NCBI GenBank assembly: GCA_029266735.1
Contig: JAQSWG010000003.1
Location: forward strand, 1-64,000
Length of the DNA stretch: 64,000 nucleotides
DNA from: Ornithinibacter sp.
Lineage (GTDB): Bacteria > Actinomycetota > Actinomycetes > Actinomycetales > Dermatophilaceae
Direction: 5' to 3'
In this document: positions 1 through 64,000 of the stretch, one piece after another
Position numbering within the stretch: position 1 is the stretch's first letter
How the letters are laid out: each line of letters opens with the position of its first letter
Notes under the pieces: model-generated
The model's database searches: none
The model's input: the letters and a program-made list of their open reading frames with translations, nothing else
What the model was told of the DNA's origin: nothing
Made by a program: the position numbers and the translations under genes

Positions 1-2
1 CG

Positions 3-245
3 GTCGGCGCCTACATCGGCGCCGCGTACTGGTTCGCAAGCTCGACGTCCTTCGCCAACCCTGCTGTCACCGTCGGGCGGGCCTTCTCCGACACGTTCGC
101 GGGAATCGCTCCGGCGTCCGTCCCACCGTTCATCCTGGCGCAGCTCGTGGGGGCAGGCGTGGGGGCCGGGCTCGTCCTGTTGCTGTACCCCGACGCCCCG
201 GCCGCCGCCGACGATGCCCTCGGGCCACACAACACCCCGGACTGA
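3..245 (+). CDS. aquaporin / MIP-family channel, C-terminal part
   Basis: This is the 3' end of a gene that starts before the window; 80 residues are visible. The segment FANPAVTVGRAFSDTFAGI holds the second NPA box of the major intrinsic protein family, followed by a glycine- and alanine-rich membrane helix (AQLVGAGVGAGLVLLLYP) and a short acidic tail. Proteins of this family are integral membrane channels for water or small neutral solutes. In actinobacteria a similar aquaporin often sits near arsenic-resistance genes, but no ars gene can be seen downstream here, so the substrate is open. The reading frame is set by the NPA box. Confidence 0.85.
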   Translation, partial: VGAYIGAAYWFASSTSFANPAVTVGRAFSDTFAGIAPASVPPFILAQLVGAGVGAGLVLLLYPDAPAAADDALGPHNTPD

Positions 246-759
246 TCCGCCTCGGGCGTCGCACCGCGCAGGCTCACCGGGGACCACGCGGCTCGGCTTC
301 GGGCCGGCTCAGTGGCCACTTCCGACGCCAGCCACCTCTCGCGGACGGCGGCCCCACCGCACCCGCCCCACGGATCCCGAGGTTCCGGCTCGTGGTCGCG
401 TCGATGCACTTGGGCTGGGGCGTTACCCGGCTCCCGTACGCCCAGACCTTGAGGCGGGATGTCAGCTCGCGTTCTCGAACTTCCCGGTTCGCCGCGTTCT
501 GTCGAAAGAGGGGATGCATCGGACTGTGCAGGGCATACCTCAGCACCCAGCCGTGCTGGCACAGGGCGAGGGGTTCGGCGTCCCCGGTAACCCGGGTGAT
601 CAATGCGCGCCTCCGGGGACGCCTGGCCGTCAGACCCGGGTTTCGAACCCAGACGGTTGAGGGATTCCTACCCCACGGTGGGTCCGCAAGACTCCCAGCA
701 CCTCACGCGACCACATCTGTCCAACCTGCGCTTCGCATGCCAAGGAACCGTCGAAGTGG
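246..759. other. no convincing gene; holds the first hairpin repeat
   Basis: The open frames here have no recognisable domain, no good ribosome binding site and overlap one another, so I call none. The stretch contains the first copy of a repeated hairpin element (576-700). It may be a remnant of rearranged DNA between the aquaporin and the broken secreted-protein gene. Confidence 0.5.
576..700. repeat. hairpin-bearing repeat, copy A
   Basis: Perfect 10-bp stem gcgtccccgg (578-587) with ccggggacgc (613-622). The loop contains acccgggtgatcaatgcgcg, which is repeated exactly at 1359-1378. Similarity to copy B goes on past the stem (ctggccg, cggtt, gtgggtc). The stem sequences differ somewhat between copies while pairing is kept. 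It lies in noncoding DNA; it could be a REP-like or small mobile element, or a terminator family. Confidence 0.65.
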
Positions 760-1189
760 TCAGGCATGTGCGACTGTGGGCACCGCCCTCGCCAGCCCGG
801 GTGATCCAGCGCGCTGGCGAGGGCGGGTCACACGCCGACACAACGACGCGCGCCGCCCGACCCCCCGCGGATGAATTGGGGGCAACGGCTGCGGCGACCA
901 GAGCTGGCGCGGGGTCGTTCTGGTCAGGCACGCATCTCGCGGCCCGGGGTTGCCGATCACTCCCACGGAGCCGTAGCCCGACCACCTTCCCACGACACCG
1001 CCCGAATTCTCGGGGTTGCCGACCGGGTCGCTCACCACCGCGGAGATGCAGGGTCACGGTGCCGCCGCTGCGGTCGAACATCCCGCCAGCGGCCTCGCAC
1101 TCGCGCTCGCTGGGCGACGCCGCCAAGGCGGGCGCCGCACCCAAGAGACATACGACGGTGATCGCGGTCGTTGCCAGGGCTCGCTTCAT
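760..1189 (-). pseudogene. small secreted protein gene, frameshifted
   Basis: A gene reading leftward from 1189 starts with a clear Sec signal peptide (MKRALATTAITVVCLLGA, ending around APALA-AS) and continues ECEAAGGMFDRSGGTVT. After that the frame loses sense, while the next frame reads ISAVVSDPVGNPENSGGVVG. Removing a single C at about 1050 (accctgc to acctgc) joins the two parts and also restores a cysteine (TVTC) that could pair with the one in ECEAAGG. I infer a one-base insertion in a gene for a small exported protein with an N-terminal disulphide loop and a PVGNPENSGG segment. The 3' limit is uncertain because the residues after about 960 look like read-through. Function unknown. Confidence 0.55.
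783..826. repeat. 14-bp perfect hairpin, third member of the repeat family
   Basis: Stem ccgccctcgccagc (783-796) pairs exactly with gctggcgagggcgg (813-826). The loop region reads cccgggtgatccagcgcgc, close to the loop cccgggtgatcaatgcgcgc of the copies at 576-700 and 1345-1465, although the stem sequence is quite different. It lies inside the tail of the frameshifted gene. A terminator is possible, but the conserved loop argues for a repeat family. Confidence 0.7.
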
Positions 1190-1668
1190 GAGTGTTCCGC
1201 CCTGAGGTGGGCGGCCCCCTACGACACGCGCTCGAGCCGGAGACGCGCTGGCTGGGGAGAGGCTTCAAGTCCTGTCAAGGCGGAGCAGCAGTCCCCCGGC
1301 CGCTGCCTGCCTGAGCGGAGCGTGTCGACACGAGGCACCGGCTGCGGCGTCCCCGCTTACCCGGGTGATCAATGCGCGCTCACGGGGACACCTGGCCGCC
1401 ACGACACACGGTGTTGAATCCCGGCGGTTACAACCCCACTACCCGTGGGTCGGCATGCGACACGCGCCGAGATCCCCGGCATGAAGATCCATCGGGCTCA
1501 CGGGGCTCTCAGCAAGTTCGAGGGCAGCCCCGGCGGGTCGGTGTCACACTCACCGCTACGTCCGGGAGTGCCCGACGTCGGTCGAGCGCCTGCGGTCGAG
1601 TCATCCCGTTCCTGGCCTGTGGCGTGGCCCCGAGCGCACCGCAGCCGGACGACACTGGGAGGTGCCAC
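1190..1668. other. noncoding stretch with the second hairpin repeat
   Basis: No supported gene. It holds repeat copy B (1345-1465). The ribosome binding site gggaggtg of the following small gene lies at its end (about 1657-1664). Confidence 0.5.
1345..1465. repeat. hairpin-bearing repeat, copy B
   Basis: Stem gtccccg (1349-1355) with cggggac (1383-1389). The loop carries acccgggtgatcaatgcgcg (1359-1378), identical to copy A. Downstream similarity to copy A covers cctggccg, cggtta, ctaccc and gtgggtcggca, so the repeat unit is about 120 bp. Confidence 0.65.
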
Positions 1669-1908
1669 ATGAACAAGGACTCGGTCGAGGACCGCATGCG
1701 AGAAGCGGACCTCTCGGGAGGGTTGGCGCAGGGTGAGGTCCGCCTCTGCGACATCTACCGGGTCGTTCACGACACGAACGAGCGGGTGGCATCGCTTCAG
1801 CGGGAGGTCGCCCAGCTCCAAGAAGCGGTGTACACCTTGGAGGCCGTCGCGTCGCAGGTGAACGAGCTCCACCACCGAGAGTTCGGTGCAGGCGGCCACA
1901 GCGGTTGA
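1669..1908 (+). CDS. small coiled-coil protein of unknown function
   Basis: 79 residues from the ATG at 1669, which follows gggaggtg with ordinary spacing; a longer upstream reading has no family-like content. The protein is soluble and acidic. From about residue 35 to 68 it shows heptad-like hydrophobics (RVASLQREVAQLQEAVYTLEAVA), so a short coiled coil or helical hairpin is likely. There is no signal peptide and no catalytic motif. It stands alone between noncoding DNA and the convergent epimerase gene, about 257 bp away. I do not recognise the family; a small oligomerising or adaptor protein is the most that can be said. Confidence 0.55.
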   Translation: MNKDSVEDRMREADLSGGLAQGEVRLCDIYRVVHDTNERVASLQREVAQLQEAVYTLEAVASQVNELHHREFGAGGHSG

Positions 1909-2165
1909 ACGCGTGGGTGCCGCCACACGGCCGACACGACGAGGATGACGACACTGTCAAACCTCGGTGGTGGTCCGGTCCGTTTTACCGCCGTCAGGGC
2001 TGACAATGACGAGAACGGCCGTCGCGGGTCCTTCTGCTAGAGCCTCCGCGACGGACTGACATGGCGCTCCCCATTCCCGCCATGCTGACGGTCAACCTCG
2101 CGGCTGCGGCCTGACCGCAACGCGCCAGTGTGGACGTCGAGGTCGCGCAGGACATCGGCACGACG

Positions 2166-3053
2166 TCAGCCGGACTGCGGGGCCGGCATGAGGTGGTGCT
2201 CCGCCCGAAAGCCCAACAGCGTCCTGGCGCGCGTCAGGTCGATGGGCACCTCTCGGCCCAGGAAGGACCGCAGCCGCGGCACGCCGGGTGCATGACGGTC
2301 CAGCAGGTCTTCGGTGGGAAAGGGGACCGTGGTGTCGTCCGCCGCGACGAACACGGCATGCGCTCCGCGGGATCCGCTGAGGAGGCTCAGCTCGATGGCC
2401 CGGGCCGCGTCCCGGGAGTCGAGGTAGGACCACCCCTCGTTCACCCCGTCCACCGGATGCTGCGCAGCCCGCTCGGCGTGCTCGAGGAGCACCCCCCGCT
2501 CGGCGGTCATCGGAAAGCGGAGAGCGATGATGTCGATGCCCCAGTGGCGCGCGGCCATCTCCGCCGTCCGCTCGTCGGTGTACTTCGACAACGAGTAGGG
2601 GTCGTCCAGGTCCGCGGGCAGCTGCTCGTCCAGCGGGTAGTACGCGGGTCGGACGTCGTGGGAGTTGAAGGGACCACCGTACGCATTGATGCTGCTGGCG
2701 ATCACCGCCCGACGGATGCCGAGCTCGCCCGCGTGGGCCAGGACGGTGAAGGTGGAGACGACGTTCGTCGAGAACACCGTCGTCCAGTCCGCCAGCTCGG
2801 GGCTGGGAATGGCCGCGAGGTGAACGACGAGCTCGACCTCCTCGAGCGCCGCCTGGACCATCTCGTCGTCTCGTGCGTCGCCGTACAGCACTCTCTCCGC
2901 CGACACGTGGGGTGCGCCCTCGCGCGGGAGGGACAGACCGGTGACGCGCGCGCCGAGGCTGGTCAGCCGTTCGCAGGTGGCCGAGCCGATCGTTCCGTCT
3001 GCACCTGTCACGAGCACCCGTCGGCCCGCCAGTCCTTGCCTCCGCGCACCCAC
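2166..3053 (-). CDS. NAD(P)-dependent epimerase/dehydratase (extended SDR)
   Basis: About 295 residues. The N-terminus carries the Rossmann glycine motif VTGADGTIG, and the middle holds DDPYSLSKYTDE, the YxxxK catalytic pair of short-chain dehydrogenases; VVHLAAIPSP is the typical strand-4 segment. The family includes nucleotide-sugar 4-epimerases and 4,6-dehydratases; the substrate cannot be told. I chose the GTG at 3053, directly before ARRQGLAGRRVLVTG, because the upstream extension to 3227 is low in family character and would overlap the divergent methyltransferase; no strong ribosome binding site decides it. With the neighbouring methyltransferase it could act on sugars or a glycosylated product. 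Confidence 0.75.
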   Translation of the reverse strand: MGARRQGLAGRRVLVTGADGTIGSATCERLTSLGARVTGLSLPREGAPHVSAERVLYGDARDDEMVQAALEEVELVVHLAAIPSPELADWTTVFSTNVVSTFTVLAHAGELGIRRAVIASSINAYGGPFNSHDVRPAYYPLDEQLPADLDDPYSLSKYTDERTAEMAARHWGIDIIALRFPMTAERGVLLEHAERAAQHPVDGVNEGWSYLDSRDAARAIELSLLSGSRGAHAVFVAADDTTVPFPTEDLLDRHAPGVPRLRSFLGREVPIDLTRARTLLGFRAEHHLMPAPQSG

Positions 3054-3195
3054 GACGTCGATCGTGCCACGTGGACTGCGCCCCGGTAGGAGTGGGTCCG
3101 GGCAGCTGGAACGCTCTGTCTCGGACCAGGACCTGGCGCTTGGCCTCATTGTCAGGCGCCGAGTCTCGGCTCGCGTCAGGGGTGGCGCCAGCCCG

Positions 3196-3201
3196 TAGGG
3201 T
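3196..3201 (+). promoter_or_regulatory. -10 box of a leaderless transcript (methyltransferase)
   Basis: TAGGGT lies 7 nt before the ATG at 3209, and no Shine-Dalgarno sequence is present, which fits a transcript starting at or next to the start codon. Confidence 0.45.
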
Positions 3202-3208
3202 CGGGCCC

Positions 3209-4030
3209 ATGGAGGACCTCGCCACATTGGCCGAGCTGCACGGAACGGACAAGCGCGACCACGGCTACATTCCCTTCTACGACAGCCTCTTCTCGCCCAA
3301 GAGGCACGAGTCCGTGACCCTGCTGGAGATCGGCGTCGGGGGGTTCAGCGACCCCGAGGATCCGTCGGCCGGCGGCGAGTCCCTGCGACTGTGGAGGGAC
3401 TTCTTTCCTGGTGGGACGATCGTCGGCTTGGACGTCCTCGACAAGAGGGCTGTGGCCGAAGAGCGAGTGCACGTCGTGCAGGGCAGTCAGGTCGACCCGC
3501 GGTGCCTGGAACGCCTTGCTTGTCAGTACGGCCCCTTCGACATCGTCATCGACGACGGGAGCCACGTGCCCGCGCACGTTCGGTTCACGTTCGACGCCCT
3601 CTTGCCGCATCTGAAGCCCGACGGCATCTACGTCATCGAGGACACGCAGACGTCGTACTGGCCCGAGTGGGGAGGCGCCTTCCGGCTGAACGCCCGCAGG
3701 ACCTCGATGGCCATGGTGAAGCAGCGACTCGACCACCTCAACCACGCGGAGTTCAAGAGGCCGGGATTCGTCCCGTCCGATGCCGACCGCCGGATCGTCG
3801 AGATCCGTGCTCGCCACAACATCGTGGCCTTCGTCTGCGGGTCCAACGACCGCCCCAGCCGCCTGAACCGCTCCCACCCTGTACCGACCCGCAGCTGGCT
3901 CCGGGAGGAGCTCGCGCCGGTGGCCGTCCAGCGACTTCGCCATCCGGTCGTTCTGAGCGCCCTCGACAAGGCTGGTGCCCGTGGTGGCGCGCGATGGGTA
4001 CGCCGGCGCCTCTTCGGCTGGGTCTCCTGA
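3209..4030 (+). CDS. SAM-dependent O-methyltransferase, MycE/macrocin-methyltransferase-like
   Basis: 273 residues. The opening LAELHGTDKRDHGYIPFYD followed by VTLLEIGVGG (SAM-binding loop), TIVGLDVLDK and DIVIDDGSHVPAHV is the pattern of metal-dependent macrolide sugar O-methyltransferases such as MycE and of related enzymes in polysaccharide clusters. LLPHLKPDGIYVIEDTQTS is the usual post-catalytic strand. It probably methylates a sugar hydroxyl. The divergent epimerase next door, 155 bp away, supports a sugar-modification role, but no glycosyltransferase or polyketide genes are in view. The C-terminal 50 residues are basic and arginine-rich. The substrate is not inferable. Confidence 0.75.
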   Translation: MEDLATLAELHGTDKRDHGYIPFYDSLFSPKRHESVTLLEIGVGGFSDPEDPSAGGESLRLWRDFFPGGTIVGLDVLDKRAVAEERVHVVQGSQVDPRCLERLACQYGPFDIVIDDGSHVPAHVRFTFDALLPHLKPDGIYVIEDTQTSYWPEWGGAFRLNARRTSMAMVKQRLDHLNHAEFKRPGFVPSDADRRIVEIRARHNIVAFVCGSNDRPSRLNRSHPVPTRSWLREELAPVAVQRLRHPVVLSALDKAGARGGARWVRRRLFGWVS

Positions 4031-4066
4031 GGGTCCTCGGTGCGAGGACCGGCGCACGCGCCGCGG

Positions 4067-4717
4067 TCACCGGGGGGCAAGCCCCGCAGCGACGTCGAGG
4101 TCGGCGACCAGTGCGGCGAAGTCCGCATCGCGAGTCCGCGACCGAATGACCGCTGACGGGTGGACGGTCGGGACGCACACCGGTGGCTCGGCGAGCGACA
4201 GCCGGTCCGTCGGCCACGGCACCGCCGTGCCGCGCGTGGCGCCGACCCGGAAGGTCGGGCCGTAGATCGCCTGACCCGCCGTCGCGCCCAGGAGGACGAC
4301 GACCGCCGGGCGGACGGCATCCAACTCGGTCAGCAGCCAGGGTTGGCACGCCGCGACCTGCCAGCGTGCGGGGGACTTGTGGATCCGCTGCTTGCCACGG
4401 GTGCCCTCGTGTCGGAAGTGCTTGACGGCGTTGGTGAGGTACACGTCGTCGCGGGCAACCCCGGCCGCCTCGAGCGCGTCGTCAAGGAGCCGGCCAGCCG
4501 GACCGACGAAGGGGTGCCCGGCCAGGTCCTCGCGGTCACCGGGCTGCTCACCGACCAGCACCATCCGGGCACCATCGCGCCCTTCACCGAACACGGCCTG
4601 AGTGGCATCGCGGAAGAGGTCGCACCCTCGACAGGCCTGCACCGCAAGGCGACACGCATCCAGGGACGCCGGGCTCGGGACGAACGGCTCGGCCCCCGGA
4701 TACTCCTCGCTCGCCAC
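4067..4717 (-). CDS. udgX: UdgX-type uracil-DNA glycosylase
   Basis: 216 residues. GEQPGDRED (57-64) with HPFVGPAGRLLD (68-79) is motif A of the family 4/5-like glycosylases in the form typical of UdgX. RGKQRIHKSP (107-116) corresponds to the KRRIH loop that in mycobacterial UdgX lets a histidine bond covalently to DNA at the uracil-excised site. Here the loop is KQRIH: the third Arg and His113 are kept and the second residue is Gln. Cysteines at 29, 32 and 124 are candidate Fe-S ligands, and VPTVHPSAVIR is motif B. GTG at 4717 was chosen because the upstream frame is out-of-family; a gggagat element precedes it. A broken dinB gene lies upstream on the same strand, so this may have been a DNA-damage pair. 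Confidence 0.85.
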   Translation of the reverse strand: MASEEYPGAEPFVPSPASLDACRLAVQACRGCDLFRDATQAVFGEGRDGARMVLVGEQPGDREDLAGHPFVGPAGRLLDDALEAAGVARDDVYLTNAVKHFRHEGTRGKQRIHKSPARWQVAACQPWLLTELDAVRPAVVVLLGATAGQAIYGPTFRVGATRGTAVPWPTDRLSLAEPPVCVPTVHPSAVIRSRTRDADFAALVADLDVAAGLAPR

Positions 4718-4890
4718 GGCGCCACCCGATCTCCCCGACGTGCCGCGGTCGACCTCCGTCGGCCCTGGCTGGAAGCACGTCCGACGCCGCCGACCTACCC
4801 CGGGGGGCAGCACGGAAACCGCGCCGCCGGTTTCACGCGTGGGCAGGCACCCTCCCTGGATCAGCTGCCGTGCCTGGAACCCCAGTCCCG

Positions 4891-5959
4891 TCAGGGCCCA
4901 CCGCGTCGGCCGTGGGTGCGCGGCGCGTCGTAACCGCCCTCCGGCGGCACCATCTCCGCACGGACACCGAGGAGGCGCACCCGGCGGTCGTCGTCGAGAC
5001 CCCGGAAGAGCTCCAGGGCCGTCTCCGCCACGACGCGTGGCTCCCACGTCGGGAACGACAGCTTCCGCGACCGGTTGACCGTGAAGAAAGGGGCGAACCG
5101 CACCTTGAGATGCACCCGTGCGCATGGACGGCCCTCGGCCCGGAGGTCCTCGACCACCTGCTCGGCAAGGAGCCGCAGAGCGGGTTCGACCTCCTGTGGA
5201 CCCTCGAGGTCCCGCTGGTAGGTCGTCTCGCGGCCGTGCGCCCGGGGCACCCAGGGCGTGTCGTCCACCGTCGACGTGCTCTCGCCCCGGCCGAGCCGTG
5301 CCAGCCACGGCCCGGTCTGCGGCCCGAACTCGGCGGCCAGCACGGCATCCTCGGCCTCCGCCAGCTGCCGCACCGTGGTGACCCCGAGCGCTCCCAGCCG
5401 CTGCGCGATGCGGGTGCCGACGCCCCACAGGTCGCGCGCCGGGCGATCGCCCATGACGTCGAACCAGTTCTCCCTCGTGAGCCGGAAGGTGCCACGCGGC
5501 TTGCCGAACTCGGTCGCGATCTTCGCGCGCACGGTCGTGTCGCCGACGCCCACGGTGCAGTGCAGCTGGGCGGCCTCGAGCACGTCAGCCTGGATGCGGC
5601 GCGCCGCAGCCTCTGGGTCGTCGGCCTCGATGCCGACGAACGCCTCGTCCCAGCCGAGCACCTGCACCACCGCACCCGGGACGGCGCGAATGGTGTCCAT
5701 GACGACGGCGGATGCCGCGTCGTACGCCGGCTTGTCCACCGGCAGGAGCACGGCATCCGGGCAACGGCGAACAGCCGTGCGCAGCGGCATCCCGGAGCGG
5801 ACCCCGAACTCGCGGGCCTCGTAGGAGGCGGTCGACACGACGCCCCTCTCGGTCGGGTCACCCCGCCCCCCGACGATGAGAGGAACCCCGGCGAGCTCCG
5901 GCCGCCGGAGGACCTCCACCGCACTGGTCCATGTCGACGTGCAGGACCCAGGACGGCAT
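4891..5959 (-). pseudogene. dinB: DNA polymerase IV (DinB, Y family), broken near the start
   Basis: From the ATG at 5959 the frame reads MPSWVLHVDMDQ, the normal Y-family opening with the catalytic Asp pair, then goes out of frame. The rest (SAVEVLRRPELAGVPLIVGG onward) is in another frame and is intact to the stop: STASYEAREFGVRSGM, LGWDEAFVG (the second catalytic acidic pair), GKPRGTFRL, LWGVGTRIAQRLGALG (helix-hairpin-helix) and the little-finger domain. Compared with the usual VDMDQFxAAVEVLRR pattern, about 8 nt are missing at around 5923. A start at the ATG at 5967 would keep one frame but replace the catalytic N-terminus with unrelated residues. I therefore call it inactive unless the deletion is a sequencing fault. 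Confidence 0.8.
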
Positions 5960-6027
5960 GCGTCCATCGTCGCGGATCGGGCGACCCACCGGCGCCAGGA
6001 GGCGTGTGCGGTCGCCACCCGACTGCC

Positions 6028-6171
6028 ATGCTGGCGCCCCTGCACCCGCAGCTGGGTCCGGTCCCCACGGACGAGCTGTTCGTCGCGCTGGGGACGCTCG
6101 CGGCGATGGTCGTGTTCCTCCTCGAGTCCCGCCGGCGTGGCCAGACGACGACGGCTCTTCGCAGCGTCTGA
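6028..6171 (+). pseudogene. fragment resembling the N-terminus of an Lgt-like membrane protein
   Basis: 47 residues: MLAPLHPQLGPVPTDELFVA then a membrane helix (ALGTLAAMVVFLLESRRRG) and a short unrelated tail. The HPQLGPVPTDELFVALG pattern resembles the first helix of prolipoprotein diacylglyceryl transferase-like proteins, which are normally 250 residues or longer with several more helices; here the frame stops right after the first. It sits between two other broken genes, so a remnant is more likely than a real small protein, though a single-helix peptide cannot be excluded. Confidence 0.4.
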
Positions 6172-6237
6172 CCCGCGGCGGAGGGCTGGAGGAACGCGGC
6201 CTCTGGGTCCGTTGCCGCCGCACCGGGGTGCCCTAGG

Positions 6238-8389
6238 GTGGTCGCCACTGACCTCAGGCATCGGGGTGGTCCCTTCCCCCGGAGGACGCCGCCTTGGGCT
6301 CACCTCGAACGGCTCACCAAGCACCCGCAGCTCTTCCTGTCTGCTGCCGACCAGATCGGCTCCGGTGTGGCGCTCGTCGCCCGTGAGGACCTCACCTACC
6401 TGGTCGTCAACGAGGCCATGGGACGGATCGACGGAGTCGCCGTCGAGGACCACGTCGGCAGGGCGGTCCCCGAGGTGCTCCCGGGCCGCCCAGTGGCGTT
6501 GGCTCGAGCCGCTGTCCCGACGGGTCTTCGCCGGCGAGGAGGTGACCTCGCGGTACACCGACACGGTCGACGGTGGCCTTCGGGTAGTGGACGTGAGGCT
6601 CGCACCCGTCCGTGAGGAGGGTGAGGTGGCCGCCATGCTCGTCGTCGTCACGGACGTCAGCGTCGGCGAGACGGTTCGGCGACACAGCGACCAGCTCCTC
6701 GTCCTGGCGCTGGAGCTCAACCTCGCAGAGAGCCTCGGGGAGGTGGCGGAGGCGGTCGCCGCTCACAGCCGCCACTGCTTCGGTGCGGTGGACACCGGCC
6801 TGTACTTGCGGTGCGACCCCCAGAGCCTCGTGCGGCTCTCCCGCGAGACGTCGGGCACCGTGACGATCTCGGGCATGGAGCGGGTGGGGCTGGAGGAGAC
6901 CGTGCCCGTCGCCCACGTCGTCAAGGGTCGGCGGGCCCTCTGGCTCGAGGAGCCGGGTGACTGGTCCCCGTACCCCGCGTTCCTCGACCCGGTCGCCGCG
7001 CTGGGGTGGCCTGTCGTCGGTGTGATCCCGCTGGGGGCGGCCCGCGAGGTTCGCGGCGCGCTCTACCTCACCTTCGCCGCTGGGCGCCAGGTCCCCGACC
7101 ACGAACGGCAGGCCGTGCAGACGCTTGCGGCGCTGTGCGCCGCAGCCCTGGAGCGGTTGGTCCGGGCCGAGGAGGCTCGGGCCGTGGCGGACAGGCTGCA
7201 CCTGACGCGTGGCCGGCTGGACCGCTCGACGCCACCGGAGCGTTCGGCATCGTCCGGGGCGACCTCGACGGGGCCCTGCACGCCAACGATCGCTTCCTCA
7301 GCATGGTGGGCCTGGTGCGCTTCCTCCCGACGGCCTGCCGTGGACGCGGCTCACGCCGCCGGAGTGGTCCGACACCGACGCGCAGGCACTCGGGCGTGCC
7401 CGGGTGACCGGCGAGCCGACGGCATACGAGAAGGAGCTCTGGCACGCCGACGGGCGACGGGTGCCGGTGCACGTGTCGGTGCTGCGCAGCCGGAAGGAGC
7501 CGTTCGAGGCGACGGCCGTCGTCCTCGACCTCACCGAGGTCAAGGAGAAGGAACGGCGGTCACGCCTGCTGCTGGAGGACCGCCAGCGCCTGTCGCAGAC
7601 GGTGCAGACTGCGCTCCTCCCCACCCTGCCGGACGGCCTGGACGGCGGCCCACTGCCTGTCGTGAGCGCCTACCAACCCGGGGACGAGCGACTCGCTCTC
7701 GGCGGTGACTTCTACGACGTGGTGCGCCGCCCGGACGGCCGGCTGGGGCTGCTCGTCGGTGACGTCTGCGGCCACGGTCCACTGGCAGCGGCGGTCGGGG
7801 CAGCGTGTCGCATCGCTTGGCGCACGGGGATGCTGTCGGGGGCCGACCTCGTCGTGGCGGTGGGACTCGTCGACCTCGTCCTGAGGAGTGAGCGCGAGGA
7901 GGAGGGCACCTTCGCGACGATCGTCAGCGCCATCTACGACTCCAGGAACGGCGACCTCGAGCTGCTGTCCGCCGGCCATCCGCCACCCCTGCTCCTCGAC
8001 CTCGTGGCGGGGCACCGCACCATGGTGGTCGACCAGGGACCGCTCCTCGGCGTCGTCGACCGGGCGGAGCACGTCGTGAACCGGATGGGGCTCCACGACG
8101 GACAGGCCCTGCTGCTCTACACCGACGGCCTCATCGAGGGCCGCGCTCGCCCAGGGTCCTCCACGAGGCTCGGCGACGACGACTCCACGAGCTCCTGGGG
8201 AACCTGCCGGCGGCGGACATCTGCCACCCCCAGCGGATCATCGACGAGGCGAACGCCCGCCATGGCGCGGCGCTGCCCGACGACGTCGCCCTGCTCGTCC
8301 TCGTGGCCCGGCCGGTGGACTGCCTGGAGGTACTCGCCGGGGGCGAGGCCCAGTCCCTCACCGGCAGCGTTCCGGCGTCAGCCTCCTGA
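6238..8389 (+). pseudogene. PAS-GAF-PAS-PP2C (SpoIIE/RsbU-like) phosphatase, multiple frameshifts
   Basis: The parts of one large signalling protein appear in order but in different frames: a PAS-like N-terminus (FLSAADQIGSGVALVAREDL), then after a shift near 6490 a PAS end and GAF domain (VRLAPVREEGEVAAMLVVV through GALYLTFAAGRQVPDHERQA), after a shift near 7215 a second PAS start (LDATGAFGIVRGDLDGALHA), after a shift near 7320 its end and a full PP2C core (YQPGDERLALGGDFYDV, GLLVGDVCGHGPLAAA, LELLSAGHPPPLLL, LLLYTDGLIEGR), and after a shift near 8160 the C-terminus (DICHPQRIIDEANARHG, ALPDDVALLVLVARP). Family members dephosphorylate anti-sigma antagonists. Metal-binding Asp residues are still readable, so decay looks recent. 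The start codon is uncertain. Confidence 0.8.
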
Positions 8390-8397
8390 CGGGCTCG

Positions 8398-8583
8398 TCA
8401 GAGCCGGCGGCGGGCAGCCACGGACACCGCGGTCGCGGCCGCCGACGCGACGAGCGTCAGGCACCCGATCGGCAGCGGCAGGCAGCACCCACCGACCGAG
8501 ACCCGGGTGCCGTTGCGCGTGGTCGTCGAGTACTGCGGGATGGGACCGAAGAAGCCGAACCGGCCTCGTCGTCGGGCAGCCAT
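8398..8583 (-). CDS. small conserved hypothetical membrane-associated protein
   Basis: 61 residues from the ATG at 8583, which is preceded by an aggaagg ribosome binding site. The basic N-terminus (MAARRRGRFGFFGPIPQYST) is followed by VSVGGCCLPLPIGC, with three cysteines, and one hydrophobic helix (TLVASAAATAVSVA) before a basic end. The GCCLP-LPIG element looks like a conserved core seen in small actinobacterial proteins; no function is known to me. It could be a single-pass peptide with the C-terminus inside. It is co-directional with the DUF1360 gene, 43 bp downstream of it. Confidence 0.6.
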   Translation of the reverse strand: MAARRRGRFGFFGPIPQYSTTTRNGTRVSVGGCCLPLPIGCLTLVASAAATAVSVAARRRL

Positions 8584-8626
8584 GAGCGGCCTTCCTGTGG
8601 TGGACGGATGAGGGGAGCCGGACGGC

Positions 8627-9163
8627 TCACTCGTCGTGACCGGGCTCGAGGCGCTGGAGTGCCGCATGCCCGTAGTGCAGGACCTCTGCGCCGGCGGTGG
8701 CCGTGAGGATGCCGGTCACGAGCCGCGTGACCCCGGGAGCGAGCACATGGCCCGCGACGAGCGTCGTGGCCACCCACTGACCCGTGCAGAACGGGCAGGT
8801 GGCCAGCTCGGCGACCGCGTGCAGGACCGGCCGGCCCTCCACCTGGGGGGCCACCTGGTCGTTCACCTCGCCCGGCATACCGGCCCCGTCGAAACGGGTC
8901 AACGGAGCCCGCAGCGGGCTGCTGATGGCGTCCTTGGTGAGGAGGCGGCTGAGCCGGTAGGTCGAGACCGCCGTCAGTGCGAGGTCCCCCCACTCGAGGC
9001 GTGCCACGTCCGCTCCGGCCCGGCGCCGGGCTGCCGTGAGGAGCACGCCGGTCATCGCGGTGTAGCCGGCGGTGAGCACGAGGTAACCCGGCAGCGGGCG
9101 GTCGCCGGTGCCGGAGTAGCGCTGGGCGACGTCGAGGGCCCGAGCGCGAAGGGTGGTGAGCAC
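8627..9163 (-). CDS. DUF1360 family membrane protein
   Basis: 178 residues with three to four hydrophobic segments (about 25-45, 55-80, 125-140 and 145-165). RLSRLLTKDAISSPLRAP and ATCPFCTGQWVA are the signatures of DUF1360, a family of integral membrane proteins of unknown role, where the CPFC-x-GxW segment suggests a membrane-face metal or thiol site. Start ATG at 9163. It is followed closely by the 61-residue gene, probably in one transcript. Confidence 0.75.
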   Translation of the reverse strand: MLTTLRARALDVAQRYSGTGDRPLPGYLVLTAGYTAMTGVLLTAARRRAGADVARLEWGDLALTAVSTYRLSRLLTKDAISSPLRAPLTRFDGAGMPGEVNDQVAPQVEGRPVLHAVAELATCPFCTGQWVATTLVAGHVLAPGVTRLVTGILTATAGAEVLHYGHAALQRLEPGHDE

Positions 9164-9284
9164 GGATGGGGTGGTACCCCCACGCTATCCGGCCAAACCG
9201 AAGGGCGCGCGCCCCGGGGAGGCCGCCTGCGGACCGGAGGGCCCGGAGCCGACGCGCGGTCGGTTCCGGGCCCCCGGACGTCGC

Positions 9285-10457
9285 TCAGCTGGTCGTGCGG
9301 CCGGACAGGCGGTCGCGGAGCCGGTCGACGAGACCCACCCCGGGTCCGGCGACCTTGTGGAAGAGCTGGCTGTTCGGAGACGCCGGGTGCGGTCGGGTGG
9401 GCGCCAGCTTCTTGGCCGACTCCACCTTGCCGGCCAGCTGCACGAGCTCCTCCCGCGGCAGGCTGGCACGCATGTTCGGGAACTGGGTGCCCTCCTCGTC
9501 CGACACGTGGTCCGCCAGCACGGCCTCCAGGCGGCCGATGACGTCGAGGAAGGCCGGGTCGTCGCCGCCCAGGCCTTCGAGCTCCTTCATCAGGGTCTCG
9601 AGCTCCTTGTGCTCCTCGATGTCGTGCTCCACGGCGGACTCGCCGTTCGGCAGGTGCTTCCGCATCGCCGGGTAGACGTACATCTCCTCCGCCACGGAGT
9701 GCCGCACGAGCTCGGCGATGAGCGTGTCGGCGAGGTCGCGCCGCTGCTCGGCGCCCGTGGTCGTCCGGATGTCGGCGATAAGCGCGGTGGCCTCGCGGTG
9801 GTCGGTGGTCAGCACGTCGACGACGTCCTGATCGGTGGGGGACGCCTCCGTCGAGGACCCCTTGCTGGCGGCCGCGACCGCAGCGGCGCCCACCGCGACC
9901 GCAGCGACACCGGCCGCGGCGGCCTTGGGCGAGAGCCCGGCCTTGCCGCTGTCGCCCTCGGAGAGGACCGCGTCCTCGATGCCGGGGGTACCGGTTCCCA
10001 GGTCGCTCCCGACGTCACCGCGCCAGGCACCGGTCTCGGTGCCCCGGGCCTCGATGAACGTCTTGAACCGCTCGAGGTCCGACTGCGCCTGACGCTCGAC
10101 GATGCTCAGCGCGTCACCGGCCTTCTCGACCAGGCCCTCCGGCTCGTACTCGAGGTGGAGGGTGACGAGCGTGTTGTCGGGCCCGGACGGCGCGAAGTAG
10201 ACCGCGCCGGCGTTCGTCGCCCCGGCGATGGCGGCCCAGGACACCTTCTCGTCGGGTACCTGTTCCAGGATCGCCGCGTCCCACTCCCGCCGGACGCCGG
10301 CGATCTCGGCGACCCAGTGGAGTGTCGTGTCATCGACCTGGGTCACCTCGTTCACTCCGCCCATGAACTGGGGGAACTCCTCGAACTGGGTCCACTGGTT
10401 GTAGGCGGTCCGCACGGGGACCCGCACCTCGATGGACTTCTCGACCTTCGTCGTCAC
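9285..10457 (-). CDS. SRPBCC (cyclase/dehydrase-type) - hemerythrin fusion protein
   Basis: 390 residues. Residues 1-145 form an SRPBCC lipid/ligand-binding domain of the polyketide cyclase/dehydrase type (VEKSIEVRVPVRTAYNQWTQ, FPQFMGGVNEV, YEPEG). Residues 175-200 are an alanine/valine-rich linker that may be a helix. Residues 210-335 are a hemerythrin HHE domain with the expected ligands: H220 (DHREA), H253 and E257 (HSVAEE), H278 and H283 (EHDIEEH), H317 and E321 (DHVSDEE). The C-terminal tail is basic. The first domain may bind a hydrophobic ligand while the di-iron domain senses oxygen or NO. Stand-alone versions of both are common; the fusion is unusual. No signal peptide, so cytoplasmic or membrane-peripheral. 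Confidence 0.8.
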   Translation of the reverse strand: MTTKVEKSIEVRVPVRTAYNQWTQFEEFPQFMGGVNEVTQVDDTTLHWVAEIAGVRREWDAAILEQVPDEKVSWAAIAGATNAGAVYFAPSGPDNTLVTLHLEYEPEGLVEKAGDALSIVERQAQSDLERFKTFIEARGTETGAWRGDVGSDLGTGTPGIEDAVLSEGDSGKAGLSPKAAAAGVAAVAVGAAAVAAASKGSSTEASPTDQDVVDVLTTDHREATALIADIRTTTGAEQRRDLADTLIAELVRHSVAEEMYVYPAMRKHLPNGESAVEHDIEEHKELETLMKELEGLGGDDPAFLDVIGRLEAVLADHVSDEEGTQFPNMRASLPREELVQLAGKVESAKKLAPTRPHPASPNSQLFHKVAGPGVGLVDRLRDRLSGRTTS

Positions 10458-10684
10458 GGCGGCATTCCTCCCTCTCGTCGCGTGGTTGCTCTGTTGGTCG
10501 TGCGTCCGCTGCCGTACCCACCCCGGCCGCCGGCACGCTCATCCGGCCTGCCTGAATGCGGCGAAGGACGGGACACGCCGCTGCGGGGCACCATCGGCAG
10601 CGATGTCCAGCCGCACGGCGTCGATATGGTGGGCGGGCCCCCGCCGCCGTCAGAGCGGCGCACCACCCCCGAAAGCTGAGGACC

Positions 10685-11062
10685 ATGTCCTTCTGGGAAG
10701 CCGTCTGGCTGATCGTCATCTCGTTCGCCTTCATCGCCTATCTCATGGCCATGTTCATGATCATCGTCGACCTGTTCCGTGACTCCTCCGTCTCCGGTGT
10801 CATGAAGGCCGTGTGGTTGGTCCTGCTCATCGTCGTCCCACTCGTCACGGCGCTCGTCTACCTCGCCGTGCGTGGTGACGGCATGGCCGAGCGCACCGCT
10901 GAGCACCACCGCGACGCCCGGCAGGCGCAGGACGAGTACGTCCGTTCCGTGGCGCGAGGGTCAGGTCCTGCCGAGCAGATCGCCGAGGGGAAGCGAATGC
11001 TCGACGCGGGTGCGATCACCGCCACGGAGTTCGACGCCCTCAAGGCGAAGGCGCTTGCCTGA
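10685..11062 (+). CDS. PLDc_N/SHOCT domain membrane protein
   Basis: 125 residues from the ATG at 10685. Two membrane helices (FWEAVWLIVISFAFIAYLMA and VMKAVWLVLLIVVPLVTALV) form the PLDc_N-type pair, followed by a charged linker and a C-terminal SHOCT motif (AEQIAEGKRMLDAGAITATEFDALKAKAL). SHOCT is a short helical element thought to mediate oligomerisation; such proteins sit in the cytoplasmic membrane with no known enzyme activity. The upstream region has a purine-poor leader. The ion channel gene starts 19 bp downstream, so the two are probably co-transcribed. Confidence 0.75.
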   Translation: MSFWEAVWLIVISFAFIAYLMAMFMIIVDLFRDSSVSGVMKAVWLVLLIVVPLVTALVYLAVRGDGMAERTAEHHRDARQAQDEYVRSVARGSGPAEQIAEGKRMLDAGAITATEFDALKAKALA

Positions 11063-11081
11063 ACCGCGGCGTACGTCGGCG

Positions 11082-11852
11082 GTGACCGACTCCGTCGCGT
11101 CAGGTTCCGGCGGCACCGTCGGCGTCGGTGGGCGTGGTGACCGCCGGGGCCTGCACGACATCTGGACCGCCTGGCGCACCGCCCCCGAGGACCGCTTCGG
11201 AGTGTTGTTGTTCTTCGTGGCGATGACGATCGTCGTCAACTCGGTCGTCGACGTGGGCGCCTCGTACGGTCAGTCCTTCCTCGCCCACAGCATGAGCGCG
11301 GCTGCCCTCGTTGCCGCACTGCGGGCGACCGGTGTCGGGCCGCGTCGGCGGCGAGTCGTGGAGGTGGTGGTTCTCGCCCTGGTGACGGTCCTCGGGATCA
11401 TCGCCCTCGTCGAGGGCTTCACGTCGCTGGACCTCCCCGAGGCGGCGCGCGCCGACCCCCTCTGGCTGGTCCTGGTCGTCGCCGTGCCCGTGCTCGTGAT
11501 CCGCCGGATCACCAGGCACACGGTGGTGGGCATGAGGACGGTGGCCGGTGCGGTGGCCGCCTACCTCGAGATCGCCGTGGCGTATGCCGCGCTCTTCCAG
11601 GCCGTGGACGTCTGGTCCTCCAACTGGCTGTTCGGGCAACCGGAGACCTCGAGCGCGTACATGTACGTGAGCCTGACCACCATCTCCACGTTGGGCATCG
11701 GCGACATCGTGCCCGCGACCCAGACCGCTCGGTTGCTCGTGTCGGCAGAGGCCGTGCTCGGCCAGATCTTCCTCGTCACCGTGGTGGCCATCGTCGTCGC
11801 CCGCTTCGCCGGCGAGCGGCGCCCCAGACCGTCCGCTGAGGAGGGCGGGTGA
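11082..11852 (+). CDS. two-TM-pore ion channel family protein with GIGD filter
   Basis: 256 residues, start GTG at 11082. Hydrophobic segments lie near 40-56, 66-80, 93-113, 128-141, 152-175 and 213-240, followed by a short cytosolic tail. Between the last two helices is a pore loop with TTISTLGIGDIVPAT, aligned with the potassium channel signature TxxTVGYGD but with Ile in place of the Tyr (GIGD). This is the Ion_trans_2 arrangement preceded by four extra helices. Whether it conducts K+ selectively is open. The stop overlaps the next gene's GTG by 4 nt, implying translational coupling to the kinase. Confidence 0.75.
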   Translation: MTDSVASGSGGTVGVGGRGDRRGLHDIWTAWRTAPEDRFGVLLFFVAMTIVVNSVVDVGASYGQSFLAHSMSAAALVAALRATGVGPRRRRVVEVVVLALVTVLGIIALVEGFTSLDLPEAARADPLWLVLVVAVPVLVIRRITRHTVVGMRTVAGAVAAYLEIAVAYAALFQAVDVWSSNWLFGQPETSSAYMYVSLTTISTLGIGDIVPATQTARLLVSAEAVLGQIFLVTVVAIVVARFAGERRPRPSAEEGG

Positions 11853-12505
11853 GCACCTACGAACCCACCGTGGCCACGCTGGCCGACCGCGTCCTCCGGC
11901 TCCGAGCGCGGGTGCCGGGGCCGCGGCCGGTCGTCGTGGGCATCACCGGTGAGCCAGGAGCCGGCAAGTCGACCCTGGCCGCTGCTCTCCTCGCGGACCT
12001 CGGGTCGCGCGGGGCGTCTGCCGTGCTCGTGCCGATGGACGGCTTTCACCTCGCCAACGTGGCTCTCCGGACGCTCGGCACTGCGGACCGCAAGGGCGCC
12101 ATCGACACCTTCGATGGCGCCGGGTATGCCGCCCTCCTCGCCCGCATCGCCGCCGGCGGCCCCCACACCGTGTGGGCTCCGACGTATGACCGCTCGATCG
12201 AGGAGTCGGTGGCCGGCGCGGTGCCGGTGCCTCCGGGGACGGACGTGGTCGTCACGGAAGGGAACTACCTCCTCGTGGACGACGGGCCGTGGACTGCCGT
12301 TCGGGAGCACCTCCACGAAGTGTGGGCCGTCGAGGTCGACCCGGCCGTGCGGTCGGCTCGCCTCGTCGCCCGGCACGTCGCCTTCGGCAAGCAGTTGAGC
12401 GTCGCCACCGCATGGGTGGCGACGGTCGACGAGCGCAATGCCGAGCTGGTGCGCGCGACGATGGGGCGAGTGGATCTGGTCGTCGCCGAGGGCGCCGCGT
12501 CCTGA
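11849..12505 (+). CDS. P-loop nucleoside/sugar kinase, uridine-kinase/YggC-like
   Basis: 218 residues. VVGITGEPGAGKST (29-42) is the Walker A, VPMDGFHLANV is the DGFH motif of the uridine kinase/pantothenate kinase superfamily, and VVVTEGNYLLVDDGPW is the substrate-side EGNYLL motif of the YggC/FrcK group. This group phosphorylates small substrates such as nucleosides, pantothenate or fructose; the exact one is unknown. It starts with a GTG overlapping the channel's stop (GTGA). Confidence 0.8.
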   Translation: MSTYEPTVATLADRVLRLRARVPGPRPVVVGITGEPGAGKSTLAAALLADLGSRGASAVLVPMDGFHLANVALRTLGTADRKGAIDTFDGAGYAALLARIAAGGPHTVWAPTYDRSIEESVAGAVPVPPGTDVVVTEGNYLLVDDGPWTAVREHLHEVWAVEVDPAVRSARLVARHVAFGKQLSVATAWVATVDERNAELVRATMGRVDLVVAEGAAS

Positions 12506-12525
12506 GGTCTGGTGCCCCTCCGGCA

Positions 12526-12531
12526 TACGAT
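12526..12531 (+). promoter_or_regulatory. -10 box of a leaderless transcript (pabB)
   Basis: TACGAT lies 6 nt before the GTG at 12538; no ribosome binding site is present. The box overlaps a CGGCATAC word (12521-12528). Confidence 0.45.
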
Positions 12532-12537
12532 GCGGTC

Positions 12538-13569
12538 GTGTCCGTGGCGACGTTCGGGTCCCTCGTCGCGCGCGACGTCGCTGCGGTGACGCACGACGCC
12601 GTAGACCTCACGAGTGGCTTCTGGGTCGTCGTCATGACGTTCGAGGGCGAGCTGACCGCGGCGAGGATGGACCGGGTGTCGCGCCACGAGGCGCCGACCC
12701 CTGACCACGCTGGGCGGTGGCCCCGACTTGTAGGGGAGTGGAGCACCAGCCTCGACCGGACGGCATACCTGGCCGGCGTCGCGGAGATCCGGGCGCGCAT
12801 CGAGGCCGGCACCGTCTACCAGGTCAACCTCTGCCGAATCCTCGAACACGCTCTGCCGGAGGACGCCCGGATCGAGGACCTCGGCCATCGGCTCGCCGCC
12901 GGCAACCCTGCACCGTTCGCGGCCACCATCGACCTTCCGGACGCCGGGCTCGAGATCGCCTGTGCGTCCCCGGAGGCCTACCTCCGGCGGTCGGGCACCC
13001 GGGTCACCTCCCGCCCGATCAAGGGAACCGCGCCGACCGAGGCCGGGTTGCTGCCCAAGGACTACGCGGAGAACGTCATGATCGTCGACCTCGTCCGGAA
13101 CGACCTCGGCCACGTGAGCCGACCGGGCACCGTCGAGGTCGACCACCTGTGCCGGGTGGAGCAACACCCTGGGCTGGTGCACCTCGTCTCGGACGTGTCG
13201 GGCCGGCTGAAGCCCGGCATCCGGTGGTCGGACCTGCTCGACGCGAGCTTTCCGCCGGGTTCGGTGAGCGGTGCGCCCAAACACACCGCGCTCCTGTCCA
13301 TCGCCGACCTCGAGCCGGTCCCTCGGGGCCCGTACTGCGGAGCGGTGGGCTGGCTGGATGCCGACCGCGACGAGGCGGTCCTCGCGGTCGGCATCCGGAC
13401 GTTCTGGGCGGCCCAAGACGGCCGGGGACACCGCGTGCTGCGGTTCGGGACCGGGGCGGGGATCACCTGGGACAGTGACGCCGTTCAGGAGTGGGAGGAG
13501 ACCGAGCTCAAGGCGGCCCGTCTCGTCGCGCTCGCGGCGGGCGCGCACTCCGAGTCTGGAAGGGTGTGA
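12538..13569 (+). CDS. pabB: aminodeoxychorismate synthase component I
   Basis: 343 residues, the short chorismate-binding form without the N-terminal regulatory half. TVYQVNLCRILEH, ASPEAYLRR, RPIKGTAP (the lysine motif that marks PabB over TrpE), DLVRNDLG and PPGSVSGAPK are the catalytic-domain motifs, and FGTGAGITWDSD closes the active site. It makes 4-amino-4-deoxychorismate from chorismate, using ammonia from a PabA glutaminase that is not in this window. pabC starts 4 bp downstream, so the two form the p-aminobenzoate/folate unit. Confidence 0.9.
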   Translation: MSVATFGSLVARDVAAVTHDAVDLTSGFWVVVMTFEGELTAARMDRVSRHEAPTPDHAGRWPRLVGEWSTSLDRTAYLAGVAEIRARIEAGTVYQVNLCRILEHALPEDARIEDLGHRLAAGNPAPFAATIDLPDAGLEIACASPEAYLRRSGTRVTSRPIKGTAPTEAGLLPKDYAENVMIVDLVRNDLGHVSRPGTVEVDHLCRVEQHPGLVHLVSDVSGRLKPGIRWSDLLDASFPPGSVSGAPKHTALLSIADLEPVPRGPYCGAVGWLDADRDEAVLAVGIRTFWAAQDGRGHRVLRFGTGAGITWDSDAVQEWEETELKAARLVALAAGAHSESGRV

Positions 13570-13572
13570 CGC

Positions 13573-14415
13573 ATGACCGAGATCCGCGTGTGGGTCGACG
13601 GCACGCTCGTGAACCCCGAGACGCCCGCCGTGAGTGCCGTCGACCATGGCGTGACGGTCGGGGACGGTGGGTTCGAGACGGCGAAGATCGACGACGGAGT
13701 GCCGTTCGCGCTCACCCGGCACCTGCGGCGGCTCGACCGAACGATGGCCGGGCTGGGCCTGCCGGCGGCGGACCACGACGACATCCGCAAGGGCGTCGAA
13801 GCCGTCCTCTCCGGGGAACGGATCGAGTTCGGTCGCCTCCGCTTCACCGTCACGGCGGGCCGCGGGCCCCTCGGCTCGGACCGCCATGACTCAGACCTCA
13901 CCCACATCGTCACCGCCGTCCCGCACGCCCGGCCGGAGCCACACGGCGCCGTGGTCACCGTGCCGTGGGTCCGCAACGAGCGCGCGGCGACCGCCGGCCT
14001 GAAGACGACGTCGTACGCCGACAACGTCGTGGCACTCGCCCACGCGAAGACGAACGGTGCGATGGAGGCGGTCCTGGCCAACACGCGGGGCGAGCTATGC
14101 GAGGCCACGGGAAGCAACGTCTTCGTCGTGACCGGTGGCGTCGTGCGAACGCCCCCGCTGGAGAGCGGGTGCCTGGCGGGGATCACCCGTGAGCTCGTGC
14201 TCGAGTGGTGTCGCGCCGAGGGCATCCACGTCGTTGAGGAATCCCTACCGCTGGAGGTGCTGAGCAGTGCGGAGGAGGTCTTCCTCACCTCCTCGATCAA
14301 GGACGTCCTCCCCGTGTCGGCCGTGGACGGTCGACCCCTGCGGGCGCCCGGCCCGATGACCTCTGCCGTCTGTGCGGTCTGGGCACGGCACGCCGCCCGC
14401 GAGGACGATCCGTGA
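13573..14415 (+). CDS. pabC: aminodeoxychorismate lyase (class IV PLP enzyme)
   Basis: 280 residues. K144 in LKTTSYADN is the Schiff-base lysine of fold-type IV PLP enzymes; GVTVGDGGFETAKI at the start and GELCEATGSNVFVV with VRTPPLESGCLAGITR at the back are the usual phosphate-binding and active-site segments. It splits 4-amino-4-deoxychorismate into p-aminobenzoate and pyruvate. A branched-chain aminotransferase function is possible by family, but the position right behind pabB decides for PabC. Its stop overlaps the next GTG by 4 nt. Confidence 0.88.
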   Translation: MTEIRVWVDGTLVNPETPAVSAVDHGVTVGDGGFETAKIDDGVPFALTRHLRRLDRTMAGLGLPAADHDDIRKGVEAVLSGERIEFGRLRFTVTAGRGPLGSDRHDSDLTHIVTAVPHARPEPHGAVVTVPWVRNERAATAGLKTTSYADNVVALAHAKTNGAMEAVLANTRGELCEATGSNVFVVTGGVVRTPPLESGCLAGITRELVLEWCRAEGIHVVEESLPLEVLSSAEEVFLTSSIKDVLPVSAVDGRPLRAPGPMTSAVCAVWARHAAREDDP

Positions 14416-14852
14416 CCGGCGAGGAGCGCCGAGGCCTGCTGAGGGACGCCACCGACGAGGACGACTGGGCCTGGCGCCGGAGGATCCGCGCGAACCCCAC
14501 GACTCGTCCGATCTACCGCGCAGTGGTGTTCGTCGTCGGGCTCGTGCTCGTCCTCGGTGGCTTGGTGCTCGTCCCGCTGCCCGGGCCCGGATGGCTCATC
14601 GTCATCCTCGGCATCGCCGTCTGGGCCTCGGAGTTCGAGCCTGCCGCCCGGCTGCTCGAGGTCGTCAAGAGCAAGGTGCGTTCCTGGGACGCCTGGATCA
14701 AGGCGCAGGCGCGGTGGGTGCAGGCCCTGGTGGCCGTGATCACGGTCCTGTTCGTCACGGCCGTGGTGTGGCTCGTCCTGCGGTTCATGGGGGTGCCCGG
14801 CCTCGTGCCCGACGGGATCACGAGCTGGCTGCAGCTGCACGCCGGGCTATGA
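14412..14852 (+). CDS. TIGR02611 / PGPGW family membrane protein
   Basis: 146 residues, GTG start overlapping the pabC stop. A charged N-terminus (about 35 residues) is followed by two close hydrophobic stretches around LPGPGWLIVILGIAVWASEFE, the PGPGW signature, and another membrane helix near 100-125. Members are small inner-membrane proteins of unknown function common in actinobacteria. Coupling to pabC is probably only transcriptional. Confidence 0.75.
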   Translation: MTGEERRGLLRDATDEDDWAWRRRIRANPTTRPIYRAVVFVVGLVLVLGGLVLVPLPGPGWLIVILGIAVWASEFEPAARLLEVVKSKVRSWDAWIKAQARWVQALVAVITVLFVTAVVWLVLRFMGVPGLVPDGITSWLQLHAGL

Positions 14853-14910
14853 CGCGACCGATTTCCACGACCTGCGCACTCCGTATATCCTCGCTAGGCC
14901 AACTGCACCC

Positions 14911-14987
14911 GGATGTGTAGCTCAGCTGGTTAGAGCGCTCGCTTCACACGCGAGAGGTCAGGGGTTCGAGTCCCTTCACATCCACCA
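14911..14987 (+). tRNA. tRNA-Val (anticodon CAC), CCA encoded
   Basis: Cloverleaf by eye: acceptor ggatgtg with cacatcc, D arm gctc/gagc, anticodon stem ctcgc/gcgag with loop ttCACac, T arm agggg-TTCGAGT-ccctt, discriminator A and encoded CCA. Anticodon CAC reads GUG valine. Its 3' part (14962-14985) is repeated at 19466-19489, so it probably served as an integration site. Confidence 0.97.
14962..14985 (+). repeat. putative attL (tRNA-Val 3' end)
   Basis: Positions 14962-14985 start with gggttcgag and end with ttcacatccac; they match 19466-19489 except at 14968 (g/c) and 14974 (c/g). Confidence 0.5.
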
Positions 14988-15250
14988 CCACAATCGGCAC
15001 ATGACCTGCGGAAGCGCGGGTCGGGGCCGTGTCATTTGGCAGACGTGTCGGACACGTGTCGGATGAATGGCCGTTCTGGACCCCACATGGAGCCTTTGGA
15101 GGGTCACCCGGTGATCCCTGGGCCTTGCGATCGGTCACGCCCAACCGGAAGGGCGCGAAGCTCCTGCTGGGTCCCCGCGGTGCCGTCGGTTCCGTCTTCG
15201 CGGGCCTTTCCGGAGGGGCGTCGGCTCGCGGAGCGGGGCGGGTGATGAGG

Positions 15251-15412
15251 TCAGCGGCGGTCGCGGCGGTCGTCACGCCGGTCCTCGCGACGGTCGCCGC
15301 GACGGCGGACCCCGTGGACGGCCACGGCGGCGACTCCGACAGTGGCGGCGGTACGGGCCACGGGGGCGCCGATGACGCCGCGGCGTGCTGCTCGTGCGGG
15401 GCGAAGAGGCAT
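15251..15412 (-). CDS. small basic protein coupled to DUF6325
   Basis: 53 residues, too short for many gene finders: MPLRPARAARRGVIGAPVAR, then a hydrophobic patch (TAATVGVAAVAVHGV) and a strongly charged tail of RRGDRREDRRD repeats. The ATG at 15412 lies one base beyond the stop of the DUF6325 gene (TGA-C-ATG), so it is almost certainly translated by coupling. DUF6325 genes tend to be followed by such a short basic membrane-type protein; the role is unknown. Confidence 0.55.
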   Translation of the reverse strand: MPLRPARAARRGVIGAPVARTAATVGVAAVAVHGVRRRGDRREDRRDDRRDRR

Positions 15413-15413
15413 G

Positions 15414-15875
15414 TCAGACTCCTTCAGAGGCCAGCTCGGCCTCGATCGATGCGACGATGGCCTGGATCGGGATCCGCCCGGAGGCGATCAGCTGGCCGCC
15501 CGCACGGCGAGCGGCGCTGGCGAACGGCGCGGCCCAGACGTTCTCCCAGACGACGACGCCGGCGACGCTGCCCGGCTCCATGGCCTCCGCGAGCATCTCG
15601 ACGTCCTCGGCAGCGAGGATCTCGGCGATGTCGGCCTCGAGGGCGCGGATGGCGTCGGCCGACGGGGTCTCGTCGAGCTCCATCGCGTCGACGGACCCGT
15701 CCTCGTTCTTGACCAGGATCAGGACGTCGAGGATCCGGATGATGCCGGACTCGGCGAGCTTGGCCAGCTCCTCGGCCGCCTCACCCGTGAAGTTCTGCTC
15801 GCCGGCAGGAAACTCGATGACCAGGTAGTCGACCGGTCCCAGCTCCTCCAGCGCGGTGTCGGGGGTCTCTTCCAT
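15414..15875 (-). CDS. DUF6325 family protein
   Basis: 153 residues, acidic. GPVDYLVIEFPAGEQNFTGE, GIIRILDVLILVKNEDGSVD and EPGSVAGVVVWENVWAAPFA with GGQLIASGRIP are the three conserved blocks of DUF6325, a cytoplasmic family of unknown function, often linked in actinobacteria to stress-type small proteins. Start ATG at 15875 with ggagaa upstream. It is the first gene of a two-gene unit with the 53-residue gene. Confidence 0.75.
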   Translation of the reverse strand: MEETPDTALEELGPVDYLVIEFPAGEQNFTGEAAEELAKLAESGIIRILDVLILVKNEDGSVDAMELDETPSADAIRALEADIAEILAAEDVEMLAEAMEPGSVAGVVVWENVWAAPFASAARRAGGQLIASGRIPIQAIVASIEAELASEGV

Positions 15876-16201
15876 GGGTTTCTCCTTCTCGATCCGCCTC
15901 CGAAGAGGTGGGGAGGGCCGCTTGGGCGGCTCTCGGTCTGCTGGCCGAATTTCGACGGCGACACGATGACCTCTCCACCTTCGCGCAGATCACGTGTGCA
16001 CGGATCACCCCGAAGAGATGAGACCCCCCATCCGGGGTCGTCGCAACGAGCTTCTCAGCTGACCGTCTGGGGCCGGTATCGCCGGTGCCGGACAAGATCT
16101 GACCGGCATCCTCACTAGAGGGTGATGCGCTGGCCATCGTCGGGAGGAGATCGTCGACGTCACGTCGCGCGGCATCGTGGGCGATCACGCAAGGAGGCAT
16201 C
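15876..16201. other. 326-bp divergent intergenic region
   Basis: Separates DUF6325 (leftward) from DUF2252 (rightward) and must hold both promoters. A Shine-Dalgarno sequence AAGGAGG is at 16191-16197, four bases before the GTG of the DUF2252 gene. No gene is seen. Confidence 0.6.
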
Positions 16202-17665
16202 GTGACCAGTGAACGACAGCCAGGCGGGGCCGCGGGCGAGCGTGCAGCTCGGGATCCCGCGGTGAGGAAGGTCGTCCACCTGACCCCGGACGCGCGCTCG
16301 GCGCGGGGAAAAGCCGCCCGCAACGACACCCCCCGGAGCAGTCACGGGCGCTGGGAGCCATCCTCCAACCGCCCCGACCCGGTATCCCTGCTCGAGGGGC
16401 AGGGGCAGAGCCGGGTTGCCGAACTGGTTCCGCTGCGTTACGGCCGGATGCTGGTCTCACCGTTCACCTTCTACCGGGGTGCGGCCCTGATCATGGCCGA
16501 CGACCTGGCGGCGACATCGAGGTCCGGCCTCACCACGCAGATCTGCGGGGATGCCCACCTGTCGAACTTTGGGGTCTTCGCATCCCCGGAGCGGCAGTTG
16601 ATGTTCGACATCAACGACTTCGACGAGACCCTTCCCGGTCCTTGGGAGTGGGACGTCAAGCGCCTTGCCGCCAGCTTCGAGATCGCGGGTCGCGATCGCG
16701 GGTTCGCTGCTGTCGACCGGCGTTCGATCGTGATGGCGGGCGTCGCCGAGTACCGCACGCGGATGTCGCAGTTCGCGGCGGCGCGCAACCTGGACGTCTG
16801 GTACGCCAACGTCGAGGTCACCAAGGTGTTCGACGAGCTCAAGGCCCTCACCACGAAGAAGCAACAGGCCAGGGCCCAGGCCAACGCGGCCAAGGCGAGG
16901 ACCCGGGACAGCATGCAGGCGTTCGCCAAGCTCACCCACGTTGTCGACGGGCAGCGCCGGATCATCTCGGACCCCCCTCTGGTCGTGCCGCTGGAGGAGC
17001 TGATTCCCGCCGAGGGGGCTGCTCGAGACTTCGACGCCGAGCTCCGGGCCCTGATCAGGTCGTATCGACGCACTCTCGAGACGGACCGTCGGGAGCTGCT
17101 GGAGGAGTTCGAGTACGTCCATGCGGCGCGCAAGGTGGTCGGCGTGGGCAGCGTCGGAACCCGCGCCTGGATCCTGCTGCTGCTCGGGCGCGACGGGCAG
17201 GACCCGCTGTTCCTGCAGGCCAAGGAGGCGCAGGAGTCGGTGCTGGAGCGGTACGTCGGGAAGAGCAAGTACCCCAACCACGGGCAGCGAGTTGTGGCGG
17301 GGCAGCGCTTGATGCAGGCCGCCAGTGACATCTTCCTGGGGTGGCAACGGGTCACCGGAGTCGACGGCCAGGTGCGTGACTTCTACATCCGTCAGCTGCG
17401 CGACTGGAAGGGCTCCGCAGACATCGACACCATGAGCTCGGGCCTGATGACTGCCTACGCCCGAATCTGTGGAGCGACGTTGGCTCGGGCACACGCCCGA
17501 TCAGGAGACCGGATCGCCATCGCGTCCTACCTGGGCAACAGCGACGTCTTCGACCGCGCCATCGCCGACTTCTCCATGGCCTATGCCGACCAGAACGAGC
17601 GCGACTACCAAAGACTCGTCGACGCGGTCGCGACCGGCCGGCTGGAGGCCCAGACCGGCCTGTGA
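16202..17665 (+). CDS. DUF2252 domain protein (kinase-fold)
   Basis: 487 residues. ICGDAHLSNFG (114-124) and MFDINDFDET (134-143) resemble the catalytic loop (HxDxxxxN-type) and metal-binding DFD of aminoglycoside-phosphotransferase-like kinases, which is the proposed relation of DUF2252. KRLAASFEIA and the long helical C-terminal half (ending DFSMAYADQNERDYQRLVDA) are also typical. No signal peptide. Substrate unknown. The GTG start is set by a strong AAGGAGG four bases upstream. It contains one TATGCCG word (17582). It sits alone inside the tRNA-Val island. Confidence 0.8.
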   Translation: MTSERQPGGAAGERAARDPAVRKVVHLTPDARSARGKAARNDTPRSSHGRWEPSSNRPDPVSLLEGQGQSRVAELVPLRYGRMLVSPFTFYRGAALIMADDLAATSRSGLTTQICGDAHLSNFGVFASPERQLMFDINDFDETLPGPWEWDVKRLAASFEIAGRDRGFAAVDRRSIVMAGVAEYRTRMSQFAAARNLDVWYANVEVTKVFDELKALTTKKQQARAQANAAKARTRDSMQAFAKLTHVVDGQRRIISDPPLVVPLEELIPAEGAARDFDAELRALIRSYRRTLETDRRELLEEFEYVHAARKVVGVGSVGTRAWILLLLGRDGQDPLFLQAKEAQESVLERYVGKSKYPNHGQRVVAGQRLMQAASDIFLGWQRVTGVDGQVRDFYIRQLRDWKGSADIDTMSSGLMTAYARICGATLARAHARSGDRIAIASYLGNSDVFDRAIADFSMAYADQNERDYQRLVDAVATGRLEAQTGL

Positions 17666-17952
17666 GGCCGGACTCGCCAGGCATCGAGCGAATGCTCGGA
17701 GCGAGTCGCGCAGGAGCGTCAGCGAGGCTCTTTCCTGATGGAGCCCCGAGCATCACCCTGTGGAGGGGGTGACCTCTGCCGGTGCATACCTACGGTCGAG
17801 GGATGACGACCGCGGGCGACGAGGCAAGGGTCGGTGAGACCTGCTGGCGCTCGGTGGACCGATCTTCCGACCTCCAACGCCATGACGCGGCAGCGTGAAG
17901 CGCATACTGGCGATGAGGTCTGCTGGATGGATCACGGGATGAAGAGATCATC

Positions 17953-18228
17953 ATGCGTCTATGGCGGAGGTCCGGCTCGAAGGCCGGCAACCAGGGTGTC
18001 GACCCGAACATGTGCGATCACGCTTGGCGGCTTCGGGACGTAAGCCTCGCCCTGCCTGGTCCGTACGTCTGCGAGGTGTGCGACCGTTGCGGCTCCCTGC
18101 GGCTTCATGGACCCGAGGCGATCACCGGGCCACCGACCCACGTCGCAGACGATGCAGCGATCCACCTGCAATCCTTGCCGCGGCAATCCTCACAACGAGA
18201 TGGGCCGCTCCCGCCGGCATCCGACTGA
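17953..18228 (+). CDS. small Cys/His protein, possible zinc-binding
   Basis: 91 residues. CDHAWRLRDVSLALPGPYV then CEVCDRCGSLRLHGPEAI gives a C-x-H ... C-x2-C-x2-C arrangement, like a zinc ribbon or treble-clef knuckle, with conserved-looking aromatic and LPG residues between. The N-terminus is basic (MRLWRRSGSKAG). Start ATG at 17953 with only a weak gaagag upstream. It may bind metal or nucleic acid. It is isolated in the island. Confidence 0.5.
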   Translation: MRLWRRSGSKAGNQGVDPNMCDHAWRLRDVSLALPGPYVCEVCDRCGSLRLHGPEAITGPPTHVADDAAIHLQSLPRQSSQRDGPLPPASD

Positions 18229-18511
18229 GCACCTGAGCGCAACCGCACCTGATCGGGAATCGTCCTCCGGCGGCTGATGTCGGCGACGGGTTGCATGGTC
18301 GGGTTGTTGTGGCCAGCGGGGCCACGTAGACGGGATCGCGGCTCGATGCTCAGGGAAGAGAGAGACCCTCACGCCCGGCCCCTGTAACCCGGCCTCCCCA
18401 ACCGGTGGTTCCAGCGGCGCAGGCGGCGCCCGTCGGGTTCCACCCGCGGGGCCCGTCACAGCTCCCGGTTGACGCAATCGGCTCCTGCTTCGCACGCTGC
18501 TACATCAGCGT
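18229..18511. other. noncoding gap before the ArsR gene
   Basis: No supported gene. A few short GC-rich inverted stretches are present but none has a terminator-like tail. The promoter of the next gene starts at 18512. Confidence 0.5.
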
Positions 18512-18541
18512 TTGCCATGCATGCCCATAAGAGCATATATT
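18512..18541 (+). promoter_or_regulatory. near-consensus promoter, leaderless ArsR gene
   Basis: -35 TTGCCA (18512-18517), 18-bp spacer, -10 TATATT (18536-18541), then six bases to GTG at 18548. Both boxes match consensus at five of six positions. It is the strongest sigma-70-type promoter I see in the window, and the A/T-rich stretch is unusual here. Confidence 0.7.
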
Positions 18542-18547
18542 CGAGCC

Positions 18548-18898
18548 GTGGCGAGGGCAGCGACGACGACGGACGCCTTCAACGCGGTGGCCGAGCCCCG
18601 ACGTCGTCAGATCTTGGACGTCCTCGCCCAGAGTGAAAGGTCGGTCACCTCGCTCGTCGACCACCTCGGCCTGGCGCAGCCACAAGTGTCCAAGCACCTA
18701 CGGGTCCTGCGAGCAGTGGGGCTGGTAGAGGTGACTGAAGAGGGCCGGCAGCGCCTGTACCGGGTCAACGGGAGGCCGCTTCAGGAGATCCACACCTGGG
18801 TCAGCCAGTACCAATCGATGTGGGACGAGCGGCTCGACCGGGTCGAGGCCCTCCTGAACGAGCTCGACGTTTCGAAAGGACGTGAACGAGATGGCTAG
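18548..18898 (+). CDS. ArsR-family winged-helix regulator
   Basis: 116 residues from GTG 18548. AFNAVAEPRRRQILDVLAQS, SVTSLVDHLGLAQPQVSKHLRVLRAVGLVEV and RLYRVNGRPLQEIHTWV form the complete winged helix; the recognition helix is AQPQVSKHLRVL. There are no arsenic-type CxC ligands, so this is the ArsR subgroup paired with an SRPBCC/AHSA1 protein rather than a metal sensor. Its stop overlaps the start of that partner by 8 nt. Autoregulation through the promoter at 18512-18541 is likely. Confidence 0.85.
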   Translation: MARAATTTDAFNAVAEPRRRQILDVLAQSERSVTSLVDHLGLAQPQVSKHLRVLRAVGLVEVTEEGRQRLYRVNGRPLQEIHTWVSQYQSMWDERLDRVEALLNELDVSKGRERDG

Positions 18899-19436
18899 CG
18901 CAAAAGAGGGCAGCGCCGTGGTGACGCTGCCAAGCCAGACTCAGATACTGATCACCCGGCAGTTCAACGCACCCGCCTCCTTCGTGTACCGAACCTTCAC
19001 CGAACCGGCGCTGATCCGGCGCTGGTGGGCCGGCCGCCAGGGCACCGTCACAAGCGTCGAGGTGGACCTGCGGGTCGGCGGGCACTGGCGCTACGTGATG
19101 GAAACGAACGGGGGTGTCGAGGTCGCCTTCCACGGCGAGTACCTCGAGGTCGTCCCCGATGAACGCCTCGTCACCACGGAGATCTTCGAGGGTGCGCCCG
19201 AGGGCGACGCACCCCCACCGCGGTGCACCTACACCTTCACCGAGCGCGCCGGCAGCACGACGCTCACCGTGCTCACCGACGTGCCCGACAAGGACACCCG
19301 TGACGCCATCATCAGCTCCGGCATGGAGTCCGGCGTGCAGGAGGGCTACGACCTGGCCGAGCAGATCGCTGTCCAGCTCGCGGCCCGGCCCGGTGTCGGC
19401 AGGGGGTCCGGCATCTCTCACCCACCCCTCCAGTAG
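18891..19436 (+). CDS. SRPBCC (AHSA1-type) protein
   Basis: 181 residues from the ATG at 18891, ten bases after aaagga. RQFNAPASFVYRTFTEPALI, RRWWAGRQG, VDLRVGGHWRYVM and FHGEYLEVVPDERLV are the AHSA1-like SRPBCC signatures, a helix-grip fold binding hydrophobic ligands. It is translationally coupled to the ArsR regulator (8-nt overlap); such pairs are common, and the SRPBCC protein may supply the ligand signal. It ends 29 bp before the tRNA-like repeat at 19466. Confidence 0.85.
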   Translation: MASAKEGSAVVTLPSQTQILITRQFNAPASFVYRTFTEPALIRRWWAGRQGTVTSVEVDLRVGGHWRYVMETNGGVEVAFHGEYLEVVPDERLVTTEIFEGAPEGDAPPPRCTYTFTERAGSTTLTVLTDVPDKDTRDAIISSGMESGVQEGYDLAEQIAVQLAARPGVGRGSGISHPPLQ

Positions 19437-19465
19437 TGGTGGAGGGTCTCGCCCTCATCGCCGAA

Positions 19466-19489
19466 GGGTTCCAGTCCGTTCACATCCAC
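19466..19489 (+). repeat. putative attR, imperfect copy of tRNA-Val 3' end
   Basis: Starts gggttccag and ends ttcacatccac; 22 of 24 bases equal 14962-14985. Only the T-arm and acceptor end are copied, no whole tRNA. Confidence 0.5.
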
Positions 19490-19579
19490 TGTTGTCGACG
19501 ACGGTCTTGGCGTGCGGAGACGTGCATCCATGGCCGTCCTCGTGGAGGGGGGATGCGGACGGTGCCCGCCGGGAGAAGG

Positions 19580-20914
19580 TCACACCTGGATCAGGAACGA
19601 CGGCTCGTCGTCGTCGAGCACCCGAACGGTGAGCTCCTCGTGCCGCGCGGCGGCGTTACGGGCCTCGGTCAGCGCCGCCGCCATGGACGAGCGGCGTGAC
19701 TCGCTGGGGGAGCGCTGCTCCGAGCTGGTGAACCAGAACGTGTACGGACCCGCGCCGGGGGGCCGGGTCTCGGTGATGGTCGCGATCACCGAGGGCTCCG
19801 GGTTGTCATGCGCGCCGTCCGCCGAGAAGACGTAGTGGTCAGCGATCACCCGCTCGGCGAACCCCCTGCTGAGGTTGTGGCTCGCGCCGTGGTGCTGGAC
19901 CTTGAGGACCGTGCAGTGGAAGGGTGCGTCACCGCGGTTCCCGCCCAGCTTCCCGACGGCCGTGAGCCCGTCCACGATCTCCTCCTCAGCGGCGTCGCCC
20001 GTCAACAGGACCGAGCGACCGCTCTCCTCGGCCAAGACGGTGATGGATGCCCGGTTGGGCGTCGTCACGTGGCTGGACCCGGCCTTCTCGATGATCTGGG
20101 CCGCCTCCTCGAGGGAGCCGGGCGAGCGGCCGCCGAGCGCGAGGCCTGTGCCGGAACCGGCGCCGTCCCCCGCACGACCTCCCGTGGTCGGCGGAGCGCC
20201 GTCGCGGTTCGTCGCCAGCCGGATTCCCTTCTTTGCGAACCACTCCCGCCACTCGTCGCGCAGGGCGGCCACGTGCTCCTCGGTCGGACCGAGGACGGTG
20301 AGGGTCGTGCTGCCCACTTTCAACCGGTGCGGGCGCTCGCGCAGCAGCACGAGGTGGTTGGGGAAGCCCTTGTTGCGCTCGAGCGGGGTGCGCTCCTCGA
20401 CGAGGCGGGACAGCGCGACCCCGTCGGCGATGCTCTCTGCGAGACCCGAGAGCTCGGTGAGTGCCCGCTGGGTCGACTCCGGTGCTGCCGCCACGAGCCC
20501 CGGGTCGAGCGCCATGGCCTCGGTGACCTGGACGGCCAGCGCGGAGATCGGCCCCTCGAGGTCGTCGACCTGGGCGCGCCACGAGTTGTGCCAGAGCGCT
20601 CCGATGTCCGGCGGTCGGGGCGCCTTGGGTTCGGGAAAGTCGGGGTTCGCGCCGTCCGAGCGCTGGTGGTCGAACACCACCCAGTCGCCGACGTCCCTGA
20701 GCAGGCGGAGGATGCCCGTGATGTGGTCGGCATCGATGTGGCTGACGAGCACGAGGTCGATCACCTCGCCGGCGCGCCCCAGCTGCTGCAGCCGTGGCGA
20801 CGTGTTCTCCGCGAAGGTGCCCGCCCGTCCGCCGTCGACGAGGACGTGGTGGCCGTCAGCGGACGTGAGGAGCATGCAGTCCCCGTCCGCCGCATGGAAG
20901 ACCTCGAGCCTCAT
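19580..20914 (-). CDS. MBL-fold metallohydrolase
   Basis: 444 residues from the ATG at 20914. The opening VFHAADGDCMLLTSADGHHVLVDGG and LVLVSHIDADHITGIL (H59, D61, D63, H64) are the metallo-beta-lactamase metal site with HxDxDH in place of HxHxDH. Later KVQHHGASHN and YVFSADG match strands of ComEC/Rec2-like members. A long central part (about 90-270) with a Gly/Ala linker is non-conserved. It probably hydrolyses a phosphodiester or nucleic acid. It begins 10 bp after the subtilase gene ends on the same strand, so the two form an operon; cytosolic, no signal peptide. Confidence 0.8.
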   Translation of the reverse strand: MRLEVFHAADGDCMLLTSADGHHVLVDGGRAGTFAENTSPRLQQLGRAGEVIDLVLVSHIDADHITGILRLLRDVGDWVVFDHQRSDGANPDFPEPKAPRPPDIGALWHNSWRAQVDDLEGPISALAVQVTEAMALDPGLVAAAPESTQRALTELSGLAESIADGVALSRLVEERTPLERNKGFPNHLVLLRERPHRLKVGSTTLTVLGPTEEHVAALRDEWREWFAKKGIRLATNRDGAPPTTGGRAGDGAGSGTGLALGGRSPGSLEEAAQIIEKAGSSHVTTPNRASITVLAEESGRSVLLTGDAAEEEIVDGLTAVGKLGGNRGDAPFHCTVLKVQHHGASHNLSRGFAERVIADHYVFSADGAHDNPEPSVIATITETRPPGAGPYTFWFTSSEQRSPSESRRSSMAAALTEARNAAARHEELTVRVLDDDEPSFLIQV

Positions 20915-20924
20915 GGCGAGCCGT

Positions 20925-23156
20925 TCACCTCTTTCGTCTGCCGGCCCCGGAAGCCGCTGTGCCGGCTCCGGAGACAGCCTCGAACATCTCGGCGAACTCC
21001 ACGGTGCGGCTGAGACACGCCGGGGCGTCGATGACGCCGAACCCGGTGTCGTTGCGCCATCCAAAGGTCTGCCCGGGCAAAGGAGACGACGTCGATCGCA
21101 TGATCCCCTGGATCTGCGCTGACGTGAGCTGCGGCACGACCGCGAGCATCAAAGCCGCGACACCACAGACGTAGGGACTGGCCATGCTGGTTCCGGTCAT
21201 CTCCACCCAGGGCGACGCCCTGTCGAAGCCGGCAGCAGCGACGACGGCCGTGCCATCCGCCGCGATGTCCGGTTTGCTGCGGCCGTCGCGGGTCGGTCCC
21301 CGGCTCGACGTGACGTGGGCGGCGTTGAGTGAGAGGTCGGCGTTGGCCACCGAGAGAAGCCGTTCGGCACAGGCCAGGGAGCCGATCATCCGATCGTTGG
21401 TGTACGACCCCTCGCTGAACGTGGACGGGTAGTTCCACATGCCGCCGCCCGGGCCCTGCAGGGCCCGGGCGTCGTCGCGCTCGATCCACGCGTCGAACCG
21501 ACCGTCGCGCACCACCACCCCGGTCAGCCGCACCCGCCATTCGCCCGACGTGATCGGCCGCTTCTCCGGGGCCTCGCCCTGGCGGTCCCCGTAGAAGGGG
21601 GAGAGCAGGATGGAGATCCGGTTCAGGCCGTTCGCCGGGTGGTAGGCCTCGGAGTGGATGCTGAGCACCGTCCCGTCGTCGAGAAAGGTGTGCCGGATCG
21701 CCTTGCCGAGGGGCACCGGACCGACCCAGGCGCCGCCGGGCGGCCGCACCTCGACGTCGAAGCGGTCTTGCGGTCCGTACCAGATCTCCATCTCGTTCTC
21801 GGAGAAGTCCGAGATACCCTCGCCGCCCACGAGCCAGCCCAGCTCCTGGCGGAGGTTGGTGGCGGCGAGCACCCCACCGGCATGGATCCTCCCGAGGAGC
21901 AGCCGACGTGGGGAGTCCGTGCCGGCCGTCACCTGGCCCGCGTTCCCCGCCGCGACGCTCACGCACCGGCCACGCGTGGCCAGGGCATTGTCGATCCACC
22001 GAGCCATGGCGCTCGAGGTGTCGTGGGCGTGTCCGTTGGTGCCCAGGCTGATGTTGATCGACAGGGGCAACGGCTTCCCATCACCCAGCCTGTCGGCAAG
22101 GCCGATGAGGTACTCGATGGCGTCGGCGATCCGGGTCGAGTCGTAGAAGCTCGACGCTGCGGCGTCGCCGGCGTTCGGGAGGCTCACCAGCACGCCGGCC
22201 AGGTGGGCCTTCCGGGCGACCCCGCTGTTGCCGGCGGCGATGGAGGCCACGTGGGTCCCGTGCGACCGCGGCGCCATCGTCGACTGGGGCTCGAGTGCGG
22301 TTGCCGCCATCCTCCGTGTCCGAGCAGCGGTGATCGCGGCCTCCATGTGCTCTCGCCGGATCTCGCTGCCGTAGCTCAGCCCGGACGTGGAGCCGGGTCC
22401 CTCAGGCGGGGGCCGGGTGGTCCCACCCTGGTCCCAGATCGCCTCCCACCGAGTGGTTCCGTGGGCGATGAAGTCAGGGTGCGCGAAGTCGAACCCCCCT
22501 ACGTCGATGATGCCGACCAGGACACCCTCACCGTCATGATGCCGGCCGCGTGCCACGGCAACGGAGCGCGCGGTCCGCGGTCGTGGGGCCTGGGTCCGGC
22601 CGATCATCGGATGCGGTTCACGGAGCGACTGCCCAGGCTCGATGTAGGCGATGGCGTCCTCGTGGACGAGGTGTGCGACGTCGGCTGCCGCCATCTCCAC
22701 CGCCGCGGTGTCCAGCTTCCAGCTGACCCGAAGGGCCCTGTCCTCGACGGACTTCTCGACCGCCTTGCGCCGGTCGGGGGCGAGATCCCTGTCGAGCTTG
22801 ATGAACAGGCTGAGCAGCACGTCGGGGGAGGGTTCGGGGTTCCGTTCGCGCTCGGACACCGCCCGGGCCACCGCGCTGAGAGCCATCTCCTTCACGCTGG
22901 CGACGGGTGCAACCCCCTCCGTGGGAAGGCCCGCCTGCTGGATGGCCGCCATGGCCACCTGCGCCGCCTGCGTGGGGTCGCCGACGTCAGGAGGAGCCGC
23001 GCCCGCAGCCGCGTCAGGTCCGCCGACGTCCTCCGATGGCACTGCGAGGGAGGGGCTCTGCTCCGCCCGGCTCCGGTTCACGTCTGCCGTTGCGGACAGG
23101 TAGACGTCCAATCGCGGCGACATCCGGGGGTTGAGGGGCTCGACCTCGGTGCTCAC
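20925..23156 (-). CDS. cytosolic S8 (subtilisin-family) serine peptidase
   Basis: 743 residues from GTG 23156, which follows gaggaggt at ideal spacing. Catalytic triad: D218 (GIIDVGGFD), H299 (RSHGTHVAS) and S657 (TGTSMASPYV), with the oxyanion Asn in VSVAAGNAG. About 350 residues between His and Ser include an inserted beta-rich segment (SDFSENEMEIWYGP to RDGRFDAWIERD). The N-terminal 200 residues are charged and helical with VSWKLDTAAVEMAAADVAHL, like a propeptide-type domain. No Sec signal, so the enzyme should act inside the cell. It is operonic with the MBL hydrolase and divergent from DUF2235. Confidence 0.85.
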   Translation of the reverse strand: MSTEVEPLNPRMSPRLDVYLSATADVNRSRAEQSPSLAVPSEDVGGPDAAAGAAPPDVGDPTQAAQVAMAAIQQAGLPTEGVAPVASVKEMALSAVARAVSERERNPEPSPDVLLSLFIKLDRDLAPDRRKAVEKSVEDRALRVSWKLDTAAVEMAAADVAHLVHEDAIAYIEPGQSLREPHPMIGRTQAPRPRTARSVAVARGRHHDGEGVLVGIIDVGGFDFAHPDFIAHGTTRWEAIWDQGGTTRPPPEGPGSTSGLSYGSEIRREHMEAAITAARTRRMAATALEPQSTMAPRSHGTHVASIAAGNSGVARKAHLAGVLVSLPNAGDAAASSFYDSTRIADAIEYLIGLADRLGDGKPLPLSINISLGTNGHAHDTSSAMARWIDNALATRGRCVSVAAGNAGQVTAGTDSPRRLLLGRIHAGGVLAATNLRQELGWLVGGEGISDFSENEMEIWYGPQDRFDVEVRPPGGAWVGPVPLGKAIRHTFLDDGTVLSIHSEAYHPANGLNRISILLSPFYGDRQGEAPEKRPITSGEWRVRLTGVVVRDGRFDAWIERDDARALQGPGGGMWNYPSTFSEGSYTNDRMIGSLACAERLLSVANADLSLNAAHVTSSRGPTRDGRSKPDIAADGTAVVAAAGFDRASPWVEMTGTSMASPYVCGVAALMLAVVPQLTSAQIQGIMRSTSSPLPGQTFGWRNDTGFGVIDAPACLSRTVEFAEMFEAVSGAGTAASGAGRRKR

Positions 23157-23280
23157 CGCGACCTCCTCGGGACCGGGCGGACGGACCTCGTCCACGGCCG
23201 TGCCTCGGTGGCGTCGCTGACAAAGGCACGGCCCTGGGACGATGATGGACCCAACGGGCCAGCTCGAGCGAGGGGTGCCA

Positions 23281-24327
23281 GTGAAGAACATCGTTCTCTG
23301 CATGGACGGGACCGGGAACCAGGTCCAGGCCAAGGACAGCACCAGCGTCGTGCGACTCTTCACCCTGCTCGACCTGAGTCACCCCGAGGAGCAGATCGCC
23401 TACTACGACCCGGGAGTGGGGACGCTCGGCTCGTCGCGGTCGTGGTCGCCGTGGGGGCAGTCACTCACCAAGGTCCTCGGACTGGGCTTCGGCCTGGGCC
23501 TGCGCGAGAACCTCGGCGAGGCGTACTCCTACCTCATGAGCACCTACGAGGACGGCGACCGCATCTTCATCTTCGGGTTCAGCCGCGGGGCGTACACCGC
23601 TCGGGCACTGTGCGGAATGCTGCTCAAGCTCGGCCTCCTGCGCGACGGTGCACAGAACCTCGTTCCGTATGCCGTGAGCCTGTACACGGGGGACGACGTC
23701 GACTGGAAGCAGCTCGGCCGGTTCGGCGGTGCGATGTCACGCCGGGGGGCCGACGGCCGGATGGGCGTTCGGGTCCATTACCTCGGCCTGTGGGACACGG
23801 TGAAGGCCGCGGGCCTCCTGCGGGGCGGGCTCACCTGGCCCGACACCCGGCAGCTGCCCAACGTGGACCGGATCAGGCATGCCGTGGCCATCGACGAGAA
23901 GCGCCGGCCCTTCGCCGAGTACCTCGTCCACCCCGTGAAGAAGCCACCCAAGAACGCACCCCCCAGAGTGCTCGACGAGGTGTGGTTCGCGGGTGTCCAC
24001 TCCGATGTGGGTGGCACCTTCCCCGACCACGAGCTCTCCGACATCGTCCTCAAGTGGATGGTCGAGGACGCCGTCGAGCACCACCTGAAGGCGACGTCGA
24101 CGGCACTGGCAGAGGCCACCTCGGTGGACCCCGCGAGCGCACTCGGCCAGATCCACCGCATGGGTCGGTCGTGGGCCGTCCTGGGCTTCCGCCGCCGGCA
24201 GGTTCCCGAGGGCGCGTCGGTCCACAGCAGCGTGCGGACGCGCGTGGAGGCCCAACCCGACTATGCGCGAAGGCTGCCCGCCGACGTCACCTGGGTCGAT
24301 GACGCCTGGGTCGAGAAGAGGAGCTGA
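23281..24327 (+). CDS. DUF2235 / Tle1-like alpha-beta hydrolase
   Basis: 348 residues from GTG 23281. KNIVLCMDGTGN opens the domain; FGFSRGAYTAR (98-108) is the nucleophile elbow with S101, YLGLWDTVKA gives D172 and WFAGVHSDVGG gives H240, the Ser-Asp-His triad known from Tle1 phospholipase effectors. No secretion system is visible, and there is no signal peptide or PAAR/VgrG gene nearby. It may act on lipids. It shares a 124-bp divergent region with the S8 peptidase. Confidence 0.85.
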   Translation: MKNIVLCMDGTGNQVQAKDSTSVVRLFTLLDLSHPEEQIAYYDPGVGTLGSSRSWSPWGQSLTKVLGLGFGLGLRENLGEAYSYLMSTYEDGDRIFIFGFSRGAYTARALCGMLLKLGLLRDGAQNLVPYAVSLYTGDDVDWKQLGRFGGAMSRRGADGRMGVRVHYLGLWDTVKAAGLLRGGLTWPDTRQLPNVDRIRHAVAIDEKRRPFAEYLVHPVKKPPKNAPPRVLDEVWFAGVHSDVGGTFPDHELSDIVLKWMVEDAVEHHLKATSTALAEATSVDPASALGQIHRMGRSWAVLGFRRRQVPEGASVHSSVRTRVEAQPDYARRLPADVTWVDDAWVEKRS

Positions 24328-24427
24328 GTGGTTCTTCCGGGTCAGCCCCGGCTCACGCCGCGGTCCGATGGGCCATCGCGGCGGCGACGCTGCGGCAGTG
24401 TCCCACGACGGGTGTATTGATAGGGGC

Positions 24428-24763
24428 ATGGACGTCATCCGGGTCCAGGCCATCCACACCTACCCCACGCCCGGCGAGCCGGGGGTCGACCACGATGCCG
24501 TCCGCCTCACCGCCGCAGGTCTCGACGGCGACCGACCCAAGAAGGCTGCGGTGTCCCTCGTCGGTGCCGACGCCCCCACGACCCGTGCGAACCTCGTCCT
24601 CGACGTCCCCACCACGGCGGTGGAGGCCCTCGACGGCCGCGTCGTGCGCATCGGCGAGGTGCTCCTCGCGGTGCAGGGCACGGGGAACTCATGTCCCGGC
24701 CTCTACGCCGCCGTGGGGGAGCCCGGGACGGTGCACGTGGGTGACGCGCTGGAGGCGTTGTGA
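24428..24763 (+). CDS. small MOSC-domain-like protein
   Basis: 111 residues. AAGLDGDRPKKAAVSLVGAD, RANLVLDVPT, IGEVLLAVQGTGNSCPGLYA and VHVGDALEAL follow the MOSC order, with the conserved cysteine in the SCPGLYA segment. MOSC domains carry sulphur for metal-sulphur cluster enzymes. It is a minimal domain. Its stop overlaps the FAD oxidoreductase start by 4 nt (GTGA), so it is co-translated with the lipid genes; why is not clear. Confidence 0.7.
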   Translation: MDVIRVQAIHTYPTPGEPGVDHDAVRLTAAGLDGDRPKKAAVSLVGADAPTTRANLVLDVPTTAVEALDGRVVRIGEVLLAVQGTGNSCPGLYAAVGEPGTVHVGDALEAL

Positions 24764-26139
24764 CGTCCGTTCTCGCCGCGGCGCACGAGGCGGGCGTCCA
24801 GCGCCTGCTCGAGAGCTACGCCGCCATCCCGGAGGCGGCTCCGGTGAGGCTCGCGAAGCAGACCTCCAACCTGTTCCGAGCCCGCGCAGCAACGACGACG
24901 CCTGGGCTCGACACCTCCGGGTTGACCGACGTGATCGAGGTCGACCTTGCAGCCCGCACCGCCGACGTCCAGGGCATGTGCACCTACGAGCGACTCGTCG
25001 AGGCGACCCTGGCCCACGGACTCACCCCACGTGTCGTGCCCCAGCTGCGCACGATCACCCTCGGTGGCGCCGTCACCGGTCTGGGCATCGAGTCGGCGTC
25101 GTGGCGCAACGGGCTCCCGCACGAGTCGGTCCTGGAGATGGACGTGCTGACCGGGTCGGGCGAGCTCGTGACCGCCGACGGGATCGGCCGGCATCCGGAC
25201 CTGTTCCGCGGCTTCCCGAACAGCTACGGAACCCTCGGCTACGCCACCCGCCTCCGCATCGAGCTCGAGCCCGTCGGGCGCTCGGTGGGCCTGCGGCACT
25301 GCCGGTTCCCCGACATCGACGCGCTCGTGACGACCATGGCCGAGGTGGTGGACCAGGGCTCCTTCGACGGTGAGGTCGTCGACTACGTCGACGGGGTCGT
25401 GTTCTCCGCCACCGAGTCCTACCTCGTCCTCGGGCGGCGTACGGACGAGGCAGGGCCGACCAGCGACTACACCGGTCGCGCGATCTACTACCGCTCCCTC
25501 CAGCACGACGGCCCGGCCCCCCGACGCGACCGGCTCAGCACCCTGGACTACCTCTGGCGGTGGGACACCGACTGGTTCTGGTGCTCGCGCGCCTTCGGCG
25601 CTCAGAACCGCCTCGTCCGTCCGCTGTGGCCTCGCCGGTGGAGGCGCAGCAGCGTCTACTGGAAGCTCGTCGCCGTCGACCGGCGCTTCGACATCGCTGA
25701 CCGGCTCGAGGCGCGGCGGGGCCGGCCACCGCGGGAGCGGGTGGTCCAGGACGTCGAGGTGCCGATCGGTGCCACCGGGGAGTTCCTCCGGTGGTTCCTG
25801 CGCGACGTCCCCATCGAGCCGATCTGGCTGTGCCCGCTTCGGCTCCGAGCCGAGCAGCCGTGGGCGCTCTACCCGCTACGCCCCGGGGAGACGTACGTCA
25901 ATGTCGGCTTCTGGTCCTCCGTCCCTGCCGACCCCGCGCGGCCCGGCGCCACGAACCGCCGCATCGAACGCGAGGTCACCTCCCTCGGCGGTCACAAGTC
26001 GCTGTACTCCGAATCCTTCTACGACGAGGAGGAGTTCGACCGGTTGTACGGCGGCGCGGCGTATGCCGTGCTCAAGCAGCGCTGGGACCCTCGCGGTCGG
26101 CTGCCGCGCCTGTACGACAAGGCGGTGCTCGGGGCCTGA
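24760..26139 (+). CDS. tmsA: FAD-binding oxidoreductase, TmsA-like
   Basis: 459 residues with an FAD_binding_4 N-terminal half (TSNLFRARAA, DVQGMCTYERLVEATLAHGL, TLGGAVTGLGIESASWRNG, LPHESVLEMDVLTGSGELV) and a C-terminal half like DHCR24/DprE1 relatives (FLRWFLRDVPIEPIWLCPLR, YVNVGFW, KSLYSESFYDEEEFDRLYGG). In actinobacteria this type next to a CFA-synthase-like methyltransferase reduces 10-methylene to 10-methyl fatty acyl chains (tms/bfa genes). Start GTG 24760. The gene symbol is by analogy from context. Confidence 0.75.
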   Translation: MTSVLAAAHEAGVQRLLESYAAIPEAAPVRLAKQTSNLFRARAATTTPGLDTSGLTDVIEVDLAARTADVQGMCTYERLVEATLAHGLTPRVVPQLRTITLGGAVTGLGIESASWRNGLPHESVLEMDVLTGSGELVTADGIGRHPDLFRGFPNSYGTLGYATRLRIELEPVGRSVGLRHCRFPDIDALVTTMAEVVDQGSFDGEVVDYVDGVVFSATESYLVLGRRTDEAGPTSDYTGRAIYYRSLQHDGPAPRRDRLSTLDYLWRWDTDWFWCSRAFGAQNRLVRPLWPRRWRRSSVYWKLVAVDRRFDIADRLEARRGRPPRERVVQDVEVPIGATGEFLRWFLRDVPIEPIWLCPLRLRAEQPWALYPLRPGETYVNVGFWSSVPADPARPGATNRRIEREVTSLGGHKSLYSESFYDEEEFDRLYGGAAYAVLKQRWDPRGRLPRLYDKAVLGA

Positions 26140-26171
26140 CTGCCCCCGCCGCGACCGGAGAGAGGAAGACC

Positions 26172-27431
26172 ATGTCCATCGCCGAGATCGTCGAGTCGGT
26201 TGTCACCGGCCCGCTGCCGATCCGCCTCGTCGCCTACGACGGGTCCGCCGTCGGGCCACCCGACGCCCCTCGCGTCCTGCGCCTGCGCACCCCGCGGGCC
26301 GCGGCATACCTGGGCACCGCGCCCGGGGACCTCGGTCTTGCCCGGGCCTACGTGGCCGGCGACCTCGAGGTCGAGGGTGTCCACCCGGGCGACCCCTACG
26401 ACCTGCTCGTCGACCTGGCGGGAATCCACTTCCACCGCCCGACGGCGGCGGCGGCGATCGAGGCGGCCCGCACACTCGGGCTTCGGGGACTCGCCCCGCC
26501 CCCGCCCCCTGTCCAGGAGAACCTCCCCCGGTGGCGGCGAGCCGCGGTGGGCCTGCGGCACTCCCTGCTGCGCGACGCCGAGGCCATCAGCCACCACTAC
26601 GACGTCTCGAACCGCTTCTACGAGCTCGTCCTCGGTCCCTCGATGACCTACACCTGTGCCTGCTACCCGGATGCGAGCGCATCGCTGGAAGAGGCCCAGG
26701 AGAACAAGTACCGCCTCGTCCTCGAGAAGCTCGGCCTCGGGCGCGGCGACCGTCTGCTCGACGTCGGCTGCGGCTGGGGCGGCATGGTGAGACATGCCGC
26801 CCGGCACGGGGTCAGGGTGGTGGGCGTGACACTGTCGCGCGAACAGGCGGAGTGGGCCCGTGCGGCCGTGGCCCGCGAGGGCCTCGCCGACCTTGCTGAG
26901 GTGCGGCACGCCGACTACCGCACGATCACCGAGACAGGATTCGACGCGGTGTCGTCGATCGGGCTGACCGAGCACGTGGGCGTCCGCCGGTACCCCGGCT
27001 ACTTCGGATGGGTCCTCGACCGGCTACGTCCGGGTGGACTGCTGCTCAACCACTGCATCACCCGACCGCACAACCGCCGGCAGGAGACCGGCCCCTTCAT
27101 CGACCGCTACGTCTTCCCGGACGGCGAGCTCACCGGGTCCGGCCGCATCATCGCGGCCGCGCAGAACACGGGGTTCGAGGTGCTGCACGAGGAGAACCTG
27201 CGTGAGCACTACGCGCTGACGCTGGCTCAGTGGTGCCGCAACCTCGTCGAGCACTGGGACGAGTGTGTCGCCGAGGTCGGCGAGGGCACCGCCCGGGTCT
27301 GGGGCCTCTACATGGCGGGTTCACGGCTGGGCTTCGAGCGGGGGGACGTCCAGCTCCACCAGGTGCTGGCGCTCCGTCCGCAGCCGGACGGCTCGACGGG
27401 TCGGCCCCTGCGTCCGTGGTGGTCCGCCTGA
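26172..27431 (+). CDS. tmsB: CFA-synthase-family fatty acyl methyltransferase, TmsB-like
   Basis: 419 residues. HHYDVSNRFYELVLGPSMTY (141-160) and LLDVGCGWGG (195-204) with IGLTEHVGVRRYPGYF are the cyclopropane-fatty-acyl-phospholipid synthase motifs; an N-terminal lipid-binding domain precedes them (SIAEIVESVVTGPLPIRLVA). With the adjacent FAD enzyme it should add a methylene group from SAM to an oleoyl chain, on the way to 10-methylstearate. The usual third small gene tmsC is not seen. Start ATG 26172 with gaggaaga upstream. Confidence 0.78.
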   Translation: MSIAEIVESVVTGPLPIRLVAYDGSAVGPPDAPRVLRLRTPRAAAYLGTAPGDLGLARAYVAGDLEVEGVHPGDPYDLLVDLAGIHFHRPTAAAAIEAARTLGLRGLAPPPPPVQENLPRWRRAAVGLRHSLLRDAEAISHHYDVSNRFYELVLGPSMTYTCACYPDASASLEEAQENKYRLVLEKLGLGRGDRLLDVGCGWGGMVRHAARHGVRVVGVTLSREQAEWARAAVAREGLADLAEVRHADYRTITETGFDAVSSIGLTEHVGVRRYPGYFGWVLDRLRPGGLLLNHCITRPHNRRQETGPFIDRYVFPDGELTGSGRIIAAAQNTGFEVLHEENLREHYALTLAQWCRNLVEHWDECVAEVGEGTARVWGLYMAGSRLGFERGDVQLHQVLALRPQPDGSTGRPLRPWWSA

Positions 27432-27434
27432 GGG

Positions 27435-28148
27435 TCAGTGCAGAGCCCTCGCGATGGGCAGCGCGGACAGCCCGTCCCAGGCCAGCGCGGTGAGGTGCTC
27501 GGCGAGCTCGTGGCTGGTGGGGCCGCCTGCGGAACCGCCCTCGGCGAGCCAGGCGTCGGCGGTGGCACGGACCATCCCCACGAGGGCGACACCCCACAGG
27601 CGTGGGAAGGCGTCCGCGGAGTCCATGCCTTCACCGTCCACCGCGAGACCGGCACCGACCAGCTCCGTGACGTGGCTCGCGATCCGGTGGGTCATCCCGG
27701 CGGCCACATCGCCGCTCGGCCGTTCCCGCGGCGGCAGGATCGGAGCGTTGACGATGAAGCGGTAGACCTCCGGATCCTCCTCGACGAGGTGGAGGTAGGC
27801 CGCGATGACGGCGCGCACGACGTCACGGGCGCCGACCGGCGCCGCGTCGCCCGCCGCCGCCGGCTCGCCGGTGGGGGCCGGGTCGTCGGCGGCCCGGCTC
27901 AGCCCCCGGAGAATCGTGGCGTCCACGCGCTCGGCCACCGCGGTGTAGAGACCCGCCCGGTCGGTGAAGTGCCGGTAGAACACGGTCTTCGACGTGCCGG
28001 CCGACGTGGCCACTTCGTCCATACCCACTGCAGCACCGTGCGTGCGGATGGCTCGCAGCGTGGCGTCGACGAGCTCCTCACGGCGAGCGAGACGGTGCCC
28101 GTCCCATCGGGACCGGCGCCCGTCCGGTGCCGTCTCGGTCGCTTCCAT
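27435..28148 (-). CDS. TetR-family regulator
   Basis: 237 residues. REELVDATLRAIRTHGAAVG, MDEVATSAGTSKTVFYRHFTDRAGL is a complete TetR helix-turn-helix; the C-terminal ligand-binding region carries no clear family. It converges on the methyltransferase end (3 bp apart) and diverges from the thiolase operon; its likely operator is the palindrome at 28176-28200. It probably represses that operon and itself, with an acyl-CoA-type ligand by analogy. The start ATG at 28148 was preferred over 28172 because the HTH spacing fits. Confidence 0.85.
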   Translation of the reverse strand: MEATETAPDGRRSRWDGHRLARREELVDATLRAIRTHGAAVGMDEVATSAGTSKTVFYRHFTDRAGLYTAVAERVDATILRGLSRAADDPAPTGEPAAAGDAAPVGARDVVRAVIAAYLHLVEEDPEVYRFIVNAPILPPRERPSGDVAAGMTHRIASHVTELVGAGLAVDGEGMDSADAFPRLWGVALVGMVRATADAWLAEGGSAGGPTSHELAEHLTALAWDGLSALPIARALH

Positions 28149-28175
28149 GGGCCGGACGGTAGCAGGGACCACGAG

Positions 28176-28200
28176 TACCTGTTACCTTGCGTACCGGATA
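28176..28200. promoter_or_regulatory. putative TetR operator, imperfect palindrome
   Basis: Half-sites TACCTGTTAC and, on the opposite strand, TATCCGGTAC, separated by cttgc; 7 of 10 positions symmetric (TAYCNGNTAC pattern). It lies between the divergent TetR gene and the thiolase-fabG4-maoC operon. Confidence 0.5.
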
Positions 28201-28269
28201 CCGCTCCACCAGGGCGGGCCACGACGCGGGCGCCCGCCCGACGCCACGACCCAGCAAGGAGTCCTCCCG

Positions 28270-29553
28270 GTGACCACTCCCCGCCGCGCCGCCGTCCTCG
28301 GCGGCAACCGGATCCCTTTCGCCCGCCAGTTCGGTGCCTATGCGGAGGCCTCCAACCAGGACATGCTCACCTCCGCCCTCGAGGGCCTCGTCGCTCGCCA
28401 CGGCCTCGCCGGAGAGCAGGTCGGGGAGGTCGTCGCCGGGGCGGTCATCAGGCACAGCCGCGACTTCAACCTCACCCGGGAGTCCGTGCTCGGCTCCAGC
28501 CTCTCGCCGACGACCCCGGCCTACGACATCACCCAGGCGTGTGGGACAGGGCTCGAGGCCGCGATCCTCGTCGCGAACAAGGTCGCGCTCGGCCAGATCG
28601 ACTCCGGCATCGCCGGTGGCGTCGACAGCGCCTCGGATGCGCCTGTCGTCGTGCCCGAGAAGCTGCGCCGCAAGCTGCTGACGCTCAACCGGGCGAGGAC
28701 GCCAGCGGATCGTGCCAGGGCCGCGCTGAGGTTCCGGCCCACTGACCTCGGCATCCAGGTACCCGGCAACAGTGAGCCGCGCACGGGCCTCTCCATGGGT
28801 GAGCACATGGCCATCACGGCTGCCCGCTGGGGAGTGACCCGGGAGGCCCAGGACGAGCTGGCCCTCGCGAGCCACCAGAACCTCGCAGCGGCGTACGAGC
28901 ACGGCTTCTTCGACGACCTTCTGACGCCGTACCTCGGGCTGACCCGCGACCAGAACCTCCGTCCCGACTCCACCCTCGAGAAGCTCGGCTCGCTCAAGCC
29001 GGTCTTCGGGTCGGGTGACGGTGCGACGATGACGGCCGGCAACTCCACCCCCCTCACCGATGGTGCCTCGGCCGTGCTGCTCGGCTCGCAGGAATGGGCC
29101 GCCCAGCACGGCCTCCAGCCGCTGGCGTGGTTCGTCGACGGCCAGACGGCAGCGGTCGACTACGTCTCCGGTGACGAGGGGCTGCTCATGGCACCGGCGT
29201 ATGCCGTGCCGCGCCTTCTGGCGCGCCACGGCCTGTCACTCCAGGACTTCGACCTGTACGAGATCCACGAGGCGTTCGCGGCGACGGTGCTGTCGACCCT
29301 CGCCGCGTGGGACGACGAGGACTTCTGCCGAGAGCGGCTGGGCCTCGAGAAGCCACTGGGCTCCATCGAGCGCAGCCGCCTCAACGTCGCCGGGTCGTCG
29401 CTGGCGGCGGGCCACCCGTTCGCCGCGACGGGCGGGCGGATCGTCGCCACCCTCGCCAAGCTGCTCCACGAGAGGGGCGGTGGGTCCCGTGGCCTCGTCT
29501 CCATCTGCGCGGCAGGTGGCCAGGGTGTCGTGGCGATCCTCGAGGCGGCCTGA
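28270..29553 (+). CDS. acetyl-CoA C-acyltransferase (thiolase)
   Basis: 427 residues from GTG 28270, behind aaggagtcct. ITQACGTGLEA holds the nucleophile C91, EIHEAFAATVLS and GHPFAATGGR give the His/acid pair, and SICAAGGQG the second cysteine. The RFRPTDLGIQVPG segment and GNSTPLTDGAS are in FadI/FadA-like thiolases. It forms the first gene of a three-gene unit with FabG4-type reductase and MaoC hydratase; together these can carry out beta-oxidation or, in reverse, chain extension. Controlled by the divergent TetR. Confidence 0.87.
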   Translation: MTTPRRAAVLGGNRIPFARQFGAYAEASNQDMLTSALEGLVARHGLAGEQVGEVVAGAVIRHSRDFNLTRESVLGSSLSPTTPAYDITQACGTGLEAAILVANKVALGQIDSGIAGGVDSASDAPVVVPEKLRRKLLTLNRARTPADRARAALRFRPTDLGIQVPGNSEPRTGLSMGEHMAITAARWGVTREAQDELALASHQNLAAAYEHGFFDDLLTPYLGLTRDQNLRPDSTLEKLGSLKPVFGSGDGATMTAGNSTPLTDGASAVLLGSQEWAAQHGLQPLAWFVDGQTAAVDYVSGDEGLLMAPAYAVPRLLARHGLSLQDFDLYEIHEAFAATVLSTLAAWDDEDFCRERLGLEKPLGSIERSRLNVAGSSLAAGHPFAATGGRIVATLAKLLHERGGGSRGLVSICAAGGQGVVAILEAA

Positions 29554-29554
29554 G

Positions 29555-30904
29555 GTGGCGCACTCGGACGCCTACACCGCCTTCGTCTCGACGGGCGCGG
29601 GCACGAGGATCGCCGGCGCCCTCGGGCTTCCGCAGCCGGTGGCGCTGCGTCGCCACGAGGCGGGCCGCTCCCTCGTCGACGGCCCCGTGCTCGTCGGCGG
29701 ACACGGAGACATGCCGGCCCTTCTGGCTCTGCGAGCCGGTCTGGAGCGGGCCGGCGCGCCCCTCGTCGACGACGTGCCGGCGGAGGACCGGCTCGGCGGC
29801 GTCGTCGTCGACATGACGGCGGTGACGACCCCCGCGGACCTCGAGTCACTGCGGGCCACCCTCGGCCCGGCGCTGAGGCGACTCGGACGCTGTGCTCGCG
29901 TCGTCGTGGTGGGTCTTGACCCGGCGGGTGCCACCGCGCCGGCCGTGCGTGCCGCCCGCAGGGCCCTCGAGGGCATCACGCGGTCGGTGGCCAAGGAGCT
30001 CCGGGGTGGCGCCACCGCGAACCTCGTCCTCCTCACGCCCGGTTCCGAACCTGCTGGTCTGGGCACGGTCGAGTTCCTGCTCTCCGCGCGATCCGCCTAC
30101 GTCGACGCCCAGGTCTTCCGGGTGGGGGAGGGCGTCCCGACGCTCCCCGCGGACCCGGCCAGGCCGCTGGCCGCCAAGGTGGCTGTCGTCACCGGGGCGG
30201 CCCAGGGGATCGGCGCGGAGATCGCCCGCGTCCTCGCGCGCGATGGTGCGACCCTCGTCTGCGTCGACGTCCCCACTGCCGGCTCGGCGCTCGCCGCGGT
30301 GGCGAACGAGGTGGTCGGCACGGCGCTCCAGGTCGACGTCACGGCATCCGACGCCGGTCGCCGGATCCTCGACCACGCGAGGACGCGCCACGGCGGACTC
30401 GATGTCGTGGTTCACAACGCCGGCATCACGCGCGACAAGCTGCTGGCGAACACTGACGCCGACCGGTGGCACGCGGTCCTCGACGTCAACCTGCTCTCGA
30501 TCCTGCGGATGAACGAGGCGTTCCTGGACCAGGACGGGGTGCGCGACGGGGGACACCTCGTGCTCGTCTCGTCGATCGCCGGCATCGCCGGGAACCGGGG
30601 CCAGAGCAACTACGCCGCCTCCAAGGCCGGCGTTCTCGGGCTGGTCGACGCCTACGCCACAGACGAGCTGCTGCGACGGCGCGGTATCACGGTCAACGCC
30701 GTCGCCCCCGGCTTCATCGAGACGGCCATGACTGCCCGGATCCCCCTCGCGACCCGTGAGCTCGGCCGGCGGCTCAACAGCCTGTCGCAGGGCGGGTTGC
30801 CGGTGGACGTGGCAGAGACGATCGCCCACTTCGCCTCGGACCGGCAGGCGGCGGTCAGCGGCAACGTCGTCCGCGTGTGCGGCCAGAGCCTCATCGGCGC
30901 CTGA
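29555..30904 (+). CDS. fabG4: 3-oxoacyl reductase with N-terminal extra domain (FabG4-type)
   Basis: 449 residues, GTG 29555. The first 195 residues are a degenerate Rossmann-like domain (VDGPVLVGGHGDMPAL); the second half is a full SDR with VAVVTGAAQGIGAEIARVLA and the catalytic SSIAGIAGNRGQSNYAASKAG segment (Ser, Tyr, Lys). This HMwFabG layout is mycobacterial FabG4: NADH-dependent 3-oxoacyl-CoA/ACP reduction. One base after the thiolase stop, operonic. Confidence 0.85.
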   Translation: MAHSDAYTAFVSTGAGTRIAGALGLPQPVALRRHEAGRSLVDGPVLVGGHGDMPALLALRAGLERAGAPLVDDVPAEDRLGGVVVDMTAVTTPADLESLRATLGPALRRLGRCARVVVVGLDPAGATAPAVRAARRALEGITRSVAKELRGGATANLVLLTPGSEPAGLGTVEFLLSARSAYVDAQVFRVGEGVPTLPADPARPLAAKVAVVTGAAQGIGAEIARVLARDGATLVCVDVPTAGSALAAVANEVVGTALQVDVTASDAGRRILDHARTRHGGLDVVVHNAGITRDKLLANTDADRWHAVLDVNLLSILRMNEAFLDQDGVRDGGHLVLVSSIAGIAGNRGQSNYAASKAGVLGLVDAYATDELLRRRGITVNAVAPGFIETAMTARIPLATRELGRRLNSLSQGGLPVDVAETIAHFASDRQAAVSGNVVRVCGQSLIGA

Positions 30905-30905
30905 C

Positions 30906-31757
30906 ATGGTGGTGGAGACGCTTCCCTCGATGCCGTCGACAGCTCCTTCTCTCCTTCGCGGTGCTCTCACCGCTCGGGGTCGTCGCGGCGAGACGGTCCC
31001 GGAGCGGACTCTGCGGGTGGAGGAGGTGCGCGTCGACCGAGGCCGGCTCTCGGCATACCAACGCCTGTGCGGGTATGCCGTCGACGACGCGCTCCCGCAG
31101 CCGTACCCGTGGGTGCTGGCGTTCCCCGTCCAGATGGCCCTCATGGCCCGACGGGACTTTCCCCTGCCCCTGCCCGGCATGGTCCACCTCGCGAACACGG
31201 TCACGACCCATCGCCGGCTCGACGCCGCGGACCCGCTCACCCTGTCCGTCACGGCCGGCGAGGTGCGGCCGCACCGCCGAGGACGGACCCTCGACGTCCG
31301 TGTGGAGGCGCGCGTGGGCGACGCCCTGGTGTGGGAGTGCGACAGCGTCTACCTCAGTCGCGGCACGGGCACCGAGGGCGCCCCGCGGGAGGAGGCGCCG
31401 CCCATCCCTGCTGCGGGTCCGGCCGTCGGGCGCTGGCGCCTGTCGTCGGACCTTGGGCGTGCGTACGCGTCGGTCTCCGGCGACCTCAACCCGATCCACC
31501 TGCACCCCTTGAGCGCCCGCGTCATGGGCTTCCCTCGACACATCGCACACGGAATGTGGAGCTACGCCCGCACGCTCAGTGCACTGGGCCGCAGCTCGCT
31601 CGGTCCGTCGAGGAGCCGGGTGTGGTTCACTGCCCCGCTGTTCCTTCCCAGCACGGTGGAGCTGGTCGTCGACCGGACCCAGGGGCAGATCCTCGCCGGC
31701 CTGCGCTCGGCCAGGGAACCGAGGAAGACCCACCTGGCCCTCACGATCGACGCCTGA
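30906..31757 (+). CDS. MaoC-like double-hotdog dehydratase
   Basis: 283 residues, ATG 30906. SGDLNPIHLHPLSARVMGFP with HIAHGMW is the (R)-specific hydratase motif (Asp and His catalytic). The N-terminal half is a second, degenerate hotdog (RLSAYQRLCGYA, YPWVLAFPVQMALMARRDFP). Two bases after FabG4, it completes a thiolase-reductase-dehydratase set. MaoC/FabG4/thiolase operons are common in lipid metabolism of actinobacteria. Confidence 0.85.
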   Translation: MVVETLPSMPSTAPSLLRGALTARGRRGETVPERTLRVEEVRVDRGRLSAYQRLCGYAVDDALPQPYPWVLAFPVQMALMARRDFPLPLPGMVHLANTVTTHRRLDAADPLTLSVTAGEVRPHRRGRTLDVRVEARVGDALVWECDSVYLSRGTGTEGAPREEAPPIPAAGPAVGRWRLSSDLGRAYASVSGDLNPIHLHPLSARVMGFPRHIAHGMWSYARTLSALGRSSLGPSRSRVWFTAPLFLPSTVELVVDRTQGQILAGLRSAREPRKTHLALTIDA

Positions 31758-31824
31758 GGGGCCTCGTCGGTCCCTGCATGCATGGCGCCCGGGCTGTCCG
31801 GTCCCGACCGCCGTGTGCTCGGGA

Positions 31825-31842
31825 ATGGCCCGTTCGGGCCAT
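31825..31842. terminator. possible hairpin terminator after MaoC
   Basis: atggccc (31825-31831), loop gttc, gggccat (31836-31842), no long T-run; weak. Confidence 0.3.
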
Positions 31843-31986
31843 GGCCACGGGGTCGCGGCAGCCCTACGGTGATAAGGCTTGGGTCCAGTCGGCTCCGGGC
31901 GTTGTGTTGGCCGTGTACTCGATGGCGACGTCGACGCGGCCCGGTGAAGGCCACCACGGCAGGGAACGCAGACGGAGGAACGCGGA

Positions 31987-33324
31987 ATGAGCCAGATCAG
32001 ACGACGCGTGGCGGTGGCCGCAGCGGCCGCTCTTGCCCTTGGACTCTCCGTCGGGTCCGCGGGCCCGGCGGCAGCTGCTCCCACGGACCCGCCGAGCTAC
32101 GTGAAGTCGTGGCTTGCGCTCGACACGGGCGCCTCGAACACCGTGCGTCTCGTCAATGCCGACAAGACGCTCTCCGGATCCCCACAGGTCCTCAGTGGTG
32201 GCAAGGCGTGCTCGCTGAACGAGGGGGGCGCCGGACTCCTCGACTTCTCGTCGACCCCGGCGTCGCCCGGCGTGGGCTTCTCGGGCGGGGGGATCGGCGT
32301 GCGCGAGAAGACCACGTCGTCGGGCACGTCCTGTGCCGCCGTCGACGCGGCGAAGGCGGAGAGTCTGACGCTGACCCTGGGCAACGGGGTCGGCAGCCTG
32401 GTTGCCATGTCCGCCTCCCTGGATATCGACCTCAAGCAGAGCGCGCGCATCCTCGCCAGCGCGTCACTCAGCACCGACCCGGCCGGCACCCCGCCTGCCC
32501 TCTTCGAGCTCCAGAGTGGCGTCAACATCGGGGCGACTCCCACCGCCGGTGCCACGGTGTTCACCTGCAACAACCCTGCAGACTCCGGTCCGGACAGCGG
32601 CGCCAACAACAACTGTCGGTGGGAGATCAGCGCACCGACGTGGACCCGAGTGTCGGCCGACCCCCTCCAGCCCGGCCTGAGCGAGGACGGCGTCCAGTTC
32701 GACACCCTGACCCTGACCGCGCTGGCCGGCTCCTTCTCGCTCATGGGCGGGGCGGACGGCCCCGTCGCCGACCCCGCGTTCCCCCTGCCGCAGTACCTGG
32801 GGGCCGACCAGGACCCGAACACGAACGACGTGTCCATCGTGGGTGCCTCGATCTTCGAGCTCGTCGAGGGGGAGCTCGACTGCGGCGAGACCGCCACGCT
32901 GAGCGGTCCCATCGCGTCGTCCTGGACGCGACTGCAGGACTTCACGGGTGGCGACTGCCAGCCCTTCCCCTACTCCAGCCGTACGGGCACCGATGACGAG
33001 GGAGCGTTCGCCGAGTTCACCAAGCCGCTGGACTACCAGACCGCGGCACACGCCCTGTGGACGACGACCTTCGTGGTCGGCGCTGGGAACACGATCCCGC
33101 CGATCCGCGTCTACCTGGACCGCGCGGACGGCACCCAGATCGAGTTCAGCCCGCTGGTGGCGTGTCCTGACGAGTACTGGGTCAACGGAGCGTTCGTGGG
33201 GCCGTCGGTCCAGCCGACCGCGCCCACGGCGTGCCTTGTCGACGCAGTGCGGGGATCAGGCAAGCTCAACAAGTCCGTGACCTACACGGCATACATCTAC
33301 GGCGATGCGTTCATGCGCCGCTAG
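31987..33324 (+). CDS. secreted protein of unknown function
   Basis: 445 residues with a classical Sec signal peptide (MSQIRRRVAVAAAAALALGL ... GPAAAAPT) behind ggaggaa. The mature part is beta-rich by composition, with glycine/serine/threonine-rich segments and eight cysteines (GKACSLNEG, GTSCAAV, FTCNNPA, NNCRWE, LDCGET, GDCQPF, VACPDEY, TACLVD) that could form four disulphides. No anchor, LPXTG or enzymatic motif. I do not recognise it; an exported binding or surface protein is the most likely kind. It shares CTAG at its stop with the convergent cyclase gene. Confidence 0.6.
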   Translation: MSQIRRRVAVAAAAALALGLSVGSAGPAAAAPTDPPSYVKSWLALDTGASNTVRLVNADKTLSGSPQVLSGGKACSLNEGGAGLLDFSSTPASPGVGFSGGGIGVREKTTSSGTSCAAVDAAKAESLTLTLGNGVGSLVAMSASLDIDLKQSARILASASLSTDPAGTPPALFELQSGVNIGATPTAGATVFTCNNPADSGPDSGANNNCRWEISAPTWTRVSADPLQPGLSEDGVQFDTLTLTALAGSFSLMGGADGPVADPAFPLPQYLGADQDPNTNDVSIVGASIFELVEGELDCGETATLSGPIASSWTRLQDFTGGDCQPFPYSSRTGTDDEGAFAEFTKPLDYQTAAHALWTTTFVVGAGNTIPPIRVYLDRADGTQIEFSPLVACPDEYWVNGAFVGPSVQPTAPTACLVDAVRGSGKLNKSVTYTAYIYGDAFMRR

Positions 33325-36300
33325 GTTGTCGCGGTGGTGACCTCGTCGTCGGTGTTGCTGACGATCGAGGCGCCCAACGACTGGAGGATCCCCTCCGCGT
33401 CGTCCCAGGCGCGTGCGGCGCCGGTGCCGTCACCCTGGTGTCGTCGCACGCGGCTGAGCACGCGCAGGAGGAGCGCCTCGTCGTAGGGCACCGCGGTCTC
33501 ACGTGCGGCGATGATGCCGGTGCTGATGAGCTCCTCCGCCTCGGCAAAGCGACCCAGAGCGAGCAGTGCCCGGGAGCGCTGGAGGCAGATCCTGGGCATC
33601 GCCGAGGCAGCCTCCGTGCTGGCGGCGCGCTCCGCAGCGTCGAGCCTCTCCAGGGCCTCCTGTGGTCGCCCCTCCCGGATCATCGCGTCGGCCTGGACGA
33701 GCGACGCGTCCAGGGCGCTCGTCGCCTTGTCCAGCTCCAGGAGACGACGGGCGGTGTCGGCAGCCAGTTCCTCGGCGGCGGAGAGCTCGCCACGGAGCAT
33801 CAGGACGCGCGCCATCTGGACCTCACCCTGAGCTATGGACGGCGCGGCACCAGATGCACGCAGGGCCCGTAGCGAGTCGGCGAGTACGACCTCCGCTGCG
33901 GAGATGTCACCTTGGTTGAGGAGGAGCTCGGCGAGGTTGACACCCGTCTCGGCGGCCCCGAAGTCCTTGCCGACCTCGATCGCGACCTCGCGGGCCGTCC
34001 TGTACCACTCGGCGGCCTCGGTCCAGCGGCCAGCGAAGTAGTCCAGCGTCCCCAGATTTCCCCTGACGACCTCCTCGAGCGGCCGGAGGCCTTCGTCGAT
34101 GCAGATCTGGAGCGCCTCGAGGTGTCGCGCCCCGAGGCCCGGAACGCCCATGAAGACCTCCACGGTGTCGAGGAACACCAACGCGAGGACGAGGTGCTCG
34201 GGGTCGCCCGTCGCCCGCGCGCCGGCCGCCGCTCGCTCCGCCCAGACCAACGCCTCCCGTAGGCGCTCCTGATCGACGCGGATGCGCGCGGTGAGGCCGT
34301 CCAGGCGGACGAGCGTGGCCCGCCCGTCATCGCCCAGCCCTTCGAGGAGCCGCCGTGCCCGCCCGACGGCCCGCGTGGCCGCCGCGAGCTGCCCGGTCCG
34401 GGTGTGGACGGTCGCCCGAAGCTCGAGCACCTTCGACCGGCCGAGGGGGTCCTGTCGCAACAGTCGCTCGGCGCGGCGGTAGGCGTCCACGGACTCCTCG
34501 AACATCCCGGCCAGCTCGGCCAGGCCACCGATCCGGGTCCACAGCTGCGCGCGCTCGGTGTCGGTGATCTCCGGCATCCGCCGACTGACGTCGATGGCGT
34601 TCCGGAGGTGTCGTGCCGCGTCGGCATTGGCGTACGAGCGCGCAGCGAGGTCCCCGGCCATCTGGGAGTACCGCCACGTCCGGACAGCATCAGCGGCCCG
34701 CTCGAAGTGCAGGGCGAGCGTTGGGGAGTCGGCGTCGAGGCTGGTGCTGAGCTGTTCGAGCACCTCTCCGGCCGTGCGGTGGATCCGGCTGCGCACCCGG
34801 AAGGCCAACCCTTCGTACGCTGCGTCGCGGACCAGGCTGTTGCGGAACCTCAGTCGATCCGGACCGTCGGGCTCGAGGAACTCGGCCAGCGTGCCGAGCG
34901 TCCCGGCGTCCAGTCCCAGCCCGTCGGCCTTGAGCGTCGCGTCGAGGATCTCGCGCCGGAAGCTCCGGCCGAGGACGGCGCAGTATCGCAGGATGCGCCT
35001 CACGGTCGGAGGCAGCCGGTCGATCTGCCGGGTCATCGCCGCGTTGACGGACTCCGGCAGGGACTCCAAGGATCCCGCCGCCAAGGTCAGCCGGGTGACC
35101 TCTTCGACGAACAGCGGGTTCCCCTCGGCCCTCCTCACCACAGCGGCGATCTCGTGAGAACGCAGCGGAGTCGCCTCAGTGGCCGCGATGACGAGCCGCT
35201 CCACGACCTCGGGCGGGAGAGGGTCGAGATGGATCCGCGTCCCCGTCGCCGGGGCGAACCCCCCGCCCTCGCCGCGGTGCACCGCGATGACCGCCCAGGG
35301 CCGGCCCGTCGCCGCGACGGCCACCCTGTCGAGGAAATGGGCGGAAGCCCCGTCCGCCCAATGCGCGTCCTCCACGAGCATGACCACCCGCTTGGGCAGC
35401 ACGCGAGCGGTCAGTTCGATGAGCGCGTCGGCAACACGGTCGGCCCGGAACTGGGGTTCGATGCGGTCCGCCTCCGGTGTCGCTGGAACGTCCACCTGGG
35501 CGACGTCCGCAAGCAGGGGGGCAAGGGGCAGCAGGTCAGGCGCGGACTCTTCGAGCGTGTCGAGCAGGGCGCGCCCCATCTCCTCCGGCATGCCACCGGG
35601 GATACCGAGCAGCGCCCGGACGGGGTCCCGCAGGACCCGGTAGGCGCTCGACGCACCGTAGGGCTCGGCGCGCAGCACGATCCGGTGGTCGGGTGCAACG
35701 GCCTCCAGCACCTCCTGTGCCAGCCGGGACTTGCCCAGGCCGGTGGCCCCCTCGATCGTCAGCACGCCTCCGGCTCCGCTCAGTGCCTCGTCGACGACCT
35801 GCCGTGCAGCCGCGAGCTCCTCGTCCCTTCCGAGCATCGGCAGCCGGCCCGTCGCCACCGACTCCCGCGTTCCGATCTCCTCTCCGACGGCGTAGACCGC
35901 CAAAGGGACCGACTTGCCCTTCATCGCGAAGGGGCCGGCCGGTGTCACCGCGAACCTCGTGTGCGACTGCTCCAGGACGGTCGGGTGGGCGTGGATGGCA
36001 CCGAGGGGAGCGGTCGACATGATCCGAGCCGCGGTGTTCGTCGTGTCCCCCATGGCGGAATAGGCGGCACGCTCGTCGATGCCGACCTCGGCAGCGAAGA
36101 CGTGGCCCCGGTTCACGCCCAGCTGCAGCGGGAGCGGCAGGCCGGCGTCCGCGATGCGACGCAGCGCCCGTAGCATGCGACCCTCGTCGTCCTCGCTCGC
36201 GACCGGGACACCCGACCCGAGGAAGAACTTGCCGCCGTTGGAGTCGATGTCCGTGGCCAGCAGGGTGACGCCCTCCACGTTGAGCGCCTGCTCGACGCCG

Positions 36301-37121
36301 GTGACGAGCTCGTGCAGCGTGTCGCCGAGGGCCTCGTGCCCCTGCTCGTCGAGGATCGCGTCCGTCCCCGAGAAGCGGACGAACGCGATGGTGGCCACCC
36401 GGTGTTCGGGGTCCGGAGGGCCGGGGGCGAGGTACTGGCCGAGCTCGACCGGAAAGAGCGTTCGGAGCAGGCGGTCGTCCCCCGGAGGTACCGACGGGTC
36501 GGTCGCGGGGCGAGAGTGGACAGCACGGCGACGCAGCAGCAGCTCGCCGTCGGCACGGGGGCGGGTGGACCCGGGTGAGAGACGCGCCGCCGTGGCGGGA
36601 CTCACGACGATCTCTCCGGCGTTCGCGACCTTCTCCGCCTGCGCGGTGGCCGACGCGGCGGGTCCGAGGATGAGGAGCTCTCGCGTCGGCGACCCGACGA
36701 GGAAGAGGGCGACGTCCCCGGAGTGCACCCCGACGGACATGGAGAGGGACAGCCGGCCGACGGACGTCGGGGTTCCGGCAGCCTCCCGCAGGGCCGTTCG
36801 CATTTCGACGGCGGCGTCACAGGCCTGCTGGGGATGGTCGTCCCCGCGGAAGAGGAAGAGGAGTGCGTCCCCACCGAACTTCAGCAGCTCACCGCCGCGG
36901 GTGGCCGAGATGCGCAGCATCGGTCCGAAGACCCGGTTGAGGGTGTCGACGATCTCCTCGGCCCCGATGCGGCCACGACGCGAGAGGCGCTCGGTCAGCG
37001 CCGTGAAGCCCGAGACGTCGGCGAACACGAGCGTTCCGTCGACGACGCGCGACAGCGCACCCGGCACCTCGTCGTCCCAGACGAGCGTGATCGGGGGGAC
37101 GTGTCGACGCAGGTCGGTCAT
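33321..37121 (-). CDS. double adenylate/guanylate-cyclase-domain AAA-TPR signalling protein
   Basis: 1266 residues. Cyclase domain 1 (about 30-180): LVFADVSGFTALTERLSRRG with D35, and LLKFGGDALLFLF with D85, the two metal-binding Asp. Domain 2 (about 230-390) is degenerate (FVRFSGTDAILDEQGHE, SNGGKFFLGSG) but AYSAMGDTTNTAARIM is retained. An AAA ATPase follows (GATGLGKS, about 456-463; LVEDAHWAD), then a long TPR region to the C-terminus (about 850-1240). The layout is that of class III nucleotide cyclase-MalT/LuxR-like STAND proteins, without a LuxR HTH. It probably makes cAMP when the sensor part is triggered. The divergent start faces the MBL gene across 115 bp. Confidence 0.85.
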   Translation of the reverse strand: MTDLRRHVPPITLVWDDEVPGALSRVVDGTLVFADVSGFTALTERLSRRGRIGAEEIVDTLNRVFGPMLRISATRGGELLKFGGDALLFLFRGDDHPQQACDAAVEMRTALREAAGTPTSVGRLSLSMSVGVHSGDVALFLVGSPTRELLILGPAASATAQAEKVANAGEIVVSPATAARLSPGSTRPRADGELLLRRRAVHSRPATDPSVPPGDDRLLRTLFPVELGQYLAPGPPDPEHRVATIAFVRFSGTDAILDEQGHEALGDTLHELVTGVEQALNVEGVTLLATDIDSNGGKFFLGSGVPVASEDDEGRMLRALRRIADAGLPLPLQLGVNRGHVFAAEVGIDERAAYSAMGDTTNTAARIMSTAPLGAIHAHPTVLEQSHTRFAVTPAGPFAMKGKSVPLAVYAVGEEIGTRESVATGRLPMLGRDEELAAARQVVDEALSGAGGVLTIEGATGLGKSRLAQEVLEAVAPDHRIVLRAEPYGASSAYRVLRDPVRALLGIPGGMPEEMGRALLDTLEESAPDLLPLAPLLADVAQVDVPATPEADRIEPQFRADRVADALIELTARVLPKRVVMLVEDAHWADGASAHFLDRVAVAATGRPWAVIAVHRGEGGGFAPATGTRIHLDPLPPEVVERLVIAATEATPLRSHEIAAVVRRAEGNPLFVEEVTRLTLAAGSLESLPESVNAAMTRQIDRLPPTVRRILRYCAVLGRSFRREILDATLKADGLGLDAGTLGTLAEFLEPDGPDRLRFRNSLVRDAAYEGLAFRVRSRIHRTAGEVLEQLSTSLDADSPTLALHFERAADAVRTWRYSQMAGDLAARSYANADAARHLRNAIDVSRRMPEITDTERAQLWTRIGGLAELAGMFEESVDAYRRAERLLRQDPLGRSKVLELRATVHTRTGQLAAATRAVGRARRLLEGLGDDGRATLVRLDGLTARIRVDQERLREALVWAERAAAGARATGDPEHLVLALVFLDTVEVFMGVPGLGARHLEALQICIDEGLRPLEEVVRGNLGTLDYFAGRWTEAAEWYRTAREVAIEVGKDFGAAETGVNLAELLLNQGDISAAEVVLADSLRALRASGAAPSIAQGEVQMARVLMLRGELSAAEELAADTARRLLELDKATSALDASLVQADAMIREGRPQEALERLDAAERAASTEAASAMPRICLQRSRALLALGRFAEAEELISTGIIAARETAVPYDEALLLRVLSRVRRHQGDGTGAARAWDDAEGILQSLGASIVSNTDDEVTTATT

Positions 37122-37236
37122 CGGGTCGGGGTCACCTTGGCCATTTCACGGAGGGGGTGTACCGGGATCTGTAGACTCCCACACGCTCCCGTGTCGGGAA
37201 GACGGATCCGCCGTCGTCGGGTGCACTAGGAGGCTC

Positions 37237-38106
37237 GTGCGCGTCGTCTTCCTCGGTGTCCGCGGCTCTGTGTGCGCCCCAGGTCGCGAGTTCGTCCGGT
37301 ACGGCGGCAACACGTCGTGTCTCGCCCTGTCCAGCGGCCCGGATGCCGCCCCGACGCTGCTCCTCGACGCCGGCACCGGCATCCGCACCGTGACGGGCAT
37401 GCTCGGCGGGAAGCCATTCCGGGGCACCATCCTCGTCAGCCACGTCCACTGGGACCACGTGCAGGGGCTGCCCTTCTTCTCCGCGGGGGACCGGGCCGGC
37501 GCCAAGGTGGTCTTCCTCGTCCCCGCCCAGGGCGGGAAGTCCGGCCGTGACCTCGTGGCCCAGATGATGTCTCCGCCGGCGTTCCCGATCACTCCCGAAG
37601 GGCTCATCGGCGACTGGACGTTCCATGCCGTGCAGCCCGGCCACGTCGTGGTGCCCGACTTCGAGGTCCGCGCGTTCGAGGTCGCCCACAAGGGCGGGCG
37701 AACTTTCGGGTACACCGTGCGGCAGGGCGGCGGCTCGATCGGCTACGTGCCCGACCACGCGCCGGAGCTCGGCGTCTCCGCCGACGCCCTCGAAGCGCTG
37801 GCCGGCGTCGACGCCCTCATTCACGACGCCCAGTTCCTCGAGCACGAGCGGCCCCGGGCGGTCGACTACGGTCACGCCACCGTCGACGACGCCCTCCGGC
37901 TCGCGGACCGCGTGGGTGCCGCCTCGCTCGTCCTGTTCCACCACAGCCCGCACCGCGTCGACGAGGCACTCGACACCATCGGGGCCGACGCGGCAGCGAA
38001 GGCCACGATTCCCGTGCTCGTCGCGGCCGAGGGACAGGCCCTGGACCTCGAGGGAGCGCCGCCGATGGACAGGCCCCTTCCTGAGGTCACCAACGCCCTG
38101 CCCTAG
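37237..38106 (+). CDS. MBL-fold hydrolase (GVRGS / GGNTSC type), possible cyclic nucleotide phosphodiesterase
   Basis: 289 residues from GTG 37237, behind aggagg. VVFLGVRGSVCAPGREFV with RYGGNTSCLAL is the N-terminal signature of a widespread MBL group near signalling genes; LVSHVHWDHVQGLPFF is the HxHxDH metal site; the DHAPE and HHSPHR segments are further ligands. Some MBL-fold hydrolases of this superfamily degrade cAMP; that role here is inferred from the neighbouring cyclase, cNMP-binding protein and metallophosphoesterase, not from a diagnostic residue. A tRNase Z-like or other phosphodiesterase is an alternative. Confidence 0.75.
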   Translation: MRVVFLGVRGSVCAPGREFVRYGGNTSCLALSSGPDAAPTLLLDAGTGIRTVTGMLGGKPFRGTILVSHVHWDHVQGLPFFSAGDRAGAKVVFLVPAQGGKSGRDLVAQMMSPPAFPITPEGLIGDWTFHAVQPGHVVVPDFEVRAFEVAHKGGRTFGYTVRQGGGSIGYVPDHAPELGVSADALEALAGVDALIHDAQFLEHERPRAVDYGHATVDDALRLADRVGAASLVLFHHSPHRVDEALDTIGADAAAKATIPVLVAAEGQALDLEGAPPMDRPLPEVTNALP

Positions 38107-38109
38107 AGT
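38104..38109 (+). promoter_or_regulatory. -10 box of a leaderless transcript (metallophosphoesterase)
   Basis: TAGAGT, overlapping the MBL stop codon, 7 nt before GTG 38117. Confidence 0.4.
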
Positions 38110-38116
38110 CGTCCGG

Positions 38117-38875
38117 GTGCGGATCCTCTCGGTCTCGGACCTGCACTACCGGCTCCCGCACTACGACTGGCTGGTGAAGGCCGCACAGGACCCCGGCATC
38201 GACGTCGTCGTGCTGGCAGGTGACCTCGCCGACGTCGTGAGCCCCGTGCCGATCGACGTGCAGGCGGTGGTCCTGGACTCCTACCTGCGGAGGCTGTCCG
38301 ACCACGCGCTCGTGCTCGCCTCGTCGGGCAACCACGACCTCGACGGTCCCGGAGACAGCGGCGAGCAGGTGGCGGCCTGGCTGCGTCGCGTCGACGCGGA
38401 CCGGGTGCTGGTGGACGGCGCGTCGACCGATGTCGACGGGGTTCGGTTCACCGTGTGCCCCTGGTGGGACGGTCCCGCCACCCGCGCAGACGTGGACGCC
38501 CAGCTGGCGGATGCCGCCGTCGGCCGTCCTGACCTGTGGGTGTGGATCTACCACTCGCCGCCGGCCGGGACCCCGCTCTGCCGCGACGGCCGCCGTGAGT
38601 TCCCGGACCACGACCTCGCCGCGTGGATCGACGAGCACCAACCCGACATCGTCATCTGCGGCCACATCCACCAGGCGCCGTGGGCGAAGGGCGGTTCCTG
38701 GCACGCCCGGCTGGGCCGAACCCTCGTCCTCAACGCCGGGAAGCAGATCGGTCACGTCCCGCCGCACATCACCATCGACACCGCTGCGCTCACCGCCCAC
38801 TGGTTCGGCGTCTTCGATTCCGAGACGATCGACCTGCTCCCTGACGTCGAGGCGATCGACCTCGCCGGACAGTGA
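38117..38875 (+). CDS. metallophosphoesterase (class III phosphodiesterase-like)
   Basis: 252 residues. ILSVSDLHYR, VVLAGDLADV, SSGNHDLDG and VICGHIHQAPWAKGG are the five-block calcineurin-type metal site in order (D-x-H, GD, GNHD, H in the WIYHSPP segment, GHxH). The same fold includes class III cyclic nucleotide phosphodiesterases (CpdA/Rv0805). It starts 10 bp after the MBL gene with its own -10 box. A nuclease or protein phosphatase role is possible; context points to cyclic nucleotides. Confidence 0.8.
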   Translation: MRILSVSDLHYRLPHYDWLVKAAQDPGIDVVVLAGDLADVVSPVPIDVQAVVLDSYLRRLSDHALVLASSGNHDLDGPGDSGEQVAAWLRRVDADRVLVDGASTDVDGVRFTVCPWWDGPATRADVDAQLADAAVGRPDLWVWIYHSPPAGTPLCRDGRREFPDHDLAAWIDEHQPDIVICGHIHQAPWAKGGSWHARLGRTLVLNAGKQIGHVPPHITIDTAALTAHWFGVFDSETIDLLPDVEAIDLAGQ

Positions 38876-38892
38876 GACCGGGATGGGCCTGC

Positions 38893-39375
38893 TCAGTGCA
38901 CCTCGGGGTCCCGCGCGGACCCGGGACGAGGCCGTGGGGCCTGATGGTGGACCAGTGAGTGCAGGATGCCGTCCACCATCGCCAGGTGGTCGTCGCGTCC
39001 GGCGAACTGGTTCTTGACGTCGACGAGGTACTGGGTGAGGCCGTCCAGTCGAGCGGCGGTCATCTCGAGGACGGCGAGCGCCGCGCCCGGCCGCCCACCG
39101 AAGAACGCGCCCGGGTCGTCGACGACGCGGACCACGACGTCCGTGCCGGCTCGGGCGGTGGCCGTCGCGGACCTGTCGAGGATCCAGGACATCTCGCCGA
39201 AGACCGCGCCCGGGAAGTCCACCCGAGCGAACGGCGTGCCGTCCCGCTCGACGGTGACCATGCCGGAAACGAGGACGAGCATCCGCGAAGGCGCCGCCCC
39301 CTCCGAGATGAGGACCGAACCTGCCGGGAACTGCTCGACGGGCAGGTCCGAGGTGAGGGCCAGCATGTCGGTCAC
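38893..39375 (-). CDS. stand-alone cyclic-nucleotide-binding protein
   Basis: 160 residues from GTG 39375. FPAGSVLISEGAAPSRMLVL and FPGAVFGEMSWILDRSATAT form a cNMP-binding domain with an intact phosphate-binding cassette: E61, R68 and S69. There is no CRP helix-turn-helix and no catalytic partner domain, so it is a binding module alone (about 90-160 is helical). It converges on the metallophosphoesterase with 17 bp between. It probably passes a cyclic nucleotide signal to a protein partner. Confidence 0.8.
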   Translation of the reverse strand: MTDMLALTSDLPVEQFPAGSVLISEGAAPSRMLVLVSGMVTVERDGTPFARVDFPGAVFGEMSWILDRSATATARAGTDVVVRVVDDPGAFFGGRPGAALAVLEMTAARLDGLTQYLVDVKNQFAGRDDHLAMVDGILHSLVHHQAPRPRPGSARDPEVH

Positions 39376-39533
39376 GGGTCCATTATGACGACGAAGTCGG
39401 CACCCCAGACCACGGCCACGAGGACGGCGAGGGCGACGTCGCGGGCCGGCACCTCCCGATCCTCGCGCGGTCGGCCATGCCCTCGTGGACCGTTTCACGG
39501 TCGCGGGACCCGTGCCCGTGGTTCGCTGTGGTC

Positions 39534-40541
39534 GTGGCACCCGTCGAGGACGCGACGTCCTATGCCGGCCTCGACACCCAGGGCCAGGTCGAGGCCCTCC
39601 GTCGCGTGGCGATCGCGGCTGCGGCTGCCTTCGGCCTCAGCGTCCGGAGCCTTGCGCTCGTGCTCCACGCCTACAACACGACGTTCCGCCTGGACACCGA
39701 CGACGGGCGACGGTTCGCGCTGCGAGTCAACACGAACTCCCACAGCACGTCGGCGAACGTGCTGGCGCAGCAGTCCTGGCTGCACGCCGTGCGCGCCGAG
39801 ACCGACGTGCTGGTCCCGGACCCGGTGTCCACGCGGGACGGGCGGTGGGCGGTGGAGGTGCCATGTCCGGAGTGGGGTGGACCGCTCCTCGTCACGGTCG
39901 CCAGCTGGCTCGATGGCGAGGACGTCGGCGTGTGCGACGAGGAGCAGGCGGCGGCGCTCGGACGGACCATGGCGCGGCTCCACGACCACGCCGAAGGCTT
40001 CACGCTCCCGCTCGGCGCCGACCTCCCGGTCTTCGACGAGCCGCTCTTCGGCGACGCGGACCTCCTCACCGGACGGCCGGGGCTCGGCGTGGGGGAGGCC
40101 ACGGTCCTCACTTCTGCCATCGCCGAAGGCCGCCGCGCCTTCGCAGAGGCGGGAGCGGGGCTCACCCCGATCCTGCTCCACGCGGACCTCCACGGGGGGA
40201 ACCTCAAGTGGCACGAGGGCCGCCTCGCGGTCTTCGACGTCGACGACTGCGGCCTCGGCGTCCCGGCCCTCGACCTTGCCATCACGGTCTTCTACCTGCG
40301 CGACGGCAGCACGGCCACCGAGGAGGCGCTGCGTGAGGGCTATGCCGCCGTGCGCCGGCCCCCGGACCTGAGCGAGTCGGCGTTCGAGGCGCTCGTCGCC
40401 TCGCGACAGCTCCTCCTCGCCAACAGCCTGTTCCAGAGCAGCACGGCGGACCTGCGGGCCGAGGCGGACGCGTACCTCGTGGTGACGGTCGAGCGGCTGC
40501 GCCGGTGGCAGGAGACCGGCCGGTTCACCCGAGGTGCCTGA
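39534..40541 (+). CDS. APH-family phosphotransferase
   Basis: About 335 residues. LLHADLHGGNLKWHEGRL is the catalytic loop (HxDxxxxN) and AVFDVDDCGLG the metal-binding DxD of the aminoglycoside/choline/homoserine kinase fold; TFRLDTDDGRRFALRVNT is the nucleotide loop region. Substrate unknown. The GTG at 39534 is a choice among two nearby GTGs (39528, 39534) with no ribosome binding site. It ends 164 bp before thrS. Confidence 0.75.
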   Translation: MAPVEDATSYAGLDTQGQVEALRRVAIAAAAAFGLSVRSLALVLHAYNTTFRLDTDDGRRFALRVNTNSHSTSANVLAQQSWLHAVRAETDVLVPDPVSTRDGRWAVEVPCPEWGGPLLVTVASWLDGEDVGVCDEEQAAALGRTMARLHDHAEGFTLPLGADLPVFDEPLFGDADLLTGRPGLGVGEATVLTSAIAEGRRAFAEAGAGLTPILLHADLHGGNLKWHEGRLAVFDVDDCGLGVPALDLAITVFYLRDGSTATEEALREGYAAVRRPPDLSESAFEALVASRQLLLANSLFQSSTADLRAEADAYLVVTVERLRRWQETGRFTRGA

Positions 40542-40705
40542 GGCACCGGCCTGCGACCTCCGCCTGACCGGCGGGTGCCCACCGCGACGAACTCCTTCGC
40601 GCGGGCGTTCACGCGGCGGATAGCATCGGCGGTGCCCCGGTACCCCCTTTCCGGCGCGCCCACTACCCCATCGCCCACAGGGTCCGCCCACGAGGAGAGT
40701 CCCGC

Positions 40706-42727
40706 GTGTCTGCCCAGATCACCGTCCACGTCGCCGGCGAGGATCGTTCCGTCGAGCGCGGAACGACGGCAGGGGACCTCTTCACGGGTGACCGCTCCGT
40801 GCTCGTCGCCCGGGTCGACGGGGAGCTGCGCGACCTCGCACACGTCCTCGCCGACGGTGACGTCGTCGAGCCGGTGAGTGCGGCCGAGCAGGACGGCCTC
40901 GATGTGCTTCGCCACTCCACGGCACACGTGCTGGCGCAGGCCGTGCAGGAGGTCCACCCGCAGGCCCGCCTGGGGATCGGTCCGCCGATCCGCGACGGCT
41001 TCTACTACGACTTCGACGTCGAGACGCCCTTCACACCCGGGGACCTCAAGGCCCTCGAGAAGGTGATGCAGCGCATCGTCAACGAGGGCCAGACGTTCCG
41101 ACGCCGGGAGGTCTCCGACGAAGAGGCCCTTCGGGAGCTGTCGGCCGAGCCCTACAAGTGCGAGCTGATCGGGCTCAAGGGCGGCGCGTCCCAGGGCGTA
41201 GCACGGGCTGACGAGCGTGAAGCCCTCGAGGCCCTGGGGGAGGGCGCCTCGGTGGAGGTCGGCGGGGCGCAGCTGACCATCTACGACAACGTCCGCAAGG
41301 ACGGGTCGACGGCCTGGGCCGACCTGTGCCGCGGACCGCACGTGCGCACCACCAAGGTTCTCGGCAACGCGTTCAAGCTCATGCGCAGTGCGGCCGCCTA
41401 CTGGCGTGGATCGGAGAAGAACCCCCAGCTCCAGCGTGTCTACGGCACGGCGTGGCCGACGAAGGCCGACCTCACGGCATACCTCGACCGGTTGGCGGAG
41501 GCGGAGAAGCGGGACCACCGCAGGCTCGGCGCCGAGCTCGACCTCTACTCCTTCCCCGACGAGCTGGGCTCCGGGCTGCCGGTGTTCCACCCCAAGGGCG
41601 GGGTCATCAAGCGGGAGATGGAGGACTACGCGAGGCGGCGGCACATCGAGGAAGGATTCCAGTACGTCGGGACGCCGCACATCACCAAGGAGGGTCTGTT
41701 CCACACCTCCGGTCACCTTCCGTACTACGCGGACACCATGTTCCCCCCGATGGAGTTCGAAGGCAGCAACTACTACCTCAAGGCCATGAACTGCCCGATG
41801 CACAACCTCATCTTCCGGAGCCGTGGCCGCTCGTACCGTGAGCTGCCGCTGCGCCTCTTCGAGTTCGGGTCGGTGTACCGCTACGAGAAGTCGGGCGTCG
41901 TGCACGGCCTCACCCGCGTTCGTGGGCTGGAGATGGACGACTCCCACTCGTACGTGACGCCCGAGCAGGCCCCGGCCGAGATCACCCACCTCCTCGACTT
42001 CGTCCTCTCGCTGTTGCGCGACTTCGGGCTGGACGACTTCTACCTCGAGCTGTCGACGCGGGACGAGGGCGAGGACAAGAACGACAAGTTCATCGGTAGC
42101 GACGAGCAGTGGGCCACGGCGACGACGGTCCTCTCGGACGCGGCAGCAGCCTCCGGGCTGGAGCTCGTCCCCGATCCCGGCGGTGCGGCGTTCTACGGCC
42201 CGAAGATCTCGGTCCAGGCCCGCGACGCGATCGGGCGCACCTGGCAGATGTCGACGATCCAGTACGACTTCAACCAGCCGGCGGGCTTCGGGCTCGAGTA
42301 CCAGGCGGCCGACGGGTCCCGGCAGCAACCCGTGATGATCCACTCGGCCAAGTTCGGGTCGATCGAGCGGTTCATGGGCGTCCTCGTGGAGCACTATGCC
42401 GGCGCCTTCCCGCCCTGGCTCTCCCCGGTGCAGGTGCTCGGGGTGCCGGTTGCGGAGGAGTTCGTCGACCACCTCACCGACGTGGGGCGGCAGCTGGGCG
42501 CCGCTGGTGTGCGGTTCGAGCTCGACGCCTCGGACGACCGCTTCCCGAAGAAGATCCGCAACGCCAGCAAGGCGAAGGTGCCGTTCGTGCTCATCGCCGG
42601 CGAGGAGGACCGCTCCGCCGGGGCGGTGTCGTTCCGCTACCGGGACGGTTCGCAGAAGAACGGCGTCCCGATCGCCGACGCGGTCGCCGAGGTGGTCGGT
42701 GCGATCGCCGACCGCCGTCAGGTCTGA
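40706..42727 (+). CDS. thrS: threonyl-tRNA synthetase
   Basis: 673 residues, full length. N-terminal TGS domain ([16 protein letters not shown]), editing-domain motif [11 protein letters not shown] with [19 protein letters not shown], motif 2 [20 protein letters not shown], and motif 3 [14 protein letters not shown]; the C-terminal anticodon domain ends [13 protein letters not shown] 40706 follows gaggag. No T-box leader is evident in the 164-bp region upstream. A strong terminator follows at 43041. Confidence 0.95.
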
Positions 42728-42861
42728 GCCGTCATCCGTCTCGGTGGTCTCGCTTCGTGAGACGGCGCGAGTTGCCCGTCGACAGCCGTCACGGCAGTCA
42801 CACGACACGCCGACGACACGCCGGTCCACCACACGTCCCGAAAAGTCGCTGTCGAAACCCC

Positions 42862-42890
42862 TTGCGGGGCACCGGATCCAGGACTAGACA
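42862..42890 (+). promoter_or_regulatory. promoter-like pair behind thrS
   Basis: TTGCGG (42862-42867), 17-bp spacer, TAGACA (42885-42890). It could start a small RNA at about 42897. Confidence 0.4.
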
Positions 42891-42896
42891 TGGTCT

Positions 42897-43078
42897 CACT
42901 CCACCACCTCGGTGGCGGAGGGATCGAGAGAAGGCCGAGTGCCAGCCCGAGCGGTTCGCCGCACGGAGCCATCCGGTGATGCGGGTGGTGGGTGTTCGGA
43001 AGCTCTCTCGTGAGACGCGGAACATCACGCCGAGTCGATCGAGGCCCCGGGAACTCATACTTCCCGGGGCCTCACCCT
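42897..43078 (+). ncRNA. possible intergenic small RNA
   Basis: About 180 nt between a promoter-like pair and a perfect terminator. Internal pairing: ccacc-tc-ggtgg near 42908, and gagag (about 42926) with ctctc (about 43004). No open frame of note. It does not match tmRNA, RNase P, 6S or SRP RNA patterns I know. It may instead be the thrS 3' region. Confidence 0.3.
43041..43073 (+). terminator. strong intrinsic terminator
   Basis: gaggccccgggaa (43041-43053), 7-nt loop, ttcccggggcctc (43061-43073): a perfect 13-bp stem followed by accctttt. It ends thrS and/or the possible small RNA. Confidence 0.85.
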
Positions 43079-43191
43079 TTTGCCCGCCCGCCGGACGCCG
43101 ATTGAGCCACGCTGGGACACTGGGCGTGCTCCACGGAACGGGGGTCCAGCGGCTGCCGAGCGCCCACAGGCCGCCGGACGGGCCGCCGCCC

Positions 43192-43197
43192 TAGGAT
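43192..43197 (+). promoter_or_regulatory. -10 box of a leaderless transcript (HIT gene)
   Basis: TAGGAT lies 6 nt before ATG 43204, with no Shine-Dalgarno sequence. Confidence 0.45.
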
Positions 43198-43203
43198 CGG
43201 GCT

Positions 43204-43743
43204 ATGCCGGCGCACGAGGATCCCGCGGACTTCGCCGGGGAGGGAGACGCGTTCGAACGGCTGTGGACACCCCACCGGATGGTCTACATCGCCGCCGACC
43301 GGCCGGACCCGGATGCCGGGGACGGCTGCCCCTTCTGCTCGGCGCCCGAGAAGGACGACGAGGGAGGCCTCGTGGTCCATCGTGGTGACCTCTGCTATGT
43401 GGTCATGAACCTCTTCCCGTACAACCCCGGCCACGTGCTGGTGTGCCCGTACCGGCATGTGGCGCTCTACGTCGACCTCACCGCAGAGGAGACCGAGGAG
43501 TTCACGCTGCTCACGAAGGCAGCGATCCGCGCGCTCGAGGCGGCGTCGGCGCCGATGGGCTTCAACCTCGGCATGAACCAGGGCGCCGTCGCAGGTGCGG
43601 GCGTCGCAGCCCACCTCCACCAGCACGTGGTGCCCCGGTGGGGTGGCGACGCCAACTTCCTGCCGATCGTCGCGCGCACCAAGGCGCTGCCGATGCTGCT
43701 CGAGGACGTCCGGGCACGCCTCGTCGAGCACTGGCCGACCTGA
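43204..43743 (+). CDS. HIT-family hydrolase / Ap4A phosphorylase-like
   Basis: 179 residues. The HIT triad AHLHQHVVPRW (HxHxH) sits near 138-148; GDGCPFCSAPEKDDE carries CPFC, a zinc site. NLFPYNPGHVLVCPYRHV is the nucleotide-facing segment. It resembles Rv2613c, the actinobacterial Ap4A phosphorylase that precedes pgsA in the mycobacterial PIM operon; here an EF-G-like gene is inserted between them on the reverse strand. Confidence 0.85.
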   Translation: MPAHEDPADFAGEGDAFERLWTPHRMVYIAADRPDPDAGDGCPFCSAPEKDDEGGLVVHRGDLCYVVMNLFPYNPGHVLVCPYRHVALYVDLTAEETEEFTLLTKAAIRALEAASAPMGFNLGMNQGAVAGAGVAAHLHQHVVPRWGGDANFLPIVARTKALPMLLEDVRARLVEHWPT

Positions 43744-43761
43744 CCGGACGCGGGCGCGCCG

Positions 43762-45870
43762 TCAGATGTGGCGGCCTTTTCCGAGGTGGTCCTGCGCCAG
43801 CCGTTCCGGGAGGCGCTCGTAGCCCCGCTGCTCCCGGTGGAACGTGCCGGTGCCATGGGCGAGCGAGCGCAGGGTGATCGCATAGTCGAGGAGCTCCAGC
43901 TGGGGCACGGCGGCCTCGAGCACGGAACGACCCGGCTCGCCCTCCGCGGGGAAGGACCCGATGATCTGGCCCCGGCGGGTGCCGATGTCGGTCATCACGC
44001 CGCCCAGGTACTCGTCGTCCACGGTGACGAGGACGGTGTCGATCGGCTCGAGCAGGCACATCGTGGCCGGCGAGGCCATCTCGCGAAGGGCGATCCCGGC
44101 CGCCGTCTGGAACGCCACGTCTGAGGAGTCGACCGAGTGGGCCTTGCCGTCGGTGAGGGTGACCTTGACGTCGACCACCGGCCACCCGGCGAGGAGCCCC
44201 TTCTCGAGCTGGGCGTGCACCCCCTTCTCCACACTGCCGATGAACTGCCGCGGGACGGCGCCCCCGACGACGACCTCGGTGAACTCGACGCCCGAGCCGC
44301 GTGGCAGCGGCTCCATGACGAGGTGGCACACGGCGAACTGGCCGTGCCCGCCCGACTGCTTGACGTGGCGGCCCTGCGCCTCGGTGCGGTCGACGGCCGT
44401 CTCCTTCATGGCGACCTTCACAGGCACCTGTTCGACGGCGACGTTGAAACGGCTCCGCAGGCGCGCGAGCACGAGGTCGAGGTGTGCCGGCCCGGTGGTC
44501 CACAGCACCACCTGACCGGTCCTCCCCTCGTGCTCGATGCGCAGCGAGGGGTCCTCGGCCGCGAGCTCGCGAAAGGCGACCGGCATCCGGTCCTCGTCCG
44601 CCCGGCTGGTCGCCGCCACCGCGGCCGGAAGCAGGGCTTCGGGCAGCGACCACGGGGTGACGAGAAGCGGGCGCTCCGGTGACGAGATGGTGTCCGACGT
44701 CTGCGCAGTGGCGAGCTTGGTGACGACGACGACCTCACCGGCCACGGCCTGGGGCTTGGGCAACAGCTCGCCGTCGAGGGGCGCTGCGAGCGCCCCGGGT
44801 CGCACGTCCTCGTCGTGGGCCGCGTGACCCTCCCCGGTGGGCACCCCGAGGAGCTCGAGGTGGCCGGAGACATGCACCGCCCGGTCCCCGCGCAGGGTTC
44901 CCGAGAACACGCGCACGAGGGACAGGTGCCCCACGTAGGGGTCGGACTCGGTGTGGACGACCTCAGCGACCAGCGGGCCGGCCGGGTCCGCGGACAGCTC
45001 CACCGTGGCACCGCCACCGACCGGTGTGACCGTGGGGACCGGGTGGAGGCCCGGGTGCGGGAATGCCGCCTCGATGACGTGCAGGAGCACGCCGACCCCC
45101 GCACCGGTCTCGGAGGACACCGGCAGGACCGGGTGGAACGTCCCATGGGCGACCGCGGTCAGCAGGTCCCGCTCGAGCGTCTCGAAGTCCAGCTCCTCAC
45201 CCTCGAGGTACCGCTCCATGAGGCCGCTGTCCTCCGACTCCTCGATGATCCCCTCGAGCAGCCCCGGTCGGTAGGTGTCGAAGACCTCCGCGTGCTCGGG
45301 GCTCGGCCGGCGCACGGAGCGGGTTCCGTCGGCGTAGTCGTGGACCTCACCGAGGAGGAGGTCCGCGATCGAGCTCACCGCGCCGGCCGAGCCCGCGACC
45401 GGCACGCCGAGGGGCTGGATGCCGGAGCCGAAGTGGGCCTGGCAGTCGGCCAGCGTGGCAGCGAAGTCGGCGTCGCGGGCGTCGAGCTGGGTGATCACCA
45501 CCGCGCGCGGCACACCGACGACGGCGCACTCGTGCCAGAGCGCCCGGCTCTGCGCGTCGGCTCCGTCGGCCGCCGAGACGACGAAGAGGGCGGCATCCGC
45601 CGCCCTCAGCCCCGCCCGGACCACCCCGACGAAGTCGGGGTTGCCCGGGGCGTCCAGCAGCGTCAGCACCGCCTTCCCGGTGGTGATCGTCGCCGCCCGC
45701 AGGCCCGTCGTGGGCCCGGCCTCCTCGCGGGTGGCGCGCCCCGGCAGGCAGGCGTCGACGACGTGGTCGAACAGCCGGGACTTCCCTGACCCGCTCGGTC
45801 CGACGAGCACGACGTTGCGGATGCTCGTCGTTGCGGGGACGGGAGGTGCGGCTGCGGTCGTGGCACTCAT
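43762..45870 (-). CDS. elongation factor G-like protein (EF-G2 type)
   Basis: 702 residues. G1 is LVGPSGSGKSRLF in place of the EF-G AHIDAGKTT, G3 LTLLDAPGNPDFVG, G4 ITQLDARD in place of NKMD; then the beta-barrel, domain III/IV (VKVAMKETAVDRTEAQGRHV, KQSGGHGQFAVCHLVMEPLP) and domain V. It is the fusA2-like paralogue found in actinobacteria; the nonstandard G1 and G4 make GTPase and translocase activity doubtful, perhaps with a different role such as ribosome recycling. Start ATG 45870 with caggag upstream. Confidence 0.8.
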   Translation of the reverse strand: MSATTAAAPPVPATTSIRNVVLVGPSGSGKSRLFDHVVDACLPGRATREEAGPTTGLRAATITTGKAVLTLLDAPGNPDFVGVVRAGLRAADAALFVVSAADGADAQSRALWHECAVVGVPRAVVITQLDARDADFAATLADCQAHFGSGIQPLGVPVAGSAGAVSSIADLLLGEVHDYADGTRSVRRPSPEHAEVFDTYRPGLLEGIIEESEDSGLMERYLEGEELDFETLERDLLTAVAHGTFHPVLPVSSETGAGVGVLLHVIEAAFPHPGLHPVPTVTPVGGGATVELSADPAGPLVAEVVHTESDPYVGHLSLVRVFSGTLRGDRAVHVSGHLELLGVPTGEGHAAHDEDVRPGALAAPLDGELLPKPQAVAGEVVVVTKLATAQTSDTISSPERPLLVTPWSLPEALLPAAVAATSRADEDRMPVAFRELAAEDPSLRIEHEGRTGQVVLWTTGPAHLDLVLARLRSRFNVAVEQVPVKVAMKETAVDRTEAQGRHVKQSGGHGQFAVCHLVMEPLPRGSGVEFTEVVVGGAVPRQFIGSVEKGVHAQLEKGLLAGWPVVDVKVTLTDGKAHSVDSSDVAFQTAAGIALREMASPATMCLLEPIDTVLVTVDDEYLGGVMTDIGTRRGQIIGSFPAEGEPGRSVLEAAVPQLELLDYAITLRSLAHGTGTFHREQRGYERLPERLAQDHLGKGRHI

Positions 45871-45964
45871 GACGGCTACATTTCTCCTGTTGCCCTCCGG
45901 ACACAAGCGGTCCGCACGAGTGTGACCGGCACCGCTCCGCCGGCCCCACTACGCTGGCCCCACC

Positions 45965-46579
45965 ATGCTCAACCGATACGCCCGCGCCTTCTTCACCAAG
46001 CTGCTGACACCCGTGGCGGCACTGCTCATCCGACTCGGCATCAGCCCCGACGTCGTCACCATCATCGGCACTCTCGGCGTCTGTTTCGGTGCCTTGGCGT
46101 TCTACCCGCGCGGCGAGCTGCTCATCGGGACGCTCGTCATCACCGTCTTCGTCTTCTCCGACACCGTCGACGGCATCATGGCTCGGCGGATCGGACGGTC
46201 CGGGAACTGGGGGGCGTACCTGGACTCCACGCTCGACCGGATCGGCGATGCGGCCATCTTCGGCGGGCTCGTGCTCTGGTTCGCGGGGGACGGTGACGAG
46301 GCCTACATGGCGGCGCTGGCCCTGGCCTGCCTCATCCTCGGCAGCGTGGTGTCCTACGCCAAGGCGCGCGCCGAGGGCCTGGGCATGACGGCGAACGTCG
46401 GCATCGCCGAGCGCGCCGACCGGCTCGTCGTCGTCCTCATCGCCACGGGGCTCACCGGGCTGCTCGACCTTCCGTGGGTCGTCCTCGGCGTGGTGCTCGG
46501 CCTGCTGGCGCTCGCGAGCCTCGTCACCGTCGTGCAACGGATCCTCGAGGTGCGCCGCCAGGCGCTGAGCACGGCGTGA
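45965..46579 (+). CDS. pgsA: phosphatidylinositol phosphate synthase
   Basis: 204 residues with six membrane helices. DTVDGIMARRIGRSGNWGAY plus LDSTLDRIGD is the CDP-alcohol phosphotransferase motif (D-x2-D-G-x2-A-R ... G-x3-D-x3-D). With patA and pimA following in 4-nt overlaps, this is the enzyme that makes phosphatidylinositol phosphate from CDP-diacylglycerol and inositol phosphate, as in Rv2612c. Confidence 0.9.
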   Translation: MLNRYARAFFTKLLTPVAALLIRLGISPDVVTIIGTLGVCFGALAFYPRGELLIGTLVITVFVFSDTVDGIMARRIGRSGNWGAYLDSTLDRIGDAAIFGGLVLWFAGDGDEAYMAALALACLILGSVVSYAKARAEGLGMTANVGIAERADRLVVVLIATGLTGLLDLPWVVLGVVLGLLALASLVTVVQRILEVRRQALSTA

Positions 46580-47517
46580 GGCTCGTGCCGGACGACCTCG
46601 GGGACCGGCTCACCGTGGCGGGCCACCGCCTCGGGTGGGGCGCGGTCCGGCGGATGCCGGAACGGGCTGCCTACGCCCTCTTCGACCGCGCCGCGGACCT
46701 CACGGTCGCCCGTGGTGGCGCCGAGCGCCTCCGGCAGAACTACGCTCGCGTGCGCCCGGAGCTCGACACGACGGAGCTCAGCGCGCTCGTCCGCGACGGC
46801 ATGCGCTCGTACCTCCGCTACTACTGCGAGGCGTTCCGGCTCCAGGACCTCGGCCCTGACGACGTGGCGTCACGGGTGACGGCCGAGGGTGACGGCGCGG
46901 TCAGGGACGTCATCGACTCCGGAGGGTCGGTCGTCGCGTTCCTCGGGCACATGGGGAACTGGGACCTCGCCGGAGCGTGGGGCACCACCCATCTCGGACC
47001 GGTGACGACCGTCGCGGAGCGCCTGAGGCCCGAGGAGGTCTTCGAGGAGTTCCTCGCCTTCCGCCAGTCGCTGGGAATGACGATCATCCCCCTGACCGGT
47101 GCCGGCAACCCGTTCCCGGCCCTGCGCGAGGCGGCCCGGCGACCGGGCATCATCCCGCTGCTCGCCGACCGGGACCTCAGCTCGAGGGGGGTGGACGTCG
47201 ACTTCTGCGGGCACCGCGCGAGGATGGCCCCAGGACCCGCCGCGCTGGCCATCGCGGAACAGAGGCCGCTGCACCCGGTGTCCATCCGCCATGAGCGCCG
47301 GGGGAGCGGATGGGGCATCGTCATCACGTTCCACCCCTGCGTGACCGACCCCGGCAGCGGTACCACTCGAGAGCGGGCCACCGCCATGACCCAGGCGTGC
47401 GCCGACACGCTGGGCGCCGCCGTCCGGGTGCACACCGCCGACTGGCACATGCTCCAGCGGGTGTTCCTCGACGACCTGGACCGCGAGCGGCTGCCCGCCC
47501 AGGAGGGGGCTCGATGA
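46576..47517 (+). CDS. patA: phosphatidylinositol mannoside acyltransferase
   Basis: 313 residues, GTG overlapping the pgsA stop (GTGA). AFLGHMGNWDLAGAWG is the H-x4-D acyltransferase motif; GIIPLLADRDLSSRG and RMAPGPAALAIAEQRPLHPV are the LpxL/HtrB-like blocks. PatA acylates the mannose of PIM1/PIM2 in the membrane. Confidence 0.88.
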   Translation: MRLVPDDLGDRLTVAGHRLGWGAVRRMPERAAYALFDRAADLTVARGGAERLRQNYARVRPELDTTELSALVRDGMRSYLRYYCEAFRLQDLGPDDVASRVTAEGDGAVRDVIDSGGSVVAFLGHMGNWDLAGAWGTTHLGPVTTVAERLRPEEVFEEFLAFRQSLGMTIIPLTGAGNPFPALREAARRPGIIPLLADRDLSSRGVDVDFCGHRARMAPGPAALAIAEQRPLHPVSIRHERRGSGWGIVITFHPCVTDPGSGTTRERATAMTQACADTLGAAVRVHTADWHMLQRVFLDDLDRERLPAQEGAR

Positions 47518-48704
47518 GGATCGGGATGGTCTGTCCCTATGCCTGGGACGTGCCCGGTGGGGTGCAGTTCCACGTGCGGGACCTCGCCGAACACTTCCTC
47601 GCCCGAGGCCACGAGGTGTCGGTGCTGGCACCGGCGGACGAGGAGGAGGGACTCCCGGCATACTTCACCTCGTCGGGACGGCCGGTGGCGGTGAGGTACA
47701 ACGGCTCGGTCGCCAGGCTCACCTTCGGTCCGGTGACCTCCGCGCGGGTGACGAGGTGGCTCGAGGCCGGCCACTTCGAGGTGCTCCACCTGCACGAGCC
47801 GATGAACCCCTCGGCCGCCCTCATGGCCCTGTGGGCCTCGACCGACGAACCGGTGGTGGCGACGTTCCACTCGTCCGTCGTCAAGTCCCGTGCCCTGCAG
47901 GCGGCCCAGCCCCTCCTGCGCCCCTCCCTCGAGAAGATCCGAGGGCGGATCGCCGTGTCCCAGGAGGCGCGCGCCAACATGCGGCGCTACCTGCGCGCCG
48001 AGTCGTTCATCATCCCCAACGGCGTGCGGGTGGACCGGTTCAGGGATGCACGGCCGCGGGAGGAGTGGTGCGGCACCGCCGAGGCGCCCACGCTCGCCTT
48101 CCTCGGCCGTTGCGACGAGCCCCGCAAGGGTCTCGGGGTCGCCCTTCGGGCCATGCGGGCCGTCCTCGACGAGCACCCGACCGCCCGGCTGCTCGTGGCA
48201 GGCCCGGGCGACGCCTCGGTGCTGCTGCGTGACGCCGACCCCCGGGTGGTCAGGTCAACCGAGGTGCTGGGTGTGGTCACCGAGGAGGACAAGGCGTCAC
48301 TCCTTGCCTCGGTCGACACCTACCTGGCACCGCACCTGGGCGGCGAGAGCTTCGGCATCGTCCTCGTCGAGGCGATGGCAGCGGGGGCGGCGGTCGTCGC
48401 CTCGGACCTGCCGGCCTTCACCGACGTGCTGGACGGCGGGCGCACGGGAGTGTTGTTCGAGACCGGGTCCGCCGATGCGCTGGGGCACGCGGTGCTGGGC
48501 CTGCTCGCCGACCCGGAGCGACGGGGAACGCTTCGTGCCCTGGGGCAGGACCGCGCGCGCGTCTTCGACTGGGGTGTCGTCGCCGACCGGGTCCTCGCCG
48601 TCTACGAGACGGTCATCGCGGGCGCCCACGGCGAGCCGGACCAGCCCACTCCGACCGGGCTGTGGGGCCGGCTGGTGCGCGGCGTCCCGGGCGGTGGCAA
48701 CTGA
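47514..48704 (+). CDS. pimA: phosphatidylinositol mannosyltransferase
   Basis: 396 residues, ATG overlapping the patA stop (ATGA). CPYAWDVPGGVQFHVRDLAE at the start, TFHSSVVKSRALQA, FLGRCDEPRKGLGVAL and APHLGGESFGIVLVEAMAAG are GT4 GDP-mannose enzyme motifs, and the CDEPRKGL pattern is PimA. It puts the first mannose on phosphatidylinositol. Confidence 0.9.
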   Translation: MRIGMVCPYAWDVPGGVQFHVRDLAEHFLARGHEVSVLAPADEEEGLPAYFTSSGRPVAVRYNGSVARLTFGPVTSARVTRWLEAGHFEVLHLHEPMNPSAALMALWASTDEPVVATFHSSVVKSRALQAAQPLLRPSLEKIRGRIAVSQEARANMRRYLRAESFIIPNGVRVDRFRDARPREEWCGTAEAPTLAFLGRCDEPRKGLGVALRAMRAVLDEHPTARLLVAGPGDASVLLRDADPRVVRSTEVLGVVTEEDKASLLASVDTYLAPHLGGESFGIVLVEAMAAGAAVVASDLPAFTDVLDGGRTGVLFETGSADALGHAVLGLLADPERRGTLRALGQDRARVFDWGVVADRVLAVYETVIAGAHGEPDQPTPTGLWGRLVRGVPGGGN

Positions 48705-49297
48705 TGCTCGACCTCGACGTGCTGCAGGCCGTCACCTTCGTCGTCATCGTCCTCATCGCCCTGGCCTGGTACCTCTCCTACTCGGCGGCCCGGCTGGACC
48801 GGCTGCACGCCAAGGTGGAGGGGGCGATGTCCGCGCTCGACGCCCAGCTGGTGCGGCGGGCCGAGGCGGCCCTGGAGCTGGCCAACAGCGGAGCGCTCGA
48901 CCCGGGGAGCGCGCTGCTCATCGCGGACGCAGCCACCGCCTCCCTCGAGCGGACCACCGAGCACCCGTTGACGGAGGACCTCCTCGACGGCCAGCACTTC
49001 GGGGGCCGCGAGGGCGTCGAGAGCGACCTCACGGCCGCGCTCCGGGCCGCCCTGCCGGATGACGTCGTCGCGGGCCTGAGGGCGCGCGACGACGAGCTCG
49101 TGACCGACTCGCTGGACCGCGTCGCCGCCAGCGGGCTGCGGGTGCGGCTGGCGCGCAACTTCCACAACGACGCCGTGCGAGAGGTGCGCAGGGTCCGCGC
49201 CAAGCGCTCGGTGCTGTTCTTCCGGCTCGCGGGCTACGCGGCCCTGCCGGAACCCGTCGACTTCGACGACGAGCTGCCCCTGGCCCTGGCGGCCTGA
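48704..49297 (+). CDS. LemA-like membrane protein in the PIM operon
   Basis: 197 residues. One N-terminal helix ([18 protein letters not shown]) is followed by [30 protein letters not shown], the helical LemA-type core, and the [19 protein letters not shown] segment. It starts one base inside the pimA stop (TGATG). In mycobacteria this place is held by a NUDIX membrane protein (Rv2609c); here no NUDIX box is seen. Role unknown. Confidence 0.75.
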
Positions 49298-49411
49298 GCC
49301 GCTCCGCGTCCCCACCCGGGGGGTCCGCGTCAGGCAAGCGGCGCGCGAGGTGCCCGTGAAGCAGTGGCGAGGGCCGTCCGGGAGGCGGTGGGAGCCGGGC
49401 TCCGACGGACC

Positions 49412-49417
49412 TAGACT
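49412..49417 (+). promoter_or_regulatory. -10 box of a leaderless transcript (pdxS)
   Basis: TAGACT lies 7 nt before ATG 49425; there is no ribosome binding site. Confidence 0.55.
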
Positions 49418-49424
49418 GGGCGCC

Positions 49425-50327
49425 ATGAGCGAGCAGCAGAACGCCCCCACCACCGGCACGACCCGCGTGAAGCGGGGAATGGCCGAGATGCTCAAGGGCG
49501 GGGTCATCATGGACGTCGTCAACGCGGAGCAGGCCAGGATCGCCGAGGATGCCGGAGCCGTCGCCGTCATGGCCCTCGAGCGGGTGCCCGCCGACATCCG
49601 TGCGCAGGGCGGGGTGTCGCGGATGAGCGACCCGGACATGATCGACGGCATCATCGAGGCGGTCTCGGTCCCCGTCATGGCGAAGGCCCGGATCGGTCAC
49701 TTCGTCGAGGCCCAGGTGCTCCAGAGCCTGGGTGTCGACTACGTCGACGAGTCCGAGGTGCTCACCCCCGCTGACTACGCCAACCACATCGACAAGTGGG
49801 CGTTCACCGTCCCGTTCGTGTGTGGCGCCACCAACCTGGGCGAGGCCCTGCGTCGCATCACCGAGGGGGCGGCGATGATCCGTTCCAAGGGCGAGGCGGG
49901 GACGGGCGACGTCTCCAACGCGACCACGCACATGCGCCAGATCCGCCAGCAGATCCGTCGTCTCCAGAACCTCCCCGAGGACGAGCTGTACGTCGCGGCG
50001 AAGGAGCTGCAGGCGCCGTACGACCTCGTCAAGGAGGTCGCCGCAGCAGGCAAGCTGCCCGTCGTCCTCTTCACCGCCGGCGGCATCGCCACCCCGGCGG
50101 ACGCCGCGATGATGATGCAGCTCGGCGCCGAGGGAGTCTTCGTCGGGTCGGGGATCTTCAAGTCGGGGAACCCGGCAGAACGGGCGGAGGCCATCGTCAA
50201 GGCCACGACGTTCTACGACGACCCGGACGTCATCGCCAAGGTGTCTCGTGGCCTCGGCGAGGCGATGGTCGGCATCAACGTCGACGAGATCCCGGAGCCG
50301 CACCGCCTGGCCGAGCGCGGCTGGTAG
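49425..50327 (+). CDS. pdxS: pyridoxal 5'-phosphate synthase lyase subunit PdxS
   Basis: 300 residues from the ATG at 49425. [65 protein letters not shown] and [20 protein letters not shown] are PdxS (Pdx1) signatures, with the two active lysines in the VMAKARI and [11 protein letters not shown] segments. It makes PLP with ammonia from PdxT. Unusually pdxT (53512) is not directly downstream but 3.2 kb away, separated by reverse-strand sulP and kynU. Confidence 0.95.
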
Positions 50328-50336
50328 CCGGCCACG

Positions 50337-52064
50337 TCAGGGGCGGAGGTCCGGCTGGGTCTGCTCGTCGCCCCGCCCACGGAAGTCCCGCACCGCGGCG
50401 TTGATGGTGGGGTAGTCGTGCAGGGGCCCCTCGGGGTGGAGCAGGCCCACCCGCCGCAGCCGACGCAGGACGTCCTGGTTGGCGCGTGCCACCCCGACGC
50501 GGGCCACCTCGGTCGCCGCGAGCTGCTCCAGCAGGTCGGCCAACCCGTCGAGGGCCGAGGCGTCGAGCGCACCGATGCCCTCGAAGTCGAGGACGACCCA
50601 CTCCTCACGGCCGGGGTTGGCCTCGAGCGCCTCGAGCACCCGGACCCGGAACCGCTCGCTGTTGAGGAAGAAGAGCGGCGCGTCGAAGCGGTAGACCAGG
50701 AGCCCGGGCTCCGTTCGGGCGCCGGGGTGCGCGTCGACCTCCACCCACCCGTCGAGCTCCGGCCGGTCCCCGAGGATGGCGTCGTGGGGGAGCGCCATGC
50801 GGCCCAGGGCCACGACGATCGACAGGCTCACGGCGAGCAGGACGCCAGTGAGGACGTCGAAGACGATGACCCCGAGAGCGGCTGCGAGCGCGAGGGCTGC
50901 CTCCTGCGGGCTGACCTTCCACAGTGCCCGGTAGCCCGGGACGTCGATGATCGAGATGGCCGCCGAGACGATGACCGCCGCCAGTGCGGCCCGTGGGATC
51001 TCGTCGAGCACGGGGCTGAGCACGAGCAGCGTGGCGACGACCACGGAGCAGGCGACGAGCGACACCAGCTGCGTGCGACTGCCCAACGAGGCCGGCACGG
51101 CCGTGCGGCTGGCGCTCGACGACACCGGGAAGCCCTGGGAGATCCCGGCGGAGAGGTTGGTCAGCCCCAGGGCGAGGAGCTCGCGGTTCGGGTCGATCCG
51201 GTAGCCCTGCCGCGCGGCGATCGAGCGAGCGGTGAGCATGTTGTCCGTGAACCCCACGAGCACGATGCCCAGGGCCACGGGCAACAGCTGCACGACGTCG
51301 CCCAGGGCCACGCCGGGCAGACCGGGCGTCGGCAGCCCCTCCGGGATCTCGCCGACGACCGGCACGACCGGGTCGTCACCGGGGAGCAGCCAGACGACGA
51401 GGGTGGCCAGCACCACCGCGACCAGGGCGCCGGGCACTCGAGGGGCCCGGCGTCGGAGGACCAGGACGATCGCGAGCGACCCGGCCCCCACGGCGAGGGT
51501 CGCCGGGTCGACGTCGCCCAGCTCGGTGACGAGCTCCGCGACTCGGGGGAAGAACCGGTCCGCCTCGATGTCGACCCCCGTGAAGGCCGCGATCTGGCTG
51601 CTGAGCAGGGTGAGCCCCACGCCGGTGATGTAGCCGACCAGCACCGGCTTGGACAGCACCGAGGCGATGAACCCCAGCCGCGCCAGCGCCGCGAGCACCG
51701 CCACGGTACCGACGACCAGCGCCAGGGCCGCCATGAGCGCCACGTACCGTGCCGGGTCACCGCCGGCGATGGCCCCCACGCCGGTGGCCGCGAGGATCGC
51801 CGTTCCGGGCTCGGGTCCGACCCCCAGGTGCCGGCTCGTGCCGACCACCGCGTAGACCACGAGCGGCGCCAACACCGCGTAGAAGCCGTACTGCGGCGGC
51901 ATCCCGGCGAGCTCGGCGTAGGCCATCGACTGCGGGATGAGCATCGCCCCGACGGTGAGGCCCGCGACGAGGTCGACCCGCAGCCACCCCCGCTCGTAGG
52001 CGCGGAGCAGGGCCAGCCCCGAGGCGGGACGGGCGAGCCGCTCGGACCTGGGCGGGCTGCTCAC
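50337..52064 (-). CDS. SulP-family anion transporter with STAS domain
   Basis: 575 residues from GTG 52064. Ten or more membrane helices with GAMLIPQSMAYAELAGMPPQ, GPEPGTAILA and QGFPVSSSASRTAV, the SulP core; the C-terminal STAS domain (LLVYRFDAPLFFLNSERFRV, VVLDFEGIGALDASALDGL) is complete. Family members carry sulfate, bicarbonate or dicarboxylates. A -10 box TACGGT at 52071-52076 suggests its own leaderless transcript. Confidence 0.85.
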   Translation of the reverse strand: MSSPPRSERLARPASGLALLRAYERGWLRVDLVAGLTVGAMLIPQSMAYAELAGMPPQYGFYAVLAPLVVYAVVGTSRHLGVGPEPGTAILAATGVGAIAGGDPARYVALMAALALVVGTVAVLAALARLGFIASVLSKPVLVGYITGVGLTLLSSQIAAFTGVDIEADRFFPRVAELVTELGDVDPATLAVGAGSLAIVLVLRRRAPRVPGALVAVVLATLVVWLLPGDDPVVPVVGEIPEGLPTPGLPGVALGDVVQLLPVALGIVLVGFTDNMLTARSIAARQGYRIDPNRELLALGLTNLSAGISQGFPVSSSASRTAVPASLGSRTQLVSLVACSVVVATLLVLSPVLDEIPRAALAAVIVSAAISIIDVPGYRALWKVSPQEAALALAAALGVIVFDVLTGVLLAVSLSIVVALGRMALPHDAILGDRPELDGWVEVDAHPGARTEPGLLVYRFDAPLFFLNSERFRVRVLEALEANPGREEWVVLDFEGIGALDASALDGLADLLEQLAATEVARVGVARANQDVLRRLRRVGLLHPEGPLHDYPTINAAVRDFRGRGDEQTQPDLRP

Positions 52065-52070
52065 GACGCG

Positions 52071-52076
52071 ACCGTA
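52071..52076 (-). promoter_or_regulatory. -10 box of a leaderless transcript (sulP)
   Basis: TACGGT on the minus strand, 6 nt before GTG 52064. Confidence 0.4.
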
Positions 52077-52084
52077 TCGGCACC

Positions 52085-53323
52085 TCAGGTCACGGTGGCG
52101 CGGGTCCGGAACTCCTCGCGCTCGAACTCGCCGCCCACAACGACCTCGAGCAGGTGGGTGGCGGCCCGTAGCACGTCGCCGTGTGTCAGGTAGAGCGGTG
52201 CGAAGCCGAGCCGGACGATGTCCGGCTCGCGGAAGTCGCCGACCACCCCCCGGGCGATGAGGGCCTGCACGACGGCATACGCCTGCGGATGCCGGACGCT
52301 CACCTGCGACCCCCGCCGGCCGGCCTCGCGCGGCGTGGCGACCGGGAGCTGGGGCAGGAGCGAGTCGAGGCACTCCAGGAAGAAGCCGGTGAGCGACAGC
52401 GACCGCTCTCGGACCGCGGACACCTCGACCCGGTCGTACGCGGCAAGGGCCGCCTCCAGGGCGAGCATCCCAAGCAGGTGTGGGGTTCCCACCCTGGCCC
52501 GGCTGATGCCGGGAGCCGGGACGTAGTCGGGCGCCATCGCGAACGGGGTGGCATGGCCGTTCCACCCCGCGAGCGGCTGGTCGAAGGCGTCCTGGTGCCG
52601 GGCGGCGACGTAGAGGAAGCCCGGGGCGCCCGGGCCGCCGTTGAGGTACTTGTAGCCACAGCCCACAGCCAGGTCCGCCCGGTGCTCGTCGAGCCCGATG
52701 TCGAGCACCCCGGCGGAGTGGCACAGGTCCCAGCAGGCGAGGCCGCCCACCGCGTGCACGGCCCGGGTGAGCGACGGCAGGTCCCACAGTTCGCCGGTGC
52801 GGTAGTCGACCGAGCTGTACGACGCGAGGGCGAGGTCGTCGCCCAGCTCCGCGACGCGCCCGGCTGCCTCCGGCGGGGGAACCCGCTCGACGACGAGGCC
52901 GGCATCCCGGGCGGCGGCGTCGGTGATGTACAGGTCGGTCGGGAACGAGTCGGGGTCGGTCAGCACGACCCGCCGGTCCGGCCGCATGCGGGATGCCGCG
53001 ACGACCGCCTTGTAGAGGTTCACCGTGGTCGAGTCGGTGCACACCACCTGCCCGGGGGCGGCCCCGACCAGCCGGCCGAGGCGGTCACCGACCCGGGTCG
53101 GGGCGCCCCACCACCCCGCCTCGTTCCAGCTCGCGATGAGCCGGTTCCCCCACTGCCGGTGGACGACGTCGGCGACCGCCTCCGCAACGCCCACCGGCAG
53201 CGCACCCAGCGAGTTCCCGTCGAGGTACACCACACCAGCAGGGAGTCGGAACCGCCCGCGCAGGTCCGTGCCGGCGTGCAGGGTGTCGAGCTCCCTGGCC
53301 CGCGAGGTCAGCGTCGAGGACAT
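52085..53323 (-). CDS. kynU: kynureninase
   Basis: 412 residues. VYLDGNSLGALPVGVAEAV, DSTTVNLYKAV, FPTDLYIT, CWDLCHSAGVLDI and GCGYKYLNGGPGAP (with the PLP lysine) are kynureninase motifs, as is GHATPFAMAPDYVPAPGI. It cleaves kynurenine or 3-hydroxykynurenine to anthranilates and alanine. No other kynurenine genes are in the window. ATG 53323 lies 6 nt after a minus-strand TACGGT (53330-53335). Confidence 0.92.
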   Translation of the reverse strand: MSSTLTSRARELDTLHAGTDLRGRFRLPAGVVYLDGNSLGALPVGVAEAVADVVHRQWGNRLIASWNEAGWWGAPTRVGDRLGRLVGAAPGQVVCTDSTTVNLYKAVVAASRMRPDRRVVLTDPDSFPTDLYITDAAARDAGLVVERVPPPEAAGRVAELGDDLALASYSSVDYRTGELWDLPSLTRAVHAVGGLACWDLCHSAGVLDIGLDEHRADLAVGCGYKYLNGGPGAPGFLYVAARHQDAFDQPLAGWNGHATPFAMAPDYVPAPGISRARVGTPHLLGMLALEAALAAYDRVEVSAVRERSLSLTGFFLECLDSLLPQLPVATPREAGRRGSQVSVRHPQAYAVVQALIARGVVGDFREPDIVRLGFAPLYLTHGDVLRAATHLLEVVVGGEFEREEFRTRATVT

Positions 53324-53329
53324 GGCACG

Positions 53330-53335
53330 ACCGTA
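53330..53335 (-). promoter_or_regulatory. -10 box of a leaderless transcript (kynU)
   Basis: TACGGT on the minus strand, 6 nt before ATG 53323, the same spacing and sequence as for sulP. Confidence 0.45.
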
Positions 53336-53511
53336 GCGCCGCCGAACCGTCGTGCCGTGAGCAGCAGCCGGTCACCGCAGCGGGCGGCCGCGGTGGTGCC
53401 CCGGCGCAGAGCGTGCTTCCGGTCCGGGTAGCCGCCAGGGGGCAGGCACGGCAGACCCCGCCACGGGGGGACTGAGCCGACCGGTTCACGGGAGCCGTAG
53501 CATCGACGCCC

Positions 53512-54135
53512 GTGACCGGCATCCCACCACTGATCGGCGTGCTGGCCGTGCAGGGTGACGTCCGCGAGCACCTTGCGGCGCTCGAGGCCGCCGGTGCGCG
53601 CACGACGACCGTCCGGCGCCCCGAGGAGGTCGCGGCGGTCGGCGGGCTGGTCATCCCCGGCGGCGAGTCGACGACGATGGACAAGCTCGTCCGCGCCTTC
53701 GGACTCCAGGCCCCCCTCCGCGAGCGGATCGCGGCCGGGATGCCGGTCTACGGGTCGTGCGCGGGCATGATCATGCTCGCCGACCGCCTCGCCGACGCGC
53801 GGCCGGACCAGGAGACCCTCGGAGGTCTCGACATCACGGTGCGACGCAACGCCTTCGGCCGTCAGGTCGACTCGTTCGAGGAGGACCTGCACATCCGTGA
53901 GCTCGGCGGTGAGCCGGTTCGCGCGGTGTTCATCCGCGCCCCGTGGATCGAGGACGCGGGGGAGTCCGTGCAGGTCCTGGCCCGCGTGGAGGAGGGTCCC
54001 GCCGCCGGTAGGATCGTCGCCGCGCGTTCGGGCGACCTGCTCGTCACGTCCTTCCACCCGGAGGTGACCGGCGACCACCGGGTCCACCGCCTGTTCGTCG
54101 ACATCGTGAGGCAACACCAGAGGGAGCGTTCATGA
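53512..54135 (+). CDS. pdxT: pyridoxal 5'-phosphate synthase glutaminase PdxT
   Basis: 207 residues. [45 protein letters not shown] (the nucleophile Cys) and [17 protein letters not shown] (His/Glu of the triad) are diagnostic. It feeds ammonia to PdxS. GTG 53512 lies 8 nt after TAGCAT (53498-53503). Its stop overlaps the yebC start by 4 nt. Confidence 0.94.
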
Positions 54136-54890
54136 GCGGCCACTCCAAGTGGGCGACCACCAAGCACAAGAAGGCGGCGATCGACGCCAAGCGCGGCAAG
54201 CTCTTCGCGAAGCTCATCAAGAACATCGAGGTGGCCGCGCGAACCGGTGGCGGCGACCCGGCGGGCAACCCGACCCTCTACGACGCGATCCAGAAGGCCA
54301 AGAAGACGTCGGTCCCGAACACGAACATCGACAACGCCGTCAAGCGCGGCTCCGGAGCCACGGCCGGCGGGGCGAACTGGGAGACCATCACCTACGAGGG
54401 CTATGCGCCGGGCGGGGTGGCGGTCCTCATCGAGTGCCTCACCGACAACCGCAACCGCGCGGCCGCCGAGGTCCGCACGGCCCTCACCCGCCACGGTGGC
54501 GCGCTCGCCGACCCCGGCTCGGTCTCGTACCTGTTCACCCGCAAGGGCGTCGTCCTCGTTCCCAAGACCAGCGACCGCACCGAGGACGACATCCTCGAGG
54601 TCGTCCTCGAGGCCGGCGCGGAGGAGGTCAACGACAACGGCGACAGCTGGGAGGTGGTCTGCGAGGCGTCGGACGTCGTGGCGGTCCGGACCGCCCTGCA
54701 GCAGGCCGGCGTCGACTACGACTCGGCCGAGGCGTCGTGGGTGCCGAGCATGCAGGTTCCTCTCGACCTCGAGGGTGCGAAGAGGATGATCCGCGTCATC
54801 GAGGCGCTCGAGGACTCCGACGACGTGCAGGACGTGTTCGCCAACGGGGACATCCCCGACGAGGTGCTGGCCGAGCTCGAGTCCGAGTGA
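54132..54890 (+). CDS. yebC: YebC/PmpR-family regulatory protein
   Basis: 252 residues. [20 protein letters not shown] with [37 protein letters not shown] and [19 protein letters not shown] are the conserved TACO1/YebC/PmpR blocks. It binds RNA/DNA and acts in translation or transcription control; next to ruvC it is the classic neighbour. ATG overlaps the pdxT stop. Confidence 0.93.
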
Positions 54891-54970
54891 AGGTGTCAGC
54901 GCACGGTCCGTGTCCGACGACGCGCGTGTTGCTCCGTGAGCGGGCCGCCGGCGGTGTGTAGCGTGGCTGC

Positions 54971-54984
54971 CGAACAGGTGTTCT
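54971..54984. promoter_or_regulatory. LexA/SOS box upstream of ruvC
   Basis: cgaacaggtgttct contains GAAC-N4-GTTC, the actinobacterial/Gram-positive LexA site. It lies 46 bp before ruvC and 6 bp after a possible -10 TAGCGT (54959-54964), so LexA would block the start of the ruvCAB transcript. Confidence 0.75.
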
Positions 54985-55030
54985 AACGAGCAGCCGCCCC
55001 AAGGCGGTGCCCCGGCGAGGAAGGCGACAC

Positions 55031-55543
55031 GTGCGCGTGCTCGGAGTCGATCCCGGCCTGACCCGCTGCGGTCTCGGTGTCGTCGACGGCCGGCCGGGGC
55101 GAGCCGCCATGGTGGCCGTGGGCGTGGTCAGGACCCCGAGCGACGGCGACCCGGGCGAGCGGCTGGTGTTCCTCGAGCGCGAGCTCGACGTGTGGCTCGC
55201 CCGCTTCCAGCCCGAGGTGGTCGCGGTCGAGCGGGTCTTCGCCGACGTCAACGTCGCCACCGTGATGACCACCGCCCACGCGACCGCCGTGGCCCTCCTC
55301 GCGGCGGCCAAGCGCGGCATCCCCGTCGTCTTCCACACCCCGACCGAGGTCAAGGCGGCGGTGACCGGCTCCGGGCGGGCCGACAAGTCGCAGGTCACCG
55401 CCATGGTCACCCGGATCCTCGGTCTCGAGATGGCTCCGCGCCCGGCCGACGCGGCGGACGCCCTCGCCCTGGCCGTCTGCCATGCCTGGCGCGGGGCGTC
55501 GGCGGCCCGGCTGGCCGCGCTGGCGGCGGAGACCCGGCGGTGA
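55031..55543 (+). CDS. ruvC: Holliday junction resolvase RuvC
   Basis: 170 residues from GTG 55031, after gaggaagg. [34 protein letters not shown] and [18 protein letters not shown] hold the three acidic metal ligands. It cuts Holliday junctions processed by RuvAB. The next gene overlaps its stop (GTGA). Confidence 0.95.
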
Positions 55544-56148
55544 TCGCCTCCGTCCGCGGGACGGTGGCCCACGTCGGGCTGGACCACGTCGTCGTCGAGG
55601 TCGCAGGGGTGGGGATGCTCGTCCACACCACCCCGGCCACCGCGGCGACCTGCCGGCGGGGGAGCGAGGCGTCACTGGCGACCAGCCTCGTCGTCCGTGA
55701 GGACTCCCTCACGCTCTTCGGGTTCGGCGCGTCCGCCGAGAGGGACATGTTCCAGACCCTGCAGACGGTCTCCGGGGTCGGCCCGCGGCTCGCGCTCGCC
55801 ATGCTGTCGGTCATGGGTCCGGACGAGCTCGCGGCGGCGCTCACCACCGGGGACAGCAAGGCGCTCACGACGATCCCGGGCATCGGGACGAAATCGGCCG
55901 AGCGGCTCGTCCTCGAGCTACGTGACAAGGTGGGGGCCCTGCGCGGCAGCAGTTCCGGCGCACCGACGCGAACCGGCAGACCCGACTCGGGCGAACCGTG
56001 GCGCGGTCAGGTCACCGAGGCCCTCGTCGGGCTCGGCTGGTCGGCGAAGCAGGCGGGGGATGCCGTCGAGCGGGTCGCGCAGAGCGCCCCGCCCGGCGCG
56101 GACATCGCCAGCTACCTGCGGCTTGCCCTGCGGGAGCTGCGGCCATGA
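55540..56148 (+). CDS. ruvA: Holliday junction branch migration protein RuvA
   Basis: 202 residues. [20 protein letters not shown] (domain I), [16 protein letters not shown] and [20 protein letters not shown] (two helix-hairpin-helix motifs), and the C-terminal domain ([20 protein letters not shown]). It targets RuvB to junctions. GTG start overlaps ruvC; ATG of ruvB overlaps its stop. Confidence 0.95.
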
Positions 56149-57335
56149 CCGAGGTGCCGTCGCAGCGGGGGTTCGCCAGCGAGATCCGGGAACCGGAGGC
56201 CGCCGGGTCGTTCCGGTCCGGCGGGTCGACCGAGCCCGGCGGTTCGTACGAGGCCACCGCTCGCGTCGTCGACGCCGGGGGCACCGACGACGACAGGGTG
56301 GTCGAGGCCGCCCTTCGTCCCCGCCGCCTGGCCGAGTTCCCGGGACAGCCACGCGTCCGCGACCAGCTCGGGCTGGTCCTCGAGGCGGCGAGACGTCGGG
56401 GCAGCCCGCCGGACCACGTCCTTCTCTCCGGCCCCCCGGGACTCGGCAAGACGACCCTCGCGATGATCGTCGCGGCCGAGCTCGACCGCCCGATCCGGGT
56501 GACCAGCGGGCCGGCGATCCAGCACGCGGGCGACCTCGCGGCGGTGCTCTCCTCGCTCGACGAGGGAGAGGTGCTCTTCCTCGACGAGATCCACCGGATG
56601 AGCCGCCCGGCCGAGGAGATGCTCTATCTCGCCATGGAGGACTACCGCGTCGACGTCATCGTCGGCAAGGGACCGGGGGCGACGGCCATCCCTCTGGAGC
56701 TCCCGGCGTTCACCGTCGTCGGCGCGACGACACGGGCCGGGTTGCTGCCCGCGCCGCTGCGGGACCGCTTCGGCTTCACGGGTCACCTCGACTACTACGA
56801 CGTCGCCGACCTCGTCACCATCCTCCATCGCTCGGCCCGCCTCCTGGCCGTGGACGCCGACGAGGCGGGCATCAGCGAGATCGCCGGCCGTTCCCGAGGG
56901 ACGCCGCGCATCGCCAACCGGCTCCTCCGGCGGGTGCGCGACTGGGCGCAGGTGCACGGCGAGGGCCACGTCGACCACCCGGCCGCCCGCGCGGCGCTGG
57001 CGTTGTTCGACGTCGACGACGCCGGGCTCGACCGGCTCGACCGGGCCGTGCTCGAGGCGCTGTGCGGCCGATTCGGTGGTGGCCCGGTGGGCCTGTCGAC
57101 GCTGGCGATCGCCGTCGGGGAGGAGGCCGACACCGTCGAGACGGTTGCCGAGCCGTACCTCGTCCGCGAGGGGTACGTCGTGCGGACGCCCCGTGGCCGG
57201 TCCGCCGCGGCCCGCGCCTGGCGCCATCTCGGCCTGACGGCACCGAGCCCCGGCCTCCAGCAGGACGCCCTACCGCTGGAGACCGGCTCCGGGTCAGGAC
57301 AGGAGCCGGGCACCAGCGGGCGCTTCGGCCGCTGA
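56145..57335 (+). CDS. ruvB: Holliday junction helicase RuvB
   Basis: 396 residues, with a 50-residue N-terminal extension rich in Gly/Ser/Glu before [15 protein letters not shown]. Walker [10 protein letters not shown] (96-104), Walker [10 protein letters not shown], sensor 1 GATTRAGLL, arginine finger region LRDRFGF, and the winged C-terminal domain ([12 protein letters not shown]). It drives branch migration; the last gene of the SOS-controlled ruvCAB. Confidence 0.95.
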
Positions 57336-57365
57336 GCCGCGGGCACTCGCGGCGGGTCGGAGTCG

Positions 57366-57395
57366 TTGGTGCCCTCGGAAGGACTCGCCTAGACT
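57366..57395 (+). promoter_or_regulatory. promoter of yajC-secD-secF
   Basis: TTGGTG (57366-57371), 18-bp spacer, TAGACT (57390-57395); start near 57402 gives a 75-nt leader before yajC. Confidence 0.5.
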
Positions 57396-57476
57396 GCACT
57401 CTCGGCCCGGCGCGTCCGGGCCGAACCACTGCCTGCCACGAGCGGGCAACCTGACCCCAAAGGACCGATCTCACCC

Positions 57477-57752
57477 ATGTTCTCCGGCTCCAGCGGCCTC
57501 GGCTACCTGCTCATCCTGCTGCTCCCGTTCCTCCTGCTCGTCTTCATCATCGTGAGCCAGCGGCGGCGAGCCCAGCAGATCCAGGCCCTCCAGGGCTCGT
57601 TGGCGGTGGGGGAGGAGGTCGTCACGACCTCCGGGCTCTACGGGACGATCGTCGAGCTCGACGCCGCGGTGGTCACGCTCGACGCGGGGAACGGGACCAC
57701 GCTGCGCTTCGACCGTCGCGCCGTCGGCATGCGCGCGTCCGAGGTCCGCTGA
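57477..57752 (+). CDS. yajC: preprotein translocase accessory subunit YajC
   Basis: 91 residues. One N-terminal membrane helix (LLILLLPFLLLVFIIVSQRR) then a charged domain with EEVVTTSGLYGTIVELDAAV, the YajC signature. It associates with SecDF. secD starts 2 bp after the stop. Confidence 0.93.
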   Translation: MFSGSSGLGYLLILLLPFLLLVFIIVSQRRRAQQIQALQGSLAVGEEVVTTSGLYGTIVELDAAVVTLDAGNGTTLRFDRRAVGMRASEVR

Positions 57753-57754
57753 GG

Positions 57755-59617
57755 ATGTCGGCGCAGCAGCAGCGGGTGAACGCCAGACGTGCCCTGACGG
57801 CCCTCGCCGTCCTCATCCTCGCTCTCACCGGCCTCCTCGCGGGGGCCTACTACTGGTCGACCGCCCAGCTGAGCCCGAAGCTCGGGCTCGATCTCGAGGG
57901 CGGCACCCAGATCATCCTGGAGCCGCAGACCACCGCGGGCCAGAGCGTCTCGGCCGAGCAGCTCAACCAGGCTCGCGACATCATCGTCCAGCGCGTCGAC
58001 GCCGGTGGCGTCTCCGGCGCCGAGGTGACGACGCAGGGTGACCGCAACATCGTCGTGAGCATCCCGGAGATCCCCACCCAGGAGGTCCGGGACGCCATCA
58101 GCCGGTCCTCCCAGCTGCAGTTCCGGCCCGTGCTCGCGGTGACGGCCGGGGCTCCGCAGCCCACGCCGTCGCCGAGCGTTACGTCGACCGGCTCCCCGAG
58201 CCCGTCGCCGTCGGCCTCGGCCACCCCGACGACCGCCAGTAGCGCCACCCCGACGAGCAACAGCGCGGTTCCGGGGGCGCTGACCGCGGCGACCCCGTCG
58301 CCGAGCACGGCGGAGAGCCCGTCCCCGAGCCCGAACCCCTCACCGACCGCCAGCCCGCCGGCCGGTGCGACCGCGCCGAAGGACCCGACCGACCTCGCGT
58401 GGATCACTCCCGAGCTCACCGAGGAGTTCCAGTCCCTGGACTGCTCCGACCCCGCCGCCCTGGAGGGCCTCGTCGACGACCCGACGAAGCCGCTCGTCAC
58501 GTGCGAGGTCGACGGCAGCGCCAAGTACATCCTCGGTCCCGTCGCCGTGTCCGGCGACAAGATCAGCGACGCGACGTCCGGCTACCGGACCAACCAGCAG
58601 GGCGCGGTGACGAGCGAGGTCGAGATCGCGCTCACCCTCGACGGGGAGGGCGCCCGCCAGTACGCGGACATCAGCCGCACGATGGTGGTCCTCCCGGAGC
58701 CGCAGAACCAGCTGGCGGCGACCCTCGACTCGCGGGTCATCGTCGCGCCCCGCTTCAACGAGGCCATCCTCGACGGCCGGGCCAGCATCACCGGCGGGTT
58801 CACGATCGACCGGGCCCGCGCCCTGTCCGACCAGCTGAAGTTCGGCGCGCTGCCACTGTCCTTCGAGGAGCAGACGAGCGTCGACATCAGCCCCACGCTC
58901 GGCAGCGAGCAGCTGCGCTACGGCTTGATCGCCGGCCTCCTCGGGCTCGTCCTCGTCGTGGTCTACTCGTTGATCCAGTACCGCGTGCTCGGGCTCGTCA
59001 CGGTCGCGTCGATCCTCGTCGCGGCACTCCTGACCTTCCTCGCCATCTCCATCCTGGGCTGGTCGCACAACTACCGCCTCGACATGGCGGGTGTCACGGG
59101 CCTCATCGTCGCCATCGGTTTCACCGCGGACTCGTTCATCGTCTACTTCGAACGCATCCGTGACGAGCTGCGCGACGGCCGGTCCCTGGCTGCGGCGGTG
59201 GAGACGGGATGGAACCGCGCCAAGCGCACCATCCTCATCGCCGACGGCGTGAACTTCCTCGCGGCGCTGGTCCTGTTCGCGTTGGCGAGCTCGAGCGTGC
59301 GGGGCTTCGCGTTCACCCTCGGCCTCACGACACTCATCGACCTGCTCATCGTCTTCTGGTTCACCCATCCGGTCGTGTCGCTCCTCGCGCGCCGCCCGTT
59401 CTTCCGCGACGGGCACCCGTGGTCCGGGCTGGACCCACGGAGGCTGGTCACCTCGGGGGTTCCGCGGTATGCCGGTCGTGGCCGGTTCACCTCGCCGGCA
59501 CCGACGCCAGCCCCGGCTCCGGCACCCGCCTCAGCGGGCGGAGCGCCGGCGTCGTCGTCCGCCGCCCGGCCCGCGCAGACCCCCAGCCCCCTCGCGTCCG
59601 AAGGAGGCGTGGCATGA
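57755..59617 (+). CDS. secD: protein translocase subunit SecD
   Basis: 620 residues. N-terminal helix; periplasmic domain P1 begins KLGLDLEGGTQIILEPQT. Residues about 132-210 are a Pro/Ser/Thr low-complexity segment (PSPSPSASATPTT-type) inserted in the loop. Six helices follow with GLIVAIGFTADSFIVYFERI, the D-x6-R/E motif of the proton path. The C-terminus is Pro/Ala-rich. It uses the proton gradient to complete export. Confidence 0.93.
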   Translation: MSAQQQRVNARRALTALAVLILALTGLLAGAYYWSTAQLSPKLGLDLEGGTQIILEPQTTAGQSVSAEQLNQARDIIVQRVDAGGVSGAEVTTQGDRNIVVSIPEIPTQEVRDAISRSSQLQFRPVLAVTAGAPQPTPSPSVTSTGSPSPSPSASATPTTASSATPTSNSAVPGALTAATPSPSTAESPSPSPNPSPTASPPAGATAPKDPTDLAWITPELTEEFQSLDCSDPAALEGLVDDPTKPLVTCEVDGSAKYILGPVAVSGDKISDATSGYRTNQQGAVTSEVEIALTLDGEGARQYADISRTMVVLPEPQNQLAATLDSRVIVAPRFNEAILDGRASITGGFTIDRARALSDQLKFGALPLSFEEQTSVDISPTLGSEQLRYGLIAGLLGLVLVVVYSLIQYRVLGLVTVASILVAALLTFLAISILGWSHNYRLDMAGVTGLIVAIGFTADSFIVYFERIRDELRDGRSLAAAVETGWNRAKRTILIADGVNFLAALVLFALASSSVRGFAFTLGLTTLIDLLIVFWFTHPVVSLLARRPFFRDGHPWSGLDPRRLVTSGVPRYAGRGRFTSPAPTPAPAPAPASAGGAPASSSAARPAQTPSPLASEGGVA

Positions 59618-60780
59618 ACCTCAACCTCGCCACCCTGGGCAACGACCTCTACACGGGGCGCCGGTCGGTGCCCGTCGTCGCCCAGCGGCGCCGCTTCTAC
59701 CTCGCGTCCCTGGTCCTCATGACGATCGCCGTGCTCGGCCTCGTGACGCAGGGACTGAACCTCGGACTGGAGTTCCGAGGTGGCTCCGAGTTCCGCGTGG
59801 CGACCTCCGGAGCCCCTGCGGCCTACGAGCAGGTGGCACGCGAGGCGGCCCGCGGCGACGACGAGTCCCTCGACGTCAACGTCACCCTCGTGGGCAACGA
59901 CACGGTCCGTGTCCAGACCGAGCGGCTCTCCGACGACGCGAGCCAGAGCGTGAGGGCCGAGCTCGCCGAGGCGTTCGACGTGCCCGAACAGGACGTCAGC
60001 GCGACGTTCATCGGACCGTCGTGGGGTGCGTCGGTCAGCCAGCAGGCGCTCAGAGCCCTCGTCATCTTCCTGCTCTCCGTGGCGCTGGTCATGACGATCT
60101 ACTTCCGCAACTGGAAGATGGCGGCGGCCGCGCTCATCGCGCTCGCCCACGACATGATCATCACGGTGGGCATCTACTCCCTCAGCGGCTTCGAGGTGTC
60201 CCCCGCGTCGATGATCGGCTTCCTCACCGTGCTCGGCTACAGCCTCTACGACACCGTCGTCGTCTTCGACAAGGTGCGGGAGAACACGAACGAGGCGTTC
60301 GCCAACGGCCGGCTCACGTTCGCCCAGGCGGCGAACCTCGCGGTCAACCAGACGATGGTGCGCTCCATCAACACGACGGTGATCGGTCTGCTACCGATCG
60401 CCGCCGTGCTCGTGGTCGGCGCCCTCTGGCTCGGTCCGGGCGTGCTCCTCGACCTCTCGCTCGTGCTGTTCATCGGCATCCTCATCGGCGCCTACTCCTC
60501 GATCTTCATCGCGACGCCGCTCCTCGTCTCGCTGCGTCGCAACGACCCGGCCGTCCTCGAGCTCGACAAGCGGGCCGCGCGGCACCAGGCGCGGCGCGCG
60601 AAGGACCTCGCCGCCGAGGAGCGCGCCAGCGCCTCCGAGGAGCCGGTCACGGTGGGCGGCCCGGGTGCGCCGGCTGCGAGCGAGGGGGAGGGCGCGACCA
60701 TCACCGGTCGAGCCGTCCACAAGTACGCCCAGACCGGCCCGCGCAACCAGCCACGGAGAACACCCAAGTCACGGCGCTGA
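59614..60780 (+). CDS. secF: protein translocase subunit SecF
   Basis: 388 residues, ATG overlapping the secD stop, after aaggagg. GLNLGLEFRGGSEFRV (P1), six helices, MIGFLTVLGYSLYDTVVVFD is the SecF D motif. The C-terminal 80 residues are charged and unordered with a basic end. Pairs with SecD. Confidence 0.94.
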   Translation: MNLNLATLGNDLYTGRRSVPVVAQRRRFYLASLVLMTIAVLGLVTQGLNLGLEFRGGSEFRVATSGAPAAYEQVAREAARGDDESLDVNVTLVGNDTVRVQTERLSDDASQSVRAELAEAFDVPEQDVSATFIGPSWGASVSQQALRALVIFLLSVALVMTIYFRNWKMAAAALIALAHDMIITVGIYSLSGFEVSPASMIGFLTVLGYSLYDTVVVFDKVRENTNEAFANGRLTFAQAANLAVNQTMVRSINTTVIGLLPIAAVLVVGALWLGPGVLLDLSLVLFIGILIGAYSSIFIATPLLVSLRRNDPAVLELDKRAARHQARRAKDLAAEERASASEEPVTVGGPGAPAASEGEGATITGRAVHKYAQTGPRNQPRRTPKSRR

Positions 60781-60852
60781 CCCCGCCGGGCGCGACGGGG
60801 TTGCGGTCCCAGGCACTGTGGGTGCGGCCGGTGTCGGTCCTTGACCGACGAC

Positions 60853-60858
60853 TACACT
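60853..60858 (+). promoter_or_regulatory. -10 box of a leaderless transcript (rel)
   Basis: TACACT lies 6 nt before ATG 60865; no Shine-Dalgarno sequence. Confidence 0.5.
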
Positions 60859-60864
60859 CCCGGC

Positions 60865-63198
60865 ATGGCCGAGGACATCACGACGGCTGCACCGGGGACG
60901 TCGGCCCCCGGCGTGTCGTCGCGCGCGCGAGCCCGCGCAGCCCTCGCCCTCGTCGGCCGCAACCGCGTCCCGGAGAACCCGGTCCTGGAACCGCTCCTGC
61001 AGGTGGTCCGGAGCACTCACCCCAAGGCGGACCTCGCGCTGGTCGGGCGTGCGTATGCCGTGGCGGAGCGGGCACACGACGGCCAGAAGCGCCGCTCCGG
61101 CGACGACTACATCACCCACCCGCTGGCGGTGACGACGATCCTCGCCGAGCTCGGGATGACGCCGACCACCCTGGCGGCGGCTCTGCTGCACGACACGGTG
61201 GAGGACACGGCATACAGCCTCGAGGCGCTGAGGCGTGACTTCGGCGACGAGATCGCCATGCTCGTCGACGGTGTCACCAAGCTCGACAAGGTGACCTACG
61301 GCCAGGCCGCGCAGGCCGAGACGGTGCGCAAGATGGTCGTCGCGATGGCGCGGGACATCCGGGTGCTCGTCATCAAGCTCGCCGACCGGCTGCACAACGC
61401 GCGGACGTGGCGGTACGTCTCACAGGAGAGCGCCCAGCGAAAGGCGAAGGAGACCCTCGAGATCTACGCGCCGCTCGCGCACCGACTCGGCATGAACACG
61501 ATCAAGTGGGAGCTCGAGGACCTGTCGTTCCAGGCGCTGTACCCCAAGGTCTACGACGAGATCGTCCGCCTCGTCGCAGAGCGCGCACCGGCCAGGGAGG
61601 AGTACCTCGCGGGCGTCCGCGAAGAGGTCGGGGCCGACCTGCGGGCCGCGAAGATCAAGGCGACGGTGACCGGGCGGCCCAAGCACTACTACTCCGTCTA
61701 CCAGAAGATGATCGTCGGCGGCCGCGACTTCGAGCAGATCTACGACCTCGTGGCCGTACGCGTGACGGTGGATACCGTCCGCGACTGCTACGCCGCCCTC
61801 GGTGCCCTCCATGCGCGGTGGAACCCGGTGCCCGGCCGGTTCAAGGACTACATCGCGATGCCGAAGTTCAACATGTACCAGTCGCTGCACACGACGGTCA
61901 TCGGGCCCGGCGGGAAGCCCGTCGAGATCCAGATCCGTACGCACACGATGCACCGCCGGGCGGAGTACGGCGTCGCTGCCCACTGGAAGTACAAGGAGGA
62001 CCCGGCCAAGGGGACCGGTGGCGAGGGCGGGGTACAGGTCCGCGACGGGCAGAACGACCCGGTCAACGACATGGCGTGGCTGCGCCAGCTCCTGGACTGG
62101 CAGAAGGAGACCTCCGATCCCGGGGAGTTCCTCGAGTCGCTGCGCTTCGAGATCAACGCCAGCGAGGTCTACGTCTTCACCCCGAAGGGCCAGCTCGTCG
62201 GGCTGCCCGCCGGGTCCACCCCCGTCGACTTCGCCTACGCGGTGCACACCGAGGTGGGACACCACTGCATCGGCGCGCGCGTCAACGGACGGCTGGTGCC
62301 GCTGGAGAGCCAGCTCGACAACGGTGACGTCGTCGAGGTGCTCACCTCGAAGGCCGACTCCGCCGGCCCGTCCCGCGACTGGCTGTCGTTCGTCCGCTCG
62401 GCCCGGGCGCGCAACAAGATCCGCCACTGGTTCACGAAGGAACGCCGCGAGGAGATGATCGACCTCGGGAAGGACTCCCTGGCGAAGGTCATGCGCAAGC
62501 AGGGGCTACCGCTCCAGCGGCTCACGTCCCTCGAGTCCCTCACCGGCATCGCCGAAGAGCTGCGGCTCGGCGGTATCGACAGCCTCTACGCCGCCATCGG
62601 CGAGGGGAACGTGTCGGCGCAGCACGTCGTCTCGCGCCTCGTCGCCTCGGTCGGCGGCGAGGAAGGGGCGAGCGAGGACATCGCGGAGGCCGCTGTCCCC
62701 GTCGCCACCCGACCGAGCGCGCGACGCTCGAACGACCCGGGGGTCGTCGTCAAGGGGATGGCCGACGTCTGGGTCAAGTTGGCCCGGTGCTGTACACCCG
62801 TGCCGGGTGACGACATCCTCGGCTTCGTCACGCGGGGCAACGGCGTGTCGGTCCACCGCACGGACTGCACGAACGCGGACTCGCTGCTCTCCCAGGCGGA
62901 GAAGATCATCGAGGTCGAGTGGGCGCCGACCGCCGGCAGCATGTTCCTCGTCCAGCTCCAGGTCGAGGCACTCGACCGGTCCCGCCTGCTGTCAGACGTC
63001 ACGCGGGTCATCTCCGACCACGGCGTCAACATCCTCTCGGCGGCGGTCACGACGTCGCGTGACCGGGTCGCGAAGCTGCACTTCACCTTCGAGATGGGCG
63101 ACCCCGGGCACCTCGGTCACGTCGTCCGCGCGGTTCAGCGCGTCGACGGCGTCTTCGACGCGCACCGGGTGACCGGAGGCCGGCGCACCGACGACTGA
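60865..63198 (+). CDS. rel: bifunctional (p)ppGpp synthetase/hydrolase
   Basis: 777 residues from the ATG at 60865. HD hydrolase ([26 protein letters not shown]), synthetase ([32 protein letters not shown]), TGS ([20 protein letters not shown]), zinc-finger-like [17 protein letters not shown] and C-terminal ACT ([18 protein letters not shown]). Makes and degrades the stringent alarmone. In many actinobacteria apt lies between secF and rel; here it is missing and rel follows secF after 84 bp. Confidence 0.96.
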
Positions 63199-63230
63199 CC
63201 CGCGCGCAACCGACGACCGACCCGTGGTGG

Positions 63231-64000
63231 TCAGCCGCCGAACTCGTCGAGGCCGGCGCGGGCCTGGGCGAGCCACTCCTGCTGGGCGCTGAGCCGCTCG
63301 CGCGCCGCCTCGGCGGCCGACTCGTCCCCGGTCGCCTCGGCCTGCGCGACCTCGGCCTCGATGGACGCCACCGACGCCTCGAGCTGGTCGACGAGCGAGC
63401 GGGCCCGGGCGGCCACCTCCGGGTTGGAGCGGCGCCAGCGCTGCTCGTCGGCCTCGCGGACCGCGGTCTCGACGCGCCGCATCCGCTTCTCGACGCGCTC
63501 GAGCTCGGCGCGAGGCACCTTGCCCGCACGCTCCCACCGGTCCTGGATGCCGCGCAGCGCCCCCTTGGCGGCCTCCACGTCGGTGACCGGAAGCAGCGCC
63601 TCGGCCTCGGTGAGGAGCTCCTCCTTGACGACGAGGTTGCTGCGGAACTCCTCGTCCTCGGCCGCCGCCACCCTGTCCTTGGCGGCGAAGAAGGAGTCCT
63701 GGGCGCTGCGGAACCTCTCCCAGAGGGCGTCGTCCTCGGCCCGCGAGGCACGCCCCGCGGCGCGCCAACGGTCCATCAGCTGCTTGAAGGCGCGGGCCGT
63801 CGGTGCCCAGTCCGTGCTCGTGGCGAGCTGCTCCGCCTCGCGGACGAGAGCCTCCTTGGCCGAGCGCGCGTCGGCACGGCTCGACTCGAGGTCGGCGAAC
63901 CAGGCTCGGCGCGCCTTGTCGAAGGCGTTACGGGCGTGGCTGAACCGCTGCCACAGCGCCGACTCGGTGGTCTTGTCGAGCTTGGGGCCGGTGCGCTGGT
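63231..64000 (-). CDS. DUF349 domain protein, C-terminal part
   Basis: The gene runs leftward from beyond the window end; about 256 residues are visible. Repeated helical DUF349-type units: WQRFSHARNAFDKARRAWFA, FKQLMDRWRAAGRASRAEDD and LWERFRSAQDSFFAAKDRVA, RWERAGKVPRAELERVEKRM. Cytosolic, highly charged coiled-coil-like. It is the common actinobacterial neighbour of rel. Start codon not in the window. Confidence 0.88.
   Translation of the reverse strand, partial: QRTGPKLDKTTESALWQRFSHARNAFDKARRAWFADLESSRADARSAKEALVREAEQLATSTDWAPTARAFKQLMDRWRAAGRASRAEDDALWERFRSAQDSFFAAKDRVAAAEDEEFRSNLVVKEELLTEAEALLPVTDVEAAKGALRGIQDRWERAGKVPRAELERVEKRMRRVETAVREADEQRWRRSNPEVAARARSLVDQLEASVASIEAEVAQAEATGDESAAEAARERLSAQQEWLAQARAGLDEFGG

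Follow-up and report, generated by a model that had tools for sequence, protein, structure and literature searches.

The four neighboring genes for predicted cyclic-nucleotide proteins in the 64,000-nucleotide stretch of DNA analyzed here (hereafter the window) form two modules lying side by side rather than a single conserved unit. Module A consists of a class III cyclase and an MBL-fold hydrolase, and module B, of a calcineurin-like metallophosphoesterase (MPE) and a bare cyclic nucleotide-binding domain (CNBD) protein, the constant genomic partner of which is the MPE, not the cyclase. All four ORFs that an earlier, sequence-only reading of this DNA had assigned to 33321-39375 are present there (Table 1), and a Pfam search identifies domains over the cut-off in each of them, namely two copies of Guanylate_cyc along with AAA_16 and TPR_12 in the cyclase, Lactamase_B_2 in the MBL protein, Metallophos in the MPE and cNMP_binding in the CNBD protein. 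The MBL stop codon and the MPE start are separated by a 10-nt gap, or by 1 nt if an alternative in-frame GTG at 38108 is the MPE start; the CNBD gene, with a GTG start and an ATG at 39366, lies tail to tail with the MPE gene. The locus is flanked by a thiolase/FabG/MaoC run on one side and by thrS on the other, a slot in common with another genome, G004. The gene for the predicted exported protein is a recurrent neighbor of the cyclase clade to which the window protein belongs.

Table 1. Features of the locus, with positions in the window.
Feature	Position	Strand	Domains and remarks
Predicted exported protein, 445 aa	31987..33324	(+)	convergent with the cyclase gene, 4-nt overlap
Cyclase/AAA/TPR protein, 1266 aa	33321..37121	(-)	PF00211 x2, PF13191, PF13424
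Cyclase C1	about 36540-37034		
Cyclase C2	about 35910-36395		
Cyclase P-loop ATPase	residues about 430-600		
Cyclase TPR region			
Divergent intergenic region, cyclase and MBL	37122..37236		GGAGG-type ribosome site just 5' of the MBL GTG
MBL-fold hydrolase, 289 aa	37237..38106	(+)	PF12706
Calcineurin-like MPE, 252 aa	38117..38875	(+)	PF00149
Bare CNBD (CRP-like sensor) protein, 160 aa	38893..39375	(-)	PF00027

Cyclase and MBL hydrolase of module A

The cyclase is a two-domain class III protein in which C1 and C2 are followed by a P-loop ATPase and TPR, a layout similar to that of soluble adenylyl cyclase (sAC), and its closest solved relatives are ADCY10. The aspartates D35 and D85 in C1, which the sequence-only reading had described as intact metal-binding residues, are both present and, together with N362 and R366 in C2, are invariant in the five aligned cyclases (the window protein and four others). 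We take D35 and D85 to be the metal-binding Asp residues and N362 and R366 to be the transition-state Asn and Arg; the latter two line up with those of solved bacterial cyclases. The base-specifying residues are unusual: at what is presumably the position of the sAC base lysine in C2, the window protein and its nearest relatives have N or D, with the K displaced or absent.

The MBL protein contains the motif S68-H-V-H-W-D-H74 and the further ligands H151, D197, H213 and H235, and the eight metal-site residues are conserved in all 23 sequences compared (the window protein and 22 others); its match to PF12706 scores 76.2 bits. The [T/S]HXHXDH motif and PF12706 together define the atypical class-II phosphodiesterases, represented by Rv1339, C. 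glutamicum CpdA and B. subtilis YhfI (PMC9293780). A gene closer to this type, C51 (214 bits to NF041851, itself under the cut-off of 400), is located elsewhere in the same genome, so that the window MBL would be a second, locus-linked putative enzyme.

Analysis of the genomic contexts reveals association of the MBL family with cyclases and CNBD proteins: in 20 loci of the family, a CNBD protein is encoded nearby in 16, a class III cyclase in 11, and either of these in 19, compared to none of the 20 control stretches. The loci come from 20 genomes, spread over genera and picked before the neighbors were seen, among the 44 that gave a match in addition to the window genome, and several of them end at contig ends; the controls lie at arbitrarily chosen round coordinates in genomes for which an MBL or MPE match had been obtained. 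Here and below, neighboring genes were called with a purpose-written script, which missed the MBL gene in G004 and L191, overran the G004 cyclase and placed a false ORF over the MPE of locus L084 (the latter was taken from tblastn). The divergent cyclase-MBL pair is found also in G004 and G023, and the MBL-linked CNBDs contain the phosphate-binding cassette Arg in 18 of 18 cases. Given that the MBL family is linked through these neighborhoods to both class III cyclases and CNBD receptors, module A can well be read as a circuit that makes, senses and destroys a cyclic nucleotide, in which the MBL protein is the likely destroyer of the cyclase product, that is, a putative phosphodiesterase predicted from its sequence. 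The same contexts suggest a dedicated phosphodiesterase for many actinobacterial CNBD proteins, including MFS-CNBD fusions and partners of response-regulator cyclases.

MPE and bare CNBD protein of module B

When the CNBD protein was the only query, 78 of the 80 loci analyzed (the top-ranking 80 of 151) have the MPE gene adjoining the CNBD gene, with the two genes tail to tail in 76 and their 3' ends often overlapping; 25 of the 80 loci are from Bradyrhizobium, so these are not independent observations. L080 duplicates L102, and L082 duplicates L098. The MPE loci retrieved from a class sample contain an adjacent CNBD gene in nine of nine cases. In a phylum sample of 396 genomes, for which scoring was limited to the top 6 or 9 preliminary candidates per genome, both families exceed the thresholds in the same three genomes, including that of the window, and the genes are adjacent and convergent. 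In G107, the MPE is split over two contigs and falls outside the pair count; L094 contains a second CNBD copy without an MPE, and no CNBD-MPE fusion was detected among the proteins called. The pair is present in Actinomycetota, Alphaproteobacteria, Verrucomicrobiota and other groups. A search of the open-licence literature found no paper describing this pair or such a neighborhood, which does not show its absence in print; CNBD genes are predicted partners of another cyclase-like family in a source that, in its accessible part, mentions no metallophosphoesterases or beta-lactamase-fold proteins (PMC4886424).

The structural model of the bare CNBD protein (pLDDT 88) adopts a CRP-like fold, with a long helix (96-123) after the beta roll and a terminal 14-residue helix (130-143) followed by a low-confidence tail. 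Neither Pfam nor the model identifies a DNA-binding (helix-turn-helix) or catalytic domain, in agreement with the sequence-only reading. The same reading described an intact cassette with E61, R68 and S69, of which only E61 stands, being conserved, like G60, R109, Y116 and L117, in 81 of 81 family members. In gapless alignments with PKG domains, it is A70 rather than R68 that lines up with the phosphate-binding Arg, so that R68 and S69 are out of register, and the cassette Arg column contains H (47), A (21), C (7), P (3), Y (2) and I (1) but R in none of the 81 sequences; these observations rule out an intact cassette formed by R68 and S69. In L229, where the neighbor is a glutaminase-like CNBD protein, the bare CNBD reads A in this column by eye. 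The position of S63, equivalent to A202 of PKA, is occupied by S in 69 and by A in 12 of the 81 proteins. Because the cassette is not intact, binding of cAMP or cGMP cannot be assumed.

Class III cyclic-nucleotide phosphodiesterases, e.g., Rv0805, are characterized by the di-metal motifs DxH, GD, GNH(D/E), H and GHxH. In the MPE family, DxH, GD, GNHD, H146 and GHxH are intact in 78 of 78 proteins (that of the window and 77 others, excluding L097, in which the ORF overran); L089 and L097 were removed before a non-redundant set was compiled, and one further analysis omits L163, which is only a fragment. Sequence searches of solved structures started with the MPE detect only SbcD, as a weak match. 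Comparison of the MPE model (pLDDT 95) with known folds ranks aq_1956 (Z 22.7, 3.0 A over 215) above Rv0805 (2hyo; Z 19.4, 2.7 A over 195), which scores about the same as Mre11 and purple acid phosphatase, and TT1561 and GpdQ also score high; thus, the fold comparison singles out no cyclic-nucleotide phosphodiesterase as the nearest relative and provides no hint of the substrate.

The sequence-only reading regarded the output of the receptor as unknown; given that the constant partner of the bare CNBD is the MPE and not the cyclase, the MPE is the better candidate for this role. It may be tentatively proposed that the two proteins comprise an undescribed receptor-enzyme system represented in multiple phyla, in which a CNBD without the cyclic-phosphate grip would sense another nucleotide-like ligand, as a separate regulatory subunit of the MPE. 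The combination of an intact enzymatic site with a receptor that lacks the Arg by which well-studied CNBDs grip the cyclic nucleotide, in a pair spread over several phyla, poses a sharp, testable question, namely what ligand the CNBD binds and whether it switches the MPE.

Relationship between the two modules

The four-gene unit is absent from the 57 other relatives searched besides the genome of the window, close ones included, and three genomes of the same genus yielded no orthologues of the MBL, the MPE, the bare CNBD or this cyclase. These results rule out conservation of the unit by descent, and a neighborhood not kept in close relatives is the outcome that the earlier reading had itself named as a refutation; its self-contained sensing circuit is consistent with the neighborhoods of module A but unsupported for a four-gene unit with an ordinary receptor, given the missing cassette Arg and the lack of conservation. 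That the modules are independent and only chance neighbors, such that the cyclase-MBL pair employs other CNBD receptors, e.g., MFS-CNBD proteins, and the CNBD-MPE pair is unrelated, seems to us rather unlikely. Compatible with this view, G023 carries each module on a separate contig, in G004 an MFS-CNBD gene takes the place that the MPE-CNBD pair occupies in the window, the window genome itself encodes MFS-CNBD proteins with the Arg, and most pair loci lack both the cyclase and the MBL: among 86 pair loci with called genes, the cyclase is present in four (L084, L087, L089, L105) and an MBL of the window family in two (L084, L103). Against independence, the cyclase, the MBL or both recur near the pair in these five loci and in the window and in none of the 20 control stretches. 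In L084, from a genome of another family, all four genes lie within 8.2 kb and those of the MBL and CNBD overlap by 4 nt; L087, from a third genome, contains a co-directional CNBD-MPE-cyclase run; in L103, the genes for the MPE, the MBL and two additional CNBD proteins all share a strand; and tblastn detects a weak MBL relative (31%) near the pair in L147. Furthermore, the MBL and the pair co-occur more than expected: of the 11 genomes with an MPE, 8 also contain the MBL, compared to 45 of 394 overall (the window is in both counts, which are uncorrected for shared ancestry).

We favor, as the whole explanation and with confidence somewhat short of an even chance, a junction at this locus of a module that makes and destroys a 3',5'-cyclic nucleotide with one in which a CNBD switches an MPE. 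The AAA/TPR part of the cyclase would sense a signal and switch the C1/C2 cyclase, yielding the 3',5'-cyclic nucleotide, and the divergently encoded MBL protein would hydrolyze this product as a dedicated atypical class-II phosphodiesterase. The bare CNBD, a CRP sensor without the helix-turn-helix, might act as a dimer and as a regulatory subunit encoded apart from its enzyme; with a nucleotide-type ligand held in a non-canonical pocket, it would switch the neighboring MPE, presumably by direct contact, and the MPE would provide the output. Module B might have come under the control of module A in some Actinomycetota, whereas at most loci neither module A gene is nearby.

The simpler circuit of the sequence-only reading, with cAMP or cGMP as the cyclase product, the bare CNBD as its ordinary receptor, and both the MBL and the MPE resetting the signal, appears improbable. 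It accommodates the adjacency of the four genes and the MPE fold, which includes Rv0805, taken here to be active on cyclic nucleotides. The MBL fold likewise includes a known cyclic-nucleotide phosphodiesterase, of the Rv1339 type (PMC9293780). This circuit is at odds with the replacement of the cassette Arg throughout the receptor family and with a constant pair of receptor and MPE, mostly without a cyclase nearby. Searches with PADLOC yield weak matches of the cyclase to PycC (E 4.9e-14), of the CNBD to Pycsar effectors (best E 3.2e-6) and of the MPE to PDC-S10 (E 2.1e-11), but matches of this kind should arise with any class III cyclase, CNBD or MPE. Pycsar systems combine a pyrimidine cyclase with a CNBD effector that contains a TIR or membrane domain; Pfam detects no such domain in the four proteins, the locus occupies the same slot as in G004, between the thiolase/FabG/MaoC run and thrS, and 72,556 plasmid records contain no MPE relative at E 1e-5. 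A Pycsar-type anti-phage signaling system is rejected on these grounds and appears highly improbable.

Comparison with known systems

The cyclase shares with ADCY10 and the bacterial CHD-CHD-ATPase-TPR cyclases the tandem C1-C2, the P-loop ATPase, the TPR, the C1 metal Asp residues and the C2 Asn and Arg; unlike ADCY10, it contains Ala160 opposite an sAC Arg that we take to be a bicarbonate-site residue, and the base lysine is off its usual place in the window clade. The MBL resembles the atypical class-II phosphodiesterases in its PF12706 domain, [T/S]HXHXDH motif and conserved Asp (D197) but scores only 35.7 bits to NF041851, under the cut-off of 400. The bare CNBD possesses the CNBD and long helix of the CRP/GlxR-type cAMP receptors without the helix-turn-helix or the cassette Arg. 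In trypanosomatid PKA regulatory subunits, which contain nucleoside-binding CNB domains, the cassette Arg is replaced as well, but the position of PKA A202 is occupied by Glu (PMC10959531), in contrast to Ser or Ala in the bare CNBD family, so that a trypanosomatid-type nucleoside pocket, with its second determinant missing, is unsupported. For the MPE, Rv0805 scores below aq_1956 in the fold comparison, and sequence searches of solved structures reach only SbcD, weakly; with Rv0805 and the other class III cyclic-nucleotide phosphodiesterases, it shares the calcineurin-like fold and the full set of di-metal ligands.

The MPE-CNBD pair and its cassette

The four genes proposed by the sequence-only reading are all present and Pfam-confirmed (table), but its claim of an intact phosphate-binding cassette through R68 and S69 in the bare cyclic-nucleotide-binding domain (CNBD) protein, that is, one without a DNA-binding or catalytic domain, is not borne out. 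In gapless alignments with PKG domains, A70 is the residue that faces the cassette Arg, and among 81 family members (the window protein and 80 loci) this column holds H in 47, A in 21, C in 7, P in 3, Y in 2, I in one and R in none, whereas G60 and E61 are invariant. The column was not part of the scan patterns by which these loci were found. Ala occupies it in the window and all 19 actinobacterial loci, and His in most alphaproteobacterial proteins (taxa by record title). The bare CNBDs of loci L080-L088 and L230 (10, eight of them new to the count) likewise lack the Arg. A locus with both CNBD kinds is L229:3697-6907, where the pair is followed by a glutaminase-like protein with a CNBD bearing the cassette Arg.

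Coordinates of the four genes in the window
Feature	Position	Strand	Evidence
Cyclase/AAA/TPR protein, 1266 aa	33321-37121	-	ORF + Pfam
MBL hydrolase	37237-38106	+	ORF + Pfam
Metallophosphoesterase (MPE)	38117-38875 (alternative start 38108)	+	ORF + Pfam
Bare CNBD protein, 160 aa	38893-39375	-	ORF + Pfam

A CNBD-alignment scan of 84,980 species genomes yielded loci L089-L168 (the best 80 of 151), in 78 of which an MPE gene adjoins the bare CNBD gene; 76 of these pairs are convergent and two same-strand, and for 74 of the 78 the overlap or gap lies between -72 and +62 nt. The remaining two are L107, where the contig stops about 190 nt beyond the CNBD gene, and L094, a second CNBD copy in a genome that also carries the pair. 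By title, the loci belong to Actinomycetota, Alphaproteobacteria, Verrucomicrobiota, Binatia and a 'Deltaproteobacteria' MAG; the largest gene clusters besides the pair are present in 15 and 13 loci, mostly from Bradyrhizobium. A search started from the MPE identifies it in 11 of 394 genomes of the class, with an adjacent CNBD gene in all nine MPE loci fetched from this sample. At cut-offs of E 1e-25 for the MPE and E 1e-20 for the CNBD, both families occur in the same three of 396 sampled genomes of the phylum, the window's included, adjacent and convergent. A tblastn search of 72,556 plasmid records with the window MPE, at E 1e-5, gave no match.

The MPE metal ligands are invariant (78/78). 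The AlphaFold model of the MPE (pLDDT 95) is calcineurin-like, with no clear nearest enzyme in the fold comparison; that of the bare CNBD (pLDDT 88) is CRP-like with a long helix. Nostocoides sp. F2B08 (L063:9072-12757) carries a second bare CNBD copy without an MPE. Its divergent neighbour encodes a fusion of a response regulator with a thioredoxin-reductase-like protein, and a CNBD histidine kinase-like protein comes next (names by eye).

The cyclase-MBL module and its combinations

The cyclase protein contains two cyclase domains, and D35, D85, N362 and R366 are unchanged across five aligned cyclases (the window's and four others); activity of this predicted enzyme is plausible. A predicted exported protein (31987-33324) is convergent with the 3' end of its gene, as in L062, L064, L065, L084, L105, L184, L194 and L195, a tally in which the cyclase clade was delimited by eye and other cyclase types were left out; these exported proteins resemble each other within subgroups only.

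The MBL family is found in 45 of the 394 class genomes, the window's counted, and its metal site retains all eight residues in 23/23. Of the 44 other loci, 20 were fetched: 16 encode a CNBD protein, 11 a class III cyclase and 19 at least one of these (L185 neither), within three genes of the called MBL in 18, versus 0 of 20 control stretches (340 kb). The partners are MFS-CNBD fusions, small CNBD proteins, and 320-358-aa CNBD proteins upstream of the MBL; the cassette Arg is present in 18 of 18 CNBD domains at MBL-linked loci. In L189, L190, L192 and L197, a response-regulator cyclase is divergent from the 320-358-aa CNBD gene, followed by the MBL (with a 4-nt overlap in the last three), a candidate for another cyclase/receptor/phosphodiesterase set; the CNBD-MBL portion recurs in L191, where the MBL comes from the genome search only. 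Elsewhere in the window (19580-24327), an MBL-like ORF lies beside a 756-aa ORF, with a DUF2235-like ORF on the opposite strand after a short gap (names from a sequence look only).

These associations support part of the earlier idea of one self-contained circuit, but neither a cyclase nor an MBL is close to the pair in the majority of its loci, and the four genes are not together in any of 57 relatives. The divergent cyclase-MBL pair occurs there only in G004 and G023, and the MPE-CNBD pair only in G023, on another contig; whole-genome searches of the same-genus G001-G003 detect no orthologue of the four. The window and G004 share the order thiolase, FabG, MaoC, exported protein, cyclase, MBL, ..., thrS, and G004 has an MFS-CNBD gene in place of the MPE-CNBD pair, which is a receptor swap. 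In G003, the MaoC-to-thrS stretch contains neither module. G001 (ThrS 97%) has another gene beside APH, DMT-transporter-like by eye; its match to the window stops at 39385, where its contig and hence the view of the slot ends. The G002 contig ends short of the slot.

The modules meet elsewhere. In L084, from another family, a stretch of 8.2 kb encodes cyclase, MFS-CNBD, small CNBD, MBL, bare CNBD and MPE, and the MBL and bare CNBD genes share 4 nt; L087 has co-stranded CNBD, MPE and cyclase genes (gaps 11 and 44 nt); a cyclase is near the pair also in L105 and L089, and a weak MBL relative in L147. The MBL is found in 8 of 11 MPE-bearing genomes versus 45 of 394 overall (hypergeometric P 2e-6, window included, ancestry uncorrected). 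In L103 (Acidimicrobiaceae), one strand encodes a SulP-like CNBD protein, MBL, STAS-like and RsbW-like proteins, another CNBD protein and MPE (-like names by eye); the small STAS-like and RsbW-like proteins, between the MBL and a CNBD gene (L103:9307-14518), hint at a partner-switching output.

Proposed roles and related systems

These observations are best compatible with two modules. The cyclase and MBL would together make and destroy a cyclic nucleotide, with CNBD outputs that can be exchanged; the pair, a detached CNBD subunit plus phosphoesterase, appears to be a unit of wider occurrence. In the simplest mechanism, the CNBD protein would form a CRP-like dimer that binds a ligand and switches the MPE. 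Loss of the Arg points to a ligand that is not a canonical 3',5'-cNMP, or to one held in another way. This receptor-MPE pair and its absent arginine are what would surprise a specialist.

The closest solved relatives of the window cyclase are ADCY10 structures. In the alignment, an sAC Arg that contacts bicarbonate faces Ala160. At the usual sAC lysine position of the C2 domain, the window cyclase and its nearest relatives carry N or D. S355 faces a base-specifying Asp in alignments to solved bacterial cyclases. The window MBL matches the motif that defines atypical class-II phosphodiesterases (PMC9293780), but scores far under the cut-off of their profile NF041851, and a gene closer to this type is present elsewhere in the genome. 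As for the receptor, the bare CNBD family lacks the second hallmark of the trypanosomatid nucleoside-binding CNB domains; the binding of nucleosides reported for these (PMC10959531) shows that CNB domains are able to change ligand.
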